From the NCBI RefSeq assembly GCF_024054535.1, contig NZ_JAMXLV010000016.1, positions 1 through 64,000 on the forward strand: a stretch of DNA of 64,000 bases, in the 5' to 3' direction. Positions 1-64,000 of this stretch are shown piece by piece; within the stretch, counting starts at the first letter, position 1; each line of letters starts with the position of its first letter. The notes under the pieces are model-generated. The model saw only the letters and a program-made list of their open reading frames with translations, was not told the DNA's origin and did not search any database. Origin of the DNA: Thermococcus alcaliphilus. GTDB taxonomy: Archaea; Methanobacteriota_B; Thermococci; Thermococcales; Thermococcaceae. A program made the translations under genes and the position numbers.

Positions 1-145
1 TTATATATTTCCCTTCTCCCTCCGGATATTTATATATTTCCCTTCTCCCTCCGGATATTTATATATTTCCCTTCTCCCTCCGGATATTTATATATTTCCC
101 TTCTCCCTCCGGATATTTATATATTTCCCTTCTCCCGAAGGGTTA
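1..145. repeat. 29-bp tandem repeat array, about 4.7 copies, TATA-bearing
   Basis: A 29-bp unit begins with TTATATATTTCCC, continues TTCTCCCTCCGGATAT, and repeats head to tail without spacers from 1, 30, 59 and 88. A fifth copy from 117 diverges after CCCTTCTCCC. The array reaches the window edge, so the true copy number is unknown. Each unit has a TATA-like TTTATATAT with GGATA upstream. The last one sits about 25-30 bp before the leader of the HEPN gene and is probably its promoter. It is not a CRISPR because there are no unique spacers. Confidence 0.9.
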
Positions 146-183
146 ATATATTGGCTAACCATAATTTTTCCTTGGGGAACATC

Positions 184-585
184 ATGTGGGAAGAGATAGA
201 GCGCCACTTAAGACTTGCAGAAGAGGAGCTTTCCTCAGCGCATATACTTCTGAAAAACAACAAGCTTAGAGATGCAATAAGTAGAGCATACTATCCAATG
301 TTCCATGCCGCTAAAGCATTACTCTTAACAAAAGGCATAAAGCCAAGAAAACACTCTGGAGTTGTCAAAATGTTTGGGCTGTATTTTGTGACGGAAGGAT
401 TTATTGAAGAGTTATATGCTAAAGCACTTAACAAAGCCTTTGTTCTGAGATCTCGGGCAGATTATGATATTTATTACCAGCCAACACATGAAGAAGCTGA
501 AGAACTTGTTGAAAGCGCTGAAGCATTCTTGGACAGGGTTAAAAAGGCTCTGGAGATGATCAAAGATGAAGAAAAAAGCCCTTGA
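184..585 (+). CDS. HEPN domain protein (toxin of a HEPN/MNT pair)
   Basis: This 133-residue protein has the minimal archaeal HEPN fold signature: amphipathic helices, a central SRAYYPMFHAAKALL segment (residues 33-47), and a late RSRADY motif (89-94). HEPN proteins of this class are RNase-type toxins or partners of minimal nucleotidyltransferases. The usual R-x4-6-H catalytic motif is not present in canonical form, because no His lies 5-7 residues after R89 or R91. A TTG at 151 would add 11 residues, but ATG 184 has GGGG just upstream and gives the normal family start. The gene overlaps the next one by 20 bp, which argues for translational coupling. Family assignment is good; toxicity is inferred. 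Confidence 0.85.
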   Translation: MWEEIERHLRLAEEELSSAHILLKNNKLRDAISRAYYPMFHAAKALLLTKGIKPRKHSGVVKMFGLYFVTEGFIEELYAKALNKAFVLRSRADYDIYYQPTHEEAEELVESAEAFLDRVKKALEMIKDEEKSP

Positions 586-859
586 AGTATTTTTAAAAAG
601 AATAAAAGAAAAATTTGGAGACGAAATACAGGAGATCATTGTATTTGGCTCCTATGCAAGGGGAGAGAGTGAAGAAGAAAGCGATATAGACGTGATGATT
701 GTTGGTAACGTTCCACTTGAAGATGTCATAGATATTTCTACTGAAGTACTTCTTGAGTATGGGGAGCTCATAAGCCCGATTATTATTTCTCCAGAGGAAT
801 TCAGAAGGAGAAATGATTCGTTCATACAAACTATTAAAGAAGAAGGGATAAGAGTTTAA
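566..859 (+). CDS. MNT-type nucleotidyltransferase (antitoxin partner)
   Basis: A 97-residue minimal nucleotidyltransferase of the DNA polymerase beta superfamily. The active-site signature GSYARG is at residues 28-33, followed by SDID (39-42), whose two aspartates would bind metal. In HEPN/MNT modules this protein neutralises the HEPN partner by binding it or by AMPylating it on a tyrosine. The gene starts inside the end of the HEPN gene, so the pair is one transcription unit. It is short but complete for the family. Confidence 0.88.
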   Translation: MKKKALEVFLKRIKEKFGDEIQEIIVFGSYARGESEEESDIDVMIVGNVPLEDVIDISTEVLLEYGELISPIIISPEEFRRRNDSFIQTIKEEGIRV

Positions 860-865
860 TCGCCC

Positions 866-1711
866 TTACTCCTCTATCTCTACCCCATACACCTTTTTTG
901 GATTCTCAACGTGGATTTTGTAAGCTGTTTCCTCGTCCATTAAGCCCTGCTGGAGAAATGCTTTCGTCCTCTTGGGCACGGTTTTGGGGCCTAAAACTGC
1001 CCCAGGTCTTCTTTTATCGTCTATGTAATCGGTCTCCATCAAGAACCTGCTTCCCTGCATTAGGGCTTCCATAAGGGATTTTTTGCTCGCTAGAATTGAG
1101 GGAAAAACCCCAACTTCTTCGGCAACCTTGACCAGCGGCGGGGAGTAATGCTTAACAACTTTGTAGGGCTTTATGCCCACTTCTTTGACGATCGCTCCGA
1201 GCTCTCTGAACTTCTCTTCATTAAAGCTCTCCGTGTGGAGCTGAACTGCACAGTCTGCTTCTTTGGCCAATTCCATTCCATACTTCATGAGCTCTATGCT
1301 TGCATTCCATATCTCCTCGCTGACTTCGTAATGAGGTCTTCCAATTTCACCTATCGCTATGGCCTTTCCCTCAAGGCAGAGCTTTTGGGCATATTCTAAA
1401 GCCTTCATGACCTCGTTTTTAGCGTATTCCACACCTTTCCTCTCCGCAAGGTAGGCAAACTCCGCCGGGTGAACCCCAACCACGGCAAATGCCTTAACTG
1501 GGGTTTCTTTATTTATCCTCTCCACAAGGCTTATGTGAAAGTCCATGGCCTTCATGAAGTCCTCAGCTCTAATTCCATTAAATCCGTAATCGTGGGCACT
1601 CTTGTAAACCACGTTGAGATGCGTCCCTCCAGCCTTATGGAATTCTTTAACCGCCTCTAAGAACAGCCCTTTAAAGGGGTCAACGTGAAAATGGTTGTCA
1701 AATATTATCAT
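866..1711 (-). CDS. TatD-related metal-dependent hydrolase
   Basis: A 281-residue amidohydrolase-fold protein with an N-terminal metal-binding motif DNHFHVD (residues 4-10), a GEIGRPH segment, LHTE, KHYSPP and METDYIDD. These match the TatD family layout HxH...E...H...H...D, so two metals are likely bound in a TIM barrel. TatD enzymes are DNases or other phosphoesterases; the exact substrate here is unknown. I chose ATG 1711 because the earlier GTG at 1723 lies inside the ribosome site GGTGGTGGGA. It is last in a four-gene operon running from 3398. Confidence 0.82.
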   Translation of the reverse strand: MIIFDNHFHVDPFKGLFLEAVKEFHKAGGTHLNVVYKSAHDYGFNGIRAEDFMKAMDFHISLVERINKETPVKAFAVVGVHPAEFAYLAERKGVEYAKNEVMKALEYAQKLCLEGKAIAIGEIGRPHYEVSEEIWNASIELMKYGMELAKEADCAVQLHTESFNEEKFRELGAIVKEVGIKPYKVVKHYSPPLVKVAEEVGVFPSILASKKSLMEALMQGSRFLMETDYIDDKRRPGAVLGPKTVPKRTKAFLQQGLMDEETAYKIHVENPKKVYGVEIEE

Positions 1712-1753
1712 TCCCACCACCAAGAAAGCATAAGTGAAGAGGTTTAAAAGCCC

Positions 1754-2062
1754 TTAGGATTGATAAACCTCAAGTATCTCCCCGGCTTTGGTGTTAAGTT
1801 TCCCTTCCAAAACAAGGGTCACTTTATCATATTCGAGCGCAAAATCGACCTTTTGCCTCTCTTTCTGTATCTCCCTTATGAGTGCCGCCCCATTTCCCTT
1901 CACTTTGTAGCCTGGGTAAATAACTCCCTCAACAACTTCTCCAACCAGAACTTCCCTGCCAAAGATTTCAAAGACCTTTTCCACCTTAAACTTAGCCACG
2001 GGTCTTTTTGAGAATATCTCAACTCCACCCTCTTTCTTTTTGAAAATGTCAAAGAGCCCCAT
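1754..2062 (-). CDS. Small EF-Tu domain-2-like beta-barrel protein (Pbp11-like)
   Basis: About 102 residues. After a basic N-terminus (GLFDIFKKK), the rest reads like domain 2 of translational GTPases: VEKVFEIFGREVLVGEVVEG, then IYPGYKV, then VTLVLEGKLNTKAGEILEVYQ. There is no GTPase domain. A small archaeal tRNA-binding protein of this shape (Pbp11) has been described in Pyrococcus; I infer a similar role but cannot confirm orthology. ATG 2062 lies 2 bp after the DUF257 stop with GTGGTGAAC upstream, so I prefer it to the GTG at 2071. Confidence 0.65.
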   Translation of the reverse strand: MGLFDIFKKKEGGVEIFSKRPVAKFKVEKVFEIFGREVLVGEVVEGVIYPGYKVKGNGAALIREIQKERQKVDFALEYDKVTLVLEGKLNTKAGEILEVYQS

Positions 2063-2064
2063 GT

Positions 2065-2736
2065 TCACCACTGGAGTACTCTCTCAAGGGAGACCTCGTA
2101 TTCATTGCTTAAAAACTCTATAAATGGGTTCTTTCCAAAGGTAACCTTTCCCTTTCCGTATTCTCCTTTGATATACGCCACAGTCGTCGCTATTTCCTCT
2201 AGCTCCGGAATTGGGTTGAACTTGAAATTTGAAGCAACGTTTTTGTCTATTATGTAAAACGCTTTTCTGCTCTTGTTGCCCAAAAATCCCTGAATGGAGT
2301 TTATTATCGTATAAAATTCAACGGGCTCCTGCATGAAAGCAAAAAGCCTCTCAAGGCCAAGGACTATGTTGATGTACTTCCCCTCAGAAAAAACTTCGTT
2401 TGCCATGCCCTCATATCTGCTCAAATATATCACCGGCTCTGTTTCCAAGGGAATCCTTCCCACGACCTTCCCAACGTCCATCTTCCCCCCAGTTTTAATT
2501 ACAAGGGCATCTGAAAAGTCCTCTTGAACGCCAAGAAACTCCAGCTGCTTTTTTATCAGAAAAAGAGTGTCTAAGACGTCGTCAATCATTATTTTAATTC
2601 CCCTCTCTCGCGCGTATCTCACAAAAGCATACGTGGCCATAATCGAGCCGTAAGTGGTCTCATCCTCGATAAAAACTAAATCACCGAAGGGCGTTCTATC
2701 TATTACATCAAAAAGCATCTCTTTCGTCATTTCCAT
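2065..2736 (-). CDS. DUF257 family protein (copy 2)
   Basis: A 223-residue soluble protein of the Thermococcales-restricted DUF257 family. Shared landmarks with its upstream paralogue include FGDLVFIEDE, IMIDDVLDTL, KTGGK, NIVLGLERLF and the near C-terminal FNPIPELEEIATTV. The fold is probably RecA/KaiC-like, but no intact Walker A motif is visible and no function is known. The start overlaps the end of the upstream copy by 10 bp. Tandem duplication is evident. Confidence 0.8.
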   Translation of the reverse strand: MEMTKEMLFDVIDRTPFGDLVFIEDETTYGSIMATYAFVRYARERGIKIMIDDVLDTLFLIKKQLEFLGVQEDFSDALVIKTGGKMDVGKVVGRIPLETEPVIYLSRYEGMANEVFSEGKYINIVLGLERLFAFMQEPVEFYTIINSIQGFLGNKSRKAFYIIDKNVASNFKFNPIPELEEIATTVAYIKGEYGKGKVTFGKNPFIEFLSNEYEVSLERVLQW

Positions 2737-3398
2737 CCTATCACCCCGGTTGGAATTTCGATTTCCTTTCCAAGCAGATCCAAGCTTGTGGATTTTTTGA
2801 AAGTAAAAATACCGCTCGTAGGGGTTGGGACAGCTTCAATTACCGTAGTTGCCAATCTTTCAAGTTCTGGTAGAGGGTTAAATGGGATTGAAGATGCAAT
2901 CTCTTTATTGACTAAATAGAAGGCCTTCCGCTTCTCATTTCCAAGGAAAGACTGAAGTGCAAGGATAAAGGCGTAGAATTCTGGTACCGATGAAACAAAC
3001 GAAAACAGCCTTTCAAGGCCGAGGACAATGTTTATGGATTTTTCAACCTTTGAAAAGACCGCTCTCCCTGCCTCTTCATAATTTCTTATGTATATAACCG
3101 GCTCGCTGACAAACTTTACCCTTGTGACAACGTTTCCAACGTTCCTTTTTCCACCGGTTTTAACAACAAGGGCATCTCCAAAGTCCTCCTCAATGCCAAC
3201 AAATTCAAGATGCTTCTGGATAACGTGGAGAGAATCGAAGTTATCATCAATTATAACCGGCAAGCCTCTCGATTTCCCATAATACAGAAGACCAAGGGTC
3301 ATAAGCTCAGGTATGAACGATCGGTAGTATTCAACGAGAACAATCTCGCCAAACTTTATTTTATCGACGAGCTTAAAAACCTCCTCCAAGGATTCCAA
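2727..3398 (-). CDS. DUF257 family protein (copy 1)
   Basis: A 223-residue paralogue of the following gene, the same length and colinear throughout (FGEIVLVEYY, VIIDDNFDSL, KTGGKRNVGNVV, NIVLGLERLF, FNPLPELERLATTV). Function is unknown. The start is TTG at 3398 with a strong GGAGGTGAGAAC ribosome site. A TATA-like AGTTATATTCG lies about 45 bp further upstream, so this is the first gene of the DUF257-DUF257-Pbp11-like-TatD operon. Confidence 0.8.
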   Translation of the reverse strand: MESLEEVFKLVDKIKFGEIVLVEYYRSFIPELMTLGLLYYGKSRGLPVIIDDNFDSLHVIQKHLEFVGIEEDFGDALVVKTGGKRNVGNVVTRVKFVSEPVIYIRNYEEAGRAVFSKVEKSINIVLGLERLFSFVSSVPEFYAFILALQSFLGNEKRKAFYLVNKEIASSIPFNPLPELERLATTVIEAVPTPTSGIFTFKKSTSLDLLGKEIEIPTGVIGWK

Positions 3399-3467
3399 GT
3401 TCTCACCTCCACAATTAATTAATGCCCTCTACGAATATAACTTTTTTGCATTAAAAATAAAAAAGAA

Positions 3468-4718
3468 TCAGAGCCTAACAACGTGCACAGAACAGGAAAT
3501 GCATGGATCAAATGCCCTCACGGTTTCTTCCAGCTTCTGAAGGAAAGTCATTTCATCCGAGCTTCCATACCTCTTTTTAGCCTCTTCGTAAAGGCTGAGC
3601 TCCATAATGGCATGGTTGAAAGCTGTGGGGGTTATAATGTTGGAATACGCTATGTTGCCCTTTTCATCAATCTTGTAGTGGTGCACCAAAACACCCCTAG
3701 GTGCCTCAACGTAACCTATTCCTTCTCCTTCTTTGGGTTCAATCGGCACATTTTCTCCCTCAAAGCCCTTATCGAGAAGAGCTCTGGCTATTTCCTTCGT
3801 CCTCTCGAGGGCATATACAAGCTCTATGGCTTGAGCTAAGTTATTTAAGCTGACGTATCCTTGAGCGAGCTTCTCTTTATATTCCTCGTAGAGATGCCTT
3901 GCCATTGGGGTAAGCATTTCGTACTTCAATATTACCCTTGGAAGGGCTCCTACCATGAATACATCTCCCTTATATCTACTCTGCTTTGCAAAGCTATAGG
4001 GTAGGGTTTTCTCCTCAATGCACTTGAAATAATCAAAGTGCTCTCCGTCGTCAGCAATCAGCCCATCCCCATAGAGGTAGCCGTTAACTGCAACGTAATG
4101 CTCTGCTTTTGCACCCAAATACTCTTGACCTGCAAATATGCCCACTGCCCTCCTTGCAAGCTTTAATAATGCCTCGCTTTGCCTTTCCATTCTTTCAAGC
4201 TCTTCTATTGTTGGATATCTCCCAAATCCACCGGGCTTAACATTTATGCCGTGTATCTCCCTTCCACCAATAACCTCCCTTAGATAGTTGCCGAACGCCT
4301 TAAGTGCAAGACCCTCCTTAACGATCTCACCGTGTTTGCTCGCCATTCTTATTGCGTCAGCATACCCGAAAAGGTCCGGAGCAACTAAGAGGTAGAGGTG
4401 CAGAGCGTGACTCTCGATGAGTTCTCCTAGAAGGCCGAGTTCTCTTAGGAGCATTATCTCCTCTGGGACTTTAACTCCAAAGGCTCTTTCAATGCCAAGT
4501 ACCGAAGCGACTGAATGCGACAGATAGCATATGGCACATATTCTAGCCTCTAAATCTGGCACGTCCCAGTAGTGTCTTCCAAGGGTGAGGAGCTCGAAGA
4601 ACCTTGGCCCTTCGAATATTTTTACCTTAACGTCCTTCACTTCCCCGTTCTCGATGATTACCTCTGCCCCTCCGTTTCCTTCAACCCTTGTAAAAGCTTC
4701 GATCTCAATGCTCACCAT
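3468..4718 (-). CDS. shyA: Cytosolic [NiFe] sulfhydrogenase alpha subunit, SHII-like
   Basis: A 416-residue large subunit carrying the NiFe(CN)2CO site. The N-terminal ligand pair is in RICAICYLSHS (C61, C64) and the C-terminal pair in DPCISCSVH (C406, C409, H412). Only four residues, VVRL, follow H412; this is the tail expected to be removed by a maturation protease. It acts in the cytosol with the delta, gamma and beta subunits, coupling H2 to NADP(H) or reducing polysulfide. It is last of four genes and overlaps the delta gene by 7 bp. I favour the SHII type because the operon is divergent from nfnSL, as in Pyrococcus furiosus, and from the subunit lengths. Confidence 0.93.
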   Translation of the reverse strand: MVSIEIEAFTRVEGNGGAEVIIENGEVKDVKVKIFEGPRFFELLTLGRHYWDVPDLEARICAICYLSHSVASVLGIERAFGVKVPEEIMLLRELGLLGELIESHALHLYLLVAPDLFGYADAIRMASKHGEIVKEGLALKAFGNYLREVIGGREIHGINVKPGGFGRYPTIEELERMERQSEALLKLARRAVGIFAGQEYLGAKAEHYVAVNGYLYGDGLIADDGEHFDYFKCIEEKTLPYSFAKQSRYKGDVFMVGALPRVILKYEMLTPMARHLYEEYKEKLAQGYVSLNNLAQAIELVYALERTKEIARALLDKGFEGENVPIEPKEGEGIGYVEAPRGVLVHHYKIDEKGNIAYSNIITPTAFNHAIMELSLYEEAKKRYGSSDEMTFLQKLEETVRAFDPCISCSVHVVRL

Positions 4719-5452
4719 CTCAGCTCACCCCTTGCAAAAGTCTTGAACTTTCTCCGAATGTATTCCTCGTCGTAGCCAAGCTCCTTGAGAATCTCGAACT
4801 CACTTGCAGGGTTTGCTTCCTTCGGCAGAGGCCCTCTGCACCCAATGCATCCCAGCTGAGATTTTATACAGACTGCATTGCACCCGCCGAGCGTTATTGG
4901 ACCCAAACAAGGAATCCCCCTCTTAATAAGAACGCACTCGTATTCATTGAGCTTGCACTCCACACAGACCGGATAGTCCTTTGTAGGTGGCTCAACACCT
5001 TTTGCCAAATTCATGAGCACCTGATAAATTTCATCCTTATCATAGGGACAGCCCGGCAAGGCGTAATCAACGGCCACATGCTGCACAATCGGAGTTGAAT
5101 CCAGAGCCTTCATTGGGTTTGCTCTCGTTCCATAAACTTTCTCAAGCTTTTCCCTTATTTTTCCTTCAACACTCGCCTGAACGTCTCCATGGGTGGCACA
5201 GGTTCCGAGGGCTATGAGGTAGTTTGAATGGTTTCTTGCGTAGTGAAGGAGGTTAAGGTCTCGCTGAGTTGAAACCGTTCCCGTCACTATTGCAACGTCA
5301 AGGGTGTCGTGTTCTTTAATACTTGAAGCCATGTGAAATTCCTTTATTTCGTAGAATTCAAGCAGATCAAAGAGCTTTTCGTAGAGGAAGAGAATGTTGA
5401 GAGCGCATCCTCCACAATCGGTCAGCTCAAAAACACCAAGCTTAAGCATCAT
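4712..5452 (-). CDS. shyD: Cytosolic [NiFe] sulfhydrogenase delta (small) subunit
   Basis: A 246-residue small subunit that should hold three Fe-S clusters. The proximal-cluster motif CGGC is at C13/C16, with GTCATHG and PGCP later. A C-terminal cysteine-rich region runs from CVEC through GGCNAVC to GCIGC. It passes electrons between the NiFe site and the FAD/NAD subunit. ATG 5452 overlaps the gamma stop as ATGA, so I prefer it to a longer reading starting at 5509 that would extend well into gamma. Confidence 0.92.
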   Translation of the reverse strand: MMLKLGVFELTDCGGCALNILFLYEKLFDLLEFYEIKEFHMASSIKEHDTLDVAIVTGTVSTQRDLNLLHYARNHSNYLIALGTCATHGDVQASVEGKIREKLEKVYGTRANPMKALDSTPIVQHVAVDYALPGCPYDKDEIYQVLMNLAKGVEPPTKDYPVCVECKLNEYECVLIKRGIPCLGPITLGGCNAVCIKSQLGCIGCRGPLPKEANPASEFEILKELGYDEEYIRRKFKTFARGELRW

Positions 5453-6315
5453 ATCAGCCCCCTTGTAGATAGAGCATCCCAATAAGTGAATACAGGACCG
5501 TCTTTGCACACGTATTTAATAGAGGTGCTCGTTCCCACGATGCAGTGGCCACATTTTCCAACTCCGCAGCGCATTCTCCTTTCGAGGGTCATGTAAATCC
5601 TTCCCGGAGAGAGTTTTCTATCTAAAAGCTCCTTGATAACGTATTTGTACATCACCGGTGGGCCGCAGATTAGTGCATAGGTGTTTTCAACGTCAAAGGT
5701 TTCTCCTCTAAAGAGGTCTGTAACGACTCCTTTGCATACCCTCGGTGAATAGCCCTTCTCTAAGTATATGCACGAGGGGGTTTCCACTTCGTAGGCGAGC
5801 TTCACATGACAGTTCATATCCTCCCCATGTTTGAGGAGGTGTATCACCTCATCCCTGAAGAGAATATCCTCATAGGCCTTTGTGCCATAGAAGAGGTAGA
5901 TTTTCTCATATTTCCCTGTATCCAGAGCATACCACAGCACTGAGCGGAGGGGAGCCATTCCCAAACCGCCAGCCACGAGAACTAAAGTTGAACCTTCCAT
6001 CTTTTCCATTGGAAAGCCATTGCCATAAGGACCTCTAATCCCAACAATGTCGCCTTCCTTTAGAGTGTGCATGTACTTAGTCATTCTTCCTACCCTTCTT
6101 ACGCAGAGCTGGAAGTAACCCTCTCTTGTGGGAGTTGAGCACAGGCTTATCGGAAACTCTCCAAAGCCCCTTATGTCAACTATAACAAACTGACCGGGCT
6201 TGTATTTGAAGCTTCTGTTGACTTCGGGATCGACAAAACGAAGTGTAAAAAGCTTTTCCCTTGAGGTGAGCTCCTTAACTTCCAAAATCCTCGCATCGTG
6301 CGTTTGGAAGGTCAT
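5449..6315 (-). CDS. shyG: Sulfhydrogenase gamma subunit (FAD/NAD(P)-binding)
   Basis: 288 residues with a ferredoxin-reductase fold. An N-terminal FAD-binding barrel carries KPGQFVIVDI. An NAD(P)-binding half has VLVAGGLGMAPLRSVL. A C-terminal [2Fe-2S] cluster is bound by C250, C255, C258 and C270 (CGVGKCGHC plus YVC). It provides the pyridine nucleotide site of the sulfhydrogenase. The start overlaps the beta stop by 4 bp, so beta, gamma, delta and alpha form one coupled operon. Confidence 0.92.
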   Translation of the reverse strand: MTFQTHDARILEVKELTSREKLFTLRFVDPEVNRSFKYKPGQFVIVDIRGFGEFPISLCSTPTREGYFQLCVRRVGRMTKYMHTLKEGDIVGIRGPYGNGFPMEKMEGSTLVLVAGGLGMAPLRSVLWYALDTGKYEKIYLFYGTKAYEDILFRDEVIHLLKHGEDMNCHVKLAYEVETPSCIYLEKGYSPRVCKGVVTDLFRGETFDVENTYALICGPPVMYKYVIKELLDRKLSPGRIYMTLERRMRCGVGKCGHCIVGTSTSIKYVCKDGPVFTYWDALSTRGLI

Positions 6316-7316
6316 TGTAATCCCTCCCTTACCTCATCAAGAACCTTAACGTGCTCTATCTTAGCTGGACAGAACTCGTCACATCTTCCGCATCCAACGC
6401 AGTTAAAGCCCGCTGAAGGATCAAAGTAGCTCTTACAGTAATAGCGATGCCTGAAGCGATCCAAACGAGTTGGTCTAAAGTTATGTCCTCCAGCAACCAG
6501 ACCGTGGCTTTCCATAAAACAGGAATCGTATCTCCTCACCCTTACTGCCTCATAGGCGTTCATCCATAGGTCGCACACTTCATAGCATCTACACGTCGGA
6601 CAAACCATGTTACAGTTGCCGCATCCAAGACATATCTTCTCGTACTTTTTCCACACCGGGCTGTTAAAGGCTAAGTCAAGCATGTCTTCAAGACCTTCCT
6701 TGTTGAGGTGCTTCTTAAAGGAATTGGCCCTTTTCTCTTCAAACTCCCTGAAGTTCCTCATATCCTCCTCTGTAAGTTCTTCAAAGAGCTCTTCATTTTC
6801 CCATGCAATCTCGTGTCCTTTTACACTACCAACCCTCACTAACCAGCCGTCCGGGAGCTCATGCAAAAATAGATCAAAGCCGTGCATGGCGAAATCTGTT
6901 CCTAAGCTTTTGCAGAAGCAGTATTCATCTGGCATACAGCTCATGCCAATTATTATTGAATTCTCCCTTCTTTTCTTGTAGTAGGGATCTACTGGCTCGT
7001 CAAGGTAAACCTTGTCGAGTATCTCCAATCCGTGGATATCACACGAATGAACCCCAAAGAGAACTATTGGTTCAACCCCATCGCTCTCTTCCCACTTACC
7101 TCCTTTAAGCCTGAGCATTTCATCCTTAGGCCTCACAAAGAACTTCTTCGGAGGAAGCATTGTTCTGGTGTAATCAAAGGCTATCTCTGAAGGTTTCTCG
7201 ACATGCTGGAAGGAATAGATGTTTCCCTTTTTCACCGGGGCATACACTTTGCCCCACTTCTTCAAAGAGTTGAAGAATTCCTCAAAATTTTCCTGAGGTA
7301 GCTTTACATATCGCAA
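6312..7316 (-). CDS. shyB: Sulfhydrogenase beta subunit (4Fe-4S)
   Basis: 334 residues with the proposed start. Two ferredoxin-type cluster motifs are seen: CxxCxxCxxxC at about 229-239 (CLGCGNCNMVC) and again at about 306-316 (CVGCGRCDEFC). Extra Cys residues follow the first motif (PTCRCYEVC). Related to anaerobic sulfite reductase subunit A, hence the polysulfide-reducing activity of these enzymes. I start at TTG 7316 because it gives the family N-terminus MRYVKLP and has GGTGGT just upstream; GTG 7325 overlaps that site. Confidence 0.9.
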   Translation of the reverse strand: MRYVKLPQENFEEFFNSLKKWGKVYAPVKKGNIYSFQHVEKPSEIAFDYTRTMLPPKKFFVRPKDEMLRLKGGKWEESDGVEPIVLFGVHSCDIHGLEILDKVYLDEPVDPYYKKRRENSIIIGMSCMPDEYCFCKSLGTDFAMHGFDLFLHELPDGWLVRVGSVKGHEIAWENEELFEELTEEDMRNFREFEEKRANSFKKHLNKEGLEDMLDLAFNSPVWKKYEKICLGCGNCNMVCPTCRCYEVCDLWMNAYEAVRVRRYDSCFMESHGLVAGGHNFRPTRLDRFRHRYYCKSYFDPSAGFNCVGCGRCDEFCPAKIEHVKVLDEVREGLQ

Positions 7317-7366
7317 GACAACCACCCAAATCCATTATTCAATTTTATGTTTGTAAAGAACGGATT

Positions 7367-7380
7367 TAAGGATTTTTTAA
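7367..7380 (-). promoter_or_regulatory. Probable BRE/TATA region of the sulfhydrogenase operon
   Basis: On the minus strand an A/T run reading TTTAAAAAATCC lies 13 bp downstream of the SurR operator and about 50 bp upstream of the beta start. It is the best TATA candidate in this gap. The exact transcription start cannot be set from sequence. Confidence 0.5.
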
Positions 7381-7393
7381 ACAGAAGGTGCCC

Positions 7394-7410
7394 AACCAAA
7401 TGTTACAAAC
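7394..7410 (-). promoter_or_regulatory. SurR operator upstream of the sulfhydrogenase operon
   Basis: The minus strand reads GTTTGTAACATTTGGTT, an exact match to the extended SurR consensus GTT-n3-AAC-n5-GTT. SurR is the redox-sensitive Thermococcales regulator that activates hydrogenase genes when elemental sulfur is absent. The site lies just upstream of the likely TATA region, which fits activation. The same pattern recurs upstream of hypF. Confidence 0.82.
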
Positions 7411-7432
7411 ATATACTTTATAGTACACTAAT

Positions 7433-7484
7433 GGGGATTGATGATGTTTTATAACTAAGAGTATAACGATGAGCATCAATGTCC
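7433..7484. repeat. Inverted repeat in the shy/nfn divergent gap
   Basis: GGGG followed by ATTGATG (7437-7443) pairs with CATCAAT (7474-7480) followed by GTCCC, giving a 7-bp perfect arm plus a GGG/CCC extension around a 30-nt AT-rich loop. It sits between the SurR site and the nfn promoter. It could be an operator or a leader hairpin of neither gene; nothing coding is seen. Confidence 0.5.
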
Positions 7485-7495
7485 CTATCTGGAAA

Positions 7496-7515
7496 AGGTT
7501 TATATTAGTAAACCT
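7496..7515 (+). promoter_or_regulatory. nfn promoter TATA inside an inverted repeat
   Basis: AGGTTTA and TAAACCT form perfect 7-bp arms separated by TATTAG. The TATA-like TTTATATTA lies inside the element. The start codon is 25 bp downstream of the repeat, so a bound protein would block TBP. This is a candidate repressor site. Confidence 0.55.
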
Positions 7516-7539
7516 ACAAACTAATAGTGGTGATGTCTT

Positions 7540-8376
7540 GTGTTCAAAATAGTTCACAAGGAGAGATTGGCTCCACATATTAATCTTTTTGAAATAGAAG
7601 CACCCAGAATAGCTAAACATGCGAAACCAGGTCAGTTTGTTGTCATAAGGCTTCACGAGAGGGGAGAAAGAATCCCTCTAACGATAGCGGATACAAATCC
7701 CCAAAAAGGTACAATAACGATAGTTGCCCAAGAGGTTGGGAAAACGACCTATGAGTTAGGAACATATGAGGCAGGACAGTACCTTTTAGATGTTCTGGGG
7801 CCCTTGGGACAGCCAAGTCACATAGACAAGTTTGGAACCGTAGTTATGATAGGGGGTGGAGTAGGAGTAGCAGAAATTTATCCCGTTGCAAGAGCCATGA
7901 AAAAAGCGGGGAATTATGTAATATCCATTCTAGGTTTTAGAACCAAAGAACTCGTTTTTTGGGAGGATAAGTTAAGATCGGTAAGTGATGAGGTGATAGT
8001 AACAACTAACGACGGAAGCTATGGGATGAAAGGATTTACAACTCATGCACTTAAAAAGCTCATCGATGAAGGGAGGAAGATAGACCTCGTTCATGCTGTA
8101 GGACCAACTATTATGATGAAATTCGTTGCAGAGCTGACGAAACCCCATGGAATCAAAACCATAGTTAGTCTAAATCCAATAATGGTTGATGCAACAGGCA
8201 TGTGCGGTGTCTGCAGGGTTACTGTAGGGGGAGATATAAAGTTTGCATGTGTAGATGGGCCAGAGTTCGATGGGCATGAAGTTGATTTTGATGAGCTTAT
8301 GAGAAGACTGGATTATTATAAAGACTTGGAGAAACTTTCATTTGAAAAATGGAAGCGCGAGAGGGGGATGGTTTAA
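7540..8376 (+). CDS. nfnS: NADH-dependent ferredoxin:NADP oxidoreductase small subunit (sulfide dehydrogenase beta)
   Basis: 278 residues of the ferredoxin-reductase type. KPGQFVVIRL near the N-terminus marks the FAD site, IGGGVGVAEIYPVA the NAD site, and MCGVCRVTVGG with a later CVDGP the [2Fe-2S] cluster near the C-terminus. With NfnL it bifurcates electrons between NADPH, NAD and ferredoxin; the pair was first named sulfide dehydrogenase. GTG 7540 is preceded by GTGGTGATG. The gene is directly abutted by nfnL and is divergent from the sulfhydrogenase operon, so NADP(H) made by one can be used by the other. Confidence 0.93.
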   Translation: MFKIVHKERLAPHINLFEIEAPRIAKHAKPGQFVVIRLHERGERIPLTIADTNPQKGTITIVAQEVGKTTYELGTYEAGQYLLDVLGPLGQPSHIDKFGTVVMIGGGVGVAEIYPVARAMKKAGNYVISILGFRTKELVFWEDKLRSVSDEVIVTTNDGSYGMKGFTTHALKKLIDEGRKIDLVHAVGPTIMMKFVAELTKPHGIKTIVSLNPIMVDATGMCGVCRVTVGGDIKFACVDGPEFDGHEVDFDELMRRLDYYKDLEKLSFEKWKRERGMV

Positions 8377-9780
<1,404 letters not shown>

Positions 9781-9810
9781 ATTTCTCTACTCTCTATTTT
9801 TGGTGATAGT

Positions 9811-10355
9811 ATGGAGTTCTTTGAGGTTGTTAAAAAGAGGAGAAGCATTAGAAAGTATCAGAAGAAAAAGGTTCCAAAGGAGTACGTGGAGAAGATTCTG
9901 GAGGCGGCATTTTATTCCCCAAGCTCAAGGAACAGAAGGCCATGGCACTTCGTAGTTGTTGACGAGGAAGAGCTCATTAAAAAGCTAGCTCAAACAAGAC
10001 CAGCGTTGGAGTTTTTGGAAACAGCGCACCTTTAGCAATAGTTGTATGCGGAGATGAGGAAATAAGCTCCGCTTGGGTGTTTGATGCATCTATAGCGGCA
10101 GAACACATACAGCTGGCTACCACGGCGTTAGGATTAGGTGCATGTTGGGGACATGTACTCGACAGAATGCACAACGAAGAGAAGAGTGCGGAAGACTACG
10201 TAAGAGAGCTCTTAGGAATCCCAGAGCATGTGAGAGTTTTATGCGTCATTGGCATAGGCTATCCCGCCGAAGAAAAGCCGCCCCACAGTGAAAAAGAAGT
10301 AATGTGGGAGAGGGTTCACCGGAACAAGTTTGGAAACTTATGGAAAATGAAGTAA
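9811..10355 (+). pseudogene. Nitroreductase family protein, interrupted by a frameshift
   Basis: The first part (9811-10035) begins MEFFEVVKKRRSIRKYQ and has SPSSRNRRPWHFVVV, the FMN-binding start of a nitroreductase. It then runs out of frame and stops. The remainder continues in another frame, NSAPLAIVVCGDEE...FDASIAAEHIQLATTALGLGACWGHV, to a normal C-terminus at 10355. Adding one base in the T5 run near 10010-10015 would restore one protein of about 181 residues, the usual family length. Either a real mutation or a homopolymer sequencing error. Confidence 0.85.
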
Positions 10356-10357
10356 AG

Positions 10358-11263
10358 CTAAATAACAGCAGGAATCCCCGGAACTCTTGGGAAGGGTTGC
10401 ACCTCAGCTATGTGCTTTGCGCCAACTATATACCTAACAAGCCTCTCCACTCCGATGCCGGCTCCAGCAGAGGGCTTAAGTTTTCCAGCTTTTGCAACCT
10501 CGAGGTAAGGCCTAAAGGCCTCTAAGCTTAACCCGCTTTCCTTAAGCTTTTTAACTATCACATCATACTGCCACTCCCTTTCTCCACCGCTAGAAACCTC
10601 CCCGTAACCTTCGGGCAAGATCAAATCGTAGTTTCTAAAGTGCCCCGGTCTCTCCGGATCTTCCCTGTCGTAGAATTCCCTCGAAATGTCCGTTATCCAG
10701 AAAGGCTCGCTCATTGCCTTACTTGCTTTCTCTTCGTCCCCAAACTCTTCTCTTATTTCGGCCATTGTGAAGCGCTTAAACGGTGACTTAACCTTGGGCA
10801 GTTCTCTCCCTTCAAGTTCATCCCATTTCCTCGCTTCCTTAAAGAGCCCAACCATGAGCTCCTCAATCAACCCCATGACGTCGTCCATAGTGGCATAGGC
10901 TATCTCAAAGTCAAGCTGGGTAAATTCATATGCATGCCTTCCATCGTCTCTATCTCTCTCTTCAAGCCTGATGTTTGGTGAAAGAACAAATATCTTTTCC
11001 AATCCCATCGCTATGGCAAACTGCTTATGCAGAATCATGCTGTGCATCAGCTTTAGTCTTGTCCCATAAGCTTCAATTTCTGGGGCTCTCATTTTACTCG
11101 CCGCCGGATCTGGCCACAAGGGATCGGTTATCGAGCTAAGCATAACCGGCAAGAGCCACTTAAAGCCCTTCTTCACAAAGAAGTCTGTCATATAGTCTAT
11201 AACTTTCGTCTGTACTCTTATCACCTTTTCAATATCCCTGCTTACAAGTTGAACTGCGTTCAT
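10358..11263 (-). CDS. Archaeal asparagine synthetase (AspRS/AsnRS-related)
   Basis: About 301 residues forming only the class II catalytic core, without an anticodon-binding domain. Motif-like stretches are RLKLMHSMILHKQFAIAMG, RDDGRHAYEFTQLDFEIA, GEVSSGGEREWQYD and the motif 3 GAGIGVERLVRYI. A Pyrococcus protein of this type makes asparagine from aspartate. It is not an aspartyl-tRNA synthetase. ATG 11263 follows GGTGATGCTC; two earlier in-frame starts lie in that ribosome site. Confidence 0.87.
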   Translation of the reverse strand: MNAVQLVSRDIEKVIRVQTKVIDYMTDFFVKKGFKWLLPVMLSSITDPLWPDPAASKMRAPEIEAYGTRLKLMHSMILHKQFAIAMGLEKIFVLSPNIRLEERDRDDGRHAYEFTQLDFEIAYATMDDVMGLIEELMVGLFKEARKWDELEGRELPKVKSPFKRFTMAEIREEFGDEEKASKAMSEPFWITDISREFYDREDPERPGHFRNYDLILPEGYGEVSSGGEREWQYDVIVKKLKESGLSLEAFRPYLEVAKAGKLKPSAGAGIGVERLVRYIVGAKHIAEVQPFPRVPGIPAVI

Positions 11264-11481
11264 GAGCATCACCAGTATGAGGAATTACCGAAGTCCTATA
11301 TGTACTTTGTGCAAAAAACTTTGAAAAATTGGTAAATTTGCAAAGAAGTAGGGCTATTATCTTAGATTTTATCCAATAGGTTTATAAAAAACATTGACAC
11401 AATTATCACAAACCCCAGCTATGAACTTTCAATCTCAACAACAAAAAGTCACAAGAAGAGAAGATAAGAAAGGAAAAGACT

Positions 11482-13680
11482 TCACTGCTGTGGACAGACG
11501 TCCTTCTCTGTCGGTGGGTTTGGATCAAGGCCTTTTCTCTGTCTTATCTGTCTTATGATGTTTATTGCAAGTTCATTTGGAACCCTCTTGAAGCCAGCGT
11601 GCTCTGTGCTCCACAACGCTCTACCGCTTGTTGCACCCCTAATTGCCCCGGCGAATCCGAACATCTCTGCCACTGGAGCCTCTGCAATGATAATCATTAC
11701 TTCACCTTCTTGCCTCATGTCGACAAGCTGTCCTCTTCTCTGGTTAAGCTCTCTGCTGACTGCACCCATGTATTCGTATGGAACGTTAATAATGACCTTC
11801 TGGTATGGCTCATAAAGCACTGGGTTCGCCTTCATCATTGCACAGTGGATAGCGGTTCTAATTGCTGGGTAAATCTGAGCTGGACCTCTGTGGACGTTGT
11901 CCTCGTGAATCTTTGCATCCACGAGTCTAACTATTACCTTCATTACAGGCTCTCTGGCAAGTGGTCCCTCGTCCATTGCCTGGTGGAAACCATCTACAAG
12001 GAGATCCATAACTTCGTTGAGGTACTGAATACCCTTGGTGTTGTCAAGGAACATGTTTCCGTTGTAGATGTCCACAATGCCTCTTGCAATGTCGTAGTCC
12101 ATTCCAAGCTCTGCGAGCTTCTTTGCAACAGCCTTTGGATCTTTTGGTCTTCCTTCCGGTATTTCGCCTTCTCTAATTGCTTGGTAGATCTCATCTGGCA
12201 TTGGCTCAACAACAATGTAGAACCTGTTGTGCTTGTTTGGTGACTTTCCTTCGACTATTGGGCTTTGCTTTGTAATGCTTTCTCTGTAAACGACGATTGG
12301 CTCTGAAACATCGACATCAACGCCCCATTGCTCCTTAAGGTGCACGAGCTTGACCTCAAGGTGGAGCTCACCCATACCGCTGAGGAGGTGCTGACCTGTT
12401 TCCTCGTCAATCTTGACGTGGAGTGTTGGATCTTCCTTGGCGAGCTGTCTGAGAGCTTCGATAAGCCTTGGTAAGTCTTTAACGTTCTTGGCCTCAATAG
12501 CCACTGTAACGACGGGCTCACTTGTGTAGTGAAGTGCCTCGAATGGCTCGATTTGCTCCTCGCTAACTGTCTCACCAGCCATTGCATCTCTCAAACCTGT
12601 CACAGCAACTATATTACCTGCTGGGACGGCTTCCATGTTGATTCTCTCTGGTCCCATATAGATACCAACTTGCTGGATTCTCGCTTTCCTCTTTGCGGTG
12701 ATGAGGTAAACCTCTTGACCCGTCCTTACAGTACCGCTCCATACTCTACCGGTTGCAACTTCACCGGCGTGCTTGTCAATAATGATCTTTGTAACAACCA
12801 TGGCCATCTTTCCATTTGGATCACAGTTAAGCATCGCTTGACCAACATCGCTCTCGATGTCTCCTCTCCAAAGGTGCGGAATTCTGTACTTCTGTGCTTG
12901 TAGTGGATTTGGAAGGTGCCTTACTACCATATCCAAAACAACCACGTGAAGTGGAGCCTTCTTTCTAAGGGTCTTTAGGTCACCAGCGTTTGTTAAGTCA
13001 ATAATGTCCTTGAATGAGACACCGGTCTTCCTCATGTAGGGAACGCTGAGTGCCCAGTTGTAATAAGCTGAACCAAAGGCAACACTACCGTCCTCAACTT
13101 TAACAAGCCACTTGTCCCTAAACTCTGGAGGAGCGTACCTCCTAATCAAACGGTTTACATCGGTAATTACCTTAACAAACCTCTCCTGCATCTGCTGCGG
13201 GGTAAGCTTGAGCTCCTTAATGAGTCTGTCAACCTTGTTTATGAAGAGAACTGGCTTGACGTACTCTCTCAAAGCCTGCCTAAGAACAGTCTCCGTCTGG
13301 GGCATTACACCCTCGACGGCATCCACAACGATTATTGCTCCATCTATGGCTCTCATTGCTCTTGTAACGTCACCACCGAAGTCAACGTGACCTGGAGTGT
13401 CAATGAGGTTGATGAGGTACTTTTGCCCCTCATACTCGTGAATCATTGAAACGTTAGCGGCGTTAATTGTAATACCTCTTGCCTGTTCTTGCTCATCGAA
13501 GTCAAGGACAAGCTGCTTTCCTGCAAGCTCTTCGCTAATCATTCCCGCTCCAGCCAACAGGTTGTCACTAAGTGTCGTCTTACCGTGGTCAATGTGAGCG
13601 GCAATACCCATATTTCTAATTCTCTCTGGTTGAGTCATCAATTGCTTGATTTCCTTAATCATCTCTTCCCTTTTTCCCAT
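11482..13680 (-). CDS. fusA: Translation elongation factor EF-2
   Basis: 732 residues, the normal archaeal length. The G1 motif is in [16 protein letters not shown] near residues 27-42, followed by [20 protein letters not shown] and NKVDR. The diphthamide loop is [13 protein letters not shown] in domain IV. It drives translocation on the ribosome. A TATA-like GATTTATAAC about 60 bp upstream and GGTGGTGCGAT before the ATG support a monocistronic highly expressed gene. Confidence 0.98.
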
Positions 13681-13752
13681 ATCGCACCACCTAAAACATT
13701 GATCGTCAGTTCATCATTCACTTCAAAAGTCCAGTTATAAATCTTTCCATAA

Positions 13753-14553
13753 CTATTTCCCGAACCTTCTGTGGCGTTTTTGATATTCTCTTATTATCCT
13801 CAAAAAGTCAATCTTCCTGAATTCGGGAAAATACACATCAACGAAGAAAAGCTCGCTATAGGCAATCTGATAAAGAAGGAAATTGCTTATCCTTATCTCC
13901 CCACCTGTCCTTATAACTATATCCGGGTCAGACATGTTGGGCACATAAAGATACCTCTTCAAGAGCTCCTCGTTTATTTCATTTTTGCTCAGCTTTCCAG
14001 CTTGAACGTCTTCAACAATTCTCTTTACGGCATCAACAATCTCGCTTCTCCCCCCGTAGGCAACGGCAATGTTTAGGGTATAGTTATTGTATTTCCTCGT
14101 AGCTTTTTCAGCCTCTTCCGCCGCTTCCCTCACGTTCTTTGGCAGCAGCTCTTTCCTACCTAAGACATTGACCCTTATTCCATACTTGTGGACTCTTTCA
14201 TCATGTACAAGTTCTTTGAACTTCTTTTCGAAGAGATCCATGAGCATCTTCACTTCTTCCTTGCTTCTCTTAAAGTTCTCAGTTGAGAAAGCGTAAACAG
14301 TCAGCGTCCTTATTCCCAGCTCCCTGCACCACTCAAGAATTTCTTCCAGCTTTCTGGAACCAAAAAAGTGACCGTACCAAGGAGGCTTGTCCAAAAGTCT
14401 TGCCCACCTTCTATTGCCATCCATTATGATTGCAACATGCTTGGGTATCTTTTCAGGCTGAGACTTAACTTTTTCAAAGAGGTAAGACTCATACAAGTCA
14501 TAAGCGGGTTTAAATAAAATATGAGGAATTTTGGAAACAATCCTGTAGAGCAT
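13753..14553 (-). CDS. uppS: cis-Prenyltransferase (undecaprenyl diphosphate synthase family)
   Basis: 266 residues with all family regions: HVAIIMDGNRRWAR (catalytic Asp), GHFFGSRKLEEIL, VYAFSTENFKRSKEEV, and the C-terminal DIVIRTGGEIRISNFL followed by YSELFFVDVYFPEF. It makes the long-chain polyprenyl diphosphate carrier for N-glycosylation and other surface glycans. Archaeal products vary in length, so the chain length is not assigned. It is 6 bp downstream of the carbonic-anhydrase-like gene in one operon. Confidence 0.93.
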   Translation of the reverse strand: MLYRIVSKIPHILFKPAYDLYESYLFEKVKSQPEKIPKHVAIIMDGNRRWARLLDKPPWYGHFFGSRKLEEILEWCRELGIRTLTVYAFSTENFKRSKEEVKMLMDLFEKKFKELVHDERVHKYGIRVNVLGRKELLPKNVREAAEEAEKATRKYNNYTLNIAVAYGGRSEIVDAVKRIVEDVQAGKLSKNEINEELLKRYLYVPNMSDPDIVIRTGGEIRISNFLLYQIAYSELFFVDVYFPEFRKIDFLRIIREYQKRHRRFGK

Positions 14554-14559
14554 CTTCCT

Positions 14560-15084
14560 TCACTCAATCTTCTTTCTCTTTGCCATGTGCATTTCGGCAA
14601 GCTCAATATAAATCTCAGCATTCTTCTTTGTCATCTCTATTTCCTCTTCACTGAGCTGCCTTACAACTTTGCCCGGAACACCTACGACAAGGCTGTAATC
14701 TGGAATCTCCTTCCCTGGAGGTATTAAAGCTCCAGCCCCTATGATAACATGATTCCCAATCTTTGCACCATCCAACACCACAGCACCCATTCCTACAATA
14801 ACGTAATTTCCAATCTTTGCCCCGTGGACAACTGCGTTGTGCCCTATTGTAACGTACTCCCCTATTATTGTGGGCGTTCCATGGGAAGTGTGGATGCTAA
14901 CATTGTCCTGAATGTTGGAGCCCCTTCCAACGTATATCTGTTCTATGTCTCCCCTCAGAACTGCTGAAGGCCAAACGCTCGTTTTCTCCTCCAAAACGAC
15001 GTCTCCAATTATGTAAGCGTTCTCATCCACAAAAGCCGTTTCGTGAATTTTAGGTTTCTTTCCATTTAGCTCGTAAACCACCAT
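14560..15084 (-). CDS. Gamma-class carbonic anhydrase-like protein
   Basis: 174 residues of left-handed beta-helix with hexapeptide repeats. The zinc ligands expected of gamma-carbonic anhydrases are visible in IHTSHG and IGHNAVVHG. Catalytic activity varies in this branch and is not proven. ATG 15084 has GGTGGTAATC in front and gives the normal family start MVVYELNGKKPKIH; an ATG at 15132 would add 16 unrelated residues. The gene is divergent from hjc. Confidence 0.9.
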   Translation of the reverse strand: MVVYELNGKKPKIHETAFVDENAYIIGDVVLEEKTSVWPSAVLRGDIEQIYVGRGSNIQDNVSIHTSHGTPTIIGEYVTIGHNAVVHGAKIGNYVIVGMGAVVLDGAKIGNHVIIGAGALIPPGKEIPDYSLVVGVPGKVVRQLSEEEIEMTKKNAEIYIELAEMHMAKRKKIE

Positions 15085-15158
15085 GATTACCACCAGTAAT
15101 GGCTGGGTAAAACAACTTATAAACTTTAACACCCTAAAAGATATGTGGTGGGACGCTA

Positions 15159-15563
15159 ATGAGATATCGAAAAGGGGCCAGTGCTGAGAGAGAGCTTATA
15201 AAAATGCTTGAAAAAGAGGGGTTTGCCGTTGTTAGGTCAGCGGGGAGCAAAAAAGTTGATATAGTTGCGGGGAATGGTAAGCTTTACCTCTGCATTGAGG
15301 TTAAAACCACGAGGAGCGATAAAATCTATTTAAGCGAGGAAGAGGTTGAGAAGGTAAAAAGCTTTGCCAACAGATTTGGAGGAGAAGGAATCTTTGCTAT
15401 CAAATTCATAAACAATGGTTGGTATTTTTTTGATGCTGAAAAGCTAAAAAAGAGCGGAAAAAATTATAGAATAACCCTTCAAACGGCAAAGCATAAAGCC
15501 AAAACCTTTGATGAAGTAGTTGGTAAGCAAAAATCTTTAATTGAGGTGATTGAAGGTGGATAA
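15159..15563 (+). CDS. hjc: Holliday junction resolvase Hjc
   Basis: 134 residues with the archaeal resolvase nuclease fold. Conserved acidic and basic residues are seen in [25 protein letters not shown] and [12 protein letters not shown] (the E-V-K nuclease motif), followed by a basic C-terminal region. It cuts four-way junctions in recombination and repair. The gene overlaps the next ORF slightly at its 3' end. Confidence 0.95.
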
Positions 15564-17097
15564 AAGGGCAATTGTTTTGATAGCAATTCTCTTTTTGCTC
15601 CCTATCCCAGGGGCAAGTGCCCAGCCTTCTCTGTTACTTGAAGTCACTCAAAAAAGCTTTGAAGCAAAGCCCGGTGAAACAATCTCAGTTCCCGTTACAC
15701 TAAGCAATATTGGTAACGAAACGGCAGAGAACGTAACCATCTACATCTCCGGGCCACTCATCGAGGGTCTTCTCTACAGCCAAGATGTCATAAAAAAGCT
15801 AGAACCTGGAGAAAAAGTAGAGAAAACTCTGCCCATATATGTTGAAAACCCCAAAGCAGGGGTTTATGACCTAAAAGTGGTTGCAAGGGTAGGAGCGGTG
15901 CTTATTGAAGTTCCAATATCCCTAAGAATCCTAACAAAAGTGAGCTATTCAATTGACATCGATGTGAAGGACAGGTATCTCTTTGGGGAAGACGTTGCAA
16001 TAACGCTGAAGGTTTCCTCTTCATCCAACGGGATAATTTTTGGGGATGTTTCTTATGAAATCTACAGAGAAAACGTTTCGATTGCAGAGAAGTCCATCCA
16101 CAACATCTTCCTTTACCCCGAATATCCAAAAAACAGGTGGGAGTACGTGATATTTCTTCCCAAGCCAGACGTGGGAAAATACACAGTTGTTATGAGAAGC
16201 AGGTTTGGGGGAATCTCAAAAACAATTACAAAAAGCTTTGAGGTTTATCAAAGGAAGCTGAGATACGAGACAAAATTCGAAAAGGGCATAATATACGTGA
16301 GAGTTTTAGACGAGGAAGGAAACGGGGTGGAAGGAATACCAGTAACGATAGAGGGCACTGAGCTGAAAACTAATTCCTATGGAATAGCTTTCGTTGAGGC
16401 AAAGGAGCCCGGAACTTATCATATAACCCTCAATCTTGATGGAAAAATAGTTGAAACGTTTGTTGAAGTTAAAAAGCTCTTCATGGCATATGAACAGAGA
16501 AATGAAACTCTTTTAGTCTACGTTAGGGACTCGGCAGGAAAAGGAATAGGGAACGTTACCATAGAGGCCATAGGGCCGATTGGAAAAACCTACAGCGTAA
16601 CGGATGAAAATGGGACGGCAGTGATAAACTTAAACGAGACTGGCTTCGGTAGCATCTCTCTAAAAGCCGAGAGCGATAGGTATTTGAGTGCTGAGGCAAT
16701 AGTAACTGTCAAGGAACCCAAAAAGCCAGAAACTGAGACCCCAACTCAAACAACTCCCACCCCAATAAACCAGACAACACCAATTCCTCCAGTGAAACCA
16801 AAAGATTATGGAAACTTACCCCTAATCCTAGTTCTCTCCGCAATAATCTTTGGGAGCACTTCTTATCTAGCCCTTTTCAAGCCCCTTAAATTCGAAGAGC
16901 AGCTCGATAAATACTACTTCGTAAAGGTGAGGGCTCCAAGGCTTAGGGAGCTTCGCAACTTCAGATATGAAAAAGCAATAAACGCTGTCGATGCAAGGGC
17001 AACAAAAGGAAAGGTAGCAATAGAGGACGGTAAAGTAATATGGGAGATAGACAAACTTGAACCCGGGGAAGAGGCCTTTTTGCAGGTTATTCTCTGA
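15556..17097 (+). CDS. Secreted, membrane-anchored beta-sandwich protein
   Basis: About 513 residues. An N-terminal signal peptide ([19 protein letters not shown]) leads to a CARDB/NEW3-type domain with [19 protein letters not shown], then further Ig-like domains ([37 protein letters not shown]). A Thr/Pro-rich linker (about 390-415), one membrane helix ([20 protein letters not shown]), and a basic cytosolic tail of about 70 residues follow. Function is unknown; it may bind surface polymers. GTG 15556 fits GAGGTGAT better than TTG 15550, which is within that site. Confidence 0.78.
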
Positions 17098-17173
17098 ATC
17101 TTCTCTTTTCTTCGGAAAAATTTTTAAGGTCCAAAGCTTCATTAAGATAAGCATCTAAATGGAGGGTGATAAA

Positions 17174-18211
17174 ATGGTCAACTGGGAGCTTATGCAGAAG
17201 GTTATCGAAGCTCCAGGGGTTTCTGGATACGAGTTCATGGGAATCAGGAATGTTGTAATCGAAGCTCTTGAAGGTTACGTCGATGAGATCAAAGTGGACA
17301 AGCTTGGAAACGTTATAGCCCACAAAAAGGGCGATAGTCCAAAGGTAATGATCGCTGCCCACATGGACAAAATAGGTCTTATGGTGAATCATATAGATGA
17401 AAAGGGTTATCTACACGTTGTTCCAGTTGGCGGGGTTGATCCAAGAACTCTTGTGGCACAAAGGGTAAGAATCTTCGGAGAAAAGGGAGAAATATATGGT
17501 ATAGTCGGACATGTTCCGCCCCACCTAACTAAGCCAGAAGAAAGAAACAAAGCTGCCGATTGGGACACAATAGTCATCGACATCGGAGCAGACTCCAAGG
17601 AAGAAGCGGAGAAAATGGGCGTAAAGGTAGGAACCATAATGGAATTTGCCCCTGCTTTCACAAGGCTTAACGAAAACCGCTTTGCGACCCCATATTTAGA
17701 CGATAGAATCTGCCTATATGCAATGATAGAAGCGGCAAGATCATTGGAAGGGCATCAAGCAGACATATACTTCGTGGCAAGCGTCCAAGAAGAGGTTGGA
17801 CTGAGAGGTGCTAGGGTGGCAAGCTATGCAATTGACCCAGAGATTGGAATAGCAATGGACGTTACCTTTGCCAAACAGCCAGGAGACAAAGGTAAAATAG
17901 TCCCAGAGCTCGGAAAAGGCCCTGTAATGGACGTTGGACCAAACATAAATCCAAAGGTTAGGGCATTTGCTGATGAAGTTGCTAAGAAATACGAGATACC
18001 CCTCCAAGTAGAGCCAAGCCCAAGACCAACTGGAACTGATGCAAACATCATGCAGATAAACCGTGAAGGAGTAGCGACAGCAGTCCTTTCGATTCCAATA
18101 AAATACATGCACTCACAGGTAGAGCTTGCCGATGCGAGAGACGTTGATAATACCATAAAACTTGCAAAACATCTGCTGGAAGAGCTCAAACCAATGGACT
18201 TAACTCCATGA
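17174..18211 (+). CDS. Tetrahedral M42 aminopeptidase TET3
   Basis: 345 residues of the M42 family, which forms dodecameric tetrahedral peptide-degrading particles. Metal-binding parts are [35 protein letters not shown] and the C-terminal [14 protein letters not shown]. The sequence from [11 protein letters not shown] onward closely follows the Pyrococcus TET3 type, which prefers lysine. ATG 17174 follows GGAGGGTGAT; ATG 17159 lies at that site. A promoter-like TTTTTAAGGTCC is about 45 bp upstream. Confidence 0.93.
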
Positions 18212-18256
18212 AAAACCTTATCTTTTCTTATTCCCTAATTATTCTTGGTGTTACGT

Positions 18257-18676
18257 GTGAAGAAAGAAGAGATTGGGTATAGAATAAAGCTCATAGAAAA
18301 GAGTATTCAGGTTATAAGAACATCGTTTCCAAAAACTCAAGAAAGATTTTCAAAGATGGGGCTTGCCAAAGACGGAATATACAAGCAGCTTGAATTTGCA
18401 ATTCAGAACCTTCTTGATGCTCTCAACGAAATCTCCTCCAGCTTAGAGCTTGGAGCAGTAAGTTATCAAGGAATAATTGAGAACCTGCATGAGGAGAAGA
18501 TTATTGATGATGAGCTGAAGGAGAAGCTTGATTTCTTGGTTCAGCTGAGAGATGTGTTAGTTTACAACTACGATATTCTTAACGATGAGATAGCTTTTAA
18601 GAACATGGAAGAATACCTGCAGTTCCTTGAAGAGGGTTTAAAATTCTTAACTTCTTTTCTGGAGGGTGAAGGGTGA
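18257..18676 (+). CDS. DUF86/HepT-like HEPN protein with altered active site
   Basis: 139 residues of all-helical DUF86 (HepT) type. The family motif R-N-x3-H-x-Y appears as RDVLVYNY, residues 98-105, so the catalytic His is Tyr103. There is no MNT partner gene next to it. It may therefore be a non-nuclease relative or a decayed toxin. GTG 18257 has GGTG six bases upstream. Its stop overlaps the GTG start of the archaemetzincin gene, suggesting co-translation. Confidence 0.75.
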   Translation: MKKEEIGYRIKLIEKSIQVIRTSFPKTQERFSKMGLAKDGIYKQLEFAIQNLLDALNEISSSLELGAVSYQGIIENLHEEKIIDDELKEKLDFLVQLRDVLVYNYDILNDEIAFKNMEEYLQFLEEGLKFLTSFLEGEG

Positions 18677-19221
18677 AGATAGGAATCCTTCCGTTGGTAG
18701 TGAAAGAGGTTGAGGAAGATGTTCTAAAGGGAGTTGCTGACTATATCAGAGAATTCTACTCAAAATTTGGGTTTAAAGTGGAGATTTTGCCTTTCCTAAC
18801 TGCAAGCGATCTCTTCTTTTCCTACAATCCAATTAGGGAGCAATTTCTCGGAAGATTCTTTCTTGCAAAGGTTGCTGAACATAGAGGGGATTTTTCAGCA
18901 GTTTTAGGGATCACTGATGCAGACCTCTATGAGGAGGGCATGAACTTCATTTTTGGACTAGCTAATCCCTACTTGAGAGCTGCTATAATATCACTGGCGA
19001 GACTGAGGCCAGAATTTTATAATGAAAAAGATAGAGAAGTTTTAAAAGAAAGGGCCATAAAGGAGGCAATGCACGAACTCGGGCATGTATTTGGGCTCGG
19101 CCATTGCGAAAACCCCAGATGCGTAATGCACTTCTCAAATTCAATAATCGACACTGATTATAAAGGAAAAGACTACTGCAAAAGATGCTTGAATAAGCTA
19201 AAAGAAACCTGGAGGGAATAA
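18673..19221 (+). CDS. amzA: Archaemetzincin zinc metalloprotease
   Basis: 182 residues with the extended metzincin motif HELGHVFGLGHC and a downstream Met in NPRCVMHFSNS. Four cysteines (GHC, PRC, YCKRC) should bind a second zinc as in the archaemetzincin family. It probably has limited proteolytic or aminopeptidase activity in the cytosol; no signal peptide is seen. GTG start overlaps the previous stop; the CYTH gene begins 2 bp after it. Confidence 0.93.
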   Translation: MKIGILPLVVKEVEEDVLKGVADYIREFYSKFGFKVEILPFLTASDLFFSYNPIREQFLGRFFLAKVAEHRGDFSAVLGITDADLYEEGMNFIFGLANPYLRAAIISLARLRPEFYNEKDREVLKERAIKEAMHELGHVFGLGHCENPRCVMHFSNSIIDTDYKGKDYCKRCLNKLKETWRE

Positions 19222-19222
19222 G

Positions 19223-19774
19223 ATGATCGAGATTGAGCTCAAAGGATATGCAGATGATAGGGTATTCGAAAGGGTTAGGGAAACCTTCACCTTTATGAGG
19301 AAAGAAATACACGAGGACATCTACTTCAACCACCCATGCAGGGATTTTGTAGAGACGGATGAGGCACTTAGGATAAGAATAAAACGCTTTAATGGTCATT
19401 TCGAGGCATTTCTCACGTACAAAGGACCCAAGATTGATACGCTTTCAAAAACAAGGAAGGAAATAGAAGTAAGCATTGAGGATGTTGATGCATATCTTGA
19501 ACTTTTAAGGCTTCTCGGCTTTAAAGAGGTTCTCACGGTGAGAAAAACTAGGGAGAAATATTACGTGGAGAAAGGCGTCACCATTACGTTAGATGATGTA
19601 GAGGGGCTTGGAAAGTTCGTCGAGATAGAAAAACTTGCAAAAGACGAAAAAGAAGTGCAAAAGGAAGTTCCACGGCTCATGGAAATCCTAAAGGCCCTTG
19701 GGATTGAAAAGTTTGAAAGAAAATCCTATCTAGAGCTGCTGATGGAAAGGCTCAGCTCTTCAACAGGGCTTTGA
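19223..19774 (+). CDS. CYTH domain protein (CyaB/ThTPase-like)
   Basis: 183 residues starting MIEIELKGYA, the ExExK metal/triphosphate motif of the CYTH fold. Later basic strands (RIRIKRFNG, TYKGPK, RKEIEV) and VEIEKL complete the tunnel. Members act as class IV adenylyl cyclases, thiamine triphosphatases or tripolyphosphatases; the activity here is not known. Its 3' end overlaps the convergent ATPase gene by 23 bp. Confidence 0.88.
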   Translation: MIEIELKGYADDRVFERVRETFTFMRKEIHEDIYFNHPCRDFVETDEALRIRIKRFNGHFEAFLTYKGPKIDTLSKTRKEIEVSIEDVDAYLELLRLLGFKEVLTVRKTREKYYVEKGVTITLDDVEGLGKFVEIEKLAKDEKEVQKEVPRLMEILKALGIEKFERKSYLELLMERLSSSTGL

Positions 19775-20591
19775 GAGCCTTTATGAGTTCTTTATCATTT
19801 AGGGCGGCTTTTTTGAGAAGTCCCTTTCTTTTTAATTCAGCCCCGATTTTTACGCTAATAGGGATTCTGATGCCGAGCTCCCTTAGATAATCCGCTTCCT
19901 CAAAAATCTCTCTCGGTTTTCCTTCCATCACTAGCTCTCCCCTATCCAAAACTATTATCCTATCGGCAAAATCAAACAGATATTCGGTATTATGCTCAAC
20001 CAGAACTATTGTAATACCTTGTTCCTTGTTTAAAAGGGTTATCAAACTTAAAACCTGTTCCCTGCCAATGGGGTCTAGTTGAGAGGTAGGCTCATCAAGC
20101 ACCAGAACCTCTGGCTTAAGGGCTAAAACACTGGCTATCGCAAGCCTCTGTTTCTGCCCACCACTTAGGTTTGGAGGAAATTCTTTTTCAAGCCCTTCAA
20201 GTCCAGTAATTTTCAATGCCCAGTAAACCCTCCTCCTTATTTCCTCCACATCCAGGCCAAGGTTCTCAAGGGCAAATGCCACTTCCTCCTCGACGGTCAT
20301 GTTGAAGAGCTGGGAGTCAGGATTTTGGAGAACTAATCCAACAATCTTCGAAAGTTCCGCTACGCTAGCTTCTTTAGTGTTGTATCCCTTTACAAAGACA
20401 TTGCCCCTAAAATCTCCTCTTATCGAATGGGGAATTATCCCGTTAAATGTTAAGCAGAGGGTAGATTTGCCGCTTCCACTCGCTCCCAAAATGCCCAAAA
20501 ACTCTCCTTTCTTAACTTTAAAGTTGATGTCCTTGAGAGAATACTCCTTTGCTCCAGTATATTTAAAACTCAGATCCTCTACTCTTATCAT
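19752..20591 (-). CDS. ECF-type ABC transporter ATP-binding protein
   Basis: 279 residues. Walker A is GASGSGKST, the Q-loop is in LVLQNPDSQLFN, the signature is LSGGQKQRLAIASVLALKPEV and Walker B VLVLDEPTSQLD. The Q-loop form is typical of EcfA/CbiO ATPases for vitamins or Co/Ni. No EcfT or S component is adjacent. It follows trkH by only 3 bp, so it is co-transcribed with a potassium transporter, which is an unexpected partner. Confidence 0.9.
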   Translation of the reverse strand: MIRVEDLSFKYTGAKEYSLKDINFKVKKGEFLGILGASGSGKSTLCLTFNGIIPHSIRGDFRGNVFVKGYNTKEASVAELSKIVGLVLQNPDSQLFNMTVEEEVAFALENLGLDVEEIRRRVYWALKITGLEGLEKEFPPNLSGGQKQRLAIASVLALKPEVLVLDEPTSQLDPIGREQVLSLITLLNKEQGITIVLVEHNTEYLFDFADRIIVLDRGELVMEGKPREIFEEADYLRELGIRIPISVKIGAELKRKGLLKKAALNDKELIKALKALLKS

Positions 20592-20594
20592 GCT

Positions 20595-22079
20595 TTACTC
20601 CCTCTCCACGATTCTGGGCACCATTAGGAGAACGCCAAATATGAACACAAGGGTTGAGAATATCTCAAGCCTTCCAATCCACATATGAAGGATAAGGAGA
20701 ACCTTAACATCCAGCGGCAATCCCGGGGATGTTATTCCCACACTTAACCCAACGTTTCCCTGAGCTGAGGCAACTTCAAAGAAAGCGTCCGCCAAGCTAG
20801 CCCCAACCCTAAGCATGACCCATACGGTTCCAATTAACAAGAAAGCAATGTAAGTCATCGTAAATCCTAAAACCTCCTGCAGATCTTCCTCCGTGAAGAT
20901 ATAATCACCAATTTTCCTTTTTATGACTGCCCCCTTAGGAAGGATAGCCTGCTGGATAGTCCACTTCAAGGTCTGGAACGTTAGAGTGATGCGGATGAGC
21001 TTTATACCTCCCGCCGTGCTTCCAGCCCCACCACCAACTACCATCAGAAAACCAATTAGGAGCTTTGCCAGCTCTGGATATTTGGATAAATCCGAGATAG
21101 AGAAGCCAGTACATGTTATGGCAGAGACCGCATGAAATACGGCCTCCCTGAAAGATTCTCCAATTGTCAGCCCATCGTAAACCATAAGCCCATATCCAAT
21201 GAGTGCTATAACTGGGGTTAAAAAGAAGAACATGTACTTAACCTGGATGTCCCTAAAGAATGGCACAAGGGACTTCTCCTTAAACATTTTATAGTGGACG
21301 GTAAAGTTTGTTGCACCCATTATCATAAGAAAAATCGTAACTGCCTCTATGCTGAGGCTGTTGAAAAACCCTATGCTCAAGTCGTGGGAGCTCATACCAC
21401 CGGTTCCAAGCCCGGTCATTGAGTGTATCACAGCATCGAAGAGCCCCATACCGTTTATGTAGTATAGGTAAACACCTACAACCGTCAAGACGGCATATAT
21501 CTGGAAGATTATCTTTGAAGTATTTGCCAAGTTTGGGAGAATTCTCTCGCTTCTCGCCTCCGCTCTGTAAAGTCTCGCCGCAGCAACTCCTGGGCGAATC
21601 AAAATGGTAAGGGCAACCAGCACTATGCCTATTCCACCAAGCCACTGCATCCAAGCTCTCCAGAAGAGAATTATATGGGGGTAGCTTTCGAGATTGTGCA
21701 TCATGGTTAACCCGGTTCCAGTCCAAGCAGACATGCTCTCAAAATAGGAGTCAACAAAGCTCATGCCCGCTATCCTAATGAAGGGAACTACACTTACAAA
21801 AGAGGCAAAAAGCCATACGAAAGCGGCAGAAATCATGGCCTGCCTCAGGTTTACGTCTTCTATATGTTCAGAATGTCTAGCAAGCCATGCGCCAAAAAGA
21901 ATACATGCCAAACCAGGAATGACAAAATAATAGACGTACTGCATCTCTTCCCTGTAAATCCACGTAATTAAGACTGGGATTAGATAAGCAACACCTATAC
22001 CTTGAAGGAGCGCTCCTATGAGATTTCTTATGACAAAGATGTCATCGGCGATGTTGATGTACTTACGAAGCTCTAGCAT
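20595..22079 (-). CDS. trkH: Trk-type potassium uptake membrane subunit
   Basis: 494 residues with about ten membrane segments arranged as four M1-P-M2 units. Selectivity-loop glycines are in WTGTGLTM, MTGLGTGGMSSHD, TCTGFSI and QGNVGLSVG. It carries K+ with a TrkA-type regulatory partner, not present in this window. A stop-to-start gap of 3 bp links it to the ECF ATPase gene. Confidence 0.95.
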   Translation of the reverse strand: MLELRKYINIADDIFVIRNLIGALLQGIGVAYLIPVLITWIYREEMQYVYYFVIPGLACILFGAWLARHSEHIEDVNLRQAMISAAFVWLFASFVSVVPFIRIAGMSFVDSYFESMSAWTGTGLTMMHNLESYPHIILFWRAWMQWLGGIGIVLVALTILIRPGVAAARLYRAEARSERILPNLANTSKIIFQIYAVLTVVGVYLYYINGMGLFDAVIHSMTGLGTGGMSSHDLSIGFFNSLSIEAVTIFLMIMGATNFTVHYKMFKEKSLVPFFRDIQVKYMFFFLTPVIALIGYGLMVYDGLTIGESFREAVFHAVSAITCTGFSISDLSKYPELAKLLIGFLMVVGGGAGSTAGGIKLIRITLTFQTLKWTIQQAILPKGAVIKRKIGDYIFTEEDLQEVLGFTMTYIAFLLIGTVWVMLRVGASLADAFFEVASAQGNVGLSVGITSPGLPLDVKVLLILHMWIGRLEIFSTLVFIFGVLLMVPRIVERE

Positions 22080-22172
22080 TGAGTCACCACATTGTTTAAG
22101 GAGAATAGGGCGTTAAAAAATTTTCGAGAAATCAGACAACTTTTTTAAAAACAAAATAGAGAGTGAACTTAG

Positions 22173-23072
<900 letters not shown>

Positions 23073-23168
23073 TTTTGTTATGCTTTTTTATTACTTTTGT
23101 TTAAGAGTGAATTTGTTTCCAGTTTTTTGAAGATGGGAAAGAAGCGAAGTCCAATTTTTGCTCGGCTA

Positions 23169-23255
23169 TGGCGCCGGGGCGGGGATTTGAACCCCGGCGG
23201 GCAAACGCCCAGTGGATCTCGAGTCCACCGCCTTCCCTGGCTAGGCTACCCCGGC
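23169..23255 (-). tRNA. tRNA-Ser (anticodon CGA)
   Basis: The minus strand folds as a class II tRNA. The acceptor GCCGGGG pairs with CCCCGGC. The anticodon arm GTGGA-CTCGAGA-TCCAC has CGA at 34-36. A long variable arm (GGGCGTTTGCCC) and the T arm CCGGGGTTCAAATCCCCG follow. CCA is encoded. The long variable arm and anticodon identify serine, reading UCG. No intron is seen. Confidence 0.97.
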
Positions 23256-23280
23256 GCTCGATTTTTAGTAAAAGAGACCA

Positions 23281-23291
23281 GCTTATAAACC
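23281..23291 (-). promoter_or_regulatory. TATA box of the tRNA-Ser gene
   Basis: The minus strand reads GGTTTATAAGC 26-36 bp before the mature 5' end, the standard archaeal distance. Confidence 0.7.
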
Positions 23292-23331
23292 TTGCTGGTT
23301 TCGAAGAGCAAAAATGGGAAAAGTAAAGGTC

Positions 23332-23445
23332 TCACTCCTTATCATTGCAAGATGCCAATCCGCAGAGCAAAAGCAGTGGCAAGTCCTCTAAGCCTATTTT
23401 TCCCTCAATAAGTTTCTTTCTCACGAGCTCTCTAAGTTCCACCAT
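23332..23445 (-). CDS. Small uncharacterised protein, 37 aa
   Basis: A 37-residue ORF starting MVELRELVRKKLIEGK, with a leucine run LPLLLLCG and two cysteines near the C-terminus. Support is strong for its size. GGTGGTGAT lies 4 bases before the ATG, and the TATA-like TTTATAAAT is about 30 bp further upstream. I do not recognise the family. It is between tRNA-Ser and hypE, with its own promoter. Confidence 0.6.
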   Translation of the reverse strand: MVELRELVRKKLIEGKIGLEDLPLLLLCGLASCNDKE

Positions 23446-23543
23446 TGTATCACCACCGGTGGCGAAGAAAAGAAGTGATTTATAAATTTTTGTGACTCAA
23501 ATAAGGATACAATGTACATAAAAGAACATTAAAAGAGAATAGC

Positions 23544-24563
23544 TCAGCAGACCCTCGGCACGGGGTCACCAACGGGTGGCTCCATAAATCTCTTTCCACC
23601 TATGCCAGTCTCAAGAAGCACCTTGCCACGATATTGATCTATTACCTCACCTATAATCGCAGCATCTCTGCCGAGTTTGGTTTTTCTCATAGCTTGAAGA
23701 GCCTCCTCAGCGTATTCTCTCGCGACAACCATCACGACCTTTCCTTCATTGGCAACTTCATATGGGCTTATGCCAAGCATGTCACTAGCAGCCCTTACCT
23801 CGGGCTTTACTGGGATATCACTCTCCCTAACAAGAATCCCAATGTTGCTCTTTCTTGCTATCTCGTTCAGGGCGTTGCTTAATCCGCCCCTTGTGGGATC
23901 TTTCATTGCATGAATGTTCTCCCACCCAATTGTTTCAGCGACAGCTTTTACTACTTCCCATACGGGGGAAACGTCACTCTTAAGCTCCGTCTCAAAGGCT
24001 ATCCCTTCTCTATGGCTCATCAAAGCTATCCCATGATCACCAACAGTTCCGCTGACCAAAACAATATCTCCCACCTTTGCCCCAGCATCGCTTATCGGCC
24101 TTTCAGCAATTCCAATTCCAGCCGTTATAACGAAAATCCCTATCTTATCTTCGACGACTTTGGTGTCCCCGGTAACTATAGGAACTGGAACTTCCTTTGC
24201 AGTTTCATCCATTGATTTTAGGATTCTCTCAAAGTCCTCCCCGCTAAACCCTTCTTGGATTATCATAGAGTTTGCAAGCGCTAAAGGCTCTGCCCCCATT
24301 ACGGCTAAATCATTCACCGTTCCGCTCACAGCCAAGCGGCCTATATCCCCTCCGGGAAAGAAGAGCGGCTTAACTGTATGCCCATCTATGGTAAAAACCA
24401 AATGCTTATCTCCGAAGGGAATTGTTGCGGCATCGTCTAAGGCATCTAGCCCTATCCCACCGGCTGATTTCAATGTAAGGTTTTTGAGAATCACATCTCT
24501 AATAAATTCCTCCATCAACTCTCCACCAGCTCCGTGTTCAAGCTTTATTCTCATATTCACCAC
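23544..24563 (-). CDS. hypE: Hydrogenase maturation protein HypE
   Basis: 339 residues of the PurM/ThiL-like fold. KLEHGAGGELMEEFI opens the protein, and FTIDGHTVKPLFFPGGDIGRLAVSGTVNDLAVMGA is the ATP-binding core region. The conserved C-terminal Cys is present in the ending DPVPRVC; it carries the thiocarbamate that is dehydrated to thiocyanate, the source of the CN ligands of [NiFe] hydrogenases. It lies 60 bp downstream of hypF on the same strand. Confidence 0.96.
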   Translation of the reverse strand: MVNMRIKLEHGAGGELMEEFIRDVILKNLTLKSAGGIGLDALDDAATIPFGDKHLVFTIDGHTVKPLFFPGGDIGRLAVSGTVNDLAVMGAEPLALANSMIIQEGFSGEDFERILKSMDETAKEVPVPIVTGDTKVVEDKIGIFVITAGIGIAERPISDAGAKVGDIVLVSGTVGDHGIALMSHREGIAFETELKSDVSPVWEVVKAVAETIGWENIHAMKDPTRGGLSNALNEIARKSNIGILVRESDIPVKPEVRAASDMLGISPYEVANEGKVVMVVAREYAEEALQAMRKTKLGRDAAIIGEVIDQYRGKVLLETGIGGKRFMEPPVGDPVPRVC

Positions 24564-24623
24564 CTGCTTTTTTCTCTAAGGGAACCCTTTAAAATGTTAC
24601 TAAGGAGGCAAAAAAAGAGGAAA

Positions 24624-26936
24624 TCAAAGTATCAAGTCCTCTTTACTCAGATAACCCTCCAAATAGAGACCTCCAAGGAAAGCCTGGCCGACGTTTGTCC
24701 CATTGTCCCCCCTTGGTACTTCGTACGTTGAGTAGAACCTCAGACCATTGCCTTCCACGATTTTTCTTATCGTTTTCACTATGAGCTCGTTGTATGCAAC
24801 TCCTCCGCTTATGCCAATGTTCTTAACTCCAAACTCCTTCGCCTTCTCAACTGCAACTTCCCCAAAAGCCCGCCCTAGAGCGAGGTGAACTGAATACGCT
24901 ATATCCGCCGGATTTGCCTTGCTTTCAAGAACCTGTTCAAATAATTCCTCAACCTTCAGCTCTTCCCCCTCTATGGGAATGCTAAAGCCAAGATCGTTTT
25001 TGCCCTTAAAGGCAATTCCCTCAAGCTTCATTGCGGGTTCTCCTTCGTAGGTTCTCCTATATGCAACGTTGAGCAGAACAGCCATCGCGTCAAGAACCCT
25101 GCCGGTTGAGGAGGCATAACCAACGTTTATTTCCCTTGCGAGCTGGTTAAGTATTACGTTGAACTCAACCTTCCCGTATCTGAGGTTTTCAACAGCTTTT
25201 GGACAGTGCCTTTCGATTATCTCTTTTACTTCCTCTACCCCATAGAGCTTGCTCAAAATCCCCACTAAAGCCCTAAGAGGATAATAGCTCGCCAAATCTC
25301 CACCTGGGAGGGGGTAATAACTTATATGGGCTAACCTCTCAACGTCTTCGTAGCTTAAGTATAAAACTTCACCCCCCCATGTGTTTCCATCGCTTCCGTA
25401 GCCAACTCCATCCACTGCTATTCCTACTATCTCGTCAAGATTGTTTTCAGCCATAACAGAAGCAATGTGAGCGTAGTGGTGCTGTACTTGGATAAATTCT
25501 GCATTTTCCTCTTCCGCTATCTCCATTGCTAGTTTTGTGGTGTTGTAAAGCGGGTGAAGGTCAGCAACCACAAGGTCAAACCCCTTAATCCTCAGTATTT
25601 TCTTGAAGTGGGCTATGGCACTCCTCATGAATTCAAGAACTTCAACCTTTGAAGTGTTTCCTATGTACTGGCTCGGATAAACCCTCGAGCCCTTTATCAT
25701 TCCAAAAGCATTCATGAGCTCTGCCCCAACTGCCAAGCCCGAATACTCAAAAGGTATATCTATTGGCAATGGAACAAACCCTCTGCTCCTTCTTATTACA
25801 GCCCTTTTTCCATCAACGAACCTGATAACGCTGTCATCCGTTCTGTTGAGAATTTTCCTGTTGTGCAGCAAAAAGTAATCGGCTAAGTCCTTAAGCTCCT
25901 CAAAGGCTCTATCGTTGTCTATTACCATTGGCATTCCCGGGTAATTAGCAGAGGTCATGACGTAAACAGGGCTCTTTGAGTAGTGGAAGAGTATGTAGTG
26001 GGTTCCAGCATAGGGGAGCATGACACCTATAGTGGGCAAGCCCGGGGCTAGAGCCTCTGGCAGTGGGAATGGTTCCTTCTTCCTTAAAGCCACTATTGGC
26101 TTCCTGTAGCTTGTGAGTTCTTCCCTCTCTACATCACTAACTATTGCAAAGCTCTCTACTGTTTCTAGGTCTTTAGCCATTATTGCAAAGGGCTGCTGAG
26201 GTCTTAGAATTCTCCTCCTAAGCTCCTTCACAACTTCTTCATTGGTAGCGTCGCAGGCTATGTGAATCCCACCTATGCCTTTTATTGCCACTATGTAGCC
26301 CTTGTCGATAAGCTCTGCAGCCTTCTTTAGCGGATCTCCCGTTATTTCTTTTCCATCGTTCGTGTAGAGCCTGTAGCTCGGTCCACATACAGGGCAGCAA
26401 ACCGGTTCCGCGTGGTATCTTCTATTTAGAGGATCCCTGTACTCGCTCTCACAATAATCGCACATGTCGAATTCTCTCATTGTTGTGTTTACCCTGTCAT
26501 AAGGAAGGTCTTCTATTATCGTAAACCTCGGACCGCAGTTTGTGCACACGATGAAAGGATACATGTACCTCTTATCCGTGGGATCGAAAAGCTCCCTAAG
26601 ACAGTCATCGCATATGCTCACGTCTGGAGGAATTATAGAATCCCCACCTCCCCCACCGTTGGAGCTCTTTTCTATGTAAAACCTGTCAAATCCCTGAAAC
26701 GGGATTTCTTTCACGTTTATCCTCTCAACCCTAGCAAGGGGAGGTGCTTTTTCTCTAAGGTCTCTCAAGAAGGCCTTTACTTTTTCTTCTTTCCCCTCAA
26801 CCACTATCTCCACTCCAGCATCGCCAAGATTTTTAACGTATCCCCTTAGATCGTGCTCATGAGCAATTCTGTAAACGAAGGGTCTAAAACCGACCCCCTG
26901 GACAATTCCCTCAACGTGAATATGATAAGCTTTCAC
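24624..26936 (-). CDS. hypF: Carbamoyltransferase HypF
   Basis: 770 residues with the full domain order. An N-terminal acylphosphatase (VEGIVQGVGFRPFVYR) leads to two zinc-finger pairs (CDDC...CTNCG, CDYC...CPVCG), a YrdC domain, and a Kae1-like carbamoyltransferase domain (HHYAHIASVMAE, DGVGYGSDGNTWGGE, GISGGVAYNELI). It makes carbamoyl-AMP and transfers the group to HypE. GTG 26936, after AGGTGAAGGTA, gives the family start MKAYHIHVEG; a longer reading would cross the promoter. Confidence 0.95.
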   Translation of the reverse strand: MKAYHIHVEGIVQGVGFRPFVYRIAHEHDLRGYVKNLGDAGVEIVVEGKEEKVKAFLRDLREKAPPLARVERINVKEIPFQGFDRFYIEKSSNGGGGGDSIIPPDVSICDDCLRELFDPTDKRYMYPFIVCTNCGPRFTIIEDLPYDRVNTTMREFDMCDYCESEYRDPLNRRYHAEPVCCPVCGPSYRLYTNDGKEITGDPLKKAAELIDKGYIVAIKGIGGIHIACDATNEEVVKELRRRILRPQQPFAIMAKDLETVESFAIVSDVEREELTSYRKPIVALRKKEPFPLPEALAPGLPTIGVMLPYAGTHYILFHYSKSPVYVMTSANYPGMPMVIDNDRAFEELKDLADYFLLHNRKILNRTDDSVIRFVDGKRAVIRRSRGFVPLPIDIPFEYSGLAVGAELMNAFGMIKGSRVYPSQYIGNTSKVEVLEFMRSAIAHFKKILRIKGFDLVVADLHPLYNTTKLAMEIAEEENAEFIQVQHHYAHIASVMAENNLDEIVGIAVDGVGYGSDGNTWGGEVLYLSYEDVERLAHISYYPLPGGDLASYYPLRALVGILSKLYGVEEVKEIIERHCPKAVENLRYGKVEFNVILNQLAREINVGYASSTGRVLDAMAVLLNVAYRRTYEGEPAMKLEGIAFKGKNDLGFSIPIEGEELKVEELFEQVLESKANPADIAYSVHLALGRAFGEVAVEKAKEFGVKNIGISGGVAYNELIVKTIRKIVEGNGLRFYSTYEVPRGDNGTNVGQAFLGGLYLEGYLSKEDLIL

Positions 26937-26967
26937 TACCTTCACCTGTTTCAGAATTGGAAAAAAG

Positions 26968-26984
26968 GAATTTATATCTTTCCA
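26968..26984 (-). promoter_or_regulatory. hypFE promoter (BRE/TATA)
   Basis: The minus strand reads GGAAAGATATAAATTCC, a good purine-rich BRE plus TATA, 32-48 bp upstream of the hypF GTG. The SurR site begins immediately upstream. Confidence 0.75.
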
Positions 26985-26985
26985 A

Positions 26986-27002
26986 AACCAAAAGTTAAAA
27001 AC
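26986..27002 (-). promoter_or_regulatory. SurR operator upstream of hypF
   Basis: The minus strand reads GTTTTTAACTTTTGGTT, an exact GTT-n3-AAC-n5-GTT SurR site adjoining the BRE. It shares TAAC-n-TTTGGTT with the site before the sulfhydrogenase operon. Confidence 0.8.
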
Positions 27003-27147
27003 TAATGAAGAGTTTTCAACCAAAGGTTTGAAGCTGGGAGTTTTTGGAAAGAGAAATAAAGGGGCTGTTTTGTAAATAGTTAAAATCGTAAAGTTTGTTG
27101 GGGTTTGTAGGGCGAAATTTTTAAATATTTTTTGGAGTGTTTTGTAG

Positions 27148-27319
27148 TGATGGGCAGTCCTCGATATGTGGGGTTTTAAGCCCGAATGGGGACTGTCGAG
27201 AGCCTGAAGATGTGGGGAGTCTCCGTTCCCCCCGAAAGCCCCACGATGAAGATTGGAGTGGGGAAGGTCAGCCGTGCTGATGTTTACAAACTTTATGCGA
27301 GTTACGGCTGACCAGAACG
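27148..27319 (+). ncRNA. GC-rich structured RNA gene candidate (H/ACA-like)
   Basis: An isolated GC-rich stretch in an AT-rich gap, preceded by a TATA-like TTTTTAAATATTTT at 27117-27130. Hairpins can be drawn: CAGTCC with GGACTG, GCCCCAC with GTGGGG, and a perfect 10-bp stem GGTCAGCCGT/ACGGCTGACC. The 3' stem is followed by AGA, which could be an ANA box, and its loop region has TGATG and GCGAG, as in L7Ae-bound kink-turns. This resembles the multi-hairpin H/ACA RNAs of Pyrococcus; I cannot name it. Ends are approximate. Confidence 0.55.
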
Positions 27320-27324
27320 GTTCA

Positions 27325-28020
27325 TCAATACCCCTCATAAAGCCTATACGCCAAAAACTTTGGCAGGCCGGCCTCTATTATCTTCCTCGCTGCCGTATCA
27401 ACGTCATATTCAACCCTTTCAAACACTATCTCATCACTATCCGTATCTATGAATGCATAAGCTGCCCTCCAGTCTCCGTCTCTGGGCTGACCAACTCCGC
27501 CTGGGTTTATTATTCTCCTGTTTCCAATCTCCTTGAGCATCTGCATGTGTGTATGTCCCACAACAAGGTTCTTTTCTCTGAAATACTTCAAAACCTCGAC
27601 AAATTCACTATCGGGGAGCCAGGGAAAGAGGTACTCATCCAGAGGTGCCCTCGGAGAGCCGTGGATTATCAAAAAATCTTCTCCATCGGTTCTAAAAAGT
27701 TGCCTCACAGGAAGCCTTCGAAGGAATTCGATGTTTTCTCCGCTCATCACCCTTTCATGCCATCTTATTGCTTCCCTTGCATAGGGATTAAAACCCCAGG
27801 CAATCCCAAAGGCAACAGCATTATCGTGGTTGCCCCTCACGCAGAGAATTTCCCTCTTTTCCATTTCCTCTCTAAAAAATTCCACGACCTCGTTGGGATT
27901 TGCTCCATAGCCTACTAAATCACCCATGCAGAATACCACCTCGGCTTTCTTTACCCTTTTCCATACAGCCTCCAAGGCTTCGAGGTTTGAGTGGATGTCA
28001 CTTATGAGGGCTATCAGCAT
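27325..28020 (-). CDS. YfcE-like metallophosphoesterase
   Basis: 231 residues with the full calcineurin-like motif series: LISDIHSNLEAL, GDLVGYGANP, RGNHDNAV, IIHGSPRAP and VGHTHMQ. Two metals are expected. The substrate is unknown; relatives are phosphodiesterases on small substrates or DNA/RNA ends. It converges on the RNA gene candidate. Confidence 0.9.
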   Translation of the reverse strand: MLIALISDIHSNLEALEAVWKRVKKAEVVFCMGDLVGYGANPNEVVEFFREEMEKREILCVRGNHDNAVAFGIAWGFNPYAREAIRWHERVMSGENIEFLRRLPVRQLFRTDGEDFLIIHGSPRAPLDEYLFPWLPDSEFVEVLKYFREKNLVVGHTHMQMLKEIGNRRIINPGGVGQPRDGDWRAAYAFIDTDSDEIVFERVEYDVDTAARKIIEAGLPKFLAYRLYEGY

Positions 28021-28055
28021 GTTATCTATTACACATCAAAGATTAAATCCTTTTC

Positions 28056-29327
28056 TCAGCAGACTTCATTAACCCTTCCAAAATAGCTTGGGCTTTCTTC
28101 GTAGAATTCCTCTATAAGCCTCTGGAGCTTCTTTGAGAGTTCTATCTGAACTCCCCAGGAACCCTCAATGTAGCCCTTAGCCGCCATCCTGCCAAGAAAC
28201 TTCTTCATCTCATCGCTAAGTGGGGAAGGCTTGCATCTTGCCCACGGAGTTCCCGGTAAAGGCATAAAATAATGAGCCCTAACCTTTCCGCCTTTGCGCA
28301 TTATCCACTTCATAAATTCTATACTCTTTCTCTGGCTTTCTTCATTTTCGTTTGGCAAGCCAACTATGAAGTCAACAACAGGCTCTATCCCATATTCGAG
28401 CATATACTCAACCGCTTGCCTTACATGCTCCGTTGTGTGCAAGCGGTGCATGGCCTTAAGCATCTCATCGTCGCCGCTTTGAGCGCCTATCGCCAGCCTT
28501 CTGTTGTCGGCATACTTCAAGAGAAGCTCAAGTGTTTCAGGCTTAACGAACTCTGGCCGTACTTCACTCGGAAAAGTACCGTAGAAAAGCCTCCTCCCCT
28601 CTTCCCTTAGGGGTTGAAGAGCTTTTAAAAGGGCTTCAAGCTTGTCGACTCTTAATATTGCTCCCGGACTGCCATAGGCGAAGGCGTTTGGGGTTATGTA
28701 GCGCATGTCCTTCATTCTTCTTGAATATCTCACAATCTGATCTATCGGCCTGTGCCTCATACGAAAGCCCTTTGCATAGGGGGTTTGGCAGTAGTAACAA
28801 CCAAAGGGACAGCCACGGCTTATTTCTATGGGCGCTATCAGATAAGAGCTTTCCGCAAAAGGAGGAAACTTAGTAAAGTCTTCAACCTTCGCAAAACCCG
28901 TAAAGACAAATTCACCGTCGAGGTAAAACGCAAGCCCCTTAATCTCCATGAGTTCCCTTGTTATTTTAAAGTTGCTCTTTTTAAGGGCTGTTAAAAGCTG
29001 GAATAGAACCTCTTCCCCTTCTCCTACAGCGGCTATATCAAACCCCATCCTTAAAGTATGTCTTGGCATCGCGGTTGCATGATAACCCCCAGCCACTAAT
29101 AAGGCGTTGGTCTTTTCCTTTAGGATGTTTACTTCTTTCTCAACTTCCCAAATCTCCTCGGTGAAGAAAGAGTATAGAACAACTCTAGGCTTTGCCCTCA
29201 GAATCTCGCTAAAATCCTTTGTTATTAGGAGCTCACCGATATCAAAGCCTTGAGACTCAAGTGCACCCAAAAGATGCACAAAAGCGTTGTGATTTCGCCT
29301 TGTCATTCTAACAGCTATCTCATGCAT
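28056..29327 (-). CDS. B12-binding/radical SAM protein, MJ1487-like
   Basis: 423 residues. The first 120 form a cobalamin-binding-like domain (VLYSFFTEEIW, LLVAGGYHATAMPRHTLRMG, GEGEEVLFQLL). A radical SAM domain follows with the cluster motif RGCPFGCYYCQTPYAKG. The C-terminal part has PLPGTPWARCKPS. It is in the same class as MiaB-like enzymes but without a TRAM domain; the substrate is unknown. It may be co-transcribed with the phosphoesterase gene 35 bp downstream. Confidence 0.82.
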   Translation of the reverse strand: MHEIAVRMTRRNHNAFVHLLGALESQGFDIGELLITKDFSEILRAKPRVVLYSFFTEEIWEVEKEVNILKEKTNALLVAGGYHATAMPRHTLRMGFDIAAVGEGEEVLFQLLTALKKSNFKITRELMEIKGLAFYLDGEFVFTGFAKVEDFTKFPPFAESSYLIAPIEISRGCPFGCYYCQTPYAKGFRMRHRPIDQIVRYSRRMKDMRYITPNAFAYGSPGAILRVDKLEALLKALQPLREEGRRLFYGTFPSEVRPEFVKPETLELLLKYADNRRLAIGAQSGDDEMLKAMHRLHTTEHVRQAVEYMLEYGIEPVVDFIVGLPNENEESQRKSIEFMKWIMRKGGKVRAHYFMPLPGTPWARCKPSPLSDEMKKFLGRMAAKGYIEGSWGVQIELSKKLQRLIEEFYEESPSYFGRVNEVC

Positions 29328-29392
29328 GGTATAAAGTCAGAAGTAGATTTTTAAATGTTTACTCAAAAAAGAACAAAAGAAGGGAAAGGCCA

Positions 29393-29596
29393 TCAGGCCT
29401 TGATTGCAAGCTTAATGTCCTCGGCCTTAACGGTCTTTCTTCCAGCGTGCTTTGCAAGGTCTACTGCCTTCTTGGCGATCTCCATAGCCTTCTCCTCAAG
29501 GTGCTCGGCGAGGACCTTTGCTGCCTCCTCACTAACTCTTGGAGCACCTGCCTTTCTAATCAATCTGTCAACTGGGGCAATTGGCAACTCAGCCAT
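29393..29596 (-). CDS. Archaeal histone
   Basis: 67 residues forming a single histone fold: [17 protein letters not shown], then [18 protein letters not shown], and a C-terminal [12 protein letters not shown]. It wraps DNA as dimers stacking into larger hypernucleosomes. ATG 29596 is preceded by GGAGGTGTGGGAA; the in-frame GTG at 29605 lies in that site. A TATA-like TTTATATATAAC is about 55 bp upstream. Confidence 0.97.
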
Positions 29597-29612
29597 TTCC
29601 CACACCTCCTAA

Positions 29613-29933
29613 AGTTGTCTAAATTGGTATTTGCATTTTATTTTATGAAAGAAGTTATATATAAACCTTTCGGAAAAGAACCCCTTTGAGAGCAAGAAGG
29701 GATGAGTGGTCTCATAACAAGGCATAAGTCAGACATCTTAAGGGCACTTATCGAGAGTATGAAATTCTAAGGGGTATAATTTCCACAGTTTAAAAATAAA
29801 GGAATCCCCACAGTTGCTGATTTTCTTTATGTTTATCAAGTATCAAGATGTGATATATTAATAAAAACACGAAACATATGTTGATATTATTGCCAAATTA
29901 TTTTGACATAATTTTCTTCGACAATTAGCTGAA
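29613..29933. other. AT-rich intergenic region between histone and symporter genes
   Basis: It holds the histone promoter near 29650 and otherwise no convincing gene. A 22-codon ORF at 29702 is too weak to call. No structured RNA was evident. Confidence 0.6.
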
Positions 29934-29951
29934 AACGTAACGTTTATATAT
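29934..29951 (+). promoter_or_regulatory. Symporter promoter with palindrome AACGTAACGTT
   Basis: AACGT-A-ACGTT (29934-29944) is a perfect 11-bp palindrome that touches the TATA-like TTTATATAT (29943-29951). The ribosome site of the small protein is about 36 bp downstream. A regulator bound here would cover the BRE. Confidence 0.55.
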
Positions 29952-30002
29952 GAACACTGGCACATATTTTACCGATAATGTCCATAGGAGGTGACAGGTG
30001 CT

Positions 30003-30095
30003 ATGCTTGGGGCAAAGTTGGTGCTTTTTGTGCTACCAACACTGATAGTTTTGTGCTCGGTTGTAATATACTACGCCAGTGGTAAGAAAGCGTAG
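30003..30095 (+). CDS. Small membrane protein upstream of a symporter, 30 aa
   Basis: 30 residues: MLGAK, then one hydrophobic helix (LVLFVLPTLIVLCSVVIYYA), then SGKKA. GGAGGTGA is 8 bases before the ATG, and the stop is 12 bp before the symporter start. Small accessory proteins of this form occur upstream of sodium:solute symporters; the role is inferred from that position. Confidence 0.7.
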   Translation: MLGAKLVLFVLPTLIVLCSVVIYYASGKKA

Positions 30096-30107
30096 GAGGT
30101 GTAAAAT

Positions 30108-31590
30108 GTGGCGGATGCATATGAAATGCTAAAAAACCCCGTTGCACTCGCAGCATTTTTGTTTACCCTCCTGTTGCCAATATTCGTAGGATTTTTAGTA
30201 ATGAGAAGAACAAAAACAGAAGAGGACTTTTTTGTAGGCGGTAGGGCAATGAACAAAATTGTTGTAGCCCTCTCAGCAGTTTCTTCAGGTAGATCATCAT
30301 GGCTTGTCCTTGGTCTTAGTGGAATGGCCTATGCAAGAGGAGTGGGTGCTGTTTGGGCTGCAGTAGGTTATATCGTTGCGGAGATGTTCCAATTCGTTTA
30401 CATGGGAATAAGACTAAGAAAATTCTCGGAGAAACACAACTGTATAACAGTTCCCGATTATTTTGAGGAGAGATTTAAGGATGAATCCAAGATCATAAGG
30501 CTAGTGGCTTCAATAATCATTGCCTTGTTCCTAACTGCTTACGTAGGAGCACAGTTTAATGCAGGAGCAAAGTCGCTTAGTACTGCATTAGGAATGTCCA
30601 CATTAACGGCTCTTTTAATTGCGGCACTCATGATTCTCATTTACATGGTTCTGGGGTGGATTCATAGCCGTTGCATACAACGATGTTATAAGAGCGGTAA
30701 TAATGATCTTTGGGCTAACAGTGCTTCCTGCAGTTGCTGTGGCTAAGGTAGGAGGAGTAAACGCAATGCTTTCAGTTCTTAAGGCACTCGATCCCAAGTA
30801 TGTTGATCCCCTCTCCTTGGGAGTAGGTGGCCTTATAGGATTTTTAGGAATTGGTTTAGGATCCCCCGGACAGCCTCACATCATTGTTAGGTACATGTCA
30901 ATTGACGATCCTGATAGACTTAGAGCATCAACCGTTATAGGTACCTTCTGGAATGTGGTTTTAGCTTGGGGCGCAATCTTTGTTGGCCTGGCAGGGAGGG
31001 CTTTGTACATAGATGTCAACATGCTTCCCGGTGCAAGTGCAGAAATGATATATCTTGTTCTATCATCAGACTTCTTTGGACCACTTCTCTATGGATTGCT
31101 TATGGGTGGAGTTTTTGCAGCAATACTTTCTACCGCTGACTCACAACTACTTGTAGTTGCTTCTACCATAGTAAGAGACTTTTACCAAGAAATCATAAAC
31201 AAAGGAGAGCAGTTAAGCGAAGAGAGAGCGGTTTTCTTAAGTAGGATAGTTGTTTTTGTGGCAGGTATATTCGCAATGCTATTGGCATACTTTGCAAAAG
31301 ACATTATCTTCTGGTTAGTCCTCTTTGCTTGGGGAGGACTAGGAGCGGCTATTGGTCCAACCCTTATAGTCTCTCTGTACTGGAAGAGAACCACCAAATG
31401 GGGAGTAGTTGGTGGAATGATAGTAGGGGCACTAACAACAATAATTTGGAAGCTGTACATAAGGCCAATAACAGGGCTCTACGAGCTCGTGCCAGCGTTC
31501 ATCTTTGCCCTCATAGCAACAATAGTTGTTAGTCTAGTAACAGAGCCTCCAGAGAACGTAGATGAATTAATGAAAGACATGGTAGAATGA
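30108..31590 (+). pseudogene. Sodium:solute symporter (SSS family), frameshifted
   Basis: The first part (GTG 30108, about 183 residues of good match) has an N-terminal helix, RRTKTEEDFFVGGRAMN and SSGRSSWLVLGLSG. At about 30651-30657 the reading changes frame: removing the T in CTGGGGTGGA gives GGFIAVAYNDVIRAVIMIFG and continues to 31590. Corrected length is about 493 residues, the normal size for PutP/PanF-like transporters. GGAGGTG precedes the GTG. The substrate cannot be told; possibly proline or pantothenate. Sequencing error and real inactivation are equally possible. Confidence 0.85.
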
Positions 31591-31731
31591 GTTTCTTTTG
31601 TAATTTTTTCCATCTTATTTTTAAATGCCATGTTATTTAAAGCAAAAACCGTGTGAGTGATTGTTTGAAATCCAAAAATCCCAAGGAAAGAACTTTTTAG
31701 ATGAGAGAACAAAAGACAAAAGGTGATAAGC

Positions 31732-32310
31732 ATGCATCCAGAGGGGTTCTTGGAAGTCATTACCGGACCAATGTTCGCAGGAAAGACAAGTGAACTGATA
31801 AAAAGGATAGAACGACAGATTTTCGCAAAAAGAAAAGCCGCTCTTTTCAAGCCATCAATAGACAACCGCTACAGCGAAGATAAAGTCGTTGCTCATAACG
31901 GATTAAGCTATGAAGCCTTTGTAGTGCCTACAACAGAGGAAGGTGTAAGGACTATATACCAAAAAACCAAGGAGGAGGATTTTGAGGTTATAGGCATCGA
32001 TGAAGTTCAGTTCTTCCCGATGTCGATCGTTGAAATCCTAAACAAGCTCGCCGATGAAGGCGTTTACGTCATAGCCAGCGGTCTGAATTTAGATTTTAAG
32101 GGAGAACCCTTTGAAGTAACCAAGGAATTATTAGCACTAGCGGACAACATAGTCTACCTAACCGCCATATGCAGCGTCTGTGGAAGGGAAGCCACAAGGA
32201 CGCAGAGGCTCATAAATGGAAAACCCGCCCCAAGAGACTCCCCCAGGATACTGGTGGGTGGAATGGAGGCCTACGAAGCCCGGTGCAGGAGACATCACAT
32301 AGTACCTTGA
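31732..32310 (+). CDS. tdk: Thymidine kinase
   Basis: 192 residues with a P-loop GPMFAGKTSELIKR, Walker B IGIDEVQFF, the lasso loop, and structural zinc ligands in ICSVCGREATRTQRL and YEARCRRHH. It phosphorylates thymidine in the salvage pathway. ATG 31732 follows AGGTGATAAGC; GTG 31723 lies within it. Confidence 0.95.
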   Translation: MHPEGFLEVITGPMFAGKTSELIKRIERQIFAKRKAALFKPSIDNRYSEDKVVAHNGLSYEAFVVPTTEEGVRTIYQKTKEEDFEVIGIDEVQFFPMSIVEILNKLADEGVYVIASGLNLDFKGEPFEVTKELLALADNIVYLTAICSVCGREATRTQRLINGKPAPRDSPRILVGGMEAYEARCRRHHIVP

Positions 32311-32347
32311 AATACTGAGAAGCAATCTTAAGCCTCCTTTAGTGCGG

Positions 32348-33139
32348 TTATTTCATCTTTTTCTCTAGTTCGAGACGCAAGATCATTGATTTCTTTGTTG
32401 CAGCATCCACAGCCTTCATGAGCGCATTTCTTATCCTGCTGTCTTCAAGTTCAAAAATACCGTCTATTGTTGTCCCTCCGGGGGTTATCACCATGTCTCT
32501 AACCTGAGCAGGGTGTAGATTCAGCTCCAATAGAAGTTTTGCCGTTCCCAAAAGGGTCTGTGCACTTGCCAATATTGCAAGGTCCCTTGGCAACCCCACT
32601 CTTAGCCCCCCATACATGAGAGCTTCCAAGAATACAGAGACATAAGCAGGCCCCGAGCCACTCAACCCTGTTATTGCATCCATGTACTCCTCTTCAACCT
32701 TAGCACACATTCCAAAGGTCTTGAAAAGCTCTTCTACGAGTTCTATTTCATTCTCATCTAAGTCTCTTGTAGCATAAGCTGTGAAGGATTCTCCCACAAG
32801 AACTGCTATATTTGGCATAGCCCTCACGAATTTGGCATTAGCTAAGCCCTTTAGGGCTTCTAAAGAAATCGCTGCGGCAAGAGAGATAACGATCTTTCCT
32901 TCAATATCTTCTCTTATTTCTTCCAGAACTTTCTTGATTTTATTTGGTTTTACAGCAAGTATTACAACATCTGCAGCTTTTGCTGCAGTCCTGTTATCAC
33001 TGGTTATTTCTATCCCATATTCCTCTAACCACTTTATTTTCTCTATCTTTCTTCTTGTCGCTATCACGTCATAATTCTTTGCGAGAGCCTTTGCAACTGC
33101 GCTTCCAATAGTACCAGCCCCAATAACAGCTATTTTCAT
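32348..33139 (-). CDS. proC: Pyrroline-5-carboxylate reductase
   Basis: 263 residues. The N-terminal Rossmann motif is IGAGTIGSAVAKAL and the C-terminal dimerisation and substrate region has GLSGSGPAYVSVFLEAL and TPGGTTIDGIFELE. It completes proline synthesis using NAD(P)H. It is last in the operon from lysC, 17 bp after alaX. Confidence 0.95.
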   Translation of the reverse strand: MKIAVIGAGTIGSAVAKALAKNYDVIATRRKIEKIKWLEEYGIEITSDNRTAAKAADVVILAVKPNKIKKVLEEIREDIEGKIVISLAAAISLEALKGLANAKFVRAMPNIAVLVGESFTAYATRDLDENEIELVEELFKTFGMCAKVEEEYMDAITGLSGSGPAYVSVFLEALMYGGLRVGLPRDLAILASAQTLLGTAKLLLELNLHPAQVRDMVITPGGTTIDGIFELEDSRIRNALMKAVDAATKKSMILRLELEKKMK

Positions 33140-33156
33140 ATCAATCCCTCCAAATG

Positions 33157-33603
33157 CTAAACAACATCAAAGCTTATCTCCAAAAGTTCCTTAGCCTTCC
33201 TAAACCTGACTTTCCTAATTTTTATCTCCCCAATTTCTCCAGTTGTCTTCGTATGCTCCTTGTTGCATGCGTTAACGTTCCAGTCTTCAATAACCACAAC
33301 CCTAAGGGTTCTAACTTCCTCTGGAATTGGGAAGAGGTCGTACATATCTTCGCCAAACCTCTTCTCCGCTTCTTTCTTTGGAAGTTCATAGACAAATATG
33401 GGAACATCTTCTTTGATTTTTTCATTTGCACGACTTTCTATTTCCTTAATTTCCTCCTCAGCTGGCTTTCTATTGAACTTAACAGTTAGCCTTCCATGAT
33501 TTCCACTGACGTAGACGCTTGCCGTCCATTTAGCCTCTTCTCCCAAAACTTTAACAACGGCACCTTTGAGGACATGTAAAGCTGTATGGGTTTTTACCTC
33601 CAC
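33157..33603 (-). CDS. alaX: AlaX-type trans-editing alanyl-tRNA deacylase (short form)
   Basis: 148 residues comprising only the editing domain of alanyl-tRNA synthetase. Zinc ligands are HTALH (H6, H10) and CNKEH. It removes serine or glycine from mischarged tRNA-Ala. Lacking the N-terminal beta-barrel, it is the AlaX-S type. Its place in a threonine/proline operon, between asd and proC, may only reflect growth-related co-expression. Confidence 0.92.
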
Positions 33604-33613
33604 CTCAATCCCC

Positions 33614-34597
33614 TCAAATTACTTTCTCATTATAAGCAAGTTCAGCATTTAAGATCGAGCCTCCAGCGGCTCCTCTAATAAGATTATGGCCTAAAGTAAC
33701 GTACTTAAACGTTTTTTCATTAACTTTCCCCAATCTTCCAACTATAACACTCATTCCTTTACCCAACTCTCGATGAAGCTTTGGCTGAGGGATTTCCCTA
33801 TAGACAATCGGCTTTGCATATGAAGGAAGCTTAAGGTTTTTTAATGGATCAAAAGATTCAAAAACTCTTCTAAGCTCTTCAACGGTTGTGTCTTGGCCAA
33901 GCTCGACAAAAACCGCTTCTGTATGACCGTGAGATACTGGAACCCTTGTTGTAATAGTGGATATTTCAAAATCAAGACCGAGGATTTTCCTTGATTCGTT
34001 CTCAATTTTCCACTCCTCTTTTTCAATGTATGGAATTACGTTATCAAAGATCTGCAGAGCTGATAAACCTTTAAACCCTGCCCCACTTATTGCTTGCATT
34101 GTTACCACATTCACTTTTTTGAGCCCAAATTCTGAAAGAACCTTAAGCGAGAGCACCAGTATTGCAGTTGAGCAATTGGGGTTTGTGACTATAAACCTCT
34201 TCCAGCCCCTTTGCTCTTGTTGAACTTCAATAAGCTTTAGCTGATCTCCATTGACTTCTGGAACTATAATAGGTACATCCTCTTCATATCTATGGGATGA
34301 GGCGTTGCTAAACACAGGGGTCTTCTCAGCTAGCTTTTCTTCAACTTCACCCGCTATTGAAGATGGAAGGGCTGAAAAAACCAAATCCACATCTGGATCC
34401 TTTAAGAAATCTCCCAACCCCTCCACTTCCATCTCTCCAATATCACCACTAGGCCATTCTACAATATCTCTGTATTTCTTTCCTTTTGATCTTTCTGAAG
34501 CTACTAAGCGCTCTATTTTAAACCAAGGGTGATTCTCTAAGAGTCTCACAAACATCTGGCCAACTAATCCTGTAGCGCCCAAAATCGCAACATCCAT
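33614..34597 (-). CDS. asd: Aspartate-semialdehyde dehydrogenase
   Basis: 327 residues. NADP-binding is by [15 protein letters not shown], the catalytic Cys is in [14 protein letters not shown], and the His in [16 protein letters not shown]. It reduces aspartyl phosphate to the semialdehyde. The start touches the thrC stop, so translation is probably coupled. Confidence 0.96.
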
Positions 34598-35772
34598 TAA
34601 AGAACCTCCTTAAAAGCACTCAACGTTGGTTCTATAGGCTCTGGCAGGGAAAAGTTCTCAATTATTATGTTTGGGTCTTTCAGTCCATGTCCTGTTGTAA
34701 TTAAAACATAGCTTTCATCTGAATTAATCAGGTCAAGCTCTTTCAACTTAACTAAACCAGCCAAGGAAGATGCCGATGCCGGTTCAACGAAAATTCCTTC
34801 TTTTGATGCGAGAAGTTTTTGGGCCCTAAGAATCTCCTCATCACTAACACTCTCAAAGAACCCCTTTGACTCTTCAGCAGCAAGCCAGGCCTTTCTCCAA
34901 TTAGCAGGATTTCCAATCCTTATTGCTGTAGCCACTGTATCTGGCTTTTCCTCGGGCTTAAATTCCTTTTTCTCTTTCCAAGCTTTTGCCAAGGGTGATG
35001 CTCCTTCAGCTTGGATTCCAATCATCCTTGGCAATTCATCGATAAATCCTGCTTGGAATAATTCTTTAAAGCCTTTCCAGATGGCTGAAATGTTACCAGC
35101 GTTTCCTACGGGTAGGATTATATTGTCTGGAACAAACCCCAGCTGATCAAAAATCTCAAAAGCTATAGTCTTTTGGCCTTCTAACCGGAAGGGATTTATT
35201 GAGTTAAGCATGTAAACTCCAAGTTCTCTACTGGCCTTAACAACAACCCTCAAAGCATCATCAAAGTTCCCTTTAACCGGAACAACTTTTGCACCATATA
35301 CTATCGCTTGGGCCAGTTTTCCCAGTGCAATTTTTCCACTTGGAACAAGGACATAACTTTTTATCCCTGCTTTTGCTGAATAAGCGGCTAAAGAAGCCGA
35401 AGTGTTGCCCGTTGAGGCGCAAATGACTTTATCCATGCCAAGTTCCAAAGCTTTGCTAACACCAACAGTCATTCCCCTATCCTTAAAAGAGCCTGTTGGA
35501 TTTGCACCTTCATTTTTGACGTAAAGTTCTACTATTCCCAGCTCTTTTTGAAGATTTTCCAGACGATACAGAGGTGTTCCCCCTTCATTGAGAGAAACTC
35601 TCCTTTCAACAGGAATAAAGCTCTCATACTTCCACAATGTTATGTTCCTCCCATCAAAGACGTTTTCAACTTTGCCCAAATCAATGAATACCTCCAGCAG
35701 ACCTCCACAGTCACATCTATACCTAACTTCATTTTCTCCATACTCTTTTCCACATTCTATACATCTGAGCAT
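34597..35772 (-). CDS. thrC: Threonine synthase (operon copy)
   Basis: 391 residues. An N-terminal zinc ribbon (CIECG, then CDCGG) precedes the PLP fold II domain. The PLP lysine is in GSFKDRGMTVG, the phosphate loop is VGNAGN, and CASTGNTSASLAAY is conserved. It converts O-phosphohomoserine to threonine. A second copy is at 60279-61448. Confidence 0.95.
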   Translation of the reverse strand: MLRCIECGKEYGENEVRYRCDCGGLLEVFIDLGKVENVFDGRNITLWKYESFIPVERRVSLNEGGTPLYRLENLQKELGIVELYVKNEGANPTGSFKDRGMTVGVSKALELGMDKVICASTGNTSASLAAYSAKAGIKSYVLVPSGKIALGKLAQAIVYGAKVVPVKGNFDDALRVVVKASRELGVYMLNSINPFRLEGQKTIAFEIFDQLGFVPDNIILPVGNAGNISAIWKGFKELFQAGFIDELPRMIGIQAEGASPLAKAWKEKKEFKPEEKPDTVATAIRIGNPANWRKAWLAAEESKGFFESVSDEEILRAQKLLASKEGIFVEPASASSLAGLVKLKELDLINSDESYVLITTGHGLKDPNIIIENFSLPEPIEPTLSAFKEVL

Positions 35773-36644
35773 TTTGCCCCACCTCCTACTTTTGTTATAA
35801 AATACTCTGCCCTAATCCCTTCACTCTCAAAGGCCTCAACCATTGACTTTCCAATGTTGCGCAAATCTTCTCCCAAAGCAAACATGGCCGGTCCAGAACC
35901 GGATAAAGAAACCCCATAAGCTCCACTATCCAAAGCTGCTTTTCTGACTTTATCAAACCAAGGTATGAGGGGCTTTCTGTATGGAATAACCAAATAATCA
36001 TCTAGGAGCTTTCCAACTGTCTCCAAATCTCCCTCCTTCAGTGCTGAAATCAAAGCACTTGCTAGGGCCAAGTTCTTAACAGCGTCACCTAGCGGAATAT
36101 CTCTTGGTAAAACAGATCTTGCTTTCCTTGTGCTAACCTCAACCTCTGGAAGAACCACGACGAGTTCAAAGTCAACATCAAGCTTAAACACCTCAAGATA
36201 GTGTAGAGATTTTAAAATTGTAAAGCTACCAAACAGAGCTGGAATCACGTTATCCCCATGGACACTACCAGATGCTGCTTTTTCTCCCTCAAGGGCAGCT
36301 TTTATTATGAGATTCTTATCTCGAACCCCAAGGGCATTTGCCACAGCCAGTGCCCCGCCGATAGCTGAAGCCCCAGAGCTTCCAAGTCCACTTTTTGGTC
36401 TTATCCCCTTTTTTAATTTCATGTTAAACCCCATTTCCATATTAAGCATCTTCAAGAGAGCAAAGGCAGATATTGAAGCAACGTTCTTCTCAGGATCACT
36501 TGGCACATCAAATCCTTCAACCTCTAATGTTACCTCATCACTTTCTTTGAAGATTATTACATCCACAGGCTTGGCAAGACATAAACCAAAGACATCAAAT
36601 CCCGGCCCAAAGTTCGCTATTGTTGCTGGAGCTAGAACTTTCAC
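35757..36644 (-). CDS. thrB: Homoserine kinase
   Basis: 295 residues of the GHMP kinase family. N-terminal VLAPATIANFGPGFDVFG, ATP loop PKSGLGSSGASAIGGALAVANALG, and late SLSGSGPAMFAL are all present. It phosphorylates homoserine for threonine synthase. GTG 36644 is 6 bp after GAGGTGAT. It overlaps lysC upstream by about 50 bp and thrC downstream by 16 bp. Confidence 0.95.
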   Translation of the reverse strand: MKVLAPATIANFGPGFDVFGLCLAKPVDVIIFKESDEVTLEVEGFDVPSDPEKNVASISAFALLKMLNMEMGFNMKLKKGIRPKSGLGSSGASAIGGALAVANALGVRDKNLIIKAALEGEKAASGSVHGDNVIPALFGSFTILKSLHYLEVFKLDVDFELVVVLPEVEVSTRKARSVLPRDIPLGDAVKNLALASALISALKEGDLETVGKLLDDYLVIPYRKPLIPWFDKVRKAALDSGAYGVSLSGSGPAMFALGEDLRNIGKSMVEAFESEGIRAEYFITKVGGGAKCSDV

Positions 36645-37683
36645 CAAAAATCACCTCATGAATTTCATTCAAAACCTCCTCAAGCTCAACTCTATCCACT
36701 ATAAAACACGTGTATTCTTCTTTTTGTTCAACAACTGGGTAGGGCACACTACAAGAAGCTCCAATCACTCCAATCTTTGCTTTTTCCCCAATAATCTTGT
36801 AGGTAATTAACGGTATTTTAAGGGTAAAATTTGAAACTAGCGTGCCTAATCTCCATTTGTTTGTCCTTCCAAAGATCAATGGGACCCTATTTTTCACAGG
36901 CTCGATGGCTCGTTCGTGTAAAGCTTTTAACCCAAGTTTTGAAGCAATTAAAGCTTCATCATACGACACAAACGGGATAACTTTAGCATTTTTGACTATT
37001 CTTGGATTAGCCGTATAGATTCCTTTCACGTCACTCATGATCAAAACTGCTCTGGCATTCAAGAGACGCCCTAAAACTGAGGCCGTGTAATCACTTCCTC
37101 CTCTCCCAAGTGTTGTCCTAAGGCTATTGAACTTCCCTAGAAATCCTGTCACAACAGGTACCTTGCCCGCTTTTAATAGCTCTTCGAGCATCCAGAGATT
37201 ATTCTTTGTTTTTTCCAGATTCACTTCAGCATTCCCAAAGTTTCCGTTTGTTTCTATCAAATAGAAGGCATCAATTGGAGCACTCTCTATACCCCTCTCG
37301 TTTAGTGTGCTTGAAAAGAGTTTAACTGATAGTCTTTCGCCGAAGGAGAAGACATGATCTGTGTATGCCTTCTTACTTGGGAAAGCTCTTTCATTTTTCA
37401 GCACAAACCTAAGTTCCTTGAGTTCCTCCTCGATGTCTATATTGACGCCAAATTTCTCAGCCGTAGCCAAGTGTATGTTCGTAAACTCCTCTAGAAGCTC
37501 CGGGCTTTTCCTTTCTGCAAGCTCCAACAAAAGGTCTGTAACTCCTTTAAGTGCGGACAAAACGACAACAACTTCACTTTTTTCCTCCCAGAATTTCTGG
37601 ACAAGCTCTAAGGCATCTTCAAAAGAGTTCCTAATCGAGCTTCCTCCAAATTTAACCACTATTCTGGAGAGTTTGTAAATCAC
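36595..37683 (-). CDS. lysC: Aspartate kinase
   Basis: 362 residues. The kinase motifs are VVKFGGSSIRNS and LGRGGSDYTASVLG; the C-terminal part after about 285 is a short regulatory region in which only one weak ACT-like unit can be argued. It starts the aspartate pathway. GTG 37683 sits in a GGGTGAT sequence, so the true start could be GTG 37659. It is the first gene of the lysC-thrB-thrC-asd-alaX-proC operon; homoserine dehydrogenase is not in the window. Confidence 0.93.
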   Translation of the reverse strand: MIYKLSRIVVKFGGSSIRNSFEDALELVQKFWEEKSEVVVVLSALKGVTDLLLELAERKSPELLEEFTNIHLATAEKFGVNIDIEEELKELRFVLKNERAFPSKKAYTDHVFSFGERLSVKLFSSTLNERGIESAPIDAFYLIETNGNFGNAEVNLEKTKNNLWMLEELLKAGKVPVVTGFLGKFNSLRTTLGRGGSDYTASVLGRLLNARAVLIMSDVKGIYTANPRIVKNAKVIPFVSYDEALIASKLGLKALHERAIEPVKNRVPLIFGRTNKWRLGTLVSNFTLKIPLITYKIIGEKAKIGVIGASCSVPYPVVEQKEEYTCFIVDRVELEEVLNEIHEVIFGESSSSSNNSELWAGI

Positions 37684-37838
37684 CCATTTTAGCTCACCTT
37701 ACTCTCGAAAGTTTAGATTACCTATATAGTTTTTTCGAAGAAAAAGTTGCCATTTTGTCAAAATTACATTCAGTTCCCCTATTAGGGCTCCATAAAATTC
37801 AAAAAATCAAGCAAAAAACAGAACAGAATTCCAAATTA

Positions 37839-39179
37839 TTAAAGAATAACAGCAATAATTATTGAGTTAACGTTCGTCCTCGTTGGGCCTGTTACAAGTA
37901 GGGCTTTTGCTTTCTTTAAAGCCTCATAAGCGTTGTGCCCCTTTAAGTATTCCTCGACATCTATGCCCTCTTTTTTAAGGGCTTCCAGAGTATAGCCGTC
38001 CACCAATCCACCGGCGGCATCCGTTGGGCCGTCAGTTCCATCTGTATCCATAGCCAAAACCGCAACTCCTCTAAGGTTTGCTATTTTTCTCGTTATGCTC
38101 AAGGCAAACTCCTGGTTCGGCCCTCCAAGACCGGCTTCACCCTCTATCGTTACCGTTGTTTCTCCACCGGCTATTAAGATGCAGGGCCTTTTAAAGGGCC
38201 TACTCCTATGGTAAATCTCCTCTATTATTGAGCCAAAAGCTATTGCCACTTCCTTGGCTTCTCCTTCAAGGGTCGTTGTGAGAATATGCGCATTGAGTCC
38301 GAGCTCTCTAGCTTTTCTCTCTGCTGCTTCACATGCCAAGGCGTTGCTCGCTATAAGGAAGTTGTGGACGTTGGGAAGGTCTTCCTTTAGGGTTTCCTCA
38401 ACTTTTCCCTCAAGGCCAAGCTCTATGTGCCTTCTCACGCTTTCAGGAAGCTTATCCCAGAGGTTGTAGAGCTTGAGTATCCTGTAGGCGTCCTTAAACG
38501 TTGTGGGGTCTTTTACAGTTGGTCCGGAGGCTATAGCTTCGAGGGGATCGCCAACGACATCTGAGAGGATAAGGCTTATCAGAGTCCCCTTCACGAGCTT
38601 CGCCAGCTTACCCCCTTTAACCTTTGAGATGTGCTTTCTGACGGTGTTGATCTCATAGATCTTCGCCCCGCTTTTAAGGAGGAGCTCATTCGTTTTCATC
38701 TTGTCCTCAAAGCTTATCCCGTCCTCTGGAAGGGTGAAAAGCGCGCTCCCACCACCGGAGATGAGGACGAGGAGGGTGTCGTTTTCCTTAACTTTTTTTG
38801 CAAGCTCTACCCCGAGCTGAGCACCCTTTACTGAATTTTCATCCGGCACTGGATGCCCCGCTTCAATTACCTTGATCTTTTTGAGAGGCAATGAATAGCC
38901 GTACTTAGTCACCGCTATTCCCCCGGCAATCTTCTCACCCAGAACCTCTTCAACGGCTTTTGCCATCGAACATGCTGCCTTTCCAAATGCCAAAACATAG
39001 ATTTTTCCCCTTATCAGGAACTCTTTTCCTTTAACAATAAGCTTGCCGTCCTCAACCTTTAGTGCTCTTTTTACCGCTTCATAGGGGTCAGCGCTTTTTA
39101 TCGCCTCTTCCATCAGAATTAAAGCGATTTCCTTAGCCTTTATATCTCCATAAGAGAGAAGTTCCTCTCGATTCACCAT
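37839..39179 (-). CDS. Glycerate 2-kinase (MOFRL family)
   Basis: 446 residues. LAFGKAACSMAKAVEE, LVLISGGGSALFTLPE, INTVRKHISKVKGGKLA, SDVVGDPLEAIASGPT, and C-terminal GETTVTIEGEAGLGGPNQEFALS with DTDGTDGPTDAAGGLVDG are family motifs. It makes 2-phosphoglycerate from glycerate. ATG 39179 is preceded by CGGTGATTTAC; GTG 39188 lies in that site. Confidence 0.93.
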   Translation of the reverse strand: MVNREELLSYGDIKAKEIALILMEEAIKSADPYEAVKRALKVEDGKLIVKGKEFLIRGKIYVLAFGKAACSMAKAVEEVLGEKIAGGIAVTKYGYSLPLKKIKVIEAGHPVPDENSVKGAQLGVELAKKVKENDTLLVLISGGGSALFTLPEDGISFEDKMKTNELLLKSGAKIYEINTVRKHISKVKGGKLAKLVKGTLISLILSDVVGDPLEAIASGPTVKDPTTFKDAYRILKLYNLWDKLPESVRRHIELGLEGKVEETLKEDLPNVHNFLIASNALACEAAERKARELGLNAHILTTTLEGEAKEVAIAFGSIIEEIYHRSRPFKRPCILIAGGETTVTIEGEAGLGGPNQEFALSITRKIANLRGVAVLAMDTDGTDGPTDAAGGLVDGYTLEALKKEGIDVEEYLKGHNAYEALKKAKALLVTGPTRTNVNSIIIAVIL

Positions 39180-39221
39180 GTAAATCACCGTAGGGTATTA
39201 AAGCAGAGCAAGATATAAGGG

Positions 39222-40343
39222 TTAGGGAGACATCAGAAGGACTCTAAGGAGGGGATCCTCTATCCAATATCTTCCTCCTTCCGAACGTATGAATCCTGCT
39301 TTTTCAAGAGTGTCTAGATACTTGTAGATATGCTGAATTCTCCTAGGTGCCTTTTCTGCCTTCTCAAGCTCTCTGTAAACCTCCGCCCCCCTAAGTGCGC
39401 TGGGATATACATTAGCGAGGACTCTAAGCACTTCAACATAAATGGGGCTGCTGTAAACGTTCAAGAAAGCTTCCAAATCCTTTTTCCACTCATCAAGGGC
39501 ATATTTTCTGCTCTCTTCTAGTGCCCTTGGAAGAGCTTTTTCTACAGCAACTCCCCTCCTTACAAGGTTTGTTACAGTTAATCCATAATAAGAAACAAAA
39601 CCTGGAACGCCTCCAAGCTCCCTTACAGCCCTTTCAAGTTCGAGTTCATTTTTTACATTAATACCATAGCTTTCAAAACCTCTTCTCAAAAATTCTACGC
39701 CCTCCACCACGCTCCAGCGCGGGAGTGTAAATATCTCGGCCGAGCGCATAAAGTTTGGCTTACTGGCATCGGGATTCAAATACTCCATAAGTAGACCGGG
39801 CATTGAGCCTGTAAAAATCAGGGATATGTTCGGATAACTGTCCGTTATCTCCTGAAGTAAACCACGAAAATCCAAGTTTTTCAATCTAGCAAGCACCTGG
39901 GCCTCGTCAAAAATAAGGAGTCCTCTTGCTGAGTTTTGAGATAGCACTCTCACAAGAGTAGAAAAGTCCGAAGTAAACTCCTCTATGCTTGTCTTCCTGA
40001 CTTCGACAGAAATCCCGCGAAGGGAAAGGGCGTAGCTCTTACTCATGGTTATAAGTCTTAGAGATGTTCTTTTTGGCTCTACATCGGATATCGAAATAGC
40101 CCTAGCACCAATGAAGCGAGAAAAGTTGAAGTATATGTAGTGATGGTTTCTTCTTTTCGTGAACTTTTCAGCGACCACATTAACAACGCTCGTCTTTCCT
40201 ACACGCCTCGGGCCTAAGAGAACAGAAATATTTCCCCTAAGAACTGCTTGAAAAAGTTTTTCAGCCGTATTTCTGTGCCCTTCTCCCCAAAGGCACTCCT
40301 CCTCCATAATAGGTCTAGTGCTGAAAAAGTTTTTACATACCAT
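39222..40343 (-). CDS. Archaeal STAND-like/AAA ATPase
   Basis: 373 residues. The P-loop is LLGPRRVGKTSVV (near 42-54), Walker B GLLIFDEAQVLARL, sensor FTGSMPG, and a C-terminal winged-helix-like region (EVYRELEKAEKAPRRIQHIYKYLDTLEKAGFI). This is the archaeal ATPase family expanded in Thermococcales, of uncertain role, perhaps nucleic-acid or defence related. The start codon directly follows a strong inverted repeat that would control it. Confidence 0.85.
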   Translation of the reverse strand: MVCKNFFSTRPIMEEECLWGEGHRNTAEKLFQAVLRGNISVLLGPRRVGKTSVVNVVAEKFTKRRNHHYIYFNFSRFIGARAISISDVEPKRTSLRLITMSKSYALSLRGISVEVRKTSIEEFTSDFSTLVRVLSQNSARGLLIFDEAQVLARLKNLDFRGLLQEITDSYPNISLIFTGSMPGLLMEYLNPDASKPNFMRSAEIFTLPRWSVVEGVEFLRRGFESYGINVKNELELERAVRELGGVPGFVSYYGLTVTNLVRRGVAVEKALPRALEESRKYALDEWKKDLEAFLNVYSSPIYVEVLRVLANVYPSALRGAEVYRELEKAEKAPRRIQHIYKYLDTLEKAGFIRSEGGRYWIEDPLLRVLLMSP

Positions 40344-40368
40344 GTAATTTACACCCCATGTAAATTAC
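40344..40368 (-). promoter_or_regulatory. Hairpin/operator overlapping the ribosome site of the ATPase gene
   Basis: GTAATTTACA and TGTAAATTAC form perfect 10-bp arms around TGGGG (minus strand). The GGGGTG ribosome site lies in loop and arm, and the ATG follows at once. Related TTTACATA and TATGTAAT copies flank it. A TATA-like ATTTTTATTA at about 40378-40390 places transcription start near or inside it, so a DNA operator is as likely as an RNA hairpin. Confidence 0.7.
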
Positions 40369-40417
40369 GTTCTATGTAATAAAAATCTTTCGATAAGAAC
40401 CTTACCTCAAAGTCTCA

Positions 40418-40834
40418 TCATTCCACAATTATCTCAACAATCACTTTCTGCCCCGGATTTTTCAGCTTCTCCACAAGTTCCCTTTTAATGTCCTTCGCGG
40501 CTTTGTTTGCTTTTACTGCCAAAGTTCTCCCATCAACGTAGTCGCTCTTTCTTATCACCATAGAAACATCGCTCTCAAAGCTCAGCCTCTCGTCTCCAAA
40601 TGCCTCAAGCTCATCAACAATATCATCAACAATTATCCTTATCTTTATTTTTTTGCCCTTTTTCAGGGCTTCTTTTAACTCATCACTTAGGTCTTTAAGG
40701 GCTTTGTTGGCTTTTATGCATATTATGCAGTCTCCCCTTGGCGTTAGGTAATCCTCCTTCGTTATTTCCAGCGTTGAGCGGTGGGTTGCCTTTACGTTTT
40801 CATGCCCGTAGCAGATGATGGTTTCCTTAATCAT
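40418..40834 (-). CDS. DUF371 family protein
   Basis: 138 residues, two similar halves each with CIKANKALKDLSDELKEAL and AVKANKAAKDIKRELVEKL-type segments, as in archaeal DUF371. It is soluble, with no known function. GGAGGTCAG precedes the ATG; that sequence is part of the right end of the IS200/IS605-like relic. Confidence 0.85.
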   Translation of the reverse strand: MIKETIICYGHENVKATHRSTLEITKEDYLTPRGDCIICIKANKALKDLSDELKEALKKGKKIKIRIIVDDIVDELEAFGDERLSFESDVSMVIRKSDYVDGRTLAVKANKAAKDIKRELVEKLKNPGQKVIVEIIVE

Positions 40835-40835
40835 C

Positions 40836-41252
40836 TGACCTCCTCCCCGCCCCTGAAGGAGGGGTTATGACTCCCGAGAGGAATCCCCTCCTTCAGAAGT
40901 TTCATCGGTTTGTGGGTCCATCACCTACTCCCGTCGCCAGTTTCGGTTTGGCCCACAGGCCCGGTCTTAGGCCCGTTACCCCTACCCGCCCAAGCGGGAT
41001 TGGGGTTATCGCCTTAGAGGCTGCTCCACGAGCTTTTACCACCTAAGGGGGCGGTTCTCAAAGGACGCCTTACGGCGTCATCCTCCCTAAAGGGAGGACA
41101 CAACGAAAGCCCTCTCAAAGAGCACCTTTAAGACGGCCTCCCCGAGGCCTTATTAAGAGGAAAAAGTATTTAAGGCTTTCGACATTTCAAAGGATCAAAC
41201 TCAGAATTTCTGCATCCCCGCCCTAAAGGGGCGAGGCTTTCAGGTGGTAAAA
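40836..41252 (-). mobile_element. IS200/IS605-like relic without transposase, omega-RNA-like
   Basis: A GC-rich, hairpin-rich stretch. On the minus strand it starts near a hairpin GCCTCGCCCCTTTAGGGCGGGG and has a TATA-like CTTAAATACTT. It carries several stem-loops (GGCCTCGGGGAGGCC, CCTCCCTTTAGGGAGG, ACGCCGTAAGGCGT) and ends with GAAGGAGGGG...CCCCTCCTTC followed by GGGGCGGGGAGGAGGTCAG. The last part is the right-end form of IS605-group elements whose TnpB transcript gives the guide RNA. No tnpA or tnpB ORF remains. Borders are estimated. A chromosomal RNA gene of another kind is the alternative. Confidence 0.5.
41034..41252. repeat. Pair of 11-bp inverted repeats bounding about 220 bp
   Basis: TTTTACCACCT at 41034-41044 and AGGTGGTAAAA at 41242-41252 are perfect inverted copies. 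They enclose the promoter-like part and the GC-rich hairpins of the relic. They may be ends of a nested non-autonomous element. Confidence 0.6.
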
Positions 41253-41349
41253 ACCTTTAAAGGGAAGCTTTATAAATTTGGCTGGGAAAAGTTTAAAACA
41301 GCCTCACTTGATTTGGGTGTGGAAATTAAGATTATCGGAGGGATGAGGA

Positions 41350-41553
41350 ATGGGAAACATTAAGCAAGGTTTCATTAAGAGAACCGCGAGAGAGCTCTTC
41401 AACAGGTATCCAAACGAGTTCACAAGGGACTTTGAGCACAACAAAAAGAAGGTTGAGGAGCTAACAAACGTCACAAGCAAAACAATAAGGAACAGAATAG
41501 CTGGCTACATAACAAGGCTTGTAAGACTTAAGGAAGAAGGAAAAATCCTCTAA
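41350..41553 (+). CDS. rps17e: Ribosomal protein S17e
   Basis: 67 residues, complete for the archaeal form: [39 protein letters not shown] and [14 protein letters not shown]. Part of the small subunit. GGAGGGATGAGGA precedes the ATG and a TATA-like CTTTATAAATTT lies at about 41268. The 3' end overlaps the convergent phr gene by 4 bp. Confidence 0.97.
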
Positions 41554-42152
41554 ATCAGTTCTCTCTTTATCCTTTTTAAATCCTCAAGGATTTCTCTTGG
41601 GAGTATATCCTCGAATTCCTTCAAAAGCTCATCAAACTGCTCCTCGCTTTCTCTGGCAATTCTGCGCATAAGGCTCTTTATGTAAGTCTCAGTGAGCATT
41701 CTGACCTCTTCAAGCTCGCTCTTCATTCTCATATACTCGTCTATTTTTTGCTCTATCTCACTTAAGAAGGAAGAAAGTTCTCTGATTTTTTCTTCAATTG
41801 GTTCTTGGGACTTTATGAGCTGCTTTATCTCCTCATATTCCTTCGTTTGTCTTGGGGCTTTTGGCTCATACATCTCGGTGCCGAAGGAATACGGCGTGAG
41901 GAGAACCTCCAACCTAATGCCCCTCTTTATTTGGTAGTACTTCCTAGGCCTGCCCCTCGGAATCTTCTCTATCCTGCCCTCAATCAGCCCAGCACTCTCA
42001 AGTATTCTAAGGTGCTCAAGGATAGCCTTTTGCCCAACTCCCAATTCCTTCGAGAGCTCGCTTACAAAGTAGGGTCGTTTGGTAAGCAAGAGCAGTATCC
42101 TCCTTCTCGTCTCGTTTCCAAGGACATCAAGTAACCTTCCATGCTCCTCCAT
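41550..42152 (-). CDS. phr: Heat-shock transcription regulator Phr
   Basis: 200 residues. The ArsR-like winged helix occupies the first 80: [42 protein letters not shown] then the wing [15 protein letters not shown] middle linker and a long C-terminal coiled coil follow. The sequence tracks Pyrococcus Phr closely. Phr represses heat-shock genes (hsp20, AAA ATPase and itself). ATG 42152 follows GGGGTGAGACT. Confidence 0.92.
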
Positions 42153-42288
42153 AGTCTCACCCCGTGATGAGAGTGACATCTTCCTCTTATCTAACTTAAT
42201 GTAAATAAAAATCCTACTTAAATCTTTTGGTTTTAACTACACAAAATTACTTTAAGGTTTAAGGGAGAATATATTTTTGGTGACCCCT

Positions 42289-42921
42289 ATGAGAGTTGTT
42301 GGAGGAATCCACCTGGTAGATGAAACTTTTGCAAACGTCTATCTGATAGAAAGGGGAGAAAAGCTTCTCCTTATAGATGCCGGACTTCCAGAGGAGTATG
42401 AGAAGGTTTTGAGGTACATAGAAAAGCTCGGCTACGTTCCAGAGGATGTGGAGGTAATAATAGTAACCCATGCCCACTACGACCATGTGGGCTCTTTAAA
42501 AAACCTTAAAGACGCAACCAGTGCAAATGTTGCAGCCCATAAAGACGAGGTCCCCTATTTGAAGGGAGAGAAAACCTACAGGAGAGAAATAGAACCAGTT
42601 GATGTTGAAATAGAGCTGAACGACGGAGATGAGATCGAGGGGCTGAGAGTTATCCACTCTCCGGGGCATACTCCCGGGAGCATTTGTTTGCTCGACTTGG
42701 AGACAAAAGCTCTCTTTGTGGGGGATTTGGTTATGGAGGAAAACGGAAGGCTTGAAGAGATTCCGCACCATTATTCCCTCGATCCAATGAAGAACAGGGA
42801 AGCCATAAAAAGACTTTTGGAGGTTGATTTCGTGCATTTACTGCCAAGTCATGGAAAGCCGATCTTAAACGACGGGAAGGAGAAGTTGAGGGAGCTTGTG
42901 GAGAGGCTTCAGTCTGAATAA
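42289..42921 (+). CDS. MBL-fold metallohydrolase
   Basis: 210 residues with the metal motif THAHYDHVGSL (HxHxDH), then HSPGHTPGSI, LFVGDLVM and a final LLPSHGKPI. This is the glyoxalase II-like branch. The substrate is unknown. ATG 42289 sits 5 bases after GGTGA; GTG 42277 is within that stretch. It is divergent from phr. Confidence 0.88.
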   Translation: MRVVGGIHLVDETFANVYLIERGEKLLLIDAGLPEEYEKVLRYIEKLGYVPEDVEVIIVTHAHYDHVGSLKNLKDATSANVAAHKDEVPYLKGEKTYRREIEPVDVEIELNDGDEIEGLRVIHSPGHTPGSICLLDLETKALFVGDLVMEENGRLEEIPHHYSLDPMKNREAIKRLLEVDFVHLLPSHGKPILNDGKEKLRELVERLQSE

Positions 42922-42962
42922 TTTAGAGATCTTTAATCTACTTCAATTTTTATCTTAAAACC

Positions 42963-43612
<650 letters not shown>

Positions 43613-43665
43613 TCAAATTTCTACTATATTAATCTTTCTCCTAGACACTGCAAAAATAATAAAAA

Positions 43666-44997
43666 TCAGAAAAGCCCGTTCAACACTGGAATTTCCTTGG
43701 GCTCATAATCTTCCAGTCTTCCCTCCAAAAAATCCTCGTATCCCTTAAGGTCAAGAAGTCCATGGCCGCTCAGGTTGAACAGTATAACTTTCTCCTCCTC
43801 TTGCTCTTTTGCCCGAAGTGCTATGTCGATTGCCGCCTTTATCGCGTGGGCACTCTCTGGAGCTGGAACTATCCCTTCGGCTTTTGCAAAGAGGGTGGCT
43901 GCATCAAAGACCTCCGTCTGGTGATAAGCTACAGGCTTCACAATGCCATGGTTCACGAGAACGCTTAGCGTTGGAGCTAGCCCGTGGTATCTCAGCCCTC
44001 CGGCGTGAATTGGGGGCACATAGTATGTATGGCCAAGGGTGTGCATCTTCATCTTCGGAGTTAGCCTTCCTGAGTCCCCGTAGTCGTAGGCATAAACCCC
44101 CGAAGTCATTGTTGGAGCGGCTTTGGGTTCAACAGCTATGAACTCATACTCTTCTTTTCCCTTCAAAACGTCTTTAACAAATGGATATGCCAAACCAGCG
44201 AAATTGCTCCCTCCGCCTACGCAGCCGATTATCACATCGGGCTCTTCAAATTCTCTTATCTGCTCCTTTGCCTCAAGCCCGATGACCGTTTGGTGCATTA
44301 GGACGTGGTTTAAGACGCTGCCAAGGGAATAACGGGCGTTCTCATCTTTTAAAACATCCTCAATGGCTTCACTTATCGCTATGCCAAGACCTCCGGGATG
44401 GCTTGGATCCTCAGCTAGAAATCTCCTCCCCACTTCCGTCCTATCACTTGGGCTTGGAAACACCTCAGCCCCGTAGATGTTCATGAGAACTCTCCGATAA
44501 GGCTTTTGCTGGTAGCTCGCCCTAGCCATGTAAACCCTAACCCTTAGGCCAATAAGAGCCCCGGCGAGAGAAAGAGCAGTTCCCCATTGCCCCGCTCCTG
44601 TTTCGGTTACAAGCCTCTCAATGCCTTGCTTTTTAGCATAATATGCTTGGGCCAAGGCGGTGTTTATCTTGTGACTGCCAGTAACGGTCGCTCCCTCGTA
44701 TTTGAAGTAAATCCTTGCTGGAGTTCTAAGCCTTTTTTCAAGGTTCGTTGCCCTAAACAGAGGTGTAGGGCGCCCAATCTTGGCGTATAGCTCTCTAACT
44801 TCTCTAGGAATTTCAACGTAGCGTTCCCTGCTCATTTCCTGCTTTACAAGTTCCTCCGCAAAGATTCTAAGCAACTTTTCTGGCTCTATGGGCTTTTCCG
44901 TCTCCGGGTCTAACGGGGGCTCCAGAGGTTCGGGAAGGTCGGGCAAAATGTTGTACCAAAACTTTGGTATTTTTTCATCTGGAAGAACAGCTTTCAT
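43666..44997 (-). CDS. trpB2: Tryptophan synthase beta-like protein TrpB2
   Basis: 443 residues, longer than TrpB1. The TrpB2 extra N-terminus ([18 protein letters not shown]) is present, the PLP lysine is in [16 protein letters not shown], and the phosphate loop is [16 protein letters not shown]. No trpA is near, as usual for TrpB2, which can use free indole or phosphoserine. ATG 44997 has GAGGTGGTTGAA in front. It overlaps the TGA of a small upstream membrane ORF. Confidence 0.93.
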
Positions 44998-45182
44998 TTC
45001 AACCACCTCTTTCTCTTTGCAAATCCCAAAATCGAGGGAATAATGAGAGTAAACGGGCCAAAAGCAACCAAGTATTTCAAGTAGGTAAAGATGTTTAGAC
45101 AATCAAAAAGCCTGCCAAAAGCAATCCCGCCTATAAGCTAACCAAGAGAACGAGGAAAACGTATCACAAATTCCAAAAACAC
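44994..45182 (-). pseudogene. Small membrane ORF with an in-frame amber codon
   Basis: Reading from GTG 45182 gives 14 residues (MFLEFVIRFPRSLG), a TAG at 45138-45140, then 47 residues with hydrophobic segments ([30 protein letters not shown]) ending [10 protein letters not shown]. The TGA overlaps the trpB2 ATG as ATGA. CAG to TAG would be one change. There is no known family match from sight, so this could be chance. Confidence 0.3.
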
Positions 45183-45322
45183 TCACTCCTTATCGACATA
45201 ACCCTACTAGATGCACTCACCCCTTAAATGTTCTTTGCTCAAATTGTTGTAGATATGACAAGTCCTTAAAGGAAAATATAGGCAAGTTTGTCACTCTGTC
45301 AAAGATTAAAAAGCCAAAAAGC

Positions 45323-46504
45323 TCACTTTCTGAAGAGCAAAGGCACAAGCAAAAGTCCCAAAATGAGTGCCGGACCGCAAACTTCGCCTTGAGCGCGACT
45401 CTGGGAAGGAGTGCTCGATGACTTCAGCACAATTTCTCCTTTTGGAATGCTGATGTTAAATGGTGGTGAAGCACACTTAACTAAAAGAGGCTTATCGCTC
45501 TCATCATAGGGGATCCAAGTATAGATTCCATTTTTCTTGTACCAGCCTATATGGGAGTTTTGGCCAGCTTTTCCTCTCTCCGCAACATTTACAATTGCCG
45601 AGATGTCTTCATCGCTTATCTCTATTATTCCGTTCTCCCTCAGCCACTTGAGCTCAATCTCAAGGGCTTTGCTAAAGTTGAAGGAATAGGGATCAATGAC
45701 TCCCTCTGGGGAGTTAGTGATCTCTGCTTTAAACTGGAGGTTGTCAAGGACACATGAGATGCCGAGCTCTTCAAAAAGCGCCTTTAGCTCGACAACGTCT
45801 TCTTCACCCGGCTTTTCTTTTCCGTAAACTGCTATATAGACCTCGGCTAGGGGAAGCTTAATGACCTTTGAGGGATCAACGCCGTGCTCTTTCAAGCACT
45901 TTTCAAATTCGAGAGTGGGCTTCCAAGTGCAGAGGCCATTGTAACAGCCACAACTTGTGAGCCTCAAGCAACTATACCACTCCTTATATACGCACGGCGT
46001 AACTATTTCCCTCGCGAGCTCTCTCGTCGTGCAGACCTCTCCGGAACATCCACCTATAGAACAGTCCGAGTCGCTCTTGCACTCGTTGCCTTTTCTTGGG
46101 CTTATCTGGACGTAGAGAGACCCTTTTCTAAAGGTGTAGTTCTTAACTTCCCAGCCCAGAGCCTTAATCCGCTCAAAGCTTTCGTTGGAAATCAGCAAGG
46201 GAGATTCAAATGAAGCGTAAGCATAAGCGGATTCAAAGCTCTTCGCAGGTATCTGAATCCTAATCCATAGGGAAGAGTTAATCTCCCTCAAGATAACTCC
46301 AACTCTCTCGTCGTAGTGGGAGCGGTAGATTATGGTTCCGTTGTCGATTATTATGTTTTCCGCATTTAGTAGAGGGCTTAGATCGTATGAAATCCCGGGC
46401 CTGTTAAGGCGAACCTCCACAGCCAAGGAATCCATTGGGTTGTAACACGCATTAGCCAATGGAACAAAGCTCAGCAAAAGGATAAGGGCAAGCCCTTTCT
46501 TCAT
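45323..46504 (-). CDS. CGP-CTERM surface protein with cysteine cluster
   Basis: 393 residues. A signal peptide (KKGLALILLLSFVPLANA) is followed by a folded region. A cluster of about nine cysteines follows (CKSDSDCSIGGCSGEVC through YSCLRLTSCGCYNGLC, near 145-195), resembling the eight-cysteine-cluster domain. The C-terminal ending CGPALILGLLLVPLLFRK is the CGP-CTERM anchor signal of Thermococcales, probably processed and lipid-modified. It is divergent from the acetamidase gene. Function is unknown. Confidence 0.85.
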   Translation of the reverse strand: MKKGLALILLLSFVPLANACYNPMDSLAVEVRLNRPGISYDLSPLLNAENIIIDNGTIIYRSHYDERVGVILREINSSLWIRIQIPAKSFESAYAYASFESPLLISNESFERIKALGWEVKNYTFRKGSLYVQISPRKGNECKSDSDCSIGGCSGEVCTTRELAREIVTPCVYKEWYSCLRLTSCGCYNGLCTWKPTLEFEKCLKEHGVDPSKVIKLPLAEVYIAVYGKEKPGEEDVVELKALFEELGISCVLDNLQFKAEITNSPEGVIDPYSFNFSKALEIELKWLRENGIIEISDEDISAIVNVAERGKAGQNSHIGWYKKNGIYTWIPYDESDKPLLVKCASPPFNISIPKGEIVLKSSSTPSQSRAQGEVCGPALILGLLLVPLLFRK

Positions 46505-46599
46505 GATCTCACCAACATAGGATTTGACTTCAAAGTATATACGTTTATTGAGAGTTTCAAAACGATTGAAGTTATGGCATCATTCAAAAGTCTCCAGAT

Positions 46600-46632
46600 G
46601 ATTATAAATCTATCAAAATAAAAACGTTTTTA
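46600..46632 (+). promoter_or_regulatory. Acetamidase promoter with palindrome
   Basis: ATTATAAATC (TATA-like) at about 46600-46610 is followed by the perfect 14-bp palindrome TAAAAACGTTTTTA at 46619-46632, near the expected transcription start. It could be a repressor site. Confidence 0.5.
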
Positions 46633-46667
46633 TCTTTCTATTTCGCAAATGATAATTGGTGATTTCC

Positions 46668-47969
46668 ATGGTAGTTGAGGACGAAATCTTTAACGATGTA
46701 CAAACAAACGGCATAATTGGCCCACATTCAAAGATGCTCGGTCCAGTGGCGGATGGAGGGAAGATAGTCTTTGTCACAGCCCCCGGATGCTGGGGTCCAA
46801 TGATTACTCCCACAATTAGGGGAGGACACGAGGTCAACGTGCCAGTTGCTGTAGAAGGAGCGGAAGTCGGAGATGGCATAGTGATTAAGGTAAAGAGCAT
46901 TAAGGTTCTCTCAAAAGCCGCTTCCTCAGGTGTTGATACAGTTAGAGAAGGAGCGTTTGTTGGAGATCCATATGTTGCAAAGAAATGTCCAAGCTGTAAC
47001 GAACCATGGCCCGAATTTGAGGTTGTTGGTATAGGGGAAGATGCAGTGAGATGCAAACACTGTGGCTCACCGGCTTCTCCCTTCAAAATGGTCAACGGGT
47101 ACACAATGGTCTTTGACCACAACCTTGGAGTTGGGGTTACAGTAAACAAGGAAACCGCCAAGATGATAGCCAAAGATGCATGGGAGTGGCACTCTCTTCC
47201 CAAGAATTCAAAGCAGGTGCCGATACTAATCTTCGCTAAGGCAGACATCGTTGGAGTGCCTTCAAGGATAAGACCTTTCTTGGGACAGCTTGGAACGGTT
47301 CCAGCCGTAGATATCCCGGACTCCCATAACGCCGGAGACTTCGGCTCCTTCTTGATTAACGCTCCCCATCCATACGGGATAACCAAGGAAGACTACGAGA
47401 CAAAGCTAACCGATGGTCACTTAGATGTTGATTCAGTTAGAGAAGGGGCTGTATTAATAGCGCCGGTAAAAGTTAAGGGAGGGGGAATTTACGCCGGAGA
47501 TGCTCATGGAATGCAGGGAGACGGAGAAGTAGCGGGGCATACAATCGATGTAACTGCAGAGAGCGTTCTTGAAGTTTCGGTTGTTAAAAACATAAACCTA
47601 GACGGCCCTATTTTGCTACCTCCCGAGGAAGACCTGCCTCCCCTCGCAAAGCCATGGAGAAAAGACGAATGGGAGAAAGTCCAGACATTGGGAAGAAGGT
47701 TTGGAATTGAGCCCGAGCCCGTGGCTCCAGTGCAGATTATTGGTTCAGGACCAACTATAAACGAAGCTGCAATGAGAGGTTTTGAAAGGGCAGCAAAGCT
47801 CTTTGGAATGAGCTTGGAGGAAGTTAGGAATAGGGTAACGATAAGCGGTGCCGTGGAAATTGGAAGGCTTCCGGGAATAGTTCAGGTTTCAATGCAAGTC
47901 CCACTGAGTGCTTTAGAAAAGATGGGGATAGACGAGATAGTGGTTAAGCACTACGATCTTCCTTACTAA
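46668..47969 (+). CDS. Acetamidase/formamidase family protein with zinc-ribbon insert
   Basis: 433 residues. The FmdA/AmdA core is recognisable from HSKMLGPVADGG, APGCWGPMITPTIRGGHEVNVPV, GDAHGMQGDGEVAGHTIDVTA and a C-terminal IGRLPGIVQVSMQVPL. An insert has CPSC (C107, C110) and CKHC (C129, C132), a likely zinc ribbon. It should split short amides to acid and ammonia; the substrate is inferred. ATG 46668 follows GGTGATTTCC. Confidence 0.87.
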   Translation: MVVEDEIFNDVQTNGIIGPHSKMLGPVADGGKIVFVTAPGCWGPMITPTIRGGHEVNVPVAVEGAEVGDGIVIKVKSIKVLSKAASSGVDTVREGAFVGDPYVAKKCPSCNEPWPEFEVVGIGEDAVRCKHCGSPASPFKMVNGYTMVFDHNLGVGVTVNKETAKMIAKDAWEWHSLPKNSKQVPILIFAKADIVGVPSRIRPFLGQLGTVPAVDIPDSHNAGDFGSFLINAPHPYGITKEDYETKLTDGHLDVDSVREGAVLIAPVKVKGGGIYAGDAHGMQGDGEVAGHTIDVTAESVLEVSVVKNINLDGPILLPPEEDLPPLAKPWRKDEWEKVQTLGRRFGIEPEPVAPVQIIGSGPTINEAAMRGFERAAKLFGMSLEEVRNRVTISGAVEIGRLPGIVQVSMQVPLSALEKMGIDEIVVKHYDLPY

Positions 47970-48436
47970 TCTTTTGTTTTTACCTCAATTTTAATTGGAG
48001 TTGGATTTTTGAGGTTGTCACTAACTGGACAGCGTTCTTCAACTTCTTTTATCCATTCTAAGAGCTCGGATTCTGTAAAGTTGCCCTCAGGGAATATTTC
48101 CACCTTAATCTCTTTATACCCAGCGCGTTCACCATCGAGTCCCTGAAATTTCCTCGGGTCAAGTATTCCAGTGGCCTTAATCCTGATTGACCTAATACCT
48201 ATCCCCTTCTCCTCCGCTACCAAATGACCGGTAATAGTCAAGCACCCTGCTAGGGCAACGAGAATATATTCCACTGGATTCGGCCCCTCGTTAGTCCCAC
48301 CCAACTCAGGGGGTTCATCTACCACAATTGTGAACTCTCTAACCTTCGCAACCATTTTTGTTGGAGATTCAGTCTTTCCTTCGACATAGAATTGGATTGT
48401 AACCTCTTCCAACTTCCTCAACTCCCAATTATTCAA
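47966..48436 (-). CDS. OsmC family protein
   Basis: 156 residues with the OsmC/Ohr fold. The redox cysteines are in LVALAGCLTITGHLVAEEKG and VEERCPVSDNL. Members reduce organic hydroperoxides, possibly using lipoylated partners in some bacteria, which would fit the neighbouring lipoyl genes. The start overlaps the DUF6506 stop as ATGA, and it ends the E1 operon. Confidence 0.85.
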   Translation of the reverse strand: MNNWELRKLEEVTIQFYVEGKTESPTKMVAKVREFTIVVDEPPELGGTNEGPNPVEYILVALAGCLTITGHLVAEEKGIGIRSIRIKATGILDPRKFQGLDGERAGYKEIKVEIFPEGNFTESELLEWIKEVEERCPVSDNLKNPTPIKIEVKTKD

Positions 48437-48741
48437 AATATCTCATCACCGCTTTTTCCTTCAAGCCCTGGATGGATATCGAATCTAACAACTCCCACTG
48501 GAACCTTTCCTTCTACCGCTTCAACAATTTTTGCAACACCCCTATGACCAAAACCTCCACAGAGCTCAATTGCCGCTATGCCCTCATCTACAAGTTCTTT
48601 TGCAATTCTGCAGGCTTCATCGTAGTTTTTAACTCCAACTACATGAAGCTCTACAGCAGGCGTTGAGATAACTGCCCTATGTCTTTCAGGCTCTGCCTCC
48701 GGGGCTAAAAATATAAATGCTGCTTTAAGCTTGTCCATCAT
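48433..48741 (-). CDS. DUF6506 family protein
   Basis: 102 residues, with AAFIFLAPEAEPERHRAVI and IAAIELCGGFGHRGVAKIVEAVEGKVPVGVVRFDIHP. It is a small alpha/beta protein of no known activity. It is 26 bp after the E1 beta gene and overlaps osmC, so it is part of the first E1 operon. Confidence 0.72.
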   Translation of the reverse strand: MMDKLKAAFIFLAPEAEPERHRAVISTPAVELHVVGVKNYDEACRIAKELVDEGIAAIELCGGFGHRGVAKIVEAVEGKVPVGVVRFDIHPGLEGKSGDEIF

Positions 48742-48767
48742 ATCACCTTCATAAAAAATGTTAAAAA

Positions 48768-49751
48768 TCAGAGAACATCTCTAATGGCTTTTTCAATTTT
48801 CTCAGTACTAGGCATCCATTCCTTTTCTAAGGCCGGACTGAACGGAACTGGAGTTGCTGGGGCTGTGACAAGCTTAACAGGAGCTTTTAGGTTATCAAAG
48901 GCCTTGTTAACGGCCAAAGCTGCTATGTCCGTGGCAAAGCTGCATCTTGGATATGCCTCATCAACAACAACGAGCCTTCCAGTCTTCTTTATTGAGTTAA
49001 GTATTGTCTCTTCATCCAGAGGTACGAGGGTTCTTGGGTCAATGACTTCAACGCTTATTCCTTCCTCTTCAAGCTTGTTTGCAACTTCTAAAGCCCTGTG
49101 AACCATCAAAGCTGTCGCAACAACCGTAACATCCTTACCTTCCTTCTTCACATCAGCCTCTCCAAGAGGTATTGAATAAGGATCTTCCGGAACTGGGCCC
49201 TTAATTCCATAAAGCATCTTATGTTCAATGAAAATAACTGGATCATCGTCTTCAATTGAAGATATCAAAAGCCCTTTGGCATCGTAGGGCGTGGAGGGGT
49301 ACACTACCTTCAATCCTGGAACGTGGATAAAGAGAGCGTGTAGGGATTGTGAGTGTTGGGCAGCGGCGCTTGCACCCGCTCCAGAGACCGTTCTGATAAC
49401 TATTGGAATCTTGGCCTTTCCACCAAACATGTATCTCATCTTCGCTGCTTGGTTGTAGATTTGGTCATAAGCTACGCCAAGGAAGTCTATGAACATTAAC
49501 TCTACAACAGGTCTCAACAAGCCTGATGCAGCAGCTCCTACCCCAGTTCCAATGAAACCGCTCTCTGCTATTGGGGTATCCCTTACTCTTTCTTCTCCGT
49601 ACTTTTCTATGAGTCCTTTTGTGACACCAAAAATTCCCCCATATCTTCCAACATCTTCGCCCATCACGACAACTTTTGGATCTTTTGACATTTCGTAGTC
49701 CAAAGCCTCATTGAGCGCCTCTGCAAAAGTAATCTCCCTCACCACTGCCAT
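48768..49751 (-). CDS. acoB: 2-oxoacid/acetoin dehydrogenase E1 beta subunit (first pair)
   Basis: 327 residues of the transketolase pyrimidine and C-terminal domains. MGEDVGRYGGIFGVTKGL, VRDTPIAESGFIGTGVGAA, VELMFIDFLGVAYDQIYNQAAKMRYMFGG and the C-terminal TGRLVVVDEAYPRCSFATDIAAL are hallmarks. With the alpha subunit it decarboxylates a 2-oxoacid or acetoin and passes the acyl group to lipoate. It overlaps the alpha gene by 13 bp. The aco name is by likeness only. Confidence 0.9.
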   Translation of the reverse strand: MAVVREITFAEALNEALDYEMSKDPKVVVMGEDVGRYGGIFGVTKGLIEKYGEERVRDTPIAESGFIGTGVGAAASGLLRPVVELMFIDFLGVAYDQIYNQAAKMRYMFGGKAKIPIVIRTVSGAGASAAAQHSQSLHALFIHVPGLKVVYPSTPYDAKGLLISSIEDDDPVIFIEHKMLYGIKGPVPEDPYSIPLGEADVKKEGKDVTVVATALMVHRALEVANKLEEEGISVEVIDPRTLVPLDEETILNSIKKTGRLVVVDEAYPRCSFATDIAALAVNKAFDNLKAPVKLVTAPATPVPFSPALEKEWMPSTEKIEKAIRDVL

Positions 49752-50737
49752 ACTAACACCCCCTTGGTTGGGGTCGAGAACACGTCTTCAAGAACTTCCT
49801 CCGGCTTGGGCCATGGGCTTTCCTCTGCAAACTTGATAGATTCTTCTATCTCTCTCTTTACTCTTTCCCTAATAGTATCAAGCTCTTCTTCAGTTAGAAG
49901 ACCTTTCTCAAGGACTGTTTTCTCAAAGAGAACTATTGGATCCTTGTTCTTCTTCCACCATTCCACTTCCTCCTTTGACCTATATATTTGGGGATCGCCT
50001 TCAAAGTGTCCTCTGAACCTATAGGTCTTTGCTTCTATTAGTGTTGGTCCCTCTCCATTCCTAGCCCTCTCTATCGCTTCTTTAGCGACTTCATAAACCG
50101 CAAAGACATCTTGGCCGTCTACACTAACTCCCGGAATTCCGTAAGCAGCAGCCCTCTCAGCGACACTCTTTATGGCTTGCTGTTTTGAATAGGGAAGGGA
50201 TATCTGGTAGAGGTTGTTTTCACATACAAAAACTACTGGAAGCTTCCATATTGCGGCAAGATTTATTGCCTCATGGAAGTTTTGTTGATTAGAGGCACCA
50301 TCTCCAAAGAAAGCCACTGCAACGTTATCCAAGCCATTTAGCTTTATGCCCAATGCGGCTCCGACTGCGTGGGGAATACCTCCACCCACTATACCGTTTG
50401 CTCCCAATTCTCCTACATCCAAATCGGCTATGTGCATTGAGCCACCTTTTCCTTTACATATCCCTGTAGCCTTACCAAAGAGTTCGGCCATTGATGCCTT
50501 GATGTTACCGCCTTTTGCAATAAAGTGACCATGTCCCCTGTGAGTACTCGTTATGAAGTCCTCTTTCCTTAGGTGGGCCATTACCCCTGTTGCGACAGCT
50601 TCTTCTCCAATGTAGAGATGAACAAAGCCCGGGATTTTTCCTTGGGCAAAAAGCTCTGCAACCCTTTCTTCATGCTCTCTTATCTTAACCATGGTTTCGT
50701 ACATCCACAACAACTTTTCCTTAGGTATCTCCGCCAT
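49739..50737 (-). CDS. acoA: 2-oxoacid/acetoin dehydrogenase E1 alpha subunit (first pair)
   Basis: 332 residues. The ThDP motif runs from GDG (145-147) with N150 to ENN (173-175). The N-terminal RVAELFAQGKIPGFVHLYIGEEAVATGV and STHRGHGH are like bacterial acetoin dehydrogenase AcoA. It is the first gene of a minus-strand operon (alpha-beta-DUF6506-OsmC) and is divergent from the lipoyl/E2 genes, with TATA-like sequences for both in 50738-50915. Confidence 0.9.
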   Translation of the reverse strand: MAEIPKEKLLWMYETMVKIREHEERVAELFAQGKIPGFVHLYIGEEAVATGVMAHLRKEDFITSTHRGHGHFIAKGGNIKASMAELFGKATGICKGKGGSMHIADLDVGELGANGIVGGGIPHAVGAALGIKLNGLDNVAVAFFGDGASNQQNFHEAINLAAIWKLPVVFVCENNLYQISLPYSKQQAIKSVAERAAAYGIPGVSVDGQDVFAVYEVAKEAIERARNGEGPTLIEAKTYRFRGHFEGDPQIYRSKEEVEWWKKNKDPIVLFEKTVLEKGLLTEEELDTIRERVKREIEESIKFAEESPWPKPEEVLEDVFSTPTKGVLVWQW

Positions 50738-50915
50738 ATTTTTCGCCTCTGCTGGGTTTAGATTTAAAAAAGAGGTTATTTTGCAAATGTCAATGATTAA
50801 AGGTATACCACAGATTAAACATTTAAGGTTTCACATTAAAGAGGTATATATACTTTTCCATTTCTCGCTCCAAAAGTTTATTAAGATCAAATGAAAATAA
50901 CAATATGGTGATATT
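50738..50915. promoter_or_regulatory. Divergent promoter region of the dehydrogenase island
   Basis: On the minus strand CTTTTTTAAATC near 50765 is a TATA candidate for the E1 genes. On the plus strand GGTATATATACTTTT near 50841-50855 is one for the lipoyl/E2 genes, whose ATG has GGTGATATT in front. Nothing else is seen. Confidence 0.55.
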
Positions 50916-51164
50916 ATGTCAAGAATAAATGTCATTATGCCAAAATTAGGTATGACAATGAAAAAGGGCACTATCGTAGAGTGGAAGAAAAATGTTGGAG
51001 AGATGGTGGAGAAAGATGAAGTAATTGCTATAGTCGAGTCCGAGAAACTAACTGGAGAGGTCAAAGCTCCAGCATCAGGAGTTCTAGTGGAGAAACTCCA
51101 CGATGTTGGAGATGAAGTCCCCGTAGGGGAGCCAATAGCAATAATAGAAACTGAGGGGAGCTAA
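50916..51164 (+). CDS. Free-standing lipoyl-domain protein (E2 lipoyl part)
   Basis: 82 residues making only one lipoyl domain: MPKLGMTMKKGTIVEWKKNV, then ESEKLTGEVKAPASGVL, with K44 the likely lipoylation site. In ordinary E2 proteins this domain is fused to the catalytic part; here it stops 1 bp before the next gene, which has the rest. It would carry the acyl group between E1 and E2. Confidence 0.9.
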   Translation: MSRINVIMPKLGMTMKKGTIVEWKKNVGEMVEKDEVIAIVESEKLTGEVKAPASGVLVEKLHDVGDEVPVGEPIAIIETEGS

Positions 51165-51165
51165 A

Positions 51166-51984
51166 TTGGTGAGTGAAGAGATAAGAACGATAGCCGAGCA
51201 ATACGATATCGATCTTTCAAAAATAGAAGGCTCTGGTCCCAATGGCGAAGTTACGCTTGAAGACCTCGAAAAATATATACGAGAACACTTCTTTCCAAAG
51301 GTGAGAGAAGAGAGAAAAGTGTTTGGGATCAGGAAGGTTATAGCAGAGAGGCTTTCAAAGAGCTACAGGGAAGCTGTGCACGTAACCCTTAATATGGAAA
51401 CAAAGATGGATAACCTTATTGAAATGAGGAAGAAGCTCACTGAAAAGCTTGGAGAAAAGCCCTCTTACACAGTTCTCATGTTAAAATGCATTGCAAAAGC
51501 CATAAGGGACTTCATAGAGATCAATGCGTCAATGGAAGAGGAAAAGATAGTGATCTATGACAGCATAAACATAAACGTGGCTGTTGACAGTCCAATAGGC
51601 CTTATTACGCCAGTAATTAGGGACGTTGACAAAAAATCCCTTGGGGAACTTCTAAAGGACTATGCGGACATAGTTGAGAGAGCAAAAAGCGGCAGACTTA
51701 AGGAGAAGGACTTTGTTGGGGGAACATTCACAGTAACGAACCTTGGAATGTTTGGAGTTGATTCCTTCACCCCAATAATTAATCCGCCCCAGATCGCGAT
51801 TTTAGGTTTGAACAGAATAGTCCAAAAGCCGATAGTGGAAAATGGAGAGATAAAAATTGCCAGCGTGATGACGCTTTCTTTGACATTTGACCACAGAGCA
51901 ATAGACGGAGCTCCAGCCGCGAGGTTCTTGGAGAGAGTTAAATATTACCTGGAGCACCCAGAGGAGGTCTTTGAAAGTGAGTGA
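51166..51984 (+). CDS. Dihydrolipoamide acyltransferase E2, subunit-binding and catalytic domains
   Basis: 272 residues. A peripheral subunit-binding domain (about 3-37: IAEQYDIDLSKIEGSGPNGE) precedes a CAT-like acyltransferase domain. The active site is DHRAIDG (H243, D247). The domain forms large cores in known complexes. It lacks a lipoyl domain, which is supplied by the gene before it. The start is TTG 51166 or GTG 51169, after GAGGGG. Confidence 0.9.
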   Translation: MVSEEIRTIAEQYDIDLSKIEGSGPNGEVTLEDLEKYIREHFFPKVREERKVFGIRKVIAERLSKSYREAVHVTLNMETKMDNLIEMRKKLTEKLGEKPSYTVLMLKCIAKAIRDFIEINASMEEEKIVIYDSININVAVDSPIGLITPVIRDVDKKSLGELLKDYADIVERAKSGRLKEKDFVGGTFTVTNLGMFGVDSFTPIINPPQIAILGLNRIVQKPIVENGEIKIASVMTLSLTFDHRAIDGAPAARFLERVKYYLEHPEEVFESE

Positions 51985-52345
51985 ATGGAGAAGATATGTC
52001 ATCGAGATAGGAATGGGAATAGACCAGCATGGTCAAGATCCCACTAAAGCTGCAATAAAGGCCATAAAAGATGCAATAACAAGGGTTTGCACTGTTGGAC
52101 TCTTGGAGCTCTTTGAGCTTGATCTTGAGAGAGATATAAAAGCAGAGATCCTCATAGGGGTGCCCTATTCTCAAAGAGTCAATATAGAGAAAGTCAAAGA
52201 AGTAATCCCCCTACCGTGTGAAAAAGTTGTTAAAATTGTCGAAGGCGGTCTAAAAGGCCCTGGAATAGCTCTTAAAGAATTTGGAGATAAAACAAACGAA
52301 ATATTGGTGGCAATAGCGTTTATTACCCTCTATGTAAGGAGATGA
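51977..52345 (+). CDS. Lin0512 family protein
   Basis: About 122 residues beginning MSEWRRYVIEIGMGIDQHGQ, followed by DPTKAAIKAIKDAITRVC and a C-terminal VAIAFITLYV. Lin0512-family proteins have no proven function and often sit beside acoX-type genes in bacteria. GTG 51977 is 8 bases after GGAGGT and overlaps the E2 stop. Confidence 0.78.
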   Translation: MSEWRRYVIEIGMGIDQHGQDPTKAAIKAIKDAITRVCTVGLLELFELDLERDIKAEILIGVPYSQRVNIEKVKEVIPLPCEKVVKIVEGGLKGPGIALKEFGDKTNEILVAIAFITLYVRR

Positions 52346-52350
52346 AAGTT

Positions 52351-53331
52351 ATGGGAAAAGTAACTGTAGGGATAATAGCAAACCCTGAATCTGGCAGAGA
52401 TATAAGGCGTTTAATTGCCCATGCAAGTGTTTTTGACAACATGGAGAAAGTTAACATCGTAAAAAGACTTCTTCTAATAATGCAGGAGTTAGGAGTTGAA
52501 AAAGTTTTAGCAATGCCGGAAACCTTTGGAATAGTTCCCGCTGCACTTCATGCCGTGGGGGAGCATATATCTATGGAGGTTGAAATGCTTCCAATGAAAG
52601 TTTTTGGAGATTGGAGGGACACATTAAAGGCAACTGAGCTCATGAAGGACAAAGTTAAGGCAATAATTGTCATAGGAGGGGATGGGACAAACAGACTTGT
52701 CGCAAAAGCCTCTGGAGAAATCCCCATAATGCCCATCTCCACAGGCACCAACAACGTCTTTCCATACATGATAGAGGCCACAATAGCCGGGGCTGCTGTT
52801 TCAGCAATAGCCACTGGCATTGTTAAACCCACCGAAGGAACTTACAAAACAAAAAGAATTGAACTTTATGAAGATGGCAGACTCAAAGATATTGCTCTCG
52901 TAGATGCTGTTGCAACGCTCCATTCCTTTAAAGGCTCCAAAGCAGTTTGGAAACCTGAATACTTGAAAGAGGTTGTAGCCAGTATCTCTTCCCCATCCAA
53001 CATTGGGCTGAGTTCAATTCCCGGAATTTTGAGGGAGATAACTGAAAGAGACGACTTGGGAATATATGTGGAGCTTGGAGGAGAAAAAGGCATAAAAGCG
53101 CCCATAGCTCCTGGAATATTTAGAAGAATAAAAGTCAAAGAAACAAAAATCTTGAATCTGAACGAGGAAATCGAACTGAAAACATCTCCCTCACTTTTGG
53201 CTCTTGATGGAGAAAGAGAGACTGAAATGAGGGGGGAGATAACTGCAAAAATAACGCGGAATGGGCCGAGAGTTATTGACTATAGAAAGACACTGAAAAT
53301 AGCTGCTGAGAGAGGCTTCTTTGACGATTAG
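52351..53331 (+). CDS. acoX: AcoX-like NAD kinase-fold protein
   Basis: 326 residues. The NAD-kinase-type motif IIVIGGDGTNRLVAK is present, with IANPESGRD at the N-terminus and PISTGTNNVFPYM. AcoX proteins are encoded with acetoin dehydrogenase genes; the activity is not settled. ATG 52351 follows GGAGATGA; ATG 52342 overlaps the Lin0512 stop. Confidence 0.85.
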   Translation: MGKVTVGIIANPESGRDIRRLIAHASVFDNMEKVNIVKRLLLIMQELGVEKVLAMPETFGIVPAALHAVGEHISMEVEMLPMKVFGDWRDTLKATELMKDKVKAIIVIGGDGTNRLVAKASGEIPIMPISTGTNNVFPYMIEATIAGAAVSAIATGIVKPTEGTYKTKRIELYEDGRLKDIALVDAVATLHSFKGSKAVWKPEYLKEVVASISSPSNIGLSSIPGILREITERDDLGIYVELGGEKGIKAPIAPGIFRRIKVKETKILNLNEEIELKTSPSLLALDGERETEMRGEITAKITRNGPRVIDYRKTLKIAAERGFFDD

Positions 53332-54110
53332 CTGAGGATGTCTTTTACCTTTTTATTAAGTTCTCCCTCATTGTCAACAAGGCCTTTAAAGTTCCATTCC
53401 TCCCTAGAATATTTCTCTTTATATAAAAGATTGGCCACCTTTAGTTCCTCTTTTAAAGGCTCTTCAAAAGTAGGAGAGGTAGACAACACTCTTGAATAAC
53501 CCCAAATTAGGGCATCAGCAACTTCTTCTGTGGAAGTCTCTACAAACGCAGAGAGGTTTGCCACCCGATACTTAACCGGATCAAAGTTGTGGACCTTTGG
53601 AATTCTTAAAAGGAGATAGAGCATTTGCAGATTTGAGTTTATTAAAATCGAACCATGAAGAAAAAGAACTCCCCACCTCATAGCCGCAGCAGTTCCCGAA
53701 ACTTTTCTCTCATTAACCACGACATCGTTGGTATTCTTTAGGTATGCCCGTGCTCCAAGTTTTTTCAGCGCAAGAAGAGTGCCTTTTAGGAGGACTCTAT
53801 ACATATAGTCCAGTGGGTACTTTACATTTTTCTTGATTGCAATAGAATAATTCAGGCATCCACTGTCATGGTACACTGTCCCTCCTCCGGTGAAGCGCCT
53901 CACTATTGGGAATCCAAATCTACTAGCATTGCTTAAATTGACATCCTCCCCAACTTTTCTAAAACGACCCAAAACCAGAGAATTTTCGTTTCTCCATATC
54001 CTAAAGGTATCTCCAACAAGATCAACACTCCTGCTCCTTGCAAGGCTTTCTTCGAAGGCAATGTTGAGATAAGGATCCCGGTACTCATGAAATAGAACCC
54101 TCAATGGCAT
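53328..54110 (-). CDS. lplA: Lipoate-protein ligase A (catalytic domain)
   Basis: 260 residues. NIAFEESLA, LVLGRFRKVGEDVN, VRRFTGGGTVYHDSGCLNYSI and VSGTAAAMRWGVLFLHGSI belong to the LplA family. It attaches lipoate to the lipoyl lysine via lipoyl-AMP. As in other archaea it has no C-terminal accessory domain, which would be a separate LplB; none is in the window. The gene sits between the two E1/E2 gene groups. Confidence 0.9.
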   Translation of the reverse strand: MPLRVLFHEYRDPYLNIAFEESLARSRSVDLVGDTFRIWRNENSLVLGRFRKVGEDVNLSNASRFGFPIVRRFTGGGTVYHDSGCLNYSIAIKKNVKYPLDYMYRVLLKGTLLALKKLGARAYLKNTNDVVVNERKVSGTAAAMRWGVLFLHGSILINSNLQMLYLLLRIPKVHNFDPVKYRVANLSAFVETSTEEVADALIWGYSRVLSTSPTFEEPLKEELKVANLLYKEKYSREEWNFKGLVDNEGELNKKVKDILS

Positions 54111-54150
54111 GTAAAAATTTGGAAAGAAAAATAATTAAAGGTTTTGAAAG

Positions 54151-54387
54151 CTATTCAGTTTCTACAACTGCTATTACCTGTCCTTGTGATATTTCTTCAT
54201 TTTCAGGAACGAGTATTCTAAGCTTTCCACTTACTGGCGCCTTTACGATAATGGTAACTTTCTCTATCATAACCTCTGCTATCTCCTCACCTTCCTTTAC
54301 TTCATCCCCATCGCTTTTGTACCACTGGTTTATTACACCTTTTTTATCTTCTTGACTAACTATTGGCACTTTCACCTCTACTTCCAT
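54151..54387 (-). CDS. Second free-standing lipoyl-domain protein
   Basis: 78 residues: KVPIVSQEDKKGVINQWYKS, then EVMIEKVTIIVKAPVSGKL with K43 as the likely lipoyl lysine, and GQVIAVVETE at the end. It is 18 bp after the second E1 beta gene and probably shuttles acyl groups for that pair. Biotin attachment is less likely given the E1 genes and LplA. Confidence 0.85.
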   Translation of the reverse strand: MEVEVKVPIVSQEDKKGVINQWYKSDGDEVKEGEEIAEVMIEKVTIIVKAPVSGKLRILVPENEEISQGQVIAVVETE

Positions 54388-54405
54388 TCTCTCTCCTCCG
54401 CCATG

Positions 54406-55404
54406 TCACATTATACTCTTTACGGCGTTGATTATCTTCTCCTTATCTGGAAGAACATATCTCTCCAGAACCCTACTGTAGGGAACGGGAACATCAGGAT
54501 AGGCAACTCTTACGGGAGGTGCTTCCAAAGATATTCCATTCTCAACAACCGTAGCAATGACTTCTCCACTCATCCCGTAGCTTCTGTAGTCCTCATCCAC
54601 TACAACTAAACGCCCAGTCTTCTTTACGGAATTCAAGAGGGTCTTCTTGTCCACGGGAACCAAGGTTCTTAGGTCGATTACCTCCGCACCAATGCCTTCT
54701 TTTTCAAGCTCTTCTGCAGCCCATAATGCCTCGTATACCATTTTAGCAACTCCTACAATGGTAACATCGCTCCCCTCTTTGACTACTTTTGCCTCTCCGA
54801 TAGGTACTGTGTAAGGCTCCTCCGGAACCTCAACCGTTGCTTCCGGTGGCGAGGGCATCCATCCAAGTCCCATGAGACCTTTGTGGAAGAAGTACATAAC
54901 CGGGTTGTCATCTCTAATCGCCGAGATCATCAAGCCTTTCGCATCATATGAGTTCGAGGGAATTACTATCTTCAAACCCGGAACGTGTGCAAAGAGCCCG
55001 TAGAGACATTGGGAATGCTGAGCAGCGTCGCTGTATCCTCCACCCATGGCGGTCATTATCACTACTGGCATTTTCACTTGTCCGCCGGACATGTAGTGGG
55101 CTTTGGCTATGTGGTTGTAAATCTGATCCATGGCAACTCCAAAGAAGTCCACAAACATAAGCTCGACTATTGGTCTCATTCCCTTTGATGCCGCCCCCAA
55201 AGCAGCCCCTATAAACGCCGCTTCGCTTATTGGGGTGTCTCTAACTCTCTCAGGCCCAAATTTCTCTAAAAGTCCAGTTGTTGCGCCAAATATGCCTCCA
55301 TATGCCCCAATATCCTCACCCATGACAAACACGTTTTCATCTCTCTCCATTTCCTGAGCTATTGCTTCCGAGATTGCTTTATACATGGGGAGTTTTCTTG
55401 CCAT
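54406..55404 (-). CDS. 2-oxoacid dehydrogenase-like E1 beta subunit (second pair)
   Basis: 332 residues with VFVMGEDIGAYGGIFGATTGL, VRDTPISEAAFIGAALGAA, VELMFVDFFGVAMDQIYNHIAKAHYMSGG and TGRLVVVDEDYRSYGMSGEVIATV. It is a clear paralogue of the first E1 beta but with a different mid region (FHKGLMGLGWMPSPPEATVE). ATG 55404 comes just after the alpha stop with GGGGTGA upstream. Confidence 0.9.
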   Translation of the reverse strand: MARKLPMYKAISEAIAQEMERDENVFVMGEDIGAYGGIFGATTGLLEKFGPERVRDTPISEAAFIGAALGAASKGMRPIVELMFVDFFGVAMDQIYNHIAKAHYMSGGQVKMPVVIMTAMGGGYSDAAQHSQCLYGLFAHVPGLKIVIPSNSYDAKGLMISAIRDDNPVMYFFHKGLMGLGWMPSPPEATVEVPEEPYTVPIGEAKVVKEGSDVTIVGVAKMVYEALWAAEELEKEGIGAEVIDLRTLVPVDKKTLLNSVKKTGRLVVVDEDYRSYGMSGEVIATVVENGISLEAPPVRVAYPDVPVPYSRVLERYVLPDKEKIINAVKSIM

Positions 55405-55405
55405 C

Positions 55406-56413
55406 TCATTCACCCCCTGCAAAAACGCCCTTTAATGCTTCTTCAGGCTCTGGATACGGGCTGTTTACCGCAAAGTCAATAGCCTCCTGCACTTCTCTGA
55501 TGTTCTCTTCCTTGATCTTGTTAAGTTCATCTTCAGTTGCAATGCCCTTTTCTAGAAGGAGCTTTTCGAAGTTCATGAGTGGATCCTTTTGCCTGGCAAG
55601 CTCTAAGTCCTCTTTGGGTCTATAGTGCTGTGGATCCCCTTCAAAATGACCTCTGAGCCTATAAACTTTTATCTCAATCAAACTTGGCCCTTCTCCTCTT
55701 CTCGCTCTCTCAACAGCTTCTTTTGCCACTTCATAAACCGCTATAACATCGGCTCCATCCACACTAACTCCAGGAATTCCATAACCTGCAGCCCTTTCAC
55801 TGTTTTTCGCGACTGCAGTTGATTTTTCCTTTGGGACTGAAATAGCCCAGCTGTTGTCCTCTATCACAAAGATCACTGGTAGCTTCCAGATTGCGGCTAA
55901 ATTAAGAGCCTCATGGAAAGTCCCTTGATTAGCTGCACCGTCTCCACCAACAGCAACAGCAACGTAATCTTCTCCCTTTAGTTTTGCCGCTATTCCCACA
56001 CCAACGGCTTGTGGAAAGCTTGCTCCTACAATTCCACTGCAGCTGAAGTTAACATTTGCATCAAAAAGGTGCATATGGCCTCCTTTACCCCTTGATAGAC
56101 CTGTAGCTTTTCCAAAAATCTCAGCAGTCATTTTCTTTAGATCAACTCCCTTAGCAATCGCAAAGTGATGAGCCCTGTGTGTCCCTATTAGGGCATCTTC
56201 AGGTTTTAGGTGCATGCAAACTCCAACTGCTGCAGATTCCTGGCCGGAAGATAAATGAAGCTCCCCCGGAATTGGGCCCGCAGATATGTCAAACCTTGGG
56301 GTTTTCCCCTTGTAGTACCACTCTGCAAGTGTTTCCTCGTAAGTTCGTATCTTGTGCATAGTTTTGTATATCTCAAGCAGGGTTTCTTTAGGGATTTCCT
56401 CCACCTTTTCCAT
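55406..56413 (-). CDS. 2-oxoacid dehydrogenase-like E1 alpha subunit (second pair)
   Basis: 335 residues. ThDP motif from GDG (157-159) with N162 to EDN (185-187). Its N-terminal ELHLSSGQESAAVGV and GTHRAHHFAIAKG differ from the first alpha, so its substrate is probably different. ATG 56413 has GAGGTGTGTGAT just upstream; an ATG at 56476 would add 21 unlikely residues. It heads an alpha-beta-lipoyl operon. Confidence 0.9.
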   Translation of the reverse strand: MEKVEEIPKETLLEIYKTMHKIRTYEETLAEWYYKGKTPRFDISAGPIPGELHLSSGQESAAVGVCMHLKPEDALIGTHRAHHFAIAKGVDLKKMTAEIFGKATGLSRGKGGHMHLFDANVNFSCSGIVGASFPQAVGVGIAAKLKGEDYVAVAVGGDGAANQGTFHEALNLAAIWKLPVIFVIEDNSWAISVPKEKSTAVAKNSERAAGYGIPGVSVDGADVIAVYEVAKEAVERARRGEGPSLIEIKVYRLRGHFEGDPQHYRPKEDLELARQKDPLMNFEKLLLEKGIATEDELNKIKEENIREVQEAIDFAVNSPYPEPEEALKGVFAGGE

Positions 56414-56529
56414 ATCACACACCTCTTCCTTCATCAACCCAAAAATAAAAAACAAATCATTTTTGTAGATTTTCACTTGGTGAATATATAGTTTATGGTA
56501 GAATATATTTTACAAATATCAAAAATTTT

Positions 56530-57318
56530 TTAGATTATCCCAAGTTCCACAGTCTCTTCAACCTCAAAATCTCCACCAATAAGCTTAATCCTTCCCTCAT
56601 TGCAGTAAACCCCAACTCCCCTAACCCTATTCCCGTTTGCAAGGACTTCAAAGTTTGCTTTAAAGATCCCAACGCCATTTTCAAGAATTTTCTCAGCCCT
56701 CATAGCCTTCCCAAACAGCATTGCCTTATTTCCATTGAAAATCGCTCCGTAACGATAATGGGGCAATCCACCTTCAATGCTTCCAAAAGGAGTTAGTCCG
56801 CTCCCTCTAGTTTTTAGAGGCTTAAGCCAATAGTAGTGGGCGGTTTTTTCGACGACTTTGAATTCCCTTCCCTCAGCAACGGGAACTAAAGGTCTAACTT
56901 TGGGAAATATCGCTAATCCTCCCCTCGCCCTGTATCTGTCTTCACACTTTCTAAGCTCAAAATGGGCATGCTTATCACTCCAAGGAGAGAAAAAGCCCGA
57001 AAGCCTCAGTTCTCCAATTTCATCCCCCAGAGAAACCTTTTCACCAACCTCAAGTTCAGGCTCCACATGAAGAACCTTCAAACAAAAATCCTCAACTTCA
57101 AAGATGAGAAGATAGTCGTCTCTAACAGGAATATATCGGGGAGTTTTTATCTTTTTCACCTCAACAAGCTTTCCCTCCTCGAAGGGAAAAAGGGCTTTGT
57201 CTTCAAAGTACACATCAACTGCAGTCCCAAGCTTATGGCCAATGTAAGGGGTATCAAAGAAGGAATACCTAACATCTGGGATTTCTAACCAGAGATCCCC
57301 TGCCTTAGCTATTCTCAT
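56530..57318 (-). CDS. Conserved protein with M23-like hybrid-barrel features
   Basis: 262 residues, no signal peptide. GHKLGTAVDVYF near residue 27, a run of beta-strands with VEPELEVGEKVSLGDEIGEL, and a KHAHFEL (HxH) suggest a duplicated-hybrid-motif fold as in M23 peptidases and lipoyl domains. The spacing of His and Asp is not that of active M23 enzymes. Function is unknown. It abuts the radical SAM gene. Confidence 0.55.
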   Translation of the reverse strand: MRIAKAGDLWLEIPDVRYSFFDTPYIGHKLGTAVDVYFEDKALFPFEEGKLVEVKKIKTPRYIPVRDDYLLIFEVEDFCLKVLHVEPELEVGEKVSLGDEIGELRLSGFFSPWSDKHAHFELRKCEDRYRARGGLAIFPKVRPLVPVAEGREFKVVEKTAHYYWLKPLKTRGSGLTPFGSIEGGLPHYRYGAIFNGNKAMLFGKAMRAEKILENGVGIFKANFEVLANGNRVRGVGVYCNEGRIKLIGGDFEVEETVELGII

Positions 57319-58116
57319 TTACTTCACCTCTATAATCTCCCAGCCCCTCCTGTGGACTTCTATTCCCCCTGTCCTTATGTTTAACCGTTTTATGAGCTCT
57401 ATGAGCTCTTTAATGAAGCTCCAGAACTTATCCTCGTCAACCATAACTTCATAGCTTTCAGGAAAGTTCTCTTTTAGGAGCTCTTGAAACTCTCTGCCAG
57501 CGGCTTTTAGATTGAGCATCTCGAAAAAGTAAGAATCAGCGAAGTCTCTTGTTTCCCTTATTACCTCCTCCACGTCAGTGATCCCCGGGATAATCGGGCT
57601 TATGAAGGCGTAGTTTTTCACTCCCTCTTCTTTTAGGGTTTTCAAAGCATCCATCCTAAGCTTCTGTGAGGGGGTAAAGGGTTCTATGAGCTGCTTTTCC
57701 TTCCCCTCGAAGCTGTTTATTGTCAATCCAACCTCGATTTCGTTGAAGAGCTTGAAAAGGTCAACATCTCTAACCACAAGAGGGGACTTTGTTAGAATGC
57801 TGAGCTTGTTTCTCTTGTTCATCCTCTCAAGGGTTCTTCTCGTTAGCTTAAGCTCCTTCTCTATGGGCTGATACGGATCGGAGATGCTCGACATAAAGAC
57901 TTCTCCATAAACCCTCTTCCTTGCAAGCTCAGGGGCGTTGGTCTTTACCTCTACCCATGTTCCCCACTCGCCATAGGGCTTCCACTTGCAAATGAACTTT
58001 GCATAGCAGTATTTGCACCCAAATTGACATCCTACATACTGATTTACAACCCAATCAACCCCAGGAATTCCGCTTTTTGTGTAGATGCTTTTTGCTCTAG
58101 TTTTAATAATCCTCAT
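57319..58116 (-). CDS. Radical SAM protein, SplB-like
   Basis: 265 residues. The cluster motif is YVGCQFGCKYCYAKF (CxxxCxxC, near 30-38), followed by VFMSSISDPYQPIEKELKLTRRTLE and SILTKSPLVVRDVDL as in SPL-like radical SAM proteins. The substrate is unknown; a DNA lesion is only one option. The start overlaps the upstream membrane gene stop by 4 bp. Confidence 0.88.
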   Translation of the reverse strand: MRIIKTRAKSIYTKSGIPGVDWVVNQYVGCQFGCKYCYAKFICKWKPYGEWGTWVEVKTNAPELARKRVYGEVFMSSISDPYQPIEKELKLTRRTLERMNKRNKLSILTKSPLVVRDVDLFKLFNEIEVGLTINSFEGKEKQLIEPFTPSQKLRMDALKTLKEEGVKNYAFISPIIPGITDVEEVIRETRDFADSYFFEMLNLKAAGREFQELLKENFPESYEVMVDEDKFWSFIKELIELIKRLNIRTGGIEVHRRGWEIIEVK

Positions 58117-58676
58117 CTAAACACCTCGGCAACTTTGAGAAAGCCAAAGAAAATCGAAAAAAGCATTAAACCCAAGAAAATTCTGTAGACTGTTAATATT
58201 TTCTCCTTTTCAAGCTCTCTAAGCCTAAGAAAGATATAAAAGGAAGCAATCCAGAGTACAAGCTGGATTAGGAGTAGGGGTGCATCGTAGGAATAATAGG
58301 GTGGGGAAAAAACGGCTGGGAGAAAGAGCATCATGCTAAGCTGAAAACCTAGAAAGCTTAAGAAGAACAAACTCAAAACGGAAAACGAAGGATTAACATT
58401 CCCAATAACCTTCAGCTTCAAAAAATATGTGAGAATAAACAGAACCACATAATGAAGCCCATAGACAGAAAGGAACTTAATTCCAAGTTCTTTCCGCTTC
58501 AAGAGTGCATATAACATTAAAATCACAGCACCTCCGAGATAGGCAGAGAGCCATGCAGAGAGATCCTTGTAAAACCCATAAGGGGCATCAAAATTGGCAA
58601 AGGCTATTGCCCCTGGCTGGGTTATCATTAACATTGCCAAAGTGAAAAACAAAAACCGCAGTATACTTCTCTCCAT
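58113..58676 (-). CDS. Multi-spanning membrane protein, unknown
   Basis: 187 residues with about five or six hydrophobic segments and no motif I recognise. ATG 58676 (MERSILRFLFF) lies about 30-40 bp after a TATA-like AAGATATAAACC, so the leader is very short. A longer reading to 58790 would run across the promoter and into the opposite gene. Confidence 0.7.
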   Translation of the reverse strand: MERSILRFLFFTLAMLMITQPGAIAFANFDAPYGFYKDLSAWLSAYLGGAVILMLYALLKRKELGIKFLSVYGLHYVVLFILTYFLKLKVIGNVNPSFSVLSLFFLSFLGFQLSMMLFLPAVFSPPYYSYDAPLLLIQLVLWIASFYIFLRLRELEKEKILTVYRIFLGLMLFSIFFGFLKVAEVFR

Positions 58677-58719
58677 GACAACCCCAAACTTAAATAAGCC
58701 TCGAGGTTTATATCTTTTG

Positions 58720-59460
58720 ATGTTCGGCAGCGAGATATACTCAAAGCGCTTTTGGGAGGTTGACTTCGTTAGGGGAATAGCGTTAATCATGATGTTAATT
58801 TCAAATTTTGTAACGGATTTGCAGTTCTTTTTGGGCTATTCAGAGTACAGAGTTTTCTGGAAGCTCTTCGCCTATGCAACTGCATCCCTCTTCGTCTCAA
58901 TTTCTGGCCTTTCGCTGTGGATAAGCCATGCAAGGGGGAAGAAAACCCTGAATAAGTATTTTCTCAGATTTGCAAAGCTTTTCGGCCTTGGCTTGCTCAT
59001 AACCCTCACTACCTACCTCTTGCTGGAGAGAGGGACAATCTACTTTGGAATTTTGCATTTCTTAGGCGTCGCAAGTTTGCTCGTAATTCCCTTCTATCCT
59101 CTCGGATGGAAAAACATCTTTCCCGCAGTTCTCTTTCTCCTTGGAGGTCAAATCGTGAAGAACGTTCACGCCGACACTTTGCTCCTTCTTCCCCTAGGAA
59201 TTACTCCCCACGAGTTCTTTACTCTTGATTACTTCCCGATTTTCCCGTGGTTTGGAGTTTTCCTTCTGGGAACGGCAGTGGGTGCGTTGATTTATCCAGC
59301 CGGAAAAAGAAAGTTCAAGATAAGCACTCCAAAAAATCCCCTCCTTGAGTTCGTCTGCTTCATGGGGAGGAACACCCTAAAGATCTACCTCATTCACCAG
59401 CCAGTTTTTGTAGGGCTTCTTATGCTTCTCTACGGCGGTTTGCCCAACTTAGGGGTGTGA
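58720..59460 (+). CDS. DUF1624/heparan-alpha-glucosaminide acetyltransferase-like membrane protein
   Basis: 246 residues with about seven membrane segments. RFWEVDFVRGIALIMMLISN near the start and KNPLLEFVCFMGRNTLKIYLIHQPVF at the end are typical of this acyltransferase-like family. ATG 58720 follows a TATA-like CTTAAATAAG by about 25 bp, so transcripts are close to leaderless. NfeD-like gene follows after 3 bp. Confidence 0.82.
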   Translation: MFGSEIYSKRFWEVDFVRGIALIMMLISNFVTDLQFFLGYSEYRVFWKLFAYATASLFVSISGLSLWISHARGKKTLNKYFLRFAKLFGLGLLITLTTYLLLERGTIYFGILHFLGVASLLVIPFYPLGWKNIFPAVLFLLGGQIVKNVHADTLLLLPLGITPHEFFTLDYFPIFPWFGVFLLGTAVGALIYPAGKRKFKISTPKNPLLEFVCFMGRNTLKIYLIHQPVFVGLLMLLYGGLPNLGV

Positions 59461-59463
59461 ACT

Positions 59464-59853
59464 ATGAAAACCTACGTTAAAAACGCCCTAAAAACTCTGA
59501 GCATCCTTGCAGATGAAATAGTCGTGGGAATATTTTTGTTCTTTATTTTGCCGAGAGCTGGTATAAACGTGCCGTTAAAACCCGCTCTTGCTGTAATAGG
59601 ATTTCTTATCTTCAAAGATGTCATTGCCGTTAAGTTCCTCTGGGAAGTCTTTGAGAAAAAAGCAGAGGTTGGGCCCGAGGCGTTAATTGGAAAAGAAGCC
59701 CTTGTGGTTGAAGAATTAATGCCAAAAGGTGTCGTAAAAGTGGGAAACGAGCTGTGGATAGCTGAATGCATAAACGGAACAGCAAAAAGAGGAGAGAAAG
59801 TCAAGATAATCCAAGTTAGGGGCACTAAGCTGCTCGTGGAACGCCAAGGGTAG
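59464..59853 (+). CDS. Short NfeD-like membrane protein
   Basis: 129 residues: two hydrophobic segments (EIVVGIFLFFILPRAG, LKPALAVIGFLIF), then an OB-fold-like region with LIGKEALVVEELMPKGVVKVGNELW and KRGEKVKIIQVRGTKLLVER. NfeD proteins pair with stomatin-like proteins, not seen here. The 3' end overlaps the convergent gene by 29 bp. Confidence 0.8.
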   Translation: MKTYVKNALKTLSILADEIVVGIFLFFILPRAGINVPLKPALAVIGFLIFKDVIAVKFLWEVFEKKAEVGPEALIGKEALVVEELMPKGVVKVGNELWIAECINGTAKRGEKVKIIQVRGTKLLVERQG

Positions 59854-60256
59854 ACAAAACCATTGCAATTTCCTCTGGATTGTCTGTTGTAAACGCCACA
59901 TCAAGCCCTCTTTTGTGGATGGTTATACACCCTTTAGCTGGAAAATTAAATCTTATTGGAGCCCAACAGCCTATCCAGCCTAATTTAATCTCAAAACTCT
60001 CAATTTCATCGATCTTAATCGTTTTTCTAATAATCAACCCCAGAGTTCCGCGGAGCCTTATCTCTCTTTCGTCTATTTCTATTTTGAAGCTCAACACGTC
60101 TATCAAAATCATGACAACCGCAATGAAAACTACTGCCATAAATTCAAAGCCCTCACCTGCATGATATGTCGCCCAAAGGCCTGCTAAGAGACCTATATAC
60201 GCTGGGAGTGTAATAAAGAGCACAAACCTGCTAAACCTTCTTTCTTCGTAGAGCAT
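59825..60256 (-). CDS. Membrane protein with PH-like domain
   Basis: 143 residues. Two membrane helices (FVLFITLPAYIGLLAGLW, FMAVVFIAVVMILIDVL) precede IEIDEREIRLRGTLGLII, RKTIKIDEIESFEIK and DNPEEIAMVL, a bacterial-PH-like pattern. The function is unknown. Confidence 0.65.
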   Translation of the reverse strand: MLYEERRFSRFVLFITLPAYIGLLAGLWATYHAGEGFEFMAVVFIAVVMILIDVLSFKIEIDEREIRLRGTLGLIIRKTIKIDEIESFEIKLGWIGCWAPIRFNFPAKGCITIHKRGLDVAFTTDNPEEIAMVLSTLGVPRAA

Positions 60257-60278
60257 ATAACATCAAAAGAAAAAGCGG

Positions 60279-61448
60279 TTAAAATCTAATAAAGCTTTCC
60301 CAAGTTTTTATGTCCTTTAAGCCGTGTCCCGTCGCAACAACGACAACACTTTCATCTCTATCTATTATTCCTTCTTCTCTCATGTTTTTAGCGAGGGCAA
60401 GAGCCGTTGCTGAGGAAGGCTCCACGAAGAGGCCCTCTTTTCCGAGCATTAAGCCTGCGTTCATAGCTTCCTCATTTGTTACTGTGCTAAGGTACCCTCT
60501 GCTCTCGTTAATGGCCCTCAGAACGTTCTCTCCATCTACGGGGGCTTTAACGGCTATGGCCGAGGCAACTGTTGGCTGTTTTGTCTTTATTGGTTCGATA
60601 GGCTTTTTCTCTTTCCAAGCCCTGACTATTGCATCGTAGCCTTCAATTTGAACCCCAGCAATTTTTGGCAATTTTTCAATAAGCCCCACTTCATAGAATT
60701 CCTTTGCAGCCTTCCAAATGGCCCTTAAGTGTGTTCCAGCACCAATGGGCACCACAATCCAATCAGGAGTGTTAAATCGGAACTGATCAAAGATCTCAAA
60801 GGCCGTGCTCTTTTGACCTTCCACCCTATAGTGATAATTCCCTGTAAGGTAATAATCTTCTTCCTTTGCCATTCTTTCGCTTTCTGCTAAAGCTTCATCA
60901 TAAGTGCTTCCATGGATTTTTATCTTCGCCCCGTAAACAACTGCCTGAACAAGCTTTCCAACGGGAGTCCCTTCTGGAACTACTATTGTCACTTCAAGGC
61001 CCGCCTTGGAGCCATAAGCAGAAATACTAGCGGCCATGTTTCCCGTTGAGGCCACTACAACCTTTCCTGCATGAAATTCAAGGGCCTTTGTTATTTCCAC
61101 ACTCGAACCCCTATCCTTAAAGGCCCCTGTTGGATTTTCTCCTTCATTTTTGATGTAAAGTCTTCCAAAACCCAGCTTTTTCTCAAGGTTTTTCATTCTG
61201 TAAAGTCTCGTACCTCCTTCATTAAGGCTAACAATCTTCCTAAGGTTTGAAACCGGGTAGAACATCCAGTACTTCCATAGTCGCGGCGCTTCTCTAAACC
61301 AAGCGTCGTTATCCTCTATAAGCTCTCTTATCGCACCGTAATCATACTGAACATCCAAAGGAGTACCGCATTTTTCACATTTGTAAATCCCACTTGCTAG
61401 AGAGTAGTCTCTACCGCATCGAGTACATTTTAACATTGTCTCAAACAT
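60279..61448 (-). CDS. thrC: Threonine synthase-like PLP enzyme (second copy)
   Basis: 389 residues. Zinc ribbon LKCTRCGRD and YKCEKCG, PLP lysine in GAFKDRGSSVE, ASTGNMAASISAYGSKAG, and PIGAGTHLRAIWKA (compare PVGNAGN in the other copy). The altered phosphate loop suggests a different substrate. It is not in an operon. ATG 61448 has GGGTGGTTAAA in front. Confidence 0.85.
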   Translation of the reverse strand: MFETMLKCTRCGRDYSLASGIYKCEKCGTPLDVQYDYGAIRELIEDNDAWFREAPRLWKYWMFYPVSNLRKIVSLNEGGTRLYRMKNLEKKLGFGRLYIKNEGENPTGAFKDRGSSVEITKALEFHAGKVVVASTGNMAASISAYGSKAGLEVTIVVPEGTPVGKLVQAVVYGAKIKIHGSTYDEALAESERMAKEEDYYLTGNYHYRVEGQKSTAFEIFDQFRFNTPDWIVVPIGAGTHLRAIWKAAKEFYEVGLIEKLPKIAGVQIEGYDAIVRAWKEKKPIEPIKTKQPTVASAIAVKAPVDGENVLRAINESRGYLSTVTNEEAMNAGLMLGKEGLFVEPSSATALALAKNMREEGIIDRDESVVVVATGHGLKDIKTWESFIRF

Positions 61449-61457
61449 TTTAACCAC

Positions 61458-61905
61458 CCTTTGATTTTAGTTTATTGATACCCTCACAGCGTGAGCCTCT
61501 TCATAATTATAAATTTTTGGGATTGGTGAAATTTAGTTCAATTATTGAAGGAGAACTCCTAGGTACTAAACAGGAGCTTAAGTCAGAATGACAAAAGAAA
61601 TTTAATGCACTCTTGCAGTAAGATAGAACTTTTCATGAGTTATGATAGCAAAACCTTGTTCCTTAAATCTATAAATCTATGACCAGCCAGAAAATCAAAG
61701 GAATAATTGGGATTTCTTTTATAGCAATTCTATAAATGAAAATAATTGTCAGTCCAAATAATAGAGAATAATATGTTCAGAAACTTAGCTTTGGATATTT
61801 ATCTATGTCTCAGGGGCATTCTAAAAATAAAATATAAATATCCAAACATCTAAACTAAAATAATTGCCTTAGCAGGAGCAAGGATACAACATTGGGGGAA
61901 CTCCC
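61458..61905. other. AT-rich intergenic region with promoter
   Basis: About 450 bp without a convincing gene. AAATAAAATATAAATATCC at 61828-61846 is a TATA candidate for the downstream secreted protein. No repeats or structured RNA were obvious. Confidence 0.55.
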
Positions 61906-64000
61906 ATGAAGAAAATTGTCTCTGGAGTCATGATTTTAGCCTTGTTTATGAGCGTGCTATTTTCTGTCCCCAGTGTATCATCTGCAGAAGCATCTACTTT
62001 ACCCACAATTCAAGTCTCTTTTAACGAACTCACTGACACGACCTTTGCATTCACAATAATGGTGGACTCGATTAGTGGAATTGAATACAAAGTAATAGAC
62101 GAATCTATGAGAACTGTTCTCTCTGGAAATGTAGATAACAAATACATCAAGCTATCAAATCTTGAACCTGGAAGGGAATACATTGTCAAACTCTACAAGG
62201 ACAATAACCCTTTACTGGAAATTCCCTTCAAAACTTTTAACTCTCTCAATTCAATAGAGGGGTTCAGACTGTTTTACTTCATTGACCTGACTGATACTGT
62301 AACAGGCGAAGTAAAGGTAACAATATTTGGACAGTTTAGGAACAGCGGTGAAATTAAACTGAAGAGATTTACTTATTATCACACGCTAGATATTGGAATG
62401 AACGTAATCGAAGGACCCAATATAGAGTTCTACAAAGGCTCAGGTAAAACTGACGTTGAAAGAATCGGTTCAAGCATTGGAAGTATTTACATCTATCCGA
62501 GCTTTGAAGGTTACTTCAGACTTGAGTATACATGTGATAAGTCCAAAAGGACCGCAGACCCCATTCATGGAGTTTTGGGACACTTATCTAATAGGTACTT
62601 CATAGCTTCCCACGAGCAGTTTTTAATTTTCCCTGAAATGAGTATCGATGAGCAACAGGACTGGTTTGCTCTATCAGCAATCACGCCTATCGGGTGGAAA
62701 TTGAACACATGGTGGAATCAGTCCAAAATGGGAATACTATACGTTCCGAAAAACAAGGTTAAACCTGCAAGTTATCATTTCTTTGAACAATATGCTGCGA
62801 CTCACTTCTATGCTTACAACCCAAAATATTTTGTGGAATATAAGAAAAAGGTTGCCAATACAACTATCCTAGTAATAAAAGAGACAACAATTAAAGATCC
62901 TTGGGAGGATTACATATTCAGGATTTACGGGAAACTTGTGGAACATTGGGGGGAGGATATAGACCTCCGGAGATACGACTATAGTAACTACGTTGTAATG
63001 CTTGTTGATGACTCTGATCCGATATGGGCTGGGGAGTATACAGACGCCCAAGGATTCTCAGTATTTGGTGATCCTTTTGAATTTGAAATGGTTGCTCATC
63101 AGATGTTTCATAGATGGAACGGATGGATTACAGGTATCGGAGTAGACATTAACTATAAGGAAGGAGAAAGCCACAAATTCTGGGGGGAAGGATTTAACGA
63201 GTTTTACTGCGACAAAGTCACTACTGAGCTCGGACTCACTAGCCCACACTGGCTCATGACAGAGGTATACTATCCATATTACAGAAAGATTTATGGAACA
63301 GAAAAAGATGGGCCACTGGTATATTATGATCCTAAAAGACAGGATTCACGTTTCCCATATAGTAAAGGTGCTGTAGCAGTCTATTATCTGGATATGAGGT
63401 TAAGAGAGATTACAAATAACAAGCACTCAATAGATGATGTTTTGAAATATTTTCTTAGAAACTGGAAAGAAAGAGATCAGCCGTTCAGTTATGAGAGGTT
63501 CATAGATTATTTGGAAGAACTCGGCGGGAAGGAATTTGCAGAGGAAGCCAGACAAATCATTTATGGAACTAAAGAGATAGTTCTAGATCTCCCCACTCCC
63601 TCGCTAATTCCCGGTTATATTAACACTTTAATCGAGAAATTAGCTCGTGTAGTACCCGATGATTCTAAGTACTATAATCTTCTTGTGAGTGCAAATTCAA
63701 GTTATTTGAGAGGAATGGAGCTTCTCAATAATTACAAATTCAAAGAAGCAGATAAAGAGTTTGAAAAGAGTGTCAAAGCTCTCGATGAATTATACACTCT
63801 GGATTTGGACAATGATGGAGTTAAAGACGTTTCAGAGTTGTTCCTCGGGCTCAACACGAGCTCTTATGACTCTAATAATGATGGGATTCCCGATAAATAC
63901 GAAGTTGCTAAAAGATTTGTGATTGACGGCAACGGAGAAGAATGGGACTACCATAAAATGGTAGAGAAGCTTGAAATAACTTTGGGCTCCTCTGAATACG
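61906..64000 (+). CDS. Secreted M61-like metallopeptidase homologue, active Glu replaced; 3' end outside window
   Basis: 698 codons are open to the window edge. A signal peptide (KKIVSGVMILALFMSVLFSV) leads to an extracellular part. The M61-like centre has AHQMFHRWNGW (H398, Q399, H402) and WGEGFNEFY (about 426-434), matching HExxHxW and the third-ligand region except that catalytic Glu is Gln399. Near the end, DLDNDGVKDVSELFLG and SYDSNNDGIPDKYEV are calcium-binding type-3 repeats. GGGGGAACTCCC precedes the ATG. It may be a binding protein rather than a protease. Confidence 0.8.
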   Translation, partial: MKKIVSGVMILALFMSVLFSVPSVSSAEASTLPTIQVSFNELTDTTFAFTIMVDSISGIEYKVIDESMRTVLSGNVDNKYIKLSNLEPGREYIVKLYKDNNPLLEIPFKTFNSLNSIEGFRLFYFIDLTDTVTGEVKVTIFGQFRNSGEIKLKRFTYYHTLDIGMNVIEGPNIEFYKGSGKTDVERIGSSIGSIYIYPSFEGYFRLEYTCDKSKRTADPIHGVLGHLSNRYFIASHEQFLIFPEMSIDEQQDWFALSAITPIGWKLNTWWNQSKMGILYVPKNKVKPASYHFFEQYAATHFYAYNPKYFVEYKKKVANTTILVIKETTIKDPWEDYIFRIYGKLVEHWGEDIDLRRYDYSNYVVMLVDDSDPIWAGEYTDAQGFSVFGDPFEFEMVAHQMFHRWNGWITGIGVDINYKEGESHKFWGEGFNEFYCDKVTTELGLTSPHWLMTEVYYPYYRKIYGTEKDGPLVYYDPKRQDSRFPYSKGAVAVYYLDMRLREITNNKHSIDDVLKYFLRNWKERDQPFSYERFIDYLEELGGKEFAEEARQIIYGTKEIVLDLPTPSLIPGYINTLIEKLARVVPDDSKYYNLLVSANSSYLRGMELLNNYKFKEADKEFEKSVKALDELYTLDLDNDGVKDVSELFLGLNTSSYDSNNDGIPDKYEVAKRFVIDGNGEEWDYHKMVEKLEITLGSSEY

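Follow-up and report, generated by a model that had tools for sequence, protein, structure and literature searches.

A putatively SurR-controlled divergent promoter beside the shy operon of Thermococcus alcaliphilus, with a probably exchanged right-hand partner

SurR is reported to bind DNA in the absence of sulfur and to lose binding upon oxidation, and Nfn is among the genes described as being under negative SurR control (PMC8595942, in excerpt). In T. piezophilus, a long SurR motif is given at 69 for SHII and at 72 for NfnI (PMC8595942 Table 2, in excerpt); the two are neighbours by locus tag, as at the locus described here, and share the same long motif, and the distances indicate that the two entries are probably one shared site. 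In T. barophilus, one long SurR motif lies 67 bp upstream of TERMP_RS00325 (PMC12162507 Table 2). When the DNA-binding part of SurR is lost in this species, shII expression falls at both 0.1 and 40 MPa, although the deviations overlap at 0.1 MPa without sulfur; under 70 MPa and in the presence of sulfur it rises 18-fold (PMC12162507 section 3.4). The 18-fold rise indicates that simple activation does not fully describe the effect of SurR on shII.

In what follows, SuDH I is taken to be NfnI. Proteomics of T. onnurineus detected the SHII subunit TON_0054 on starch and not on sulfur, and SudA of SuDH I (TON_0057) on sulfur only (PMC4463584, in excerpt). With sulfur, P. furiosus shows SHII down and SuDH I up, while in Palaeococcus pacificus SHII is without clear change (PMC6981617, tabulated part). 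A second transhydrogenase, Nfn-Bfu, was purified from the T. sibiricus operon Tsib1517–1519, and Thermococcaceae are stated to have Nfn-Bfu or NfnAB, never both (PMC9304861, in excerpt). It is an NADPH-linked bifurcating transhydrogenase, like NsoABC and StnABC (PMC7483475 and PMC10482914, in excerpt) and like the predicted product of the operon considered here; one shared place beside SHII, or exchange at that place, comes from the present analysis and is absent from the excerpted accounts.

Two parts of the picture are therefore already published: that SHII and NfnI have SurR sites, and that Nfn-Bfu and NfnAB exclude each other. A literature search for one seat beside SHII, for crossover in a shared promoter and for spacers derived from an old promoter found none of the three, although a 2008 T. 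litoralis Nso paper, cited in PMC7483475 and PMC10482914, may cover the neighbourhood. Here we analysed 64,000 nucleotides of T. alcaliphilus (the window), in which shy and nfn are divergently arranged (Table 1). The gap between them is probably a divergent promoter under SurR control, at which the operon on the right has been exchanged. Of the two inverted repeats in it, the long one is judged accidental and the one over the nfn TATA box is left undecided.

Table 1. Features of the shy/nfn locus, in window coordinates.
Feature	Position	Strand	Basis
shyB, first gene of shyBGDA (soluble hydrogenase II type)	6312..7325	-	ORF, Fer4_22 domain
shy TATA box and BRE, GGATTTAAGGATTTTTT on the + strand	7362..7378	-	conserved in alignments; role inferred
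compound SurR site AACn5GTGn3AACn5GTTn3AAC	7380..7410		14/15 consensus letters
block like the stretch directly upstream of relatives' nfn-bfu TATA box	7411..7427	+	alignment, pattern test
position of nfn-bfu TATA box; here CTAATGGGG	7428..7436	+	alignment; moderate support
long inverted repeat ATTGATG/CATCAAT, judged accidental	7437..7480		sequence, shuffles, relatives' gaps
nfn BRE and TATA box	7490..7507	+	aligned with nfn promoters of other gaps; role inferred
repeat AGGTTTA/TAAACCT over the nfn TATA box	7496..7515		sequence, relatives' gaps
likely nfnS ribosome-binding site, TGGTGAT	7528..7534	+	sequence
nfnS, NfnI small subunit	7540..8376	+	ORF, orthologs, domains
nfnL, NfnI large subunit	8377..9780	+	ORF, domains
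nitroreductase-like gene, right neighbour of the cassette, frameshifted in the window	9811..10355	+	sequence

The SurR site and its setting

The shyB ortholog of genome G086 starts at C1:59761, which is the coordinate of the SHII gene TERMP_RS00325 of T. barophilus (PMC12162507 Table 2), and the window's shy operon is therefore of the SHII type. The T. barophilus SHII promoter is thus that of a shyB ortholog with the same motif at the coordinates of G086; unlike the window, it has a short gap that lacks the block typical of gaps without nfn. In the window, a likely start codon of shyB is the TTG at 7316. Orthologs of nfnS were found in 24 other genomes at 75–94% identity, among the matches listed, and nfnL directly follows nfnS in the window and in the three other nfn loci read far enough (G080, G075 and G086). 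A scan of a collection of genome contigs with NfnS gave mainly distant Nfn proteins. We refer below to G000 (the window genome), G080, G079 and G075 as the window clade.

The initial annotation had placed three stacked control elements within about 120 bp of this gap. All three can be seen in the sequence, but only the SurR element finds support as a candidate control site. The long SurR motif is present at 7394–7410 on the minus strand (GTTTGTAACATTTGGTT) and, as that annotation had it, probably represents a SurR site; it is kept across the gaps of the family. The compound site is larger than annotated and includes an element overlooked there: five half sites, AAC, GTG, AAC, GTT and AAC, follow one another at spacings of 5, 3, 5 and 3 bases.

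Long SurR motifs occur at 19 places genome-wide versus 11 for a reversed control pattern, so that the motif alone is weak proof, and position and conservation weigh more. In the aligned shy/nfn gaps the motif sits between the two core promoters; it is present in 22 of 23 such gaps (G012 being the exception) and in all 29 examined shy gaps without nfn, and it arises by chance in 0.3% of dinucleotide shuffles of the gap. The genome encodes SurR itself at G000:C20:4422-5099, with 71% identity to the T. barophilus protein over residues 1–226. The fifth half site was also considered as a marker of gaps without nfn and was dropped in favour of the block that follows the site (see below), as it occurs in 11 of 23 nfn gaps besides 29 of 29 without nfn.

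One seat beside shy for two cassettes

We surveyed 94 genomes of the family, calling NfnS orthologs at a threshold of at least 75% identity. Among the matches listed, NfnS orthologs occur in 25/94 genomes, BfuB in 43/94 and both in 0/94 (hypergeometric P 6e-9, with relatedness ignored); G003, whose BfuB is 62% identical, was counted as having neither. Among the same matches, nfn adjoins shy on the opposite strand in 23/23 carriers having shy, and bfu does so in 38/38. The remaining matches comprise nfn without shy (G057 and G088), bfu without shy (G018, G024, G027, G050 and G058) and shy with neither cassette (G067, G083 and G091). In G083 nothing more than a BfuC fragment is present on the contig; the shy match of G067 is close to the start of its contig, and no BfuB was found in that genome. 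Gaps were read in all 23 nfn genomes with shy and in 29 genomes without nfn, 27 of them among the 38 with bfu beside shy.

In the five loci read (G077, G002, G038, G084 and G078), the seat that nfn occupies in the window holds a three-gene operon for a NuoE-like protein, a NuoF-like protein of 600–602 aa and a protein of 953–971 aa, which in G077 carry PF01257, PF01512 with PF10589, and PF14691 with PF07992, respectively. Its predicted product is an Nfn-Bfu (NsoABC, StnABC-like) transhydrogenase. This assignment was made from the parts of the operon and from its presence in T. sibiricus and T. litoralis, which we take to be G078 and G077; G026 is likewise taken to be T. onnurineus. To the right of the cassette stands a gene that we take, from its sequence, to be nitroreductase-like; it follows the three-gene operon in G077, G002, G084 and G078 and nfnL in the window, G080, G075 and G086, and is lacking after the cassette in G038. 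In the window this gene is split by a frameshift (74 + 92 aa), which could be a sequencing error; it is intact, at 177–180 aa, in G077, G080 and G075.

The shared seat, together with a promoter block of the nfn-less type in the window clade and G093 (see below), suggests that nfnSL probably replaced nfn-bfu behind the SurR promoter. Between G000 and G077, a bfu carrier, identity reaches 96% in shyB and 98% in ORF 10358–11272, although the cassettes that separate the two genes differ. On the right flank, the nitroreductase genes of the two are 91% identical, falling to 77–80% in the last third, and G077 has an extra ORF of 537 aa before the next shared gene. By these comparisons the right flank is a mosaic, which counts against a simple exchange.

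A sharp breakpoint is seen in G084. Its bfu operon shares 90.4% identity with the one in G002, a member of another genus, and 72.9–74.3% with those of its genus mates G077, G078, G076, G081 and G082. With gap columns omitted, 25 of 27 informative columns to the left of its shy core promoter match its own genus, whereas to the right 20 of 23 are G002-like. Both the shyB tree and a tree of the SHI operon, which is unlinked, place G084 with G075 and G079; nfn and bfu genomes are mixed in both trees, some nodes of the shyB tree being weak. We give about even credence to the wider reading that the seat is exchangeable, with nfnSL and nfn-bfu cassettes moving between species and genera by homologous recombination, crossovers falling in the SurR–shy core promoter and near the nitroreductase gene, the incoming enzyme landing behind a ready-made sulfur switch, and the relic in the window clade freeing nfn from that switch.

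A shared chromosomal seat in SHII genomes is offered as an explanation for the exclusion of Nfn-Bfu and NfnAB (PMC9304861, in excerpt). The seat would be only part of the story, since five bfu carriers and two nfn carriers are without a shy match among the matches listed. The locus also amounts to a natural promoter-rewiring experiment, in which close genomes with similar flanks differ in the enzyme and in its distance from the SurR site.

Further observations were made in these genomes. In G018, which is without a full shyB of this type among the matches listed, a short shyB-like fragment (G018:C1:872134-872295, 54% identity) with a stop codon lies beside BfuB and is perhaps the remains of a lost hydrogenase. 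In G076, shyB is split near its 5′ end by 932 bp (L270, G076:C5:545579-546560), and 7 bp of the query find a match on either side of the interruption, a pattern like that left by a transposon insertion. Within the window, 40000–43000 was scored as 100% identical to G077 throughout, versus 96% for shyB, so that relatedness to G077 is uneven along the window; a piece near 40835–41250 recurs in many genomes of the genus.

The spacer and the control of nfn

Reduced SurR may bind 7380–7410, just upstream of the shy BRE, and thereby activate shy. In short-gap genomes, the same site lies 7–32 bp from the nfn TATA box, measured from the end of the 25-letter SurR site to the TATA-like box, and may repress nfn. 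Such a block of nfn would account for the opposite sulfur response reported for these genomes. Opposite control of the divergent operons, which the initial annotation had considered for this locus, is thus plausible for the short-gap relatives, going by the T. onnurineus proteomics of SHII and SudA (PMC4463584, in excerpt).

The window clade differs in this respect, as its nfn TATA box is 88 bp from position 7410, or 94 bp when counted from where the 25-letter part ends. A search for a second SurR site in the window-clade spacer gave a best match of 7/12, which is chance level. Given this distance and the lack of a second site, we predict that nfn in the window clade has probably lost, or escaped, direct SurR control. 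In G093, a second compound SurR site (11/12 letters, P 0.0003) stands directly before the nfn BRE.

We regard it as unlikely that nfn of the window clade is still controlled by SurR, be it from 88 bp or through an older TATA-like box at 7416–7423 with a long leader. The sequence CTTTATAG at 7416–7423 is TATA-like and identical in G000, G080 and G093, as that explanation would have it, but G079 and G075 have CTTTGAGG there, and the proximal nfn BRE/TATA is kept in all four clade members. Specifically, comparison of G000 with G075 (and likewise with G079) gives 19/20 identical positions in the nfn BRE/TATA and 16/17 in the shy core promoter, versus 50/61 in the spacer at 7428–7488; identity to G000 at the nfnS start is 87/101 in G075 and 89 in G079.

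The spacer itself appears to come from the promoter of another operon, which the initial annotation had overlooked. Distances between the shy and nfn matches are 140–168 in 18 genomes, 224–225 in the window clade and 249 in G093, the window-clade gap being 56–84 bp longer than in the 18 others. In the 20 bases that follow the SurR site, an [AG]T[AG]CTTT block is found in 29/29 gaps without nfn and in 5/23 nfn gaps, namely the four of the window clade and that of G093, and in 0/18 of the other nfn gaps. The greater length in the window clade and G093 is thus probably explained by nfnSL standing behind a block typical of gaps without nfn. TATAAAC follows just after the block in nine aligned gaps without nfn, and the nfn-bfu TATA position reads TTTATAAAC in most aligned relatives, TTTATAAGC in G093 and CTAATGGGG or similar in the window clade.

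When 61 offsets are compared, ungapped similarity to Bfu-type promoters is highest at the homologous one, for the clade as well as for G093. Over 27 columns, the consensus P is 0.00015 for G093 and 0.012 for the clade, the latter becoming 0.13 over 35 columns and 0.085 over columns 8–27, with the first 8 dropped. The homology of 7428–7450 to the Bfu promoter is accordingly weak by itself and leans on G093. That the spacer is instead a new insertion or a random expansion in the window clade, without any relic of an nfn-bfu promoter, would fit this weak similarity, yet it sits badly with the distribution of the block (29/29 nfn-less gaps and G093, 0/18 other nfn gaps) and with the nfn-bfu TATA box retained by G093, and we hold it to be improbable.

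On the preferred reading of a relic, an exchange would have separated the SurR site from the nfn promoter by about 80 bp of former nfn-bfu control region and spacer. In G093 the Bfu-type and nfn-type control regions look freshly joined, because it keeps TTTATAAGC and the second SurR site; the clade has nothing above chance, and its join looks older and decayed. Since nfn is preceded there by two compound SurR sites and by a former nfn-bfu TATA box that seems intact, the G093 gap may represent a near-complete intermediate of the exchange.

Inverted repeats and further SurR motifs

The two inverted repeats that the initial annotation had listed as control elements exist: ATTGATG at 7437–7443 pairs with CATCAAT at 7474–7480, and AGGTTTA at 7496–7502 with TAAACCT at 7509–7515. 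Of the four clade members, G000 and G080 have both arms of the long repeat unchanged, whereas G079 and G075 read ATTAATG/CACCAGT. A formal search recovered the pair in 2/23 shy/nfn gaps and 0/29 gaps without nfn (2/52 overall). The conservation among relatives on which the annotation had let this element stand or fall is therefore lacking. When the 122-bp region is shuffled, 36% of the shuffles contain one or more perfect 7-bp inverted repeats with a spacer of up to 40, and 7% contain two or more. As an operator, the long repeat was ruled out by its unkept arms and by the chance frequency of such repeats; it falls in what would be leftover spacer and appears accidental.

The repeat over the nfn TATA box is a less clear case. 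It is present in 4/23 shy/nfn gaps, all of the window clade (G000, G080, G079 and G075), and in 0/29 gaps without nfn; its arms are identical in 4/4 clade members and found in 0/48 other gaps, a clade of four genomes only. As a control element, it thus holds up within the clade and fails in conservation outside it. One arm coincides with the BRE/TATA box, and a perfect 7-bp inverted repeat with a spacer of up to 10 occurs in 13% of shuffles of the 122-bp region. A second exact copy was sought in the genome and none was found; with up to two mismatches there are 19 places, itself included, versus 11 for the reversed control. The repeat was accordingly rejected as a recurring genome motif. Since half of it is BRE/TATA and only four genomes bear on it, a function is possible and we leave it undecided.

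We consider it very unlikely that all three elements are functional, with SurR joined by a factor bridging ATTGATG/CATCAAT and with AGGTTTA/TAAACCT serving a repressor of the nfn TATA box, since, real as both repeats are, unique in the genome as ATTGATG-N20-40-CATCAAT is (reversed control 0) and identical as the TATA-repeat arms are across the clade, the long-repeat arms fail in two of four clade members, where no change in one arm is compensated in the other, and none of the other gaps searched has them, such repeats are not rare by chance, and the TATA repeat has no second exact copy and a near-copy count of 19 versus 11 for the control. Short inverted repeats in gaps of this kind can be debris and call for caution.

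Long SurR motifs were also seen at two other places. At G000:C21:170511-170559, three of them precede, by about 50 bp, a match to an NfnS paralog that starts at C21:170607, among the matches listed, and this paralog may keep SurR control. In the window, two long SurR motifs in opposite orientation lie at 26986–27028, inside the 5′ part of ORF 24624–27338 (minus strand), the protein of which we take to look like HypF. This protein probably starts downstream of both motifs, in which case 26986–27028 may be a SurR promoter for hydrogenase maturation.
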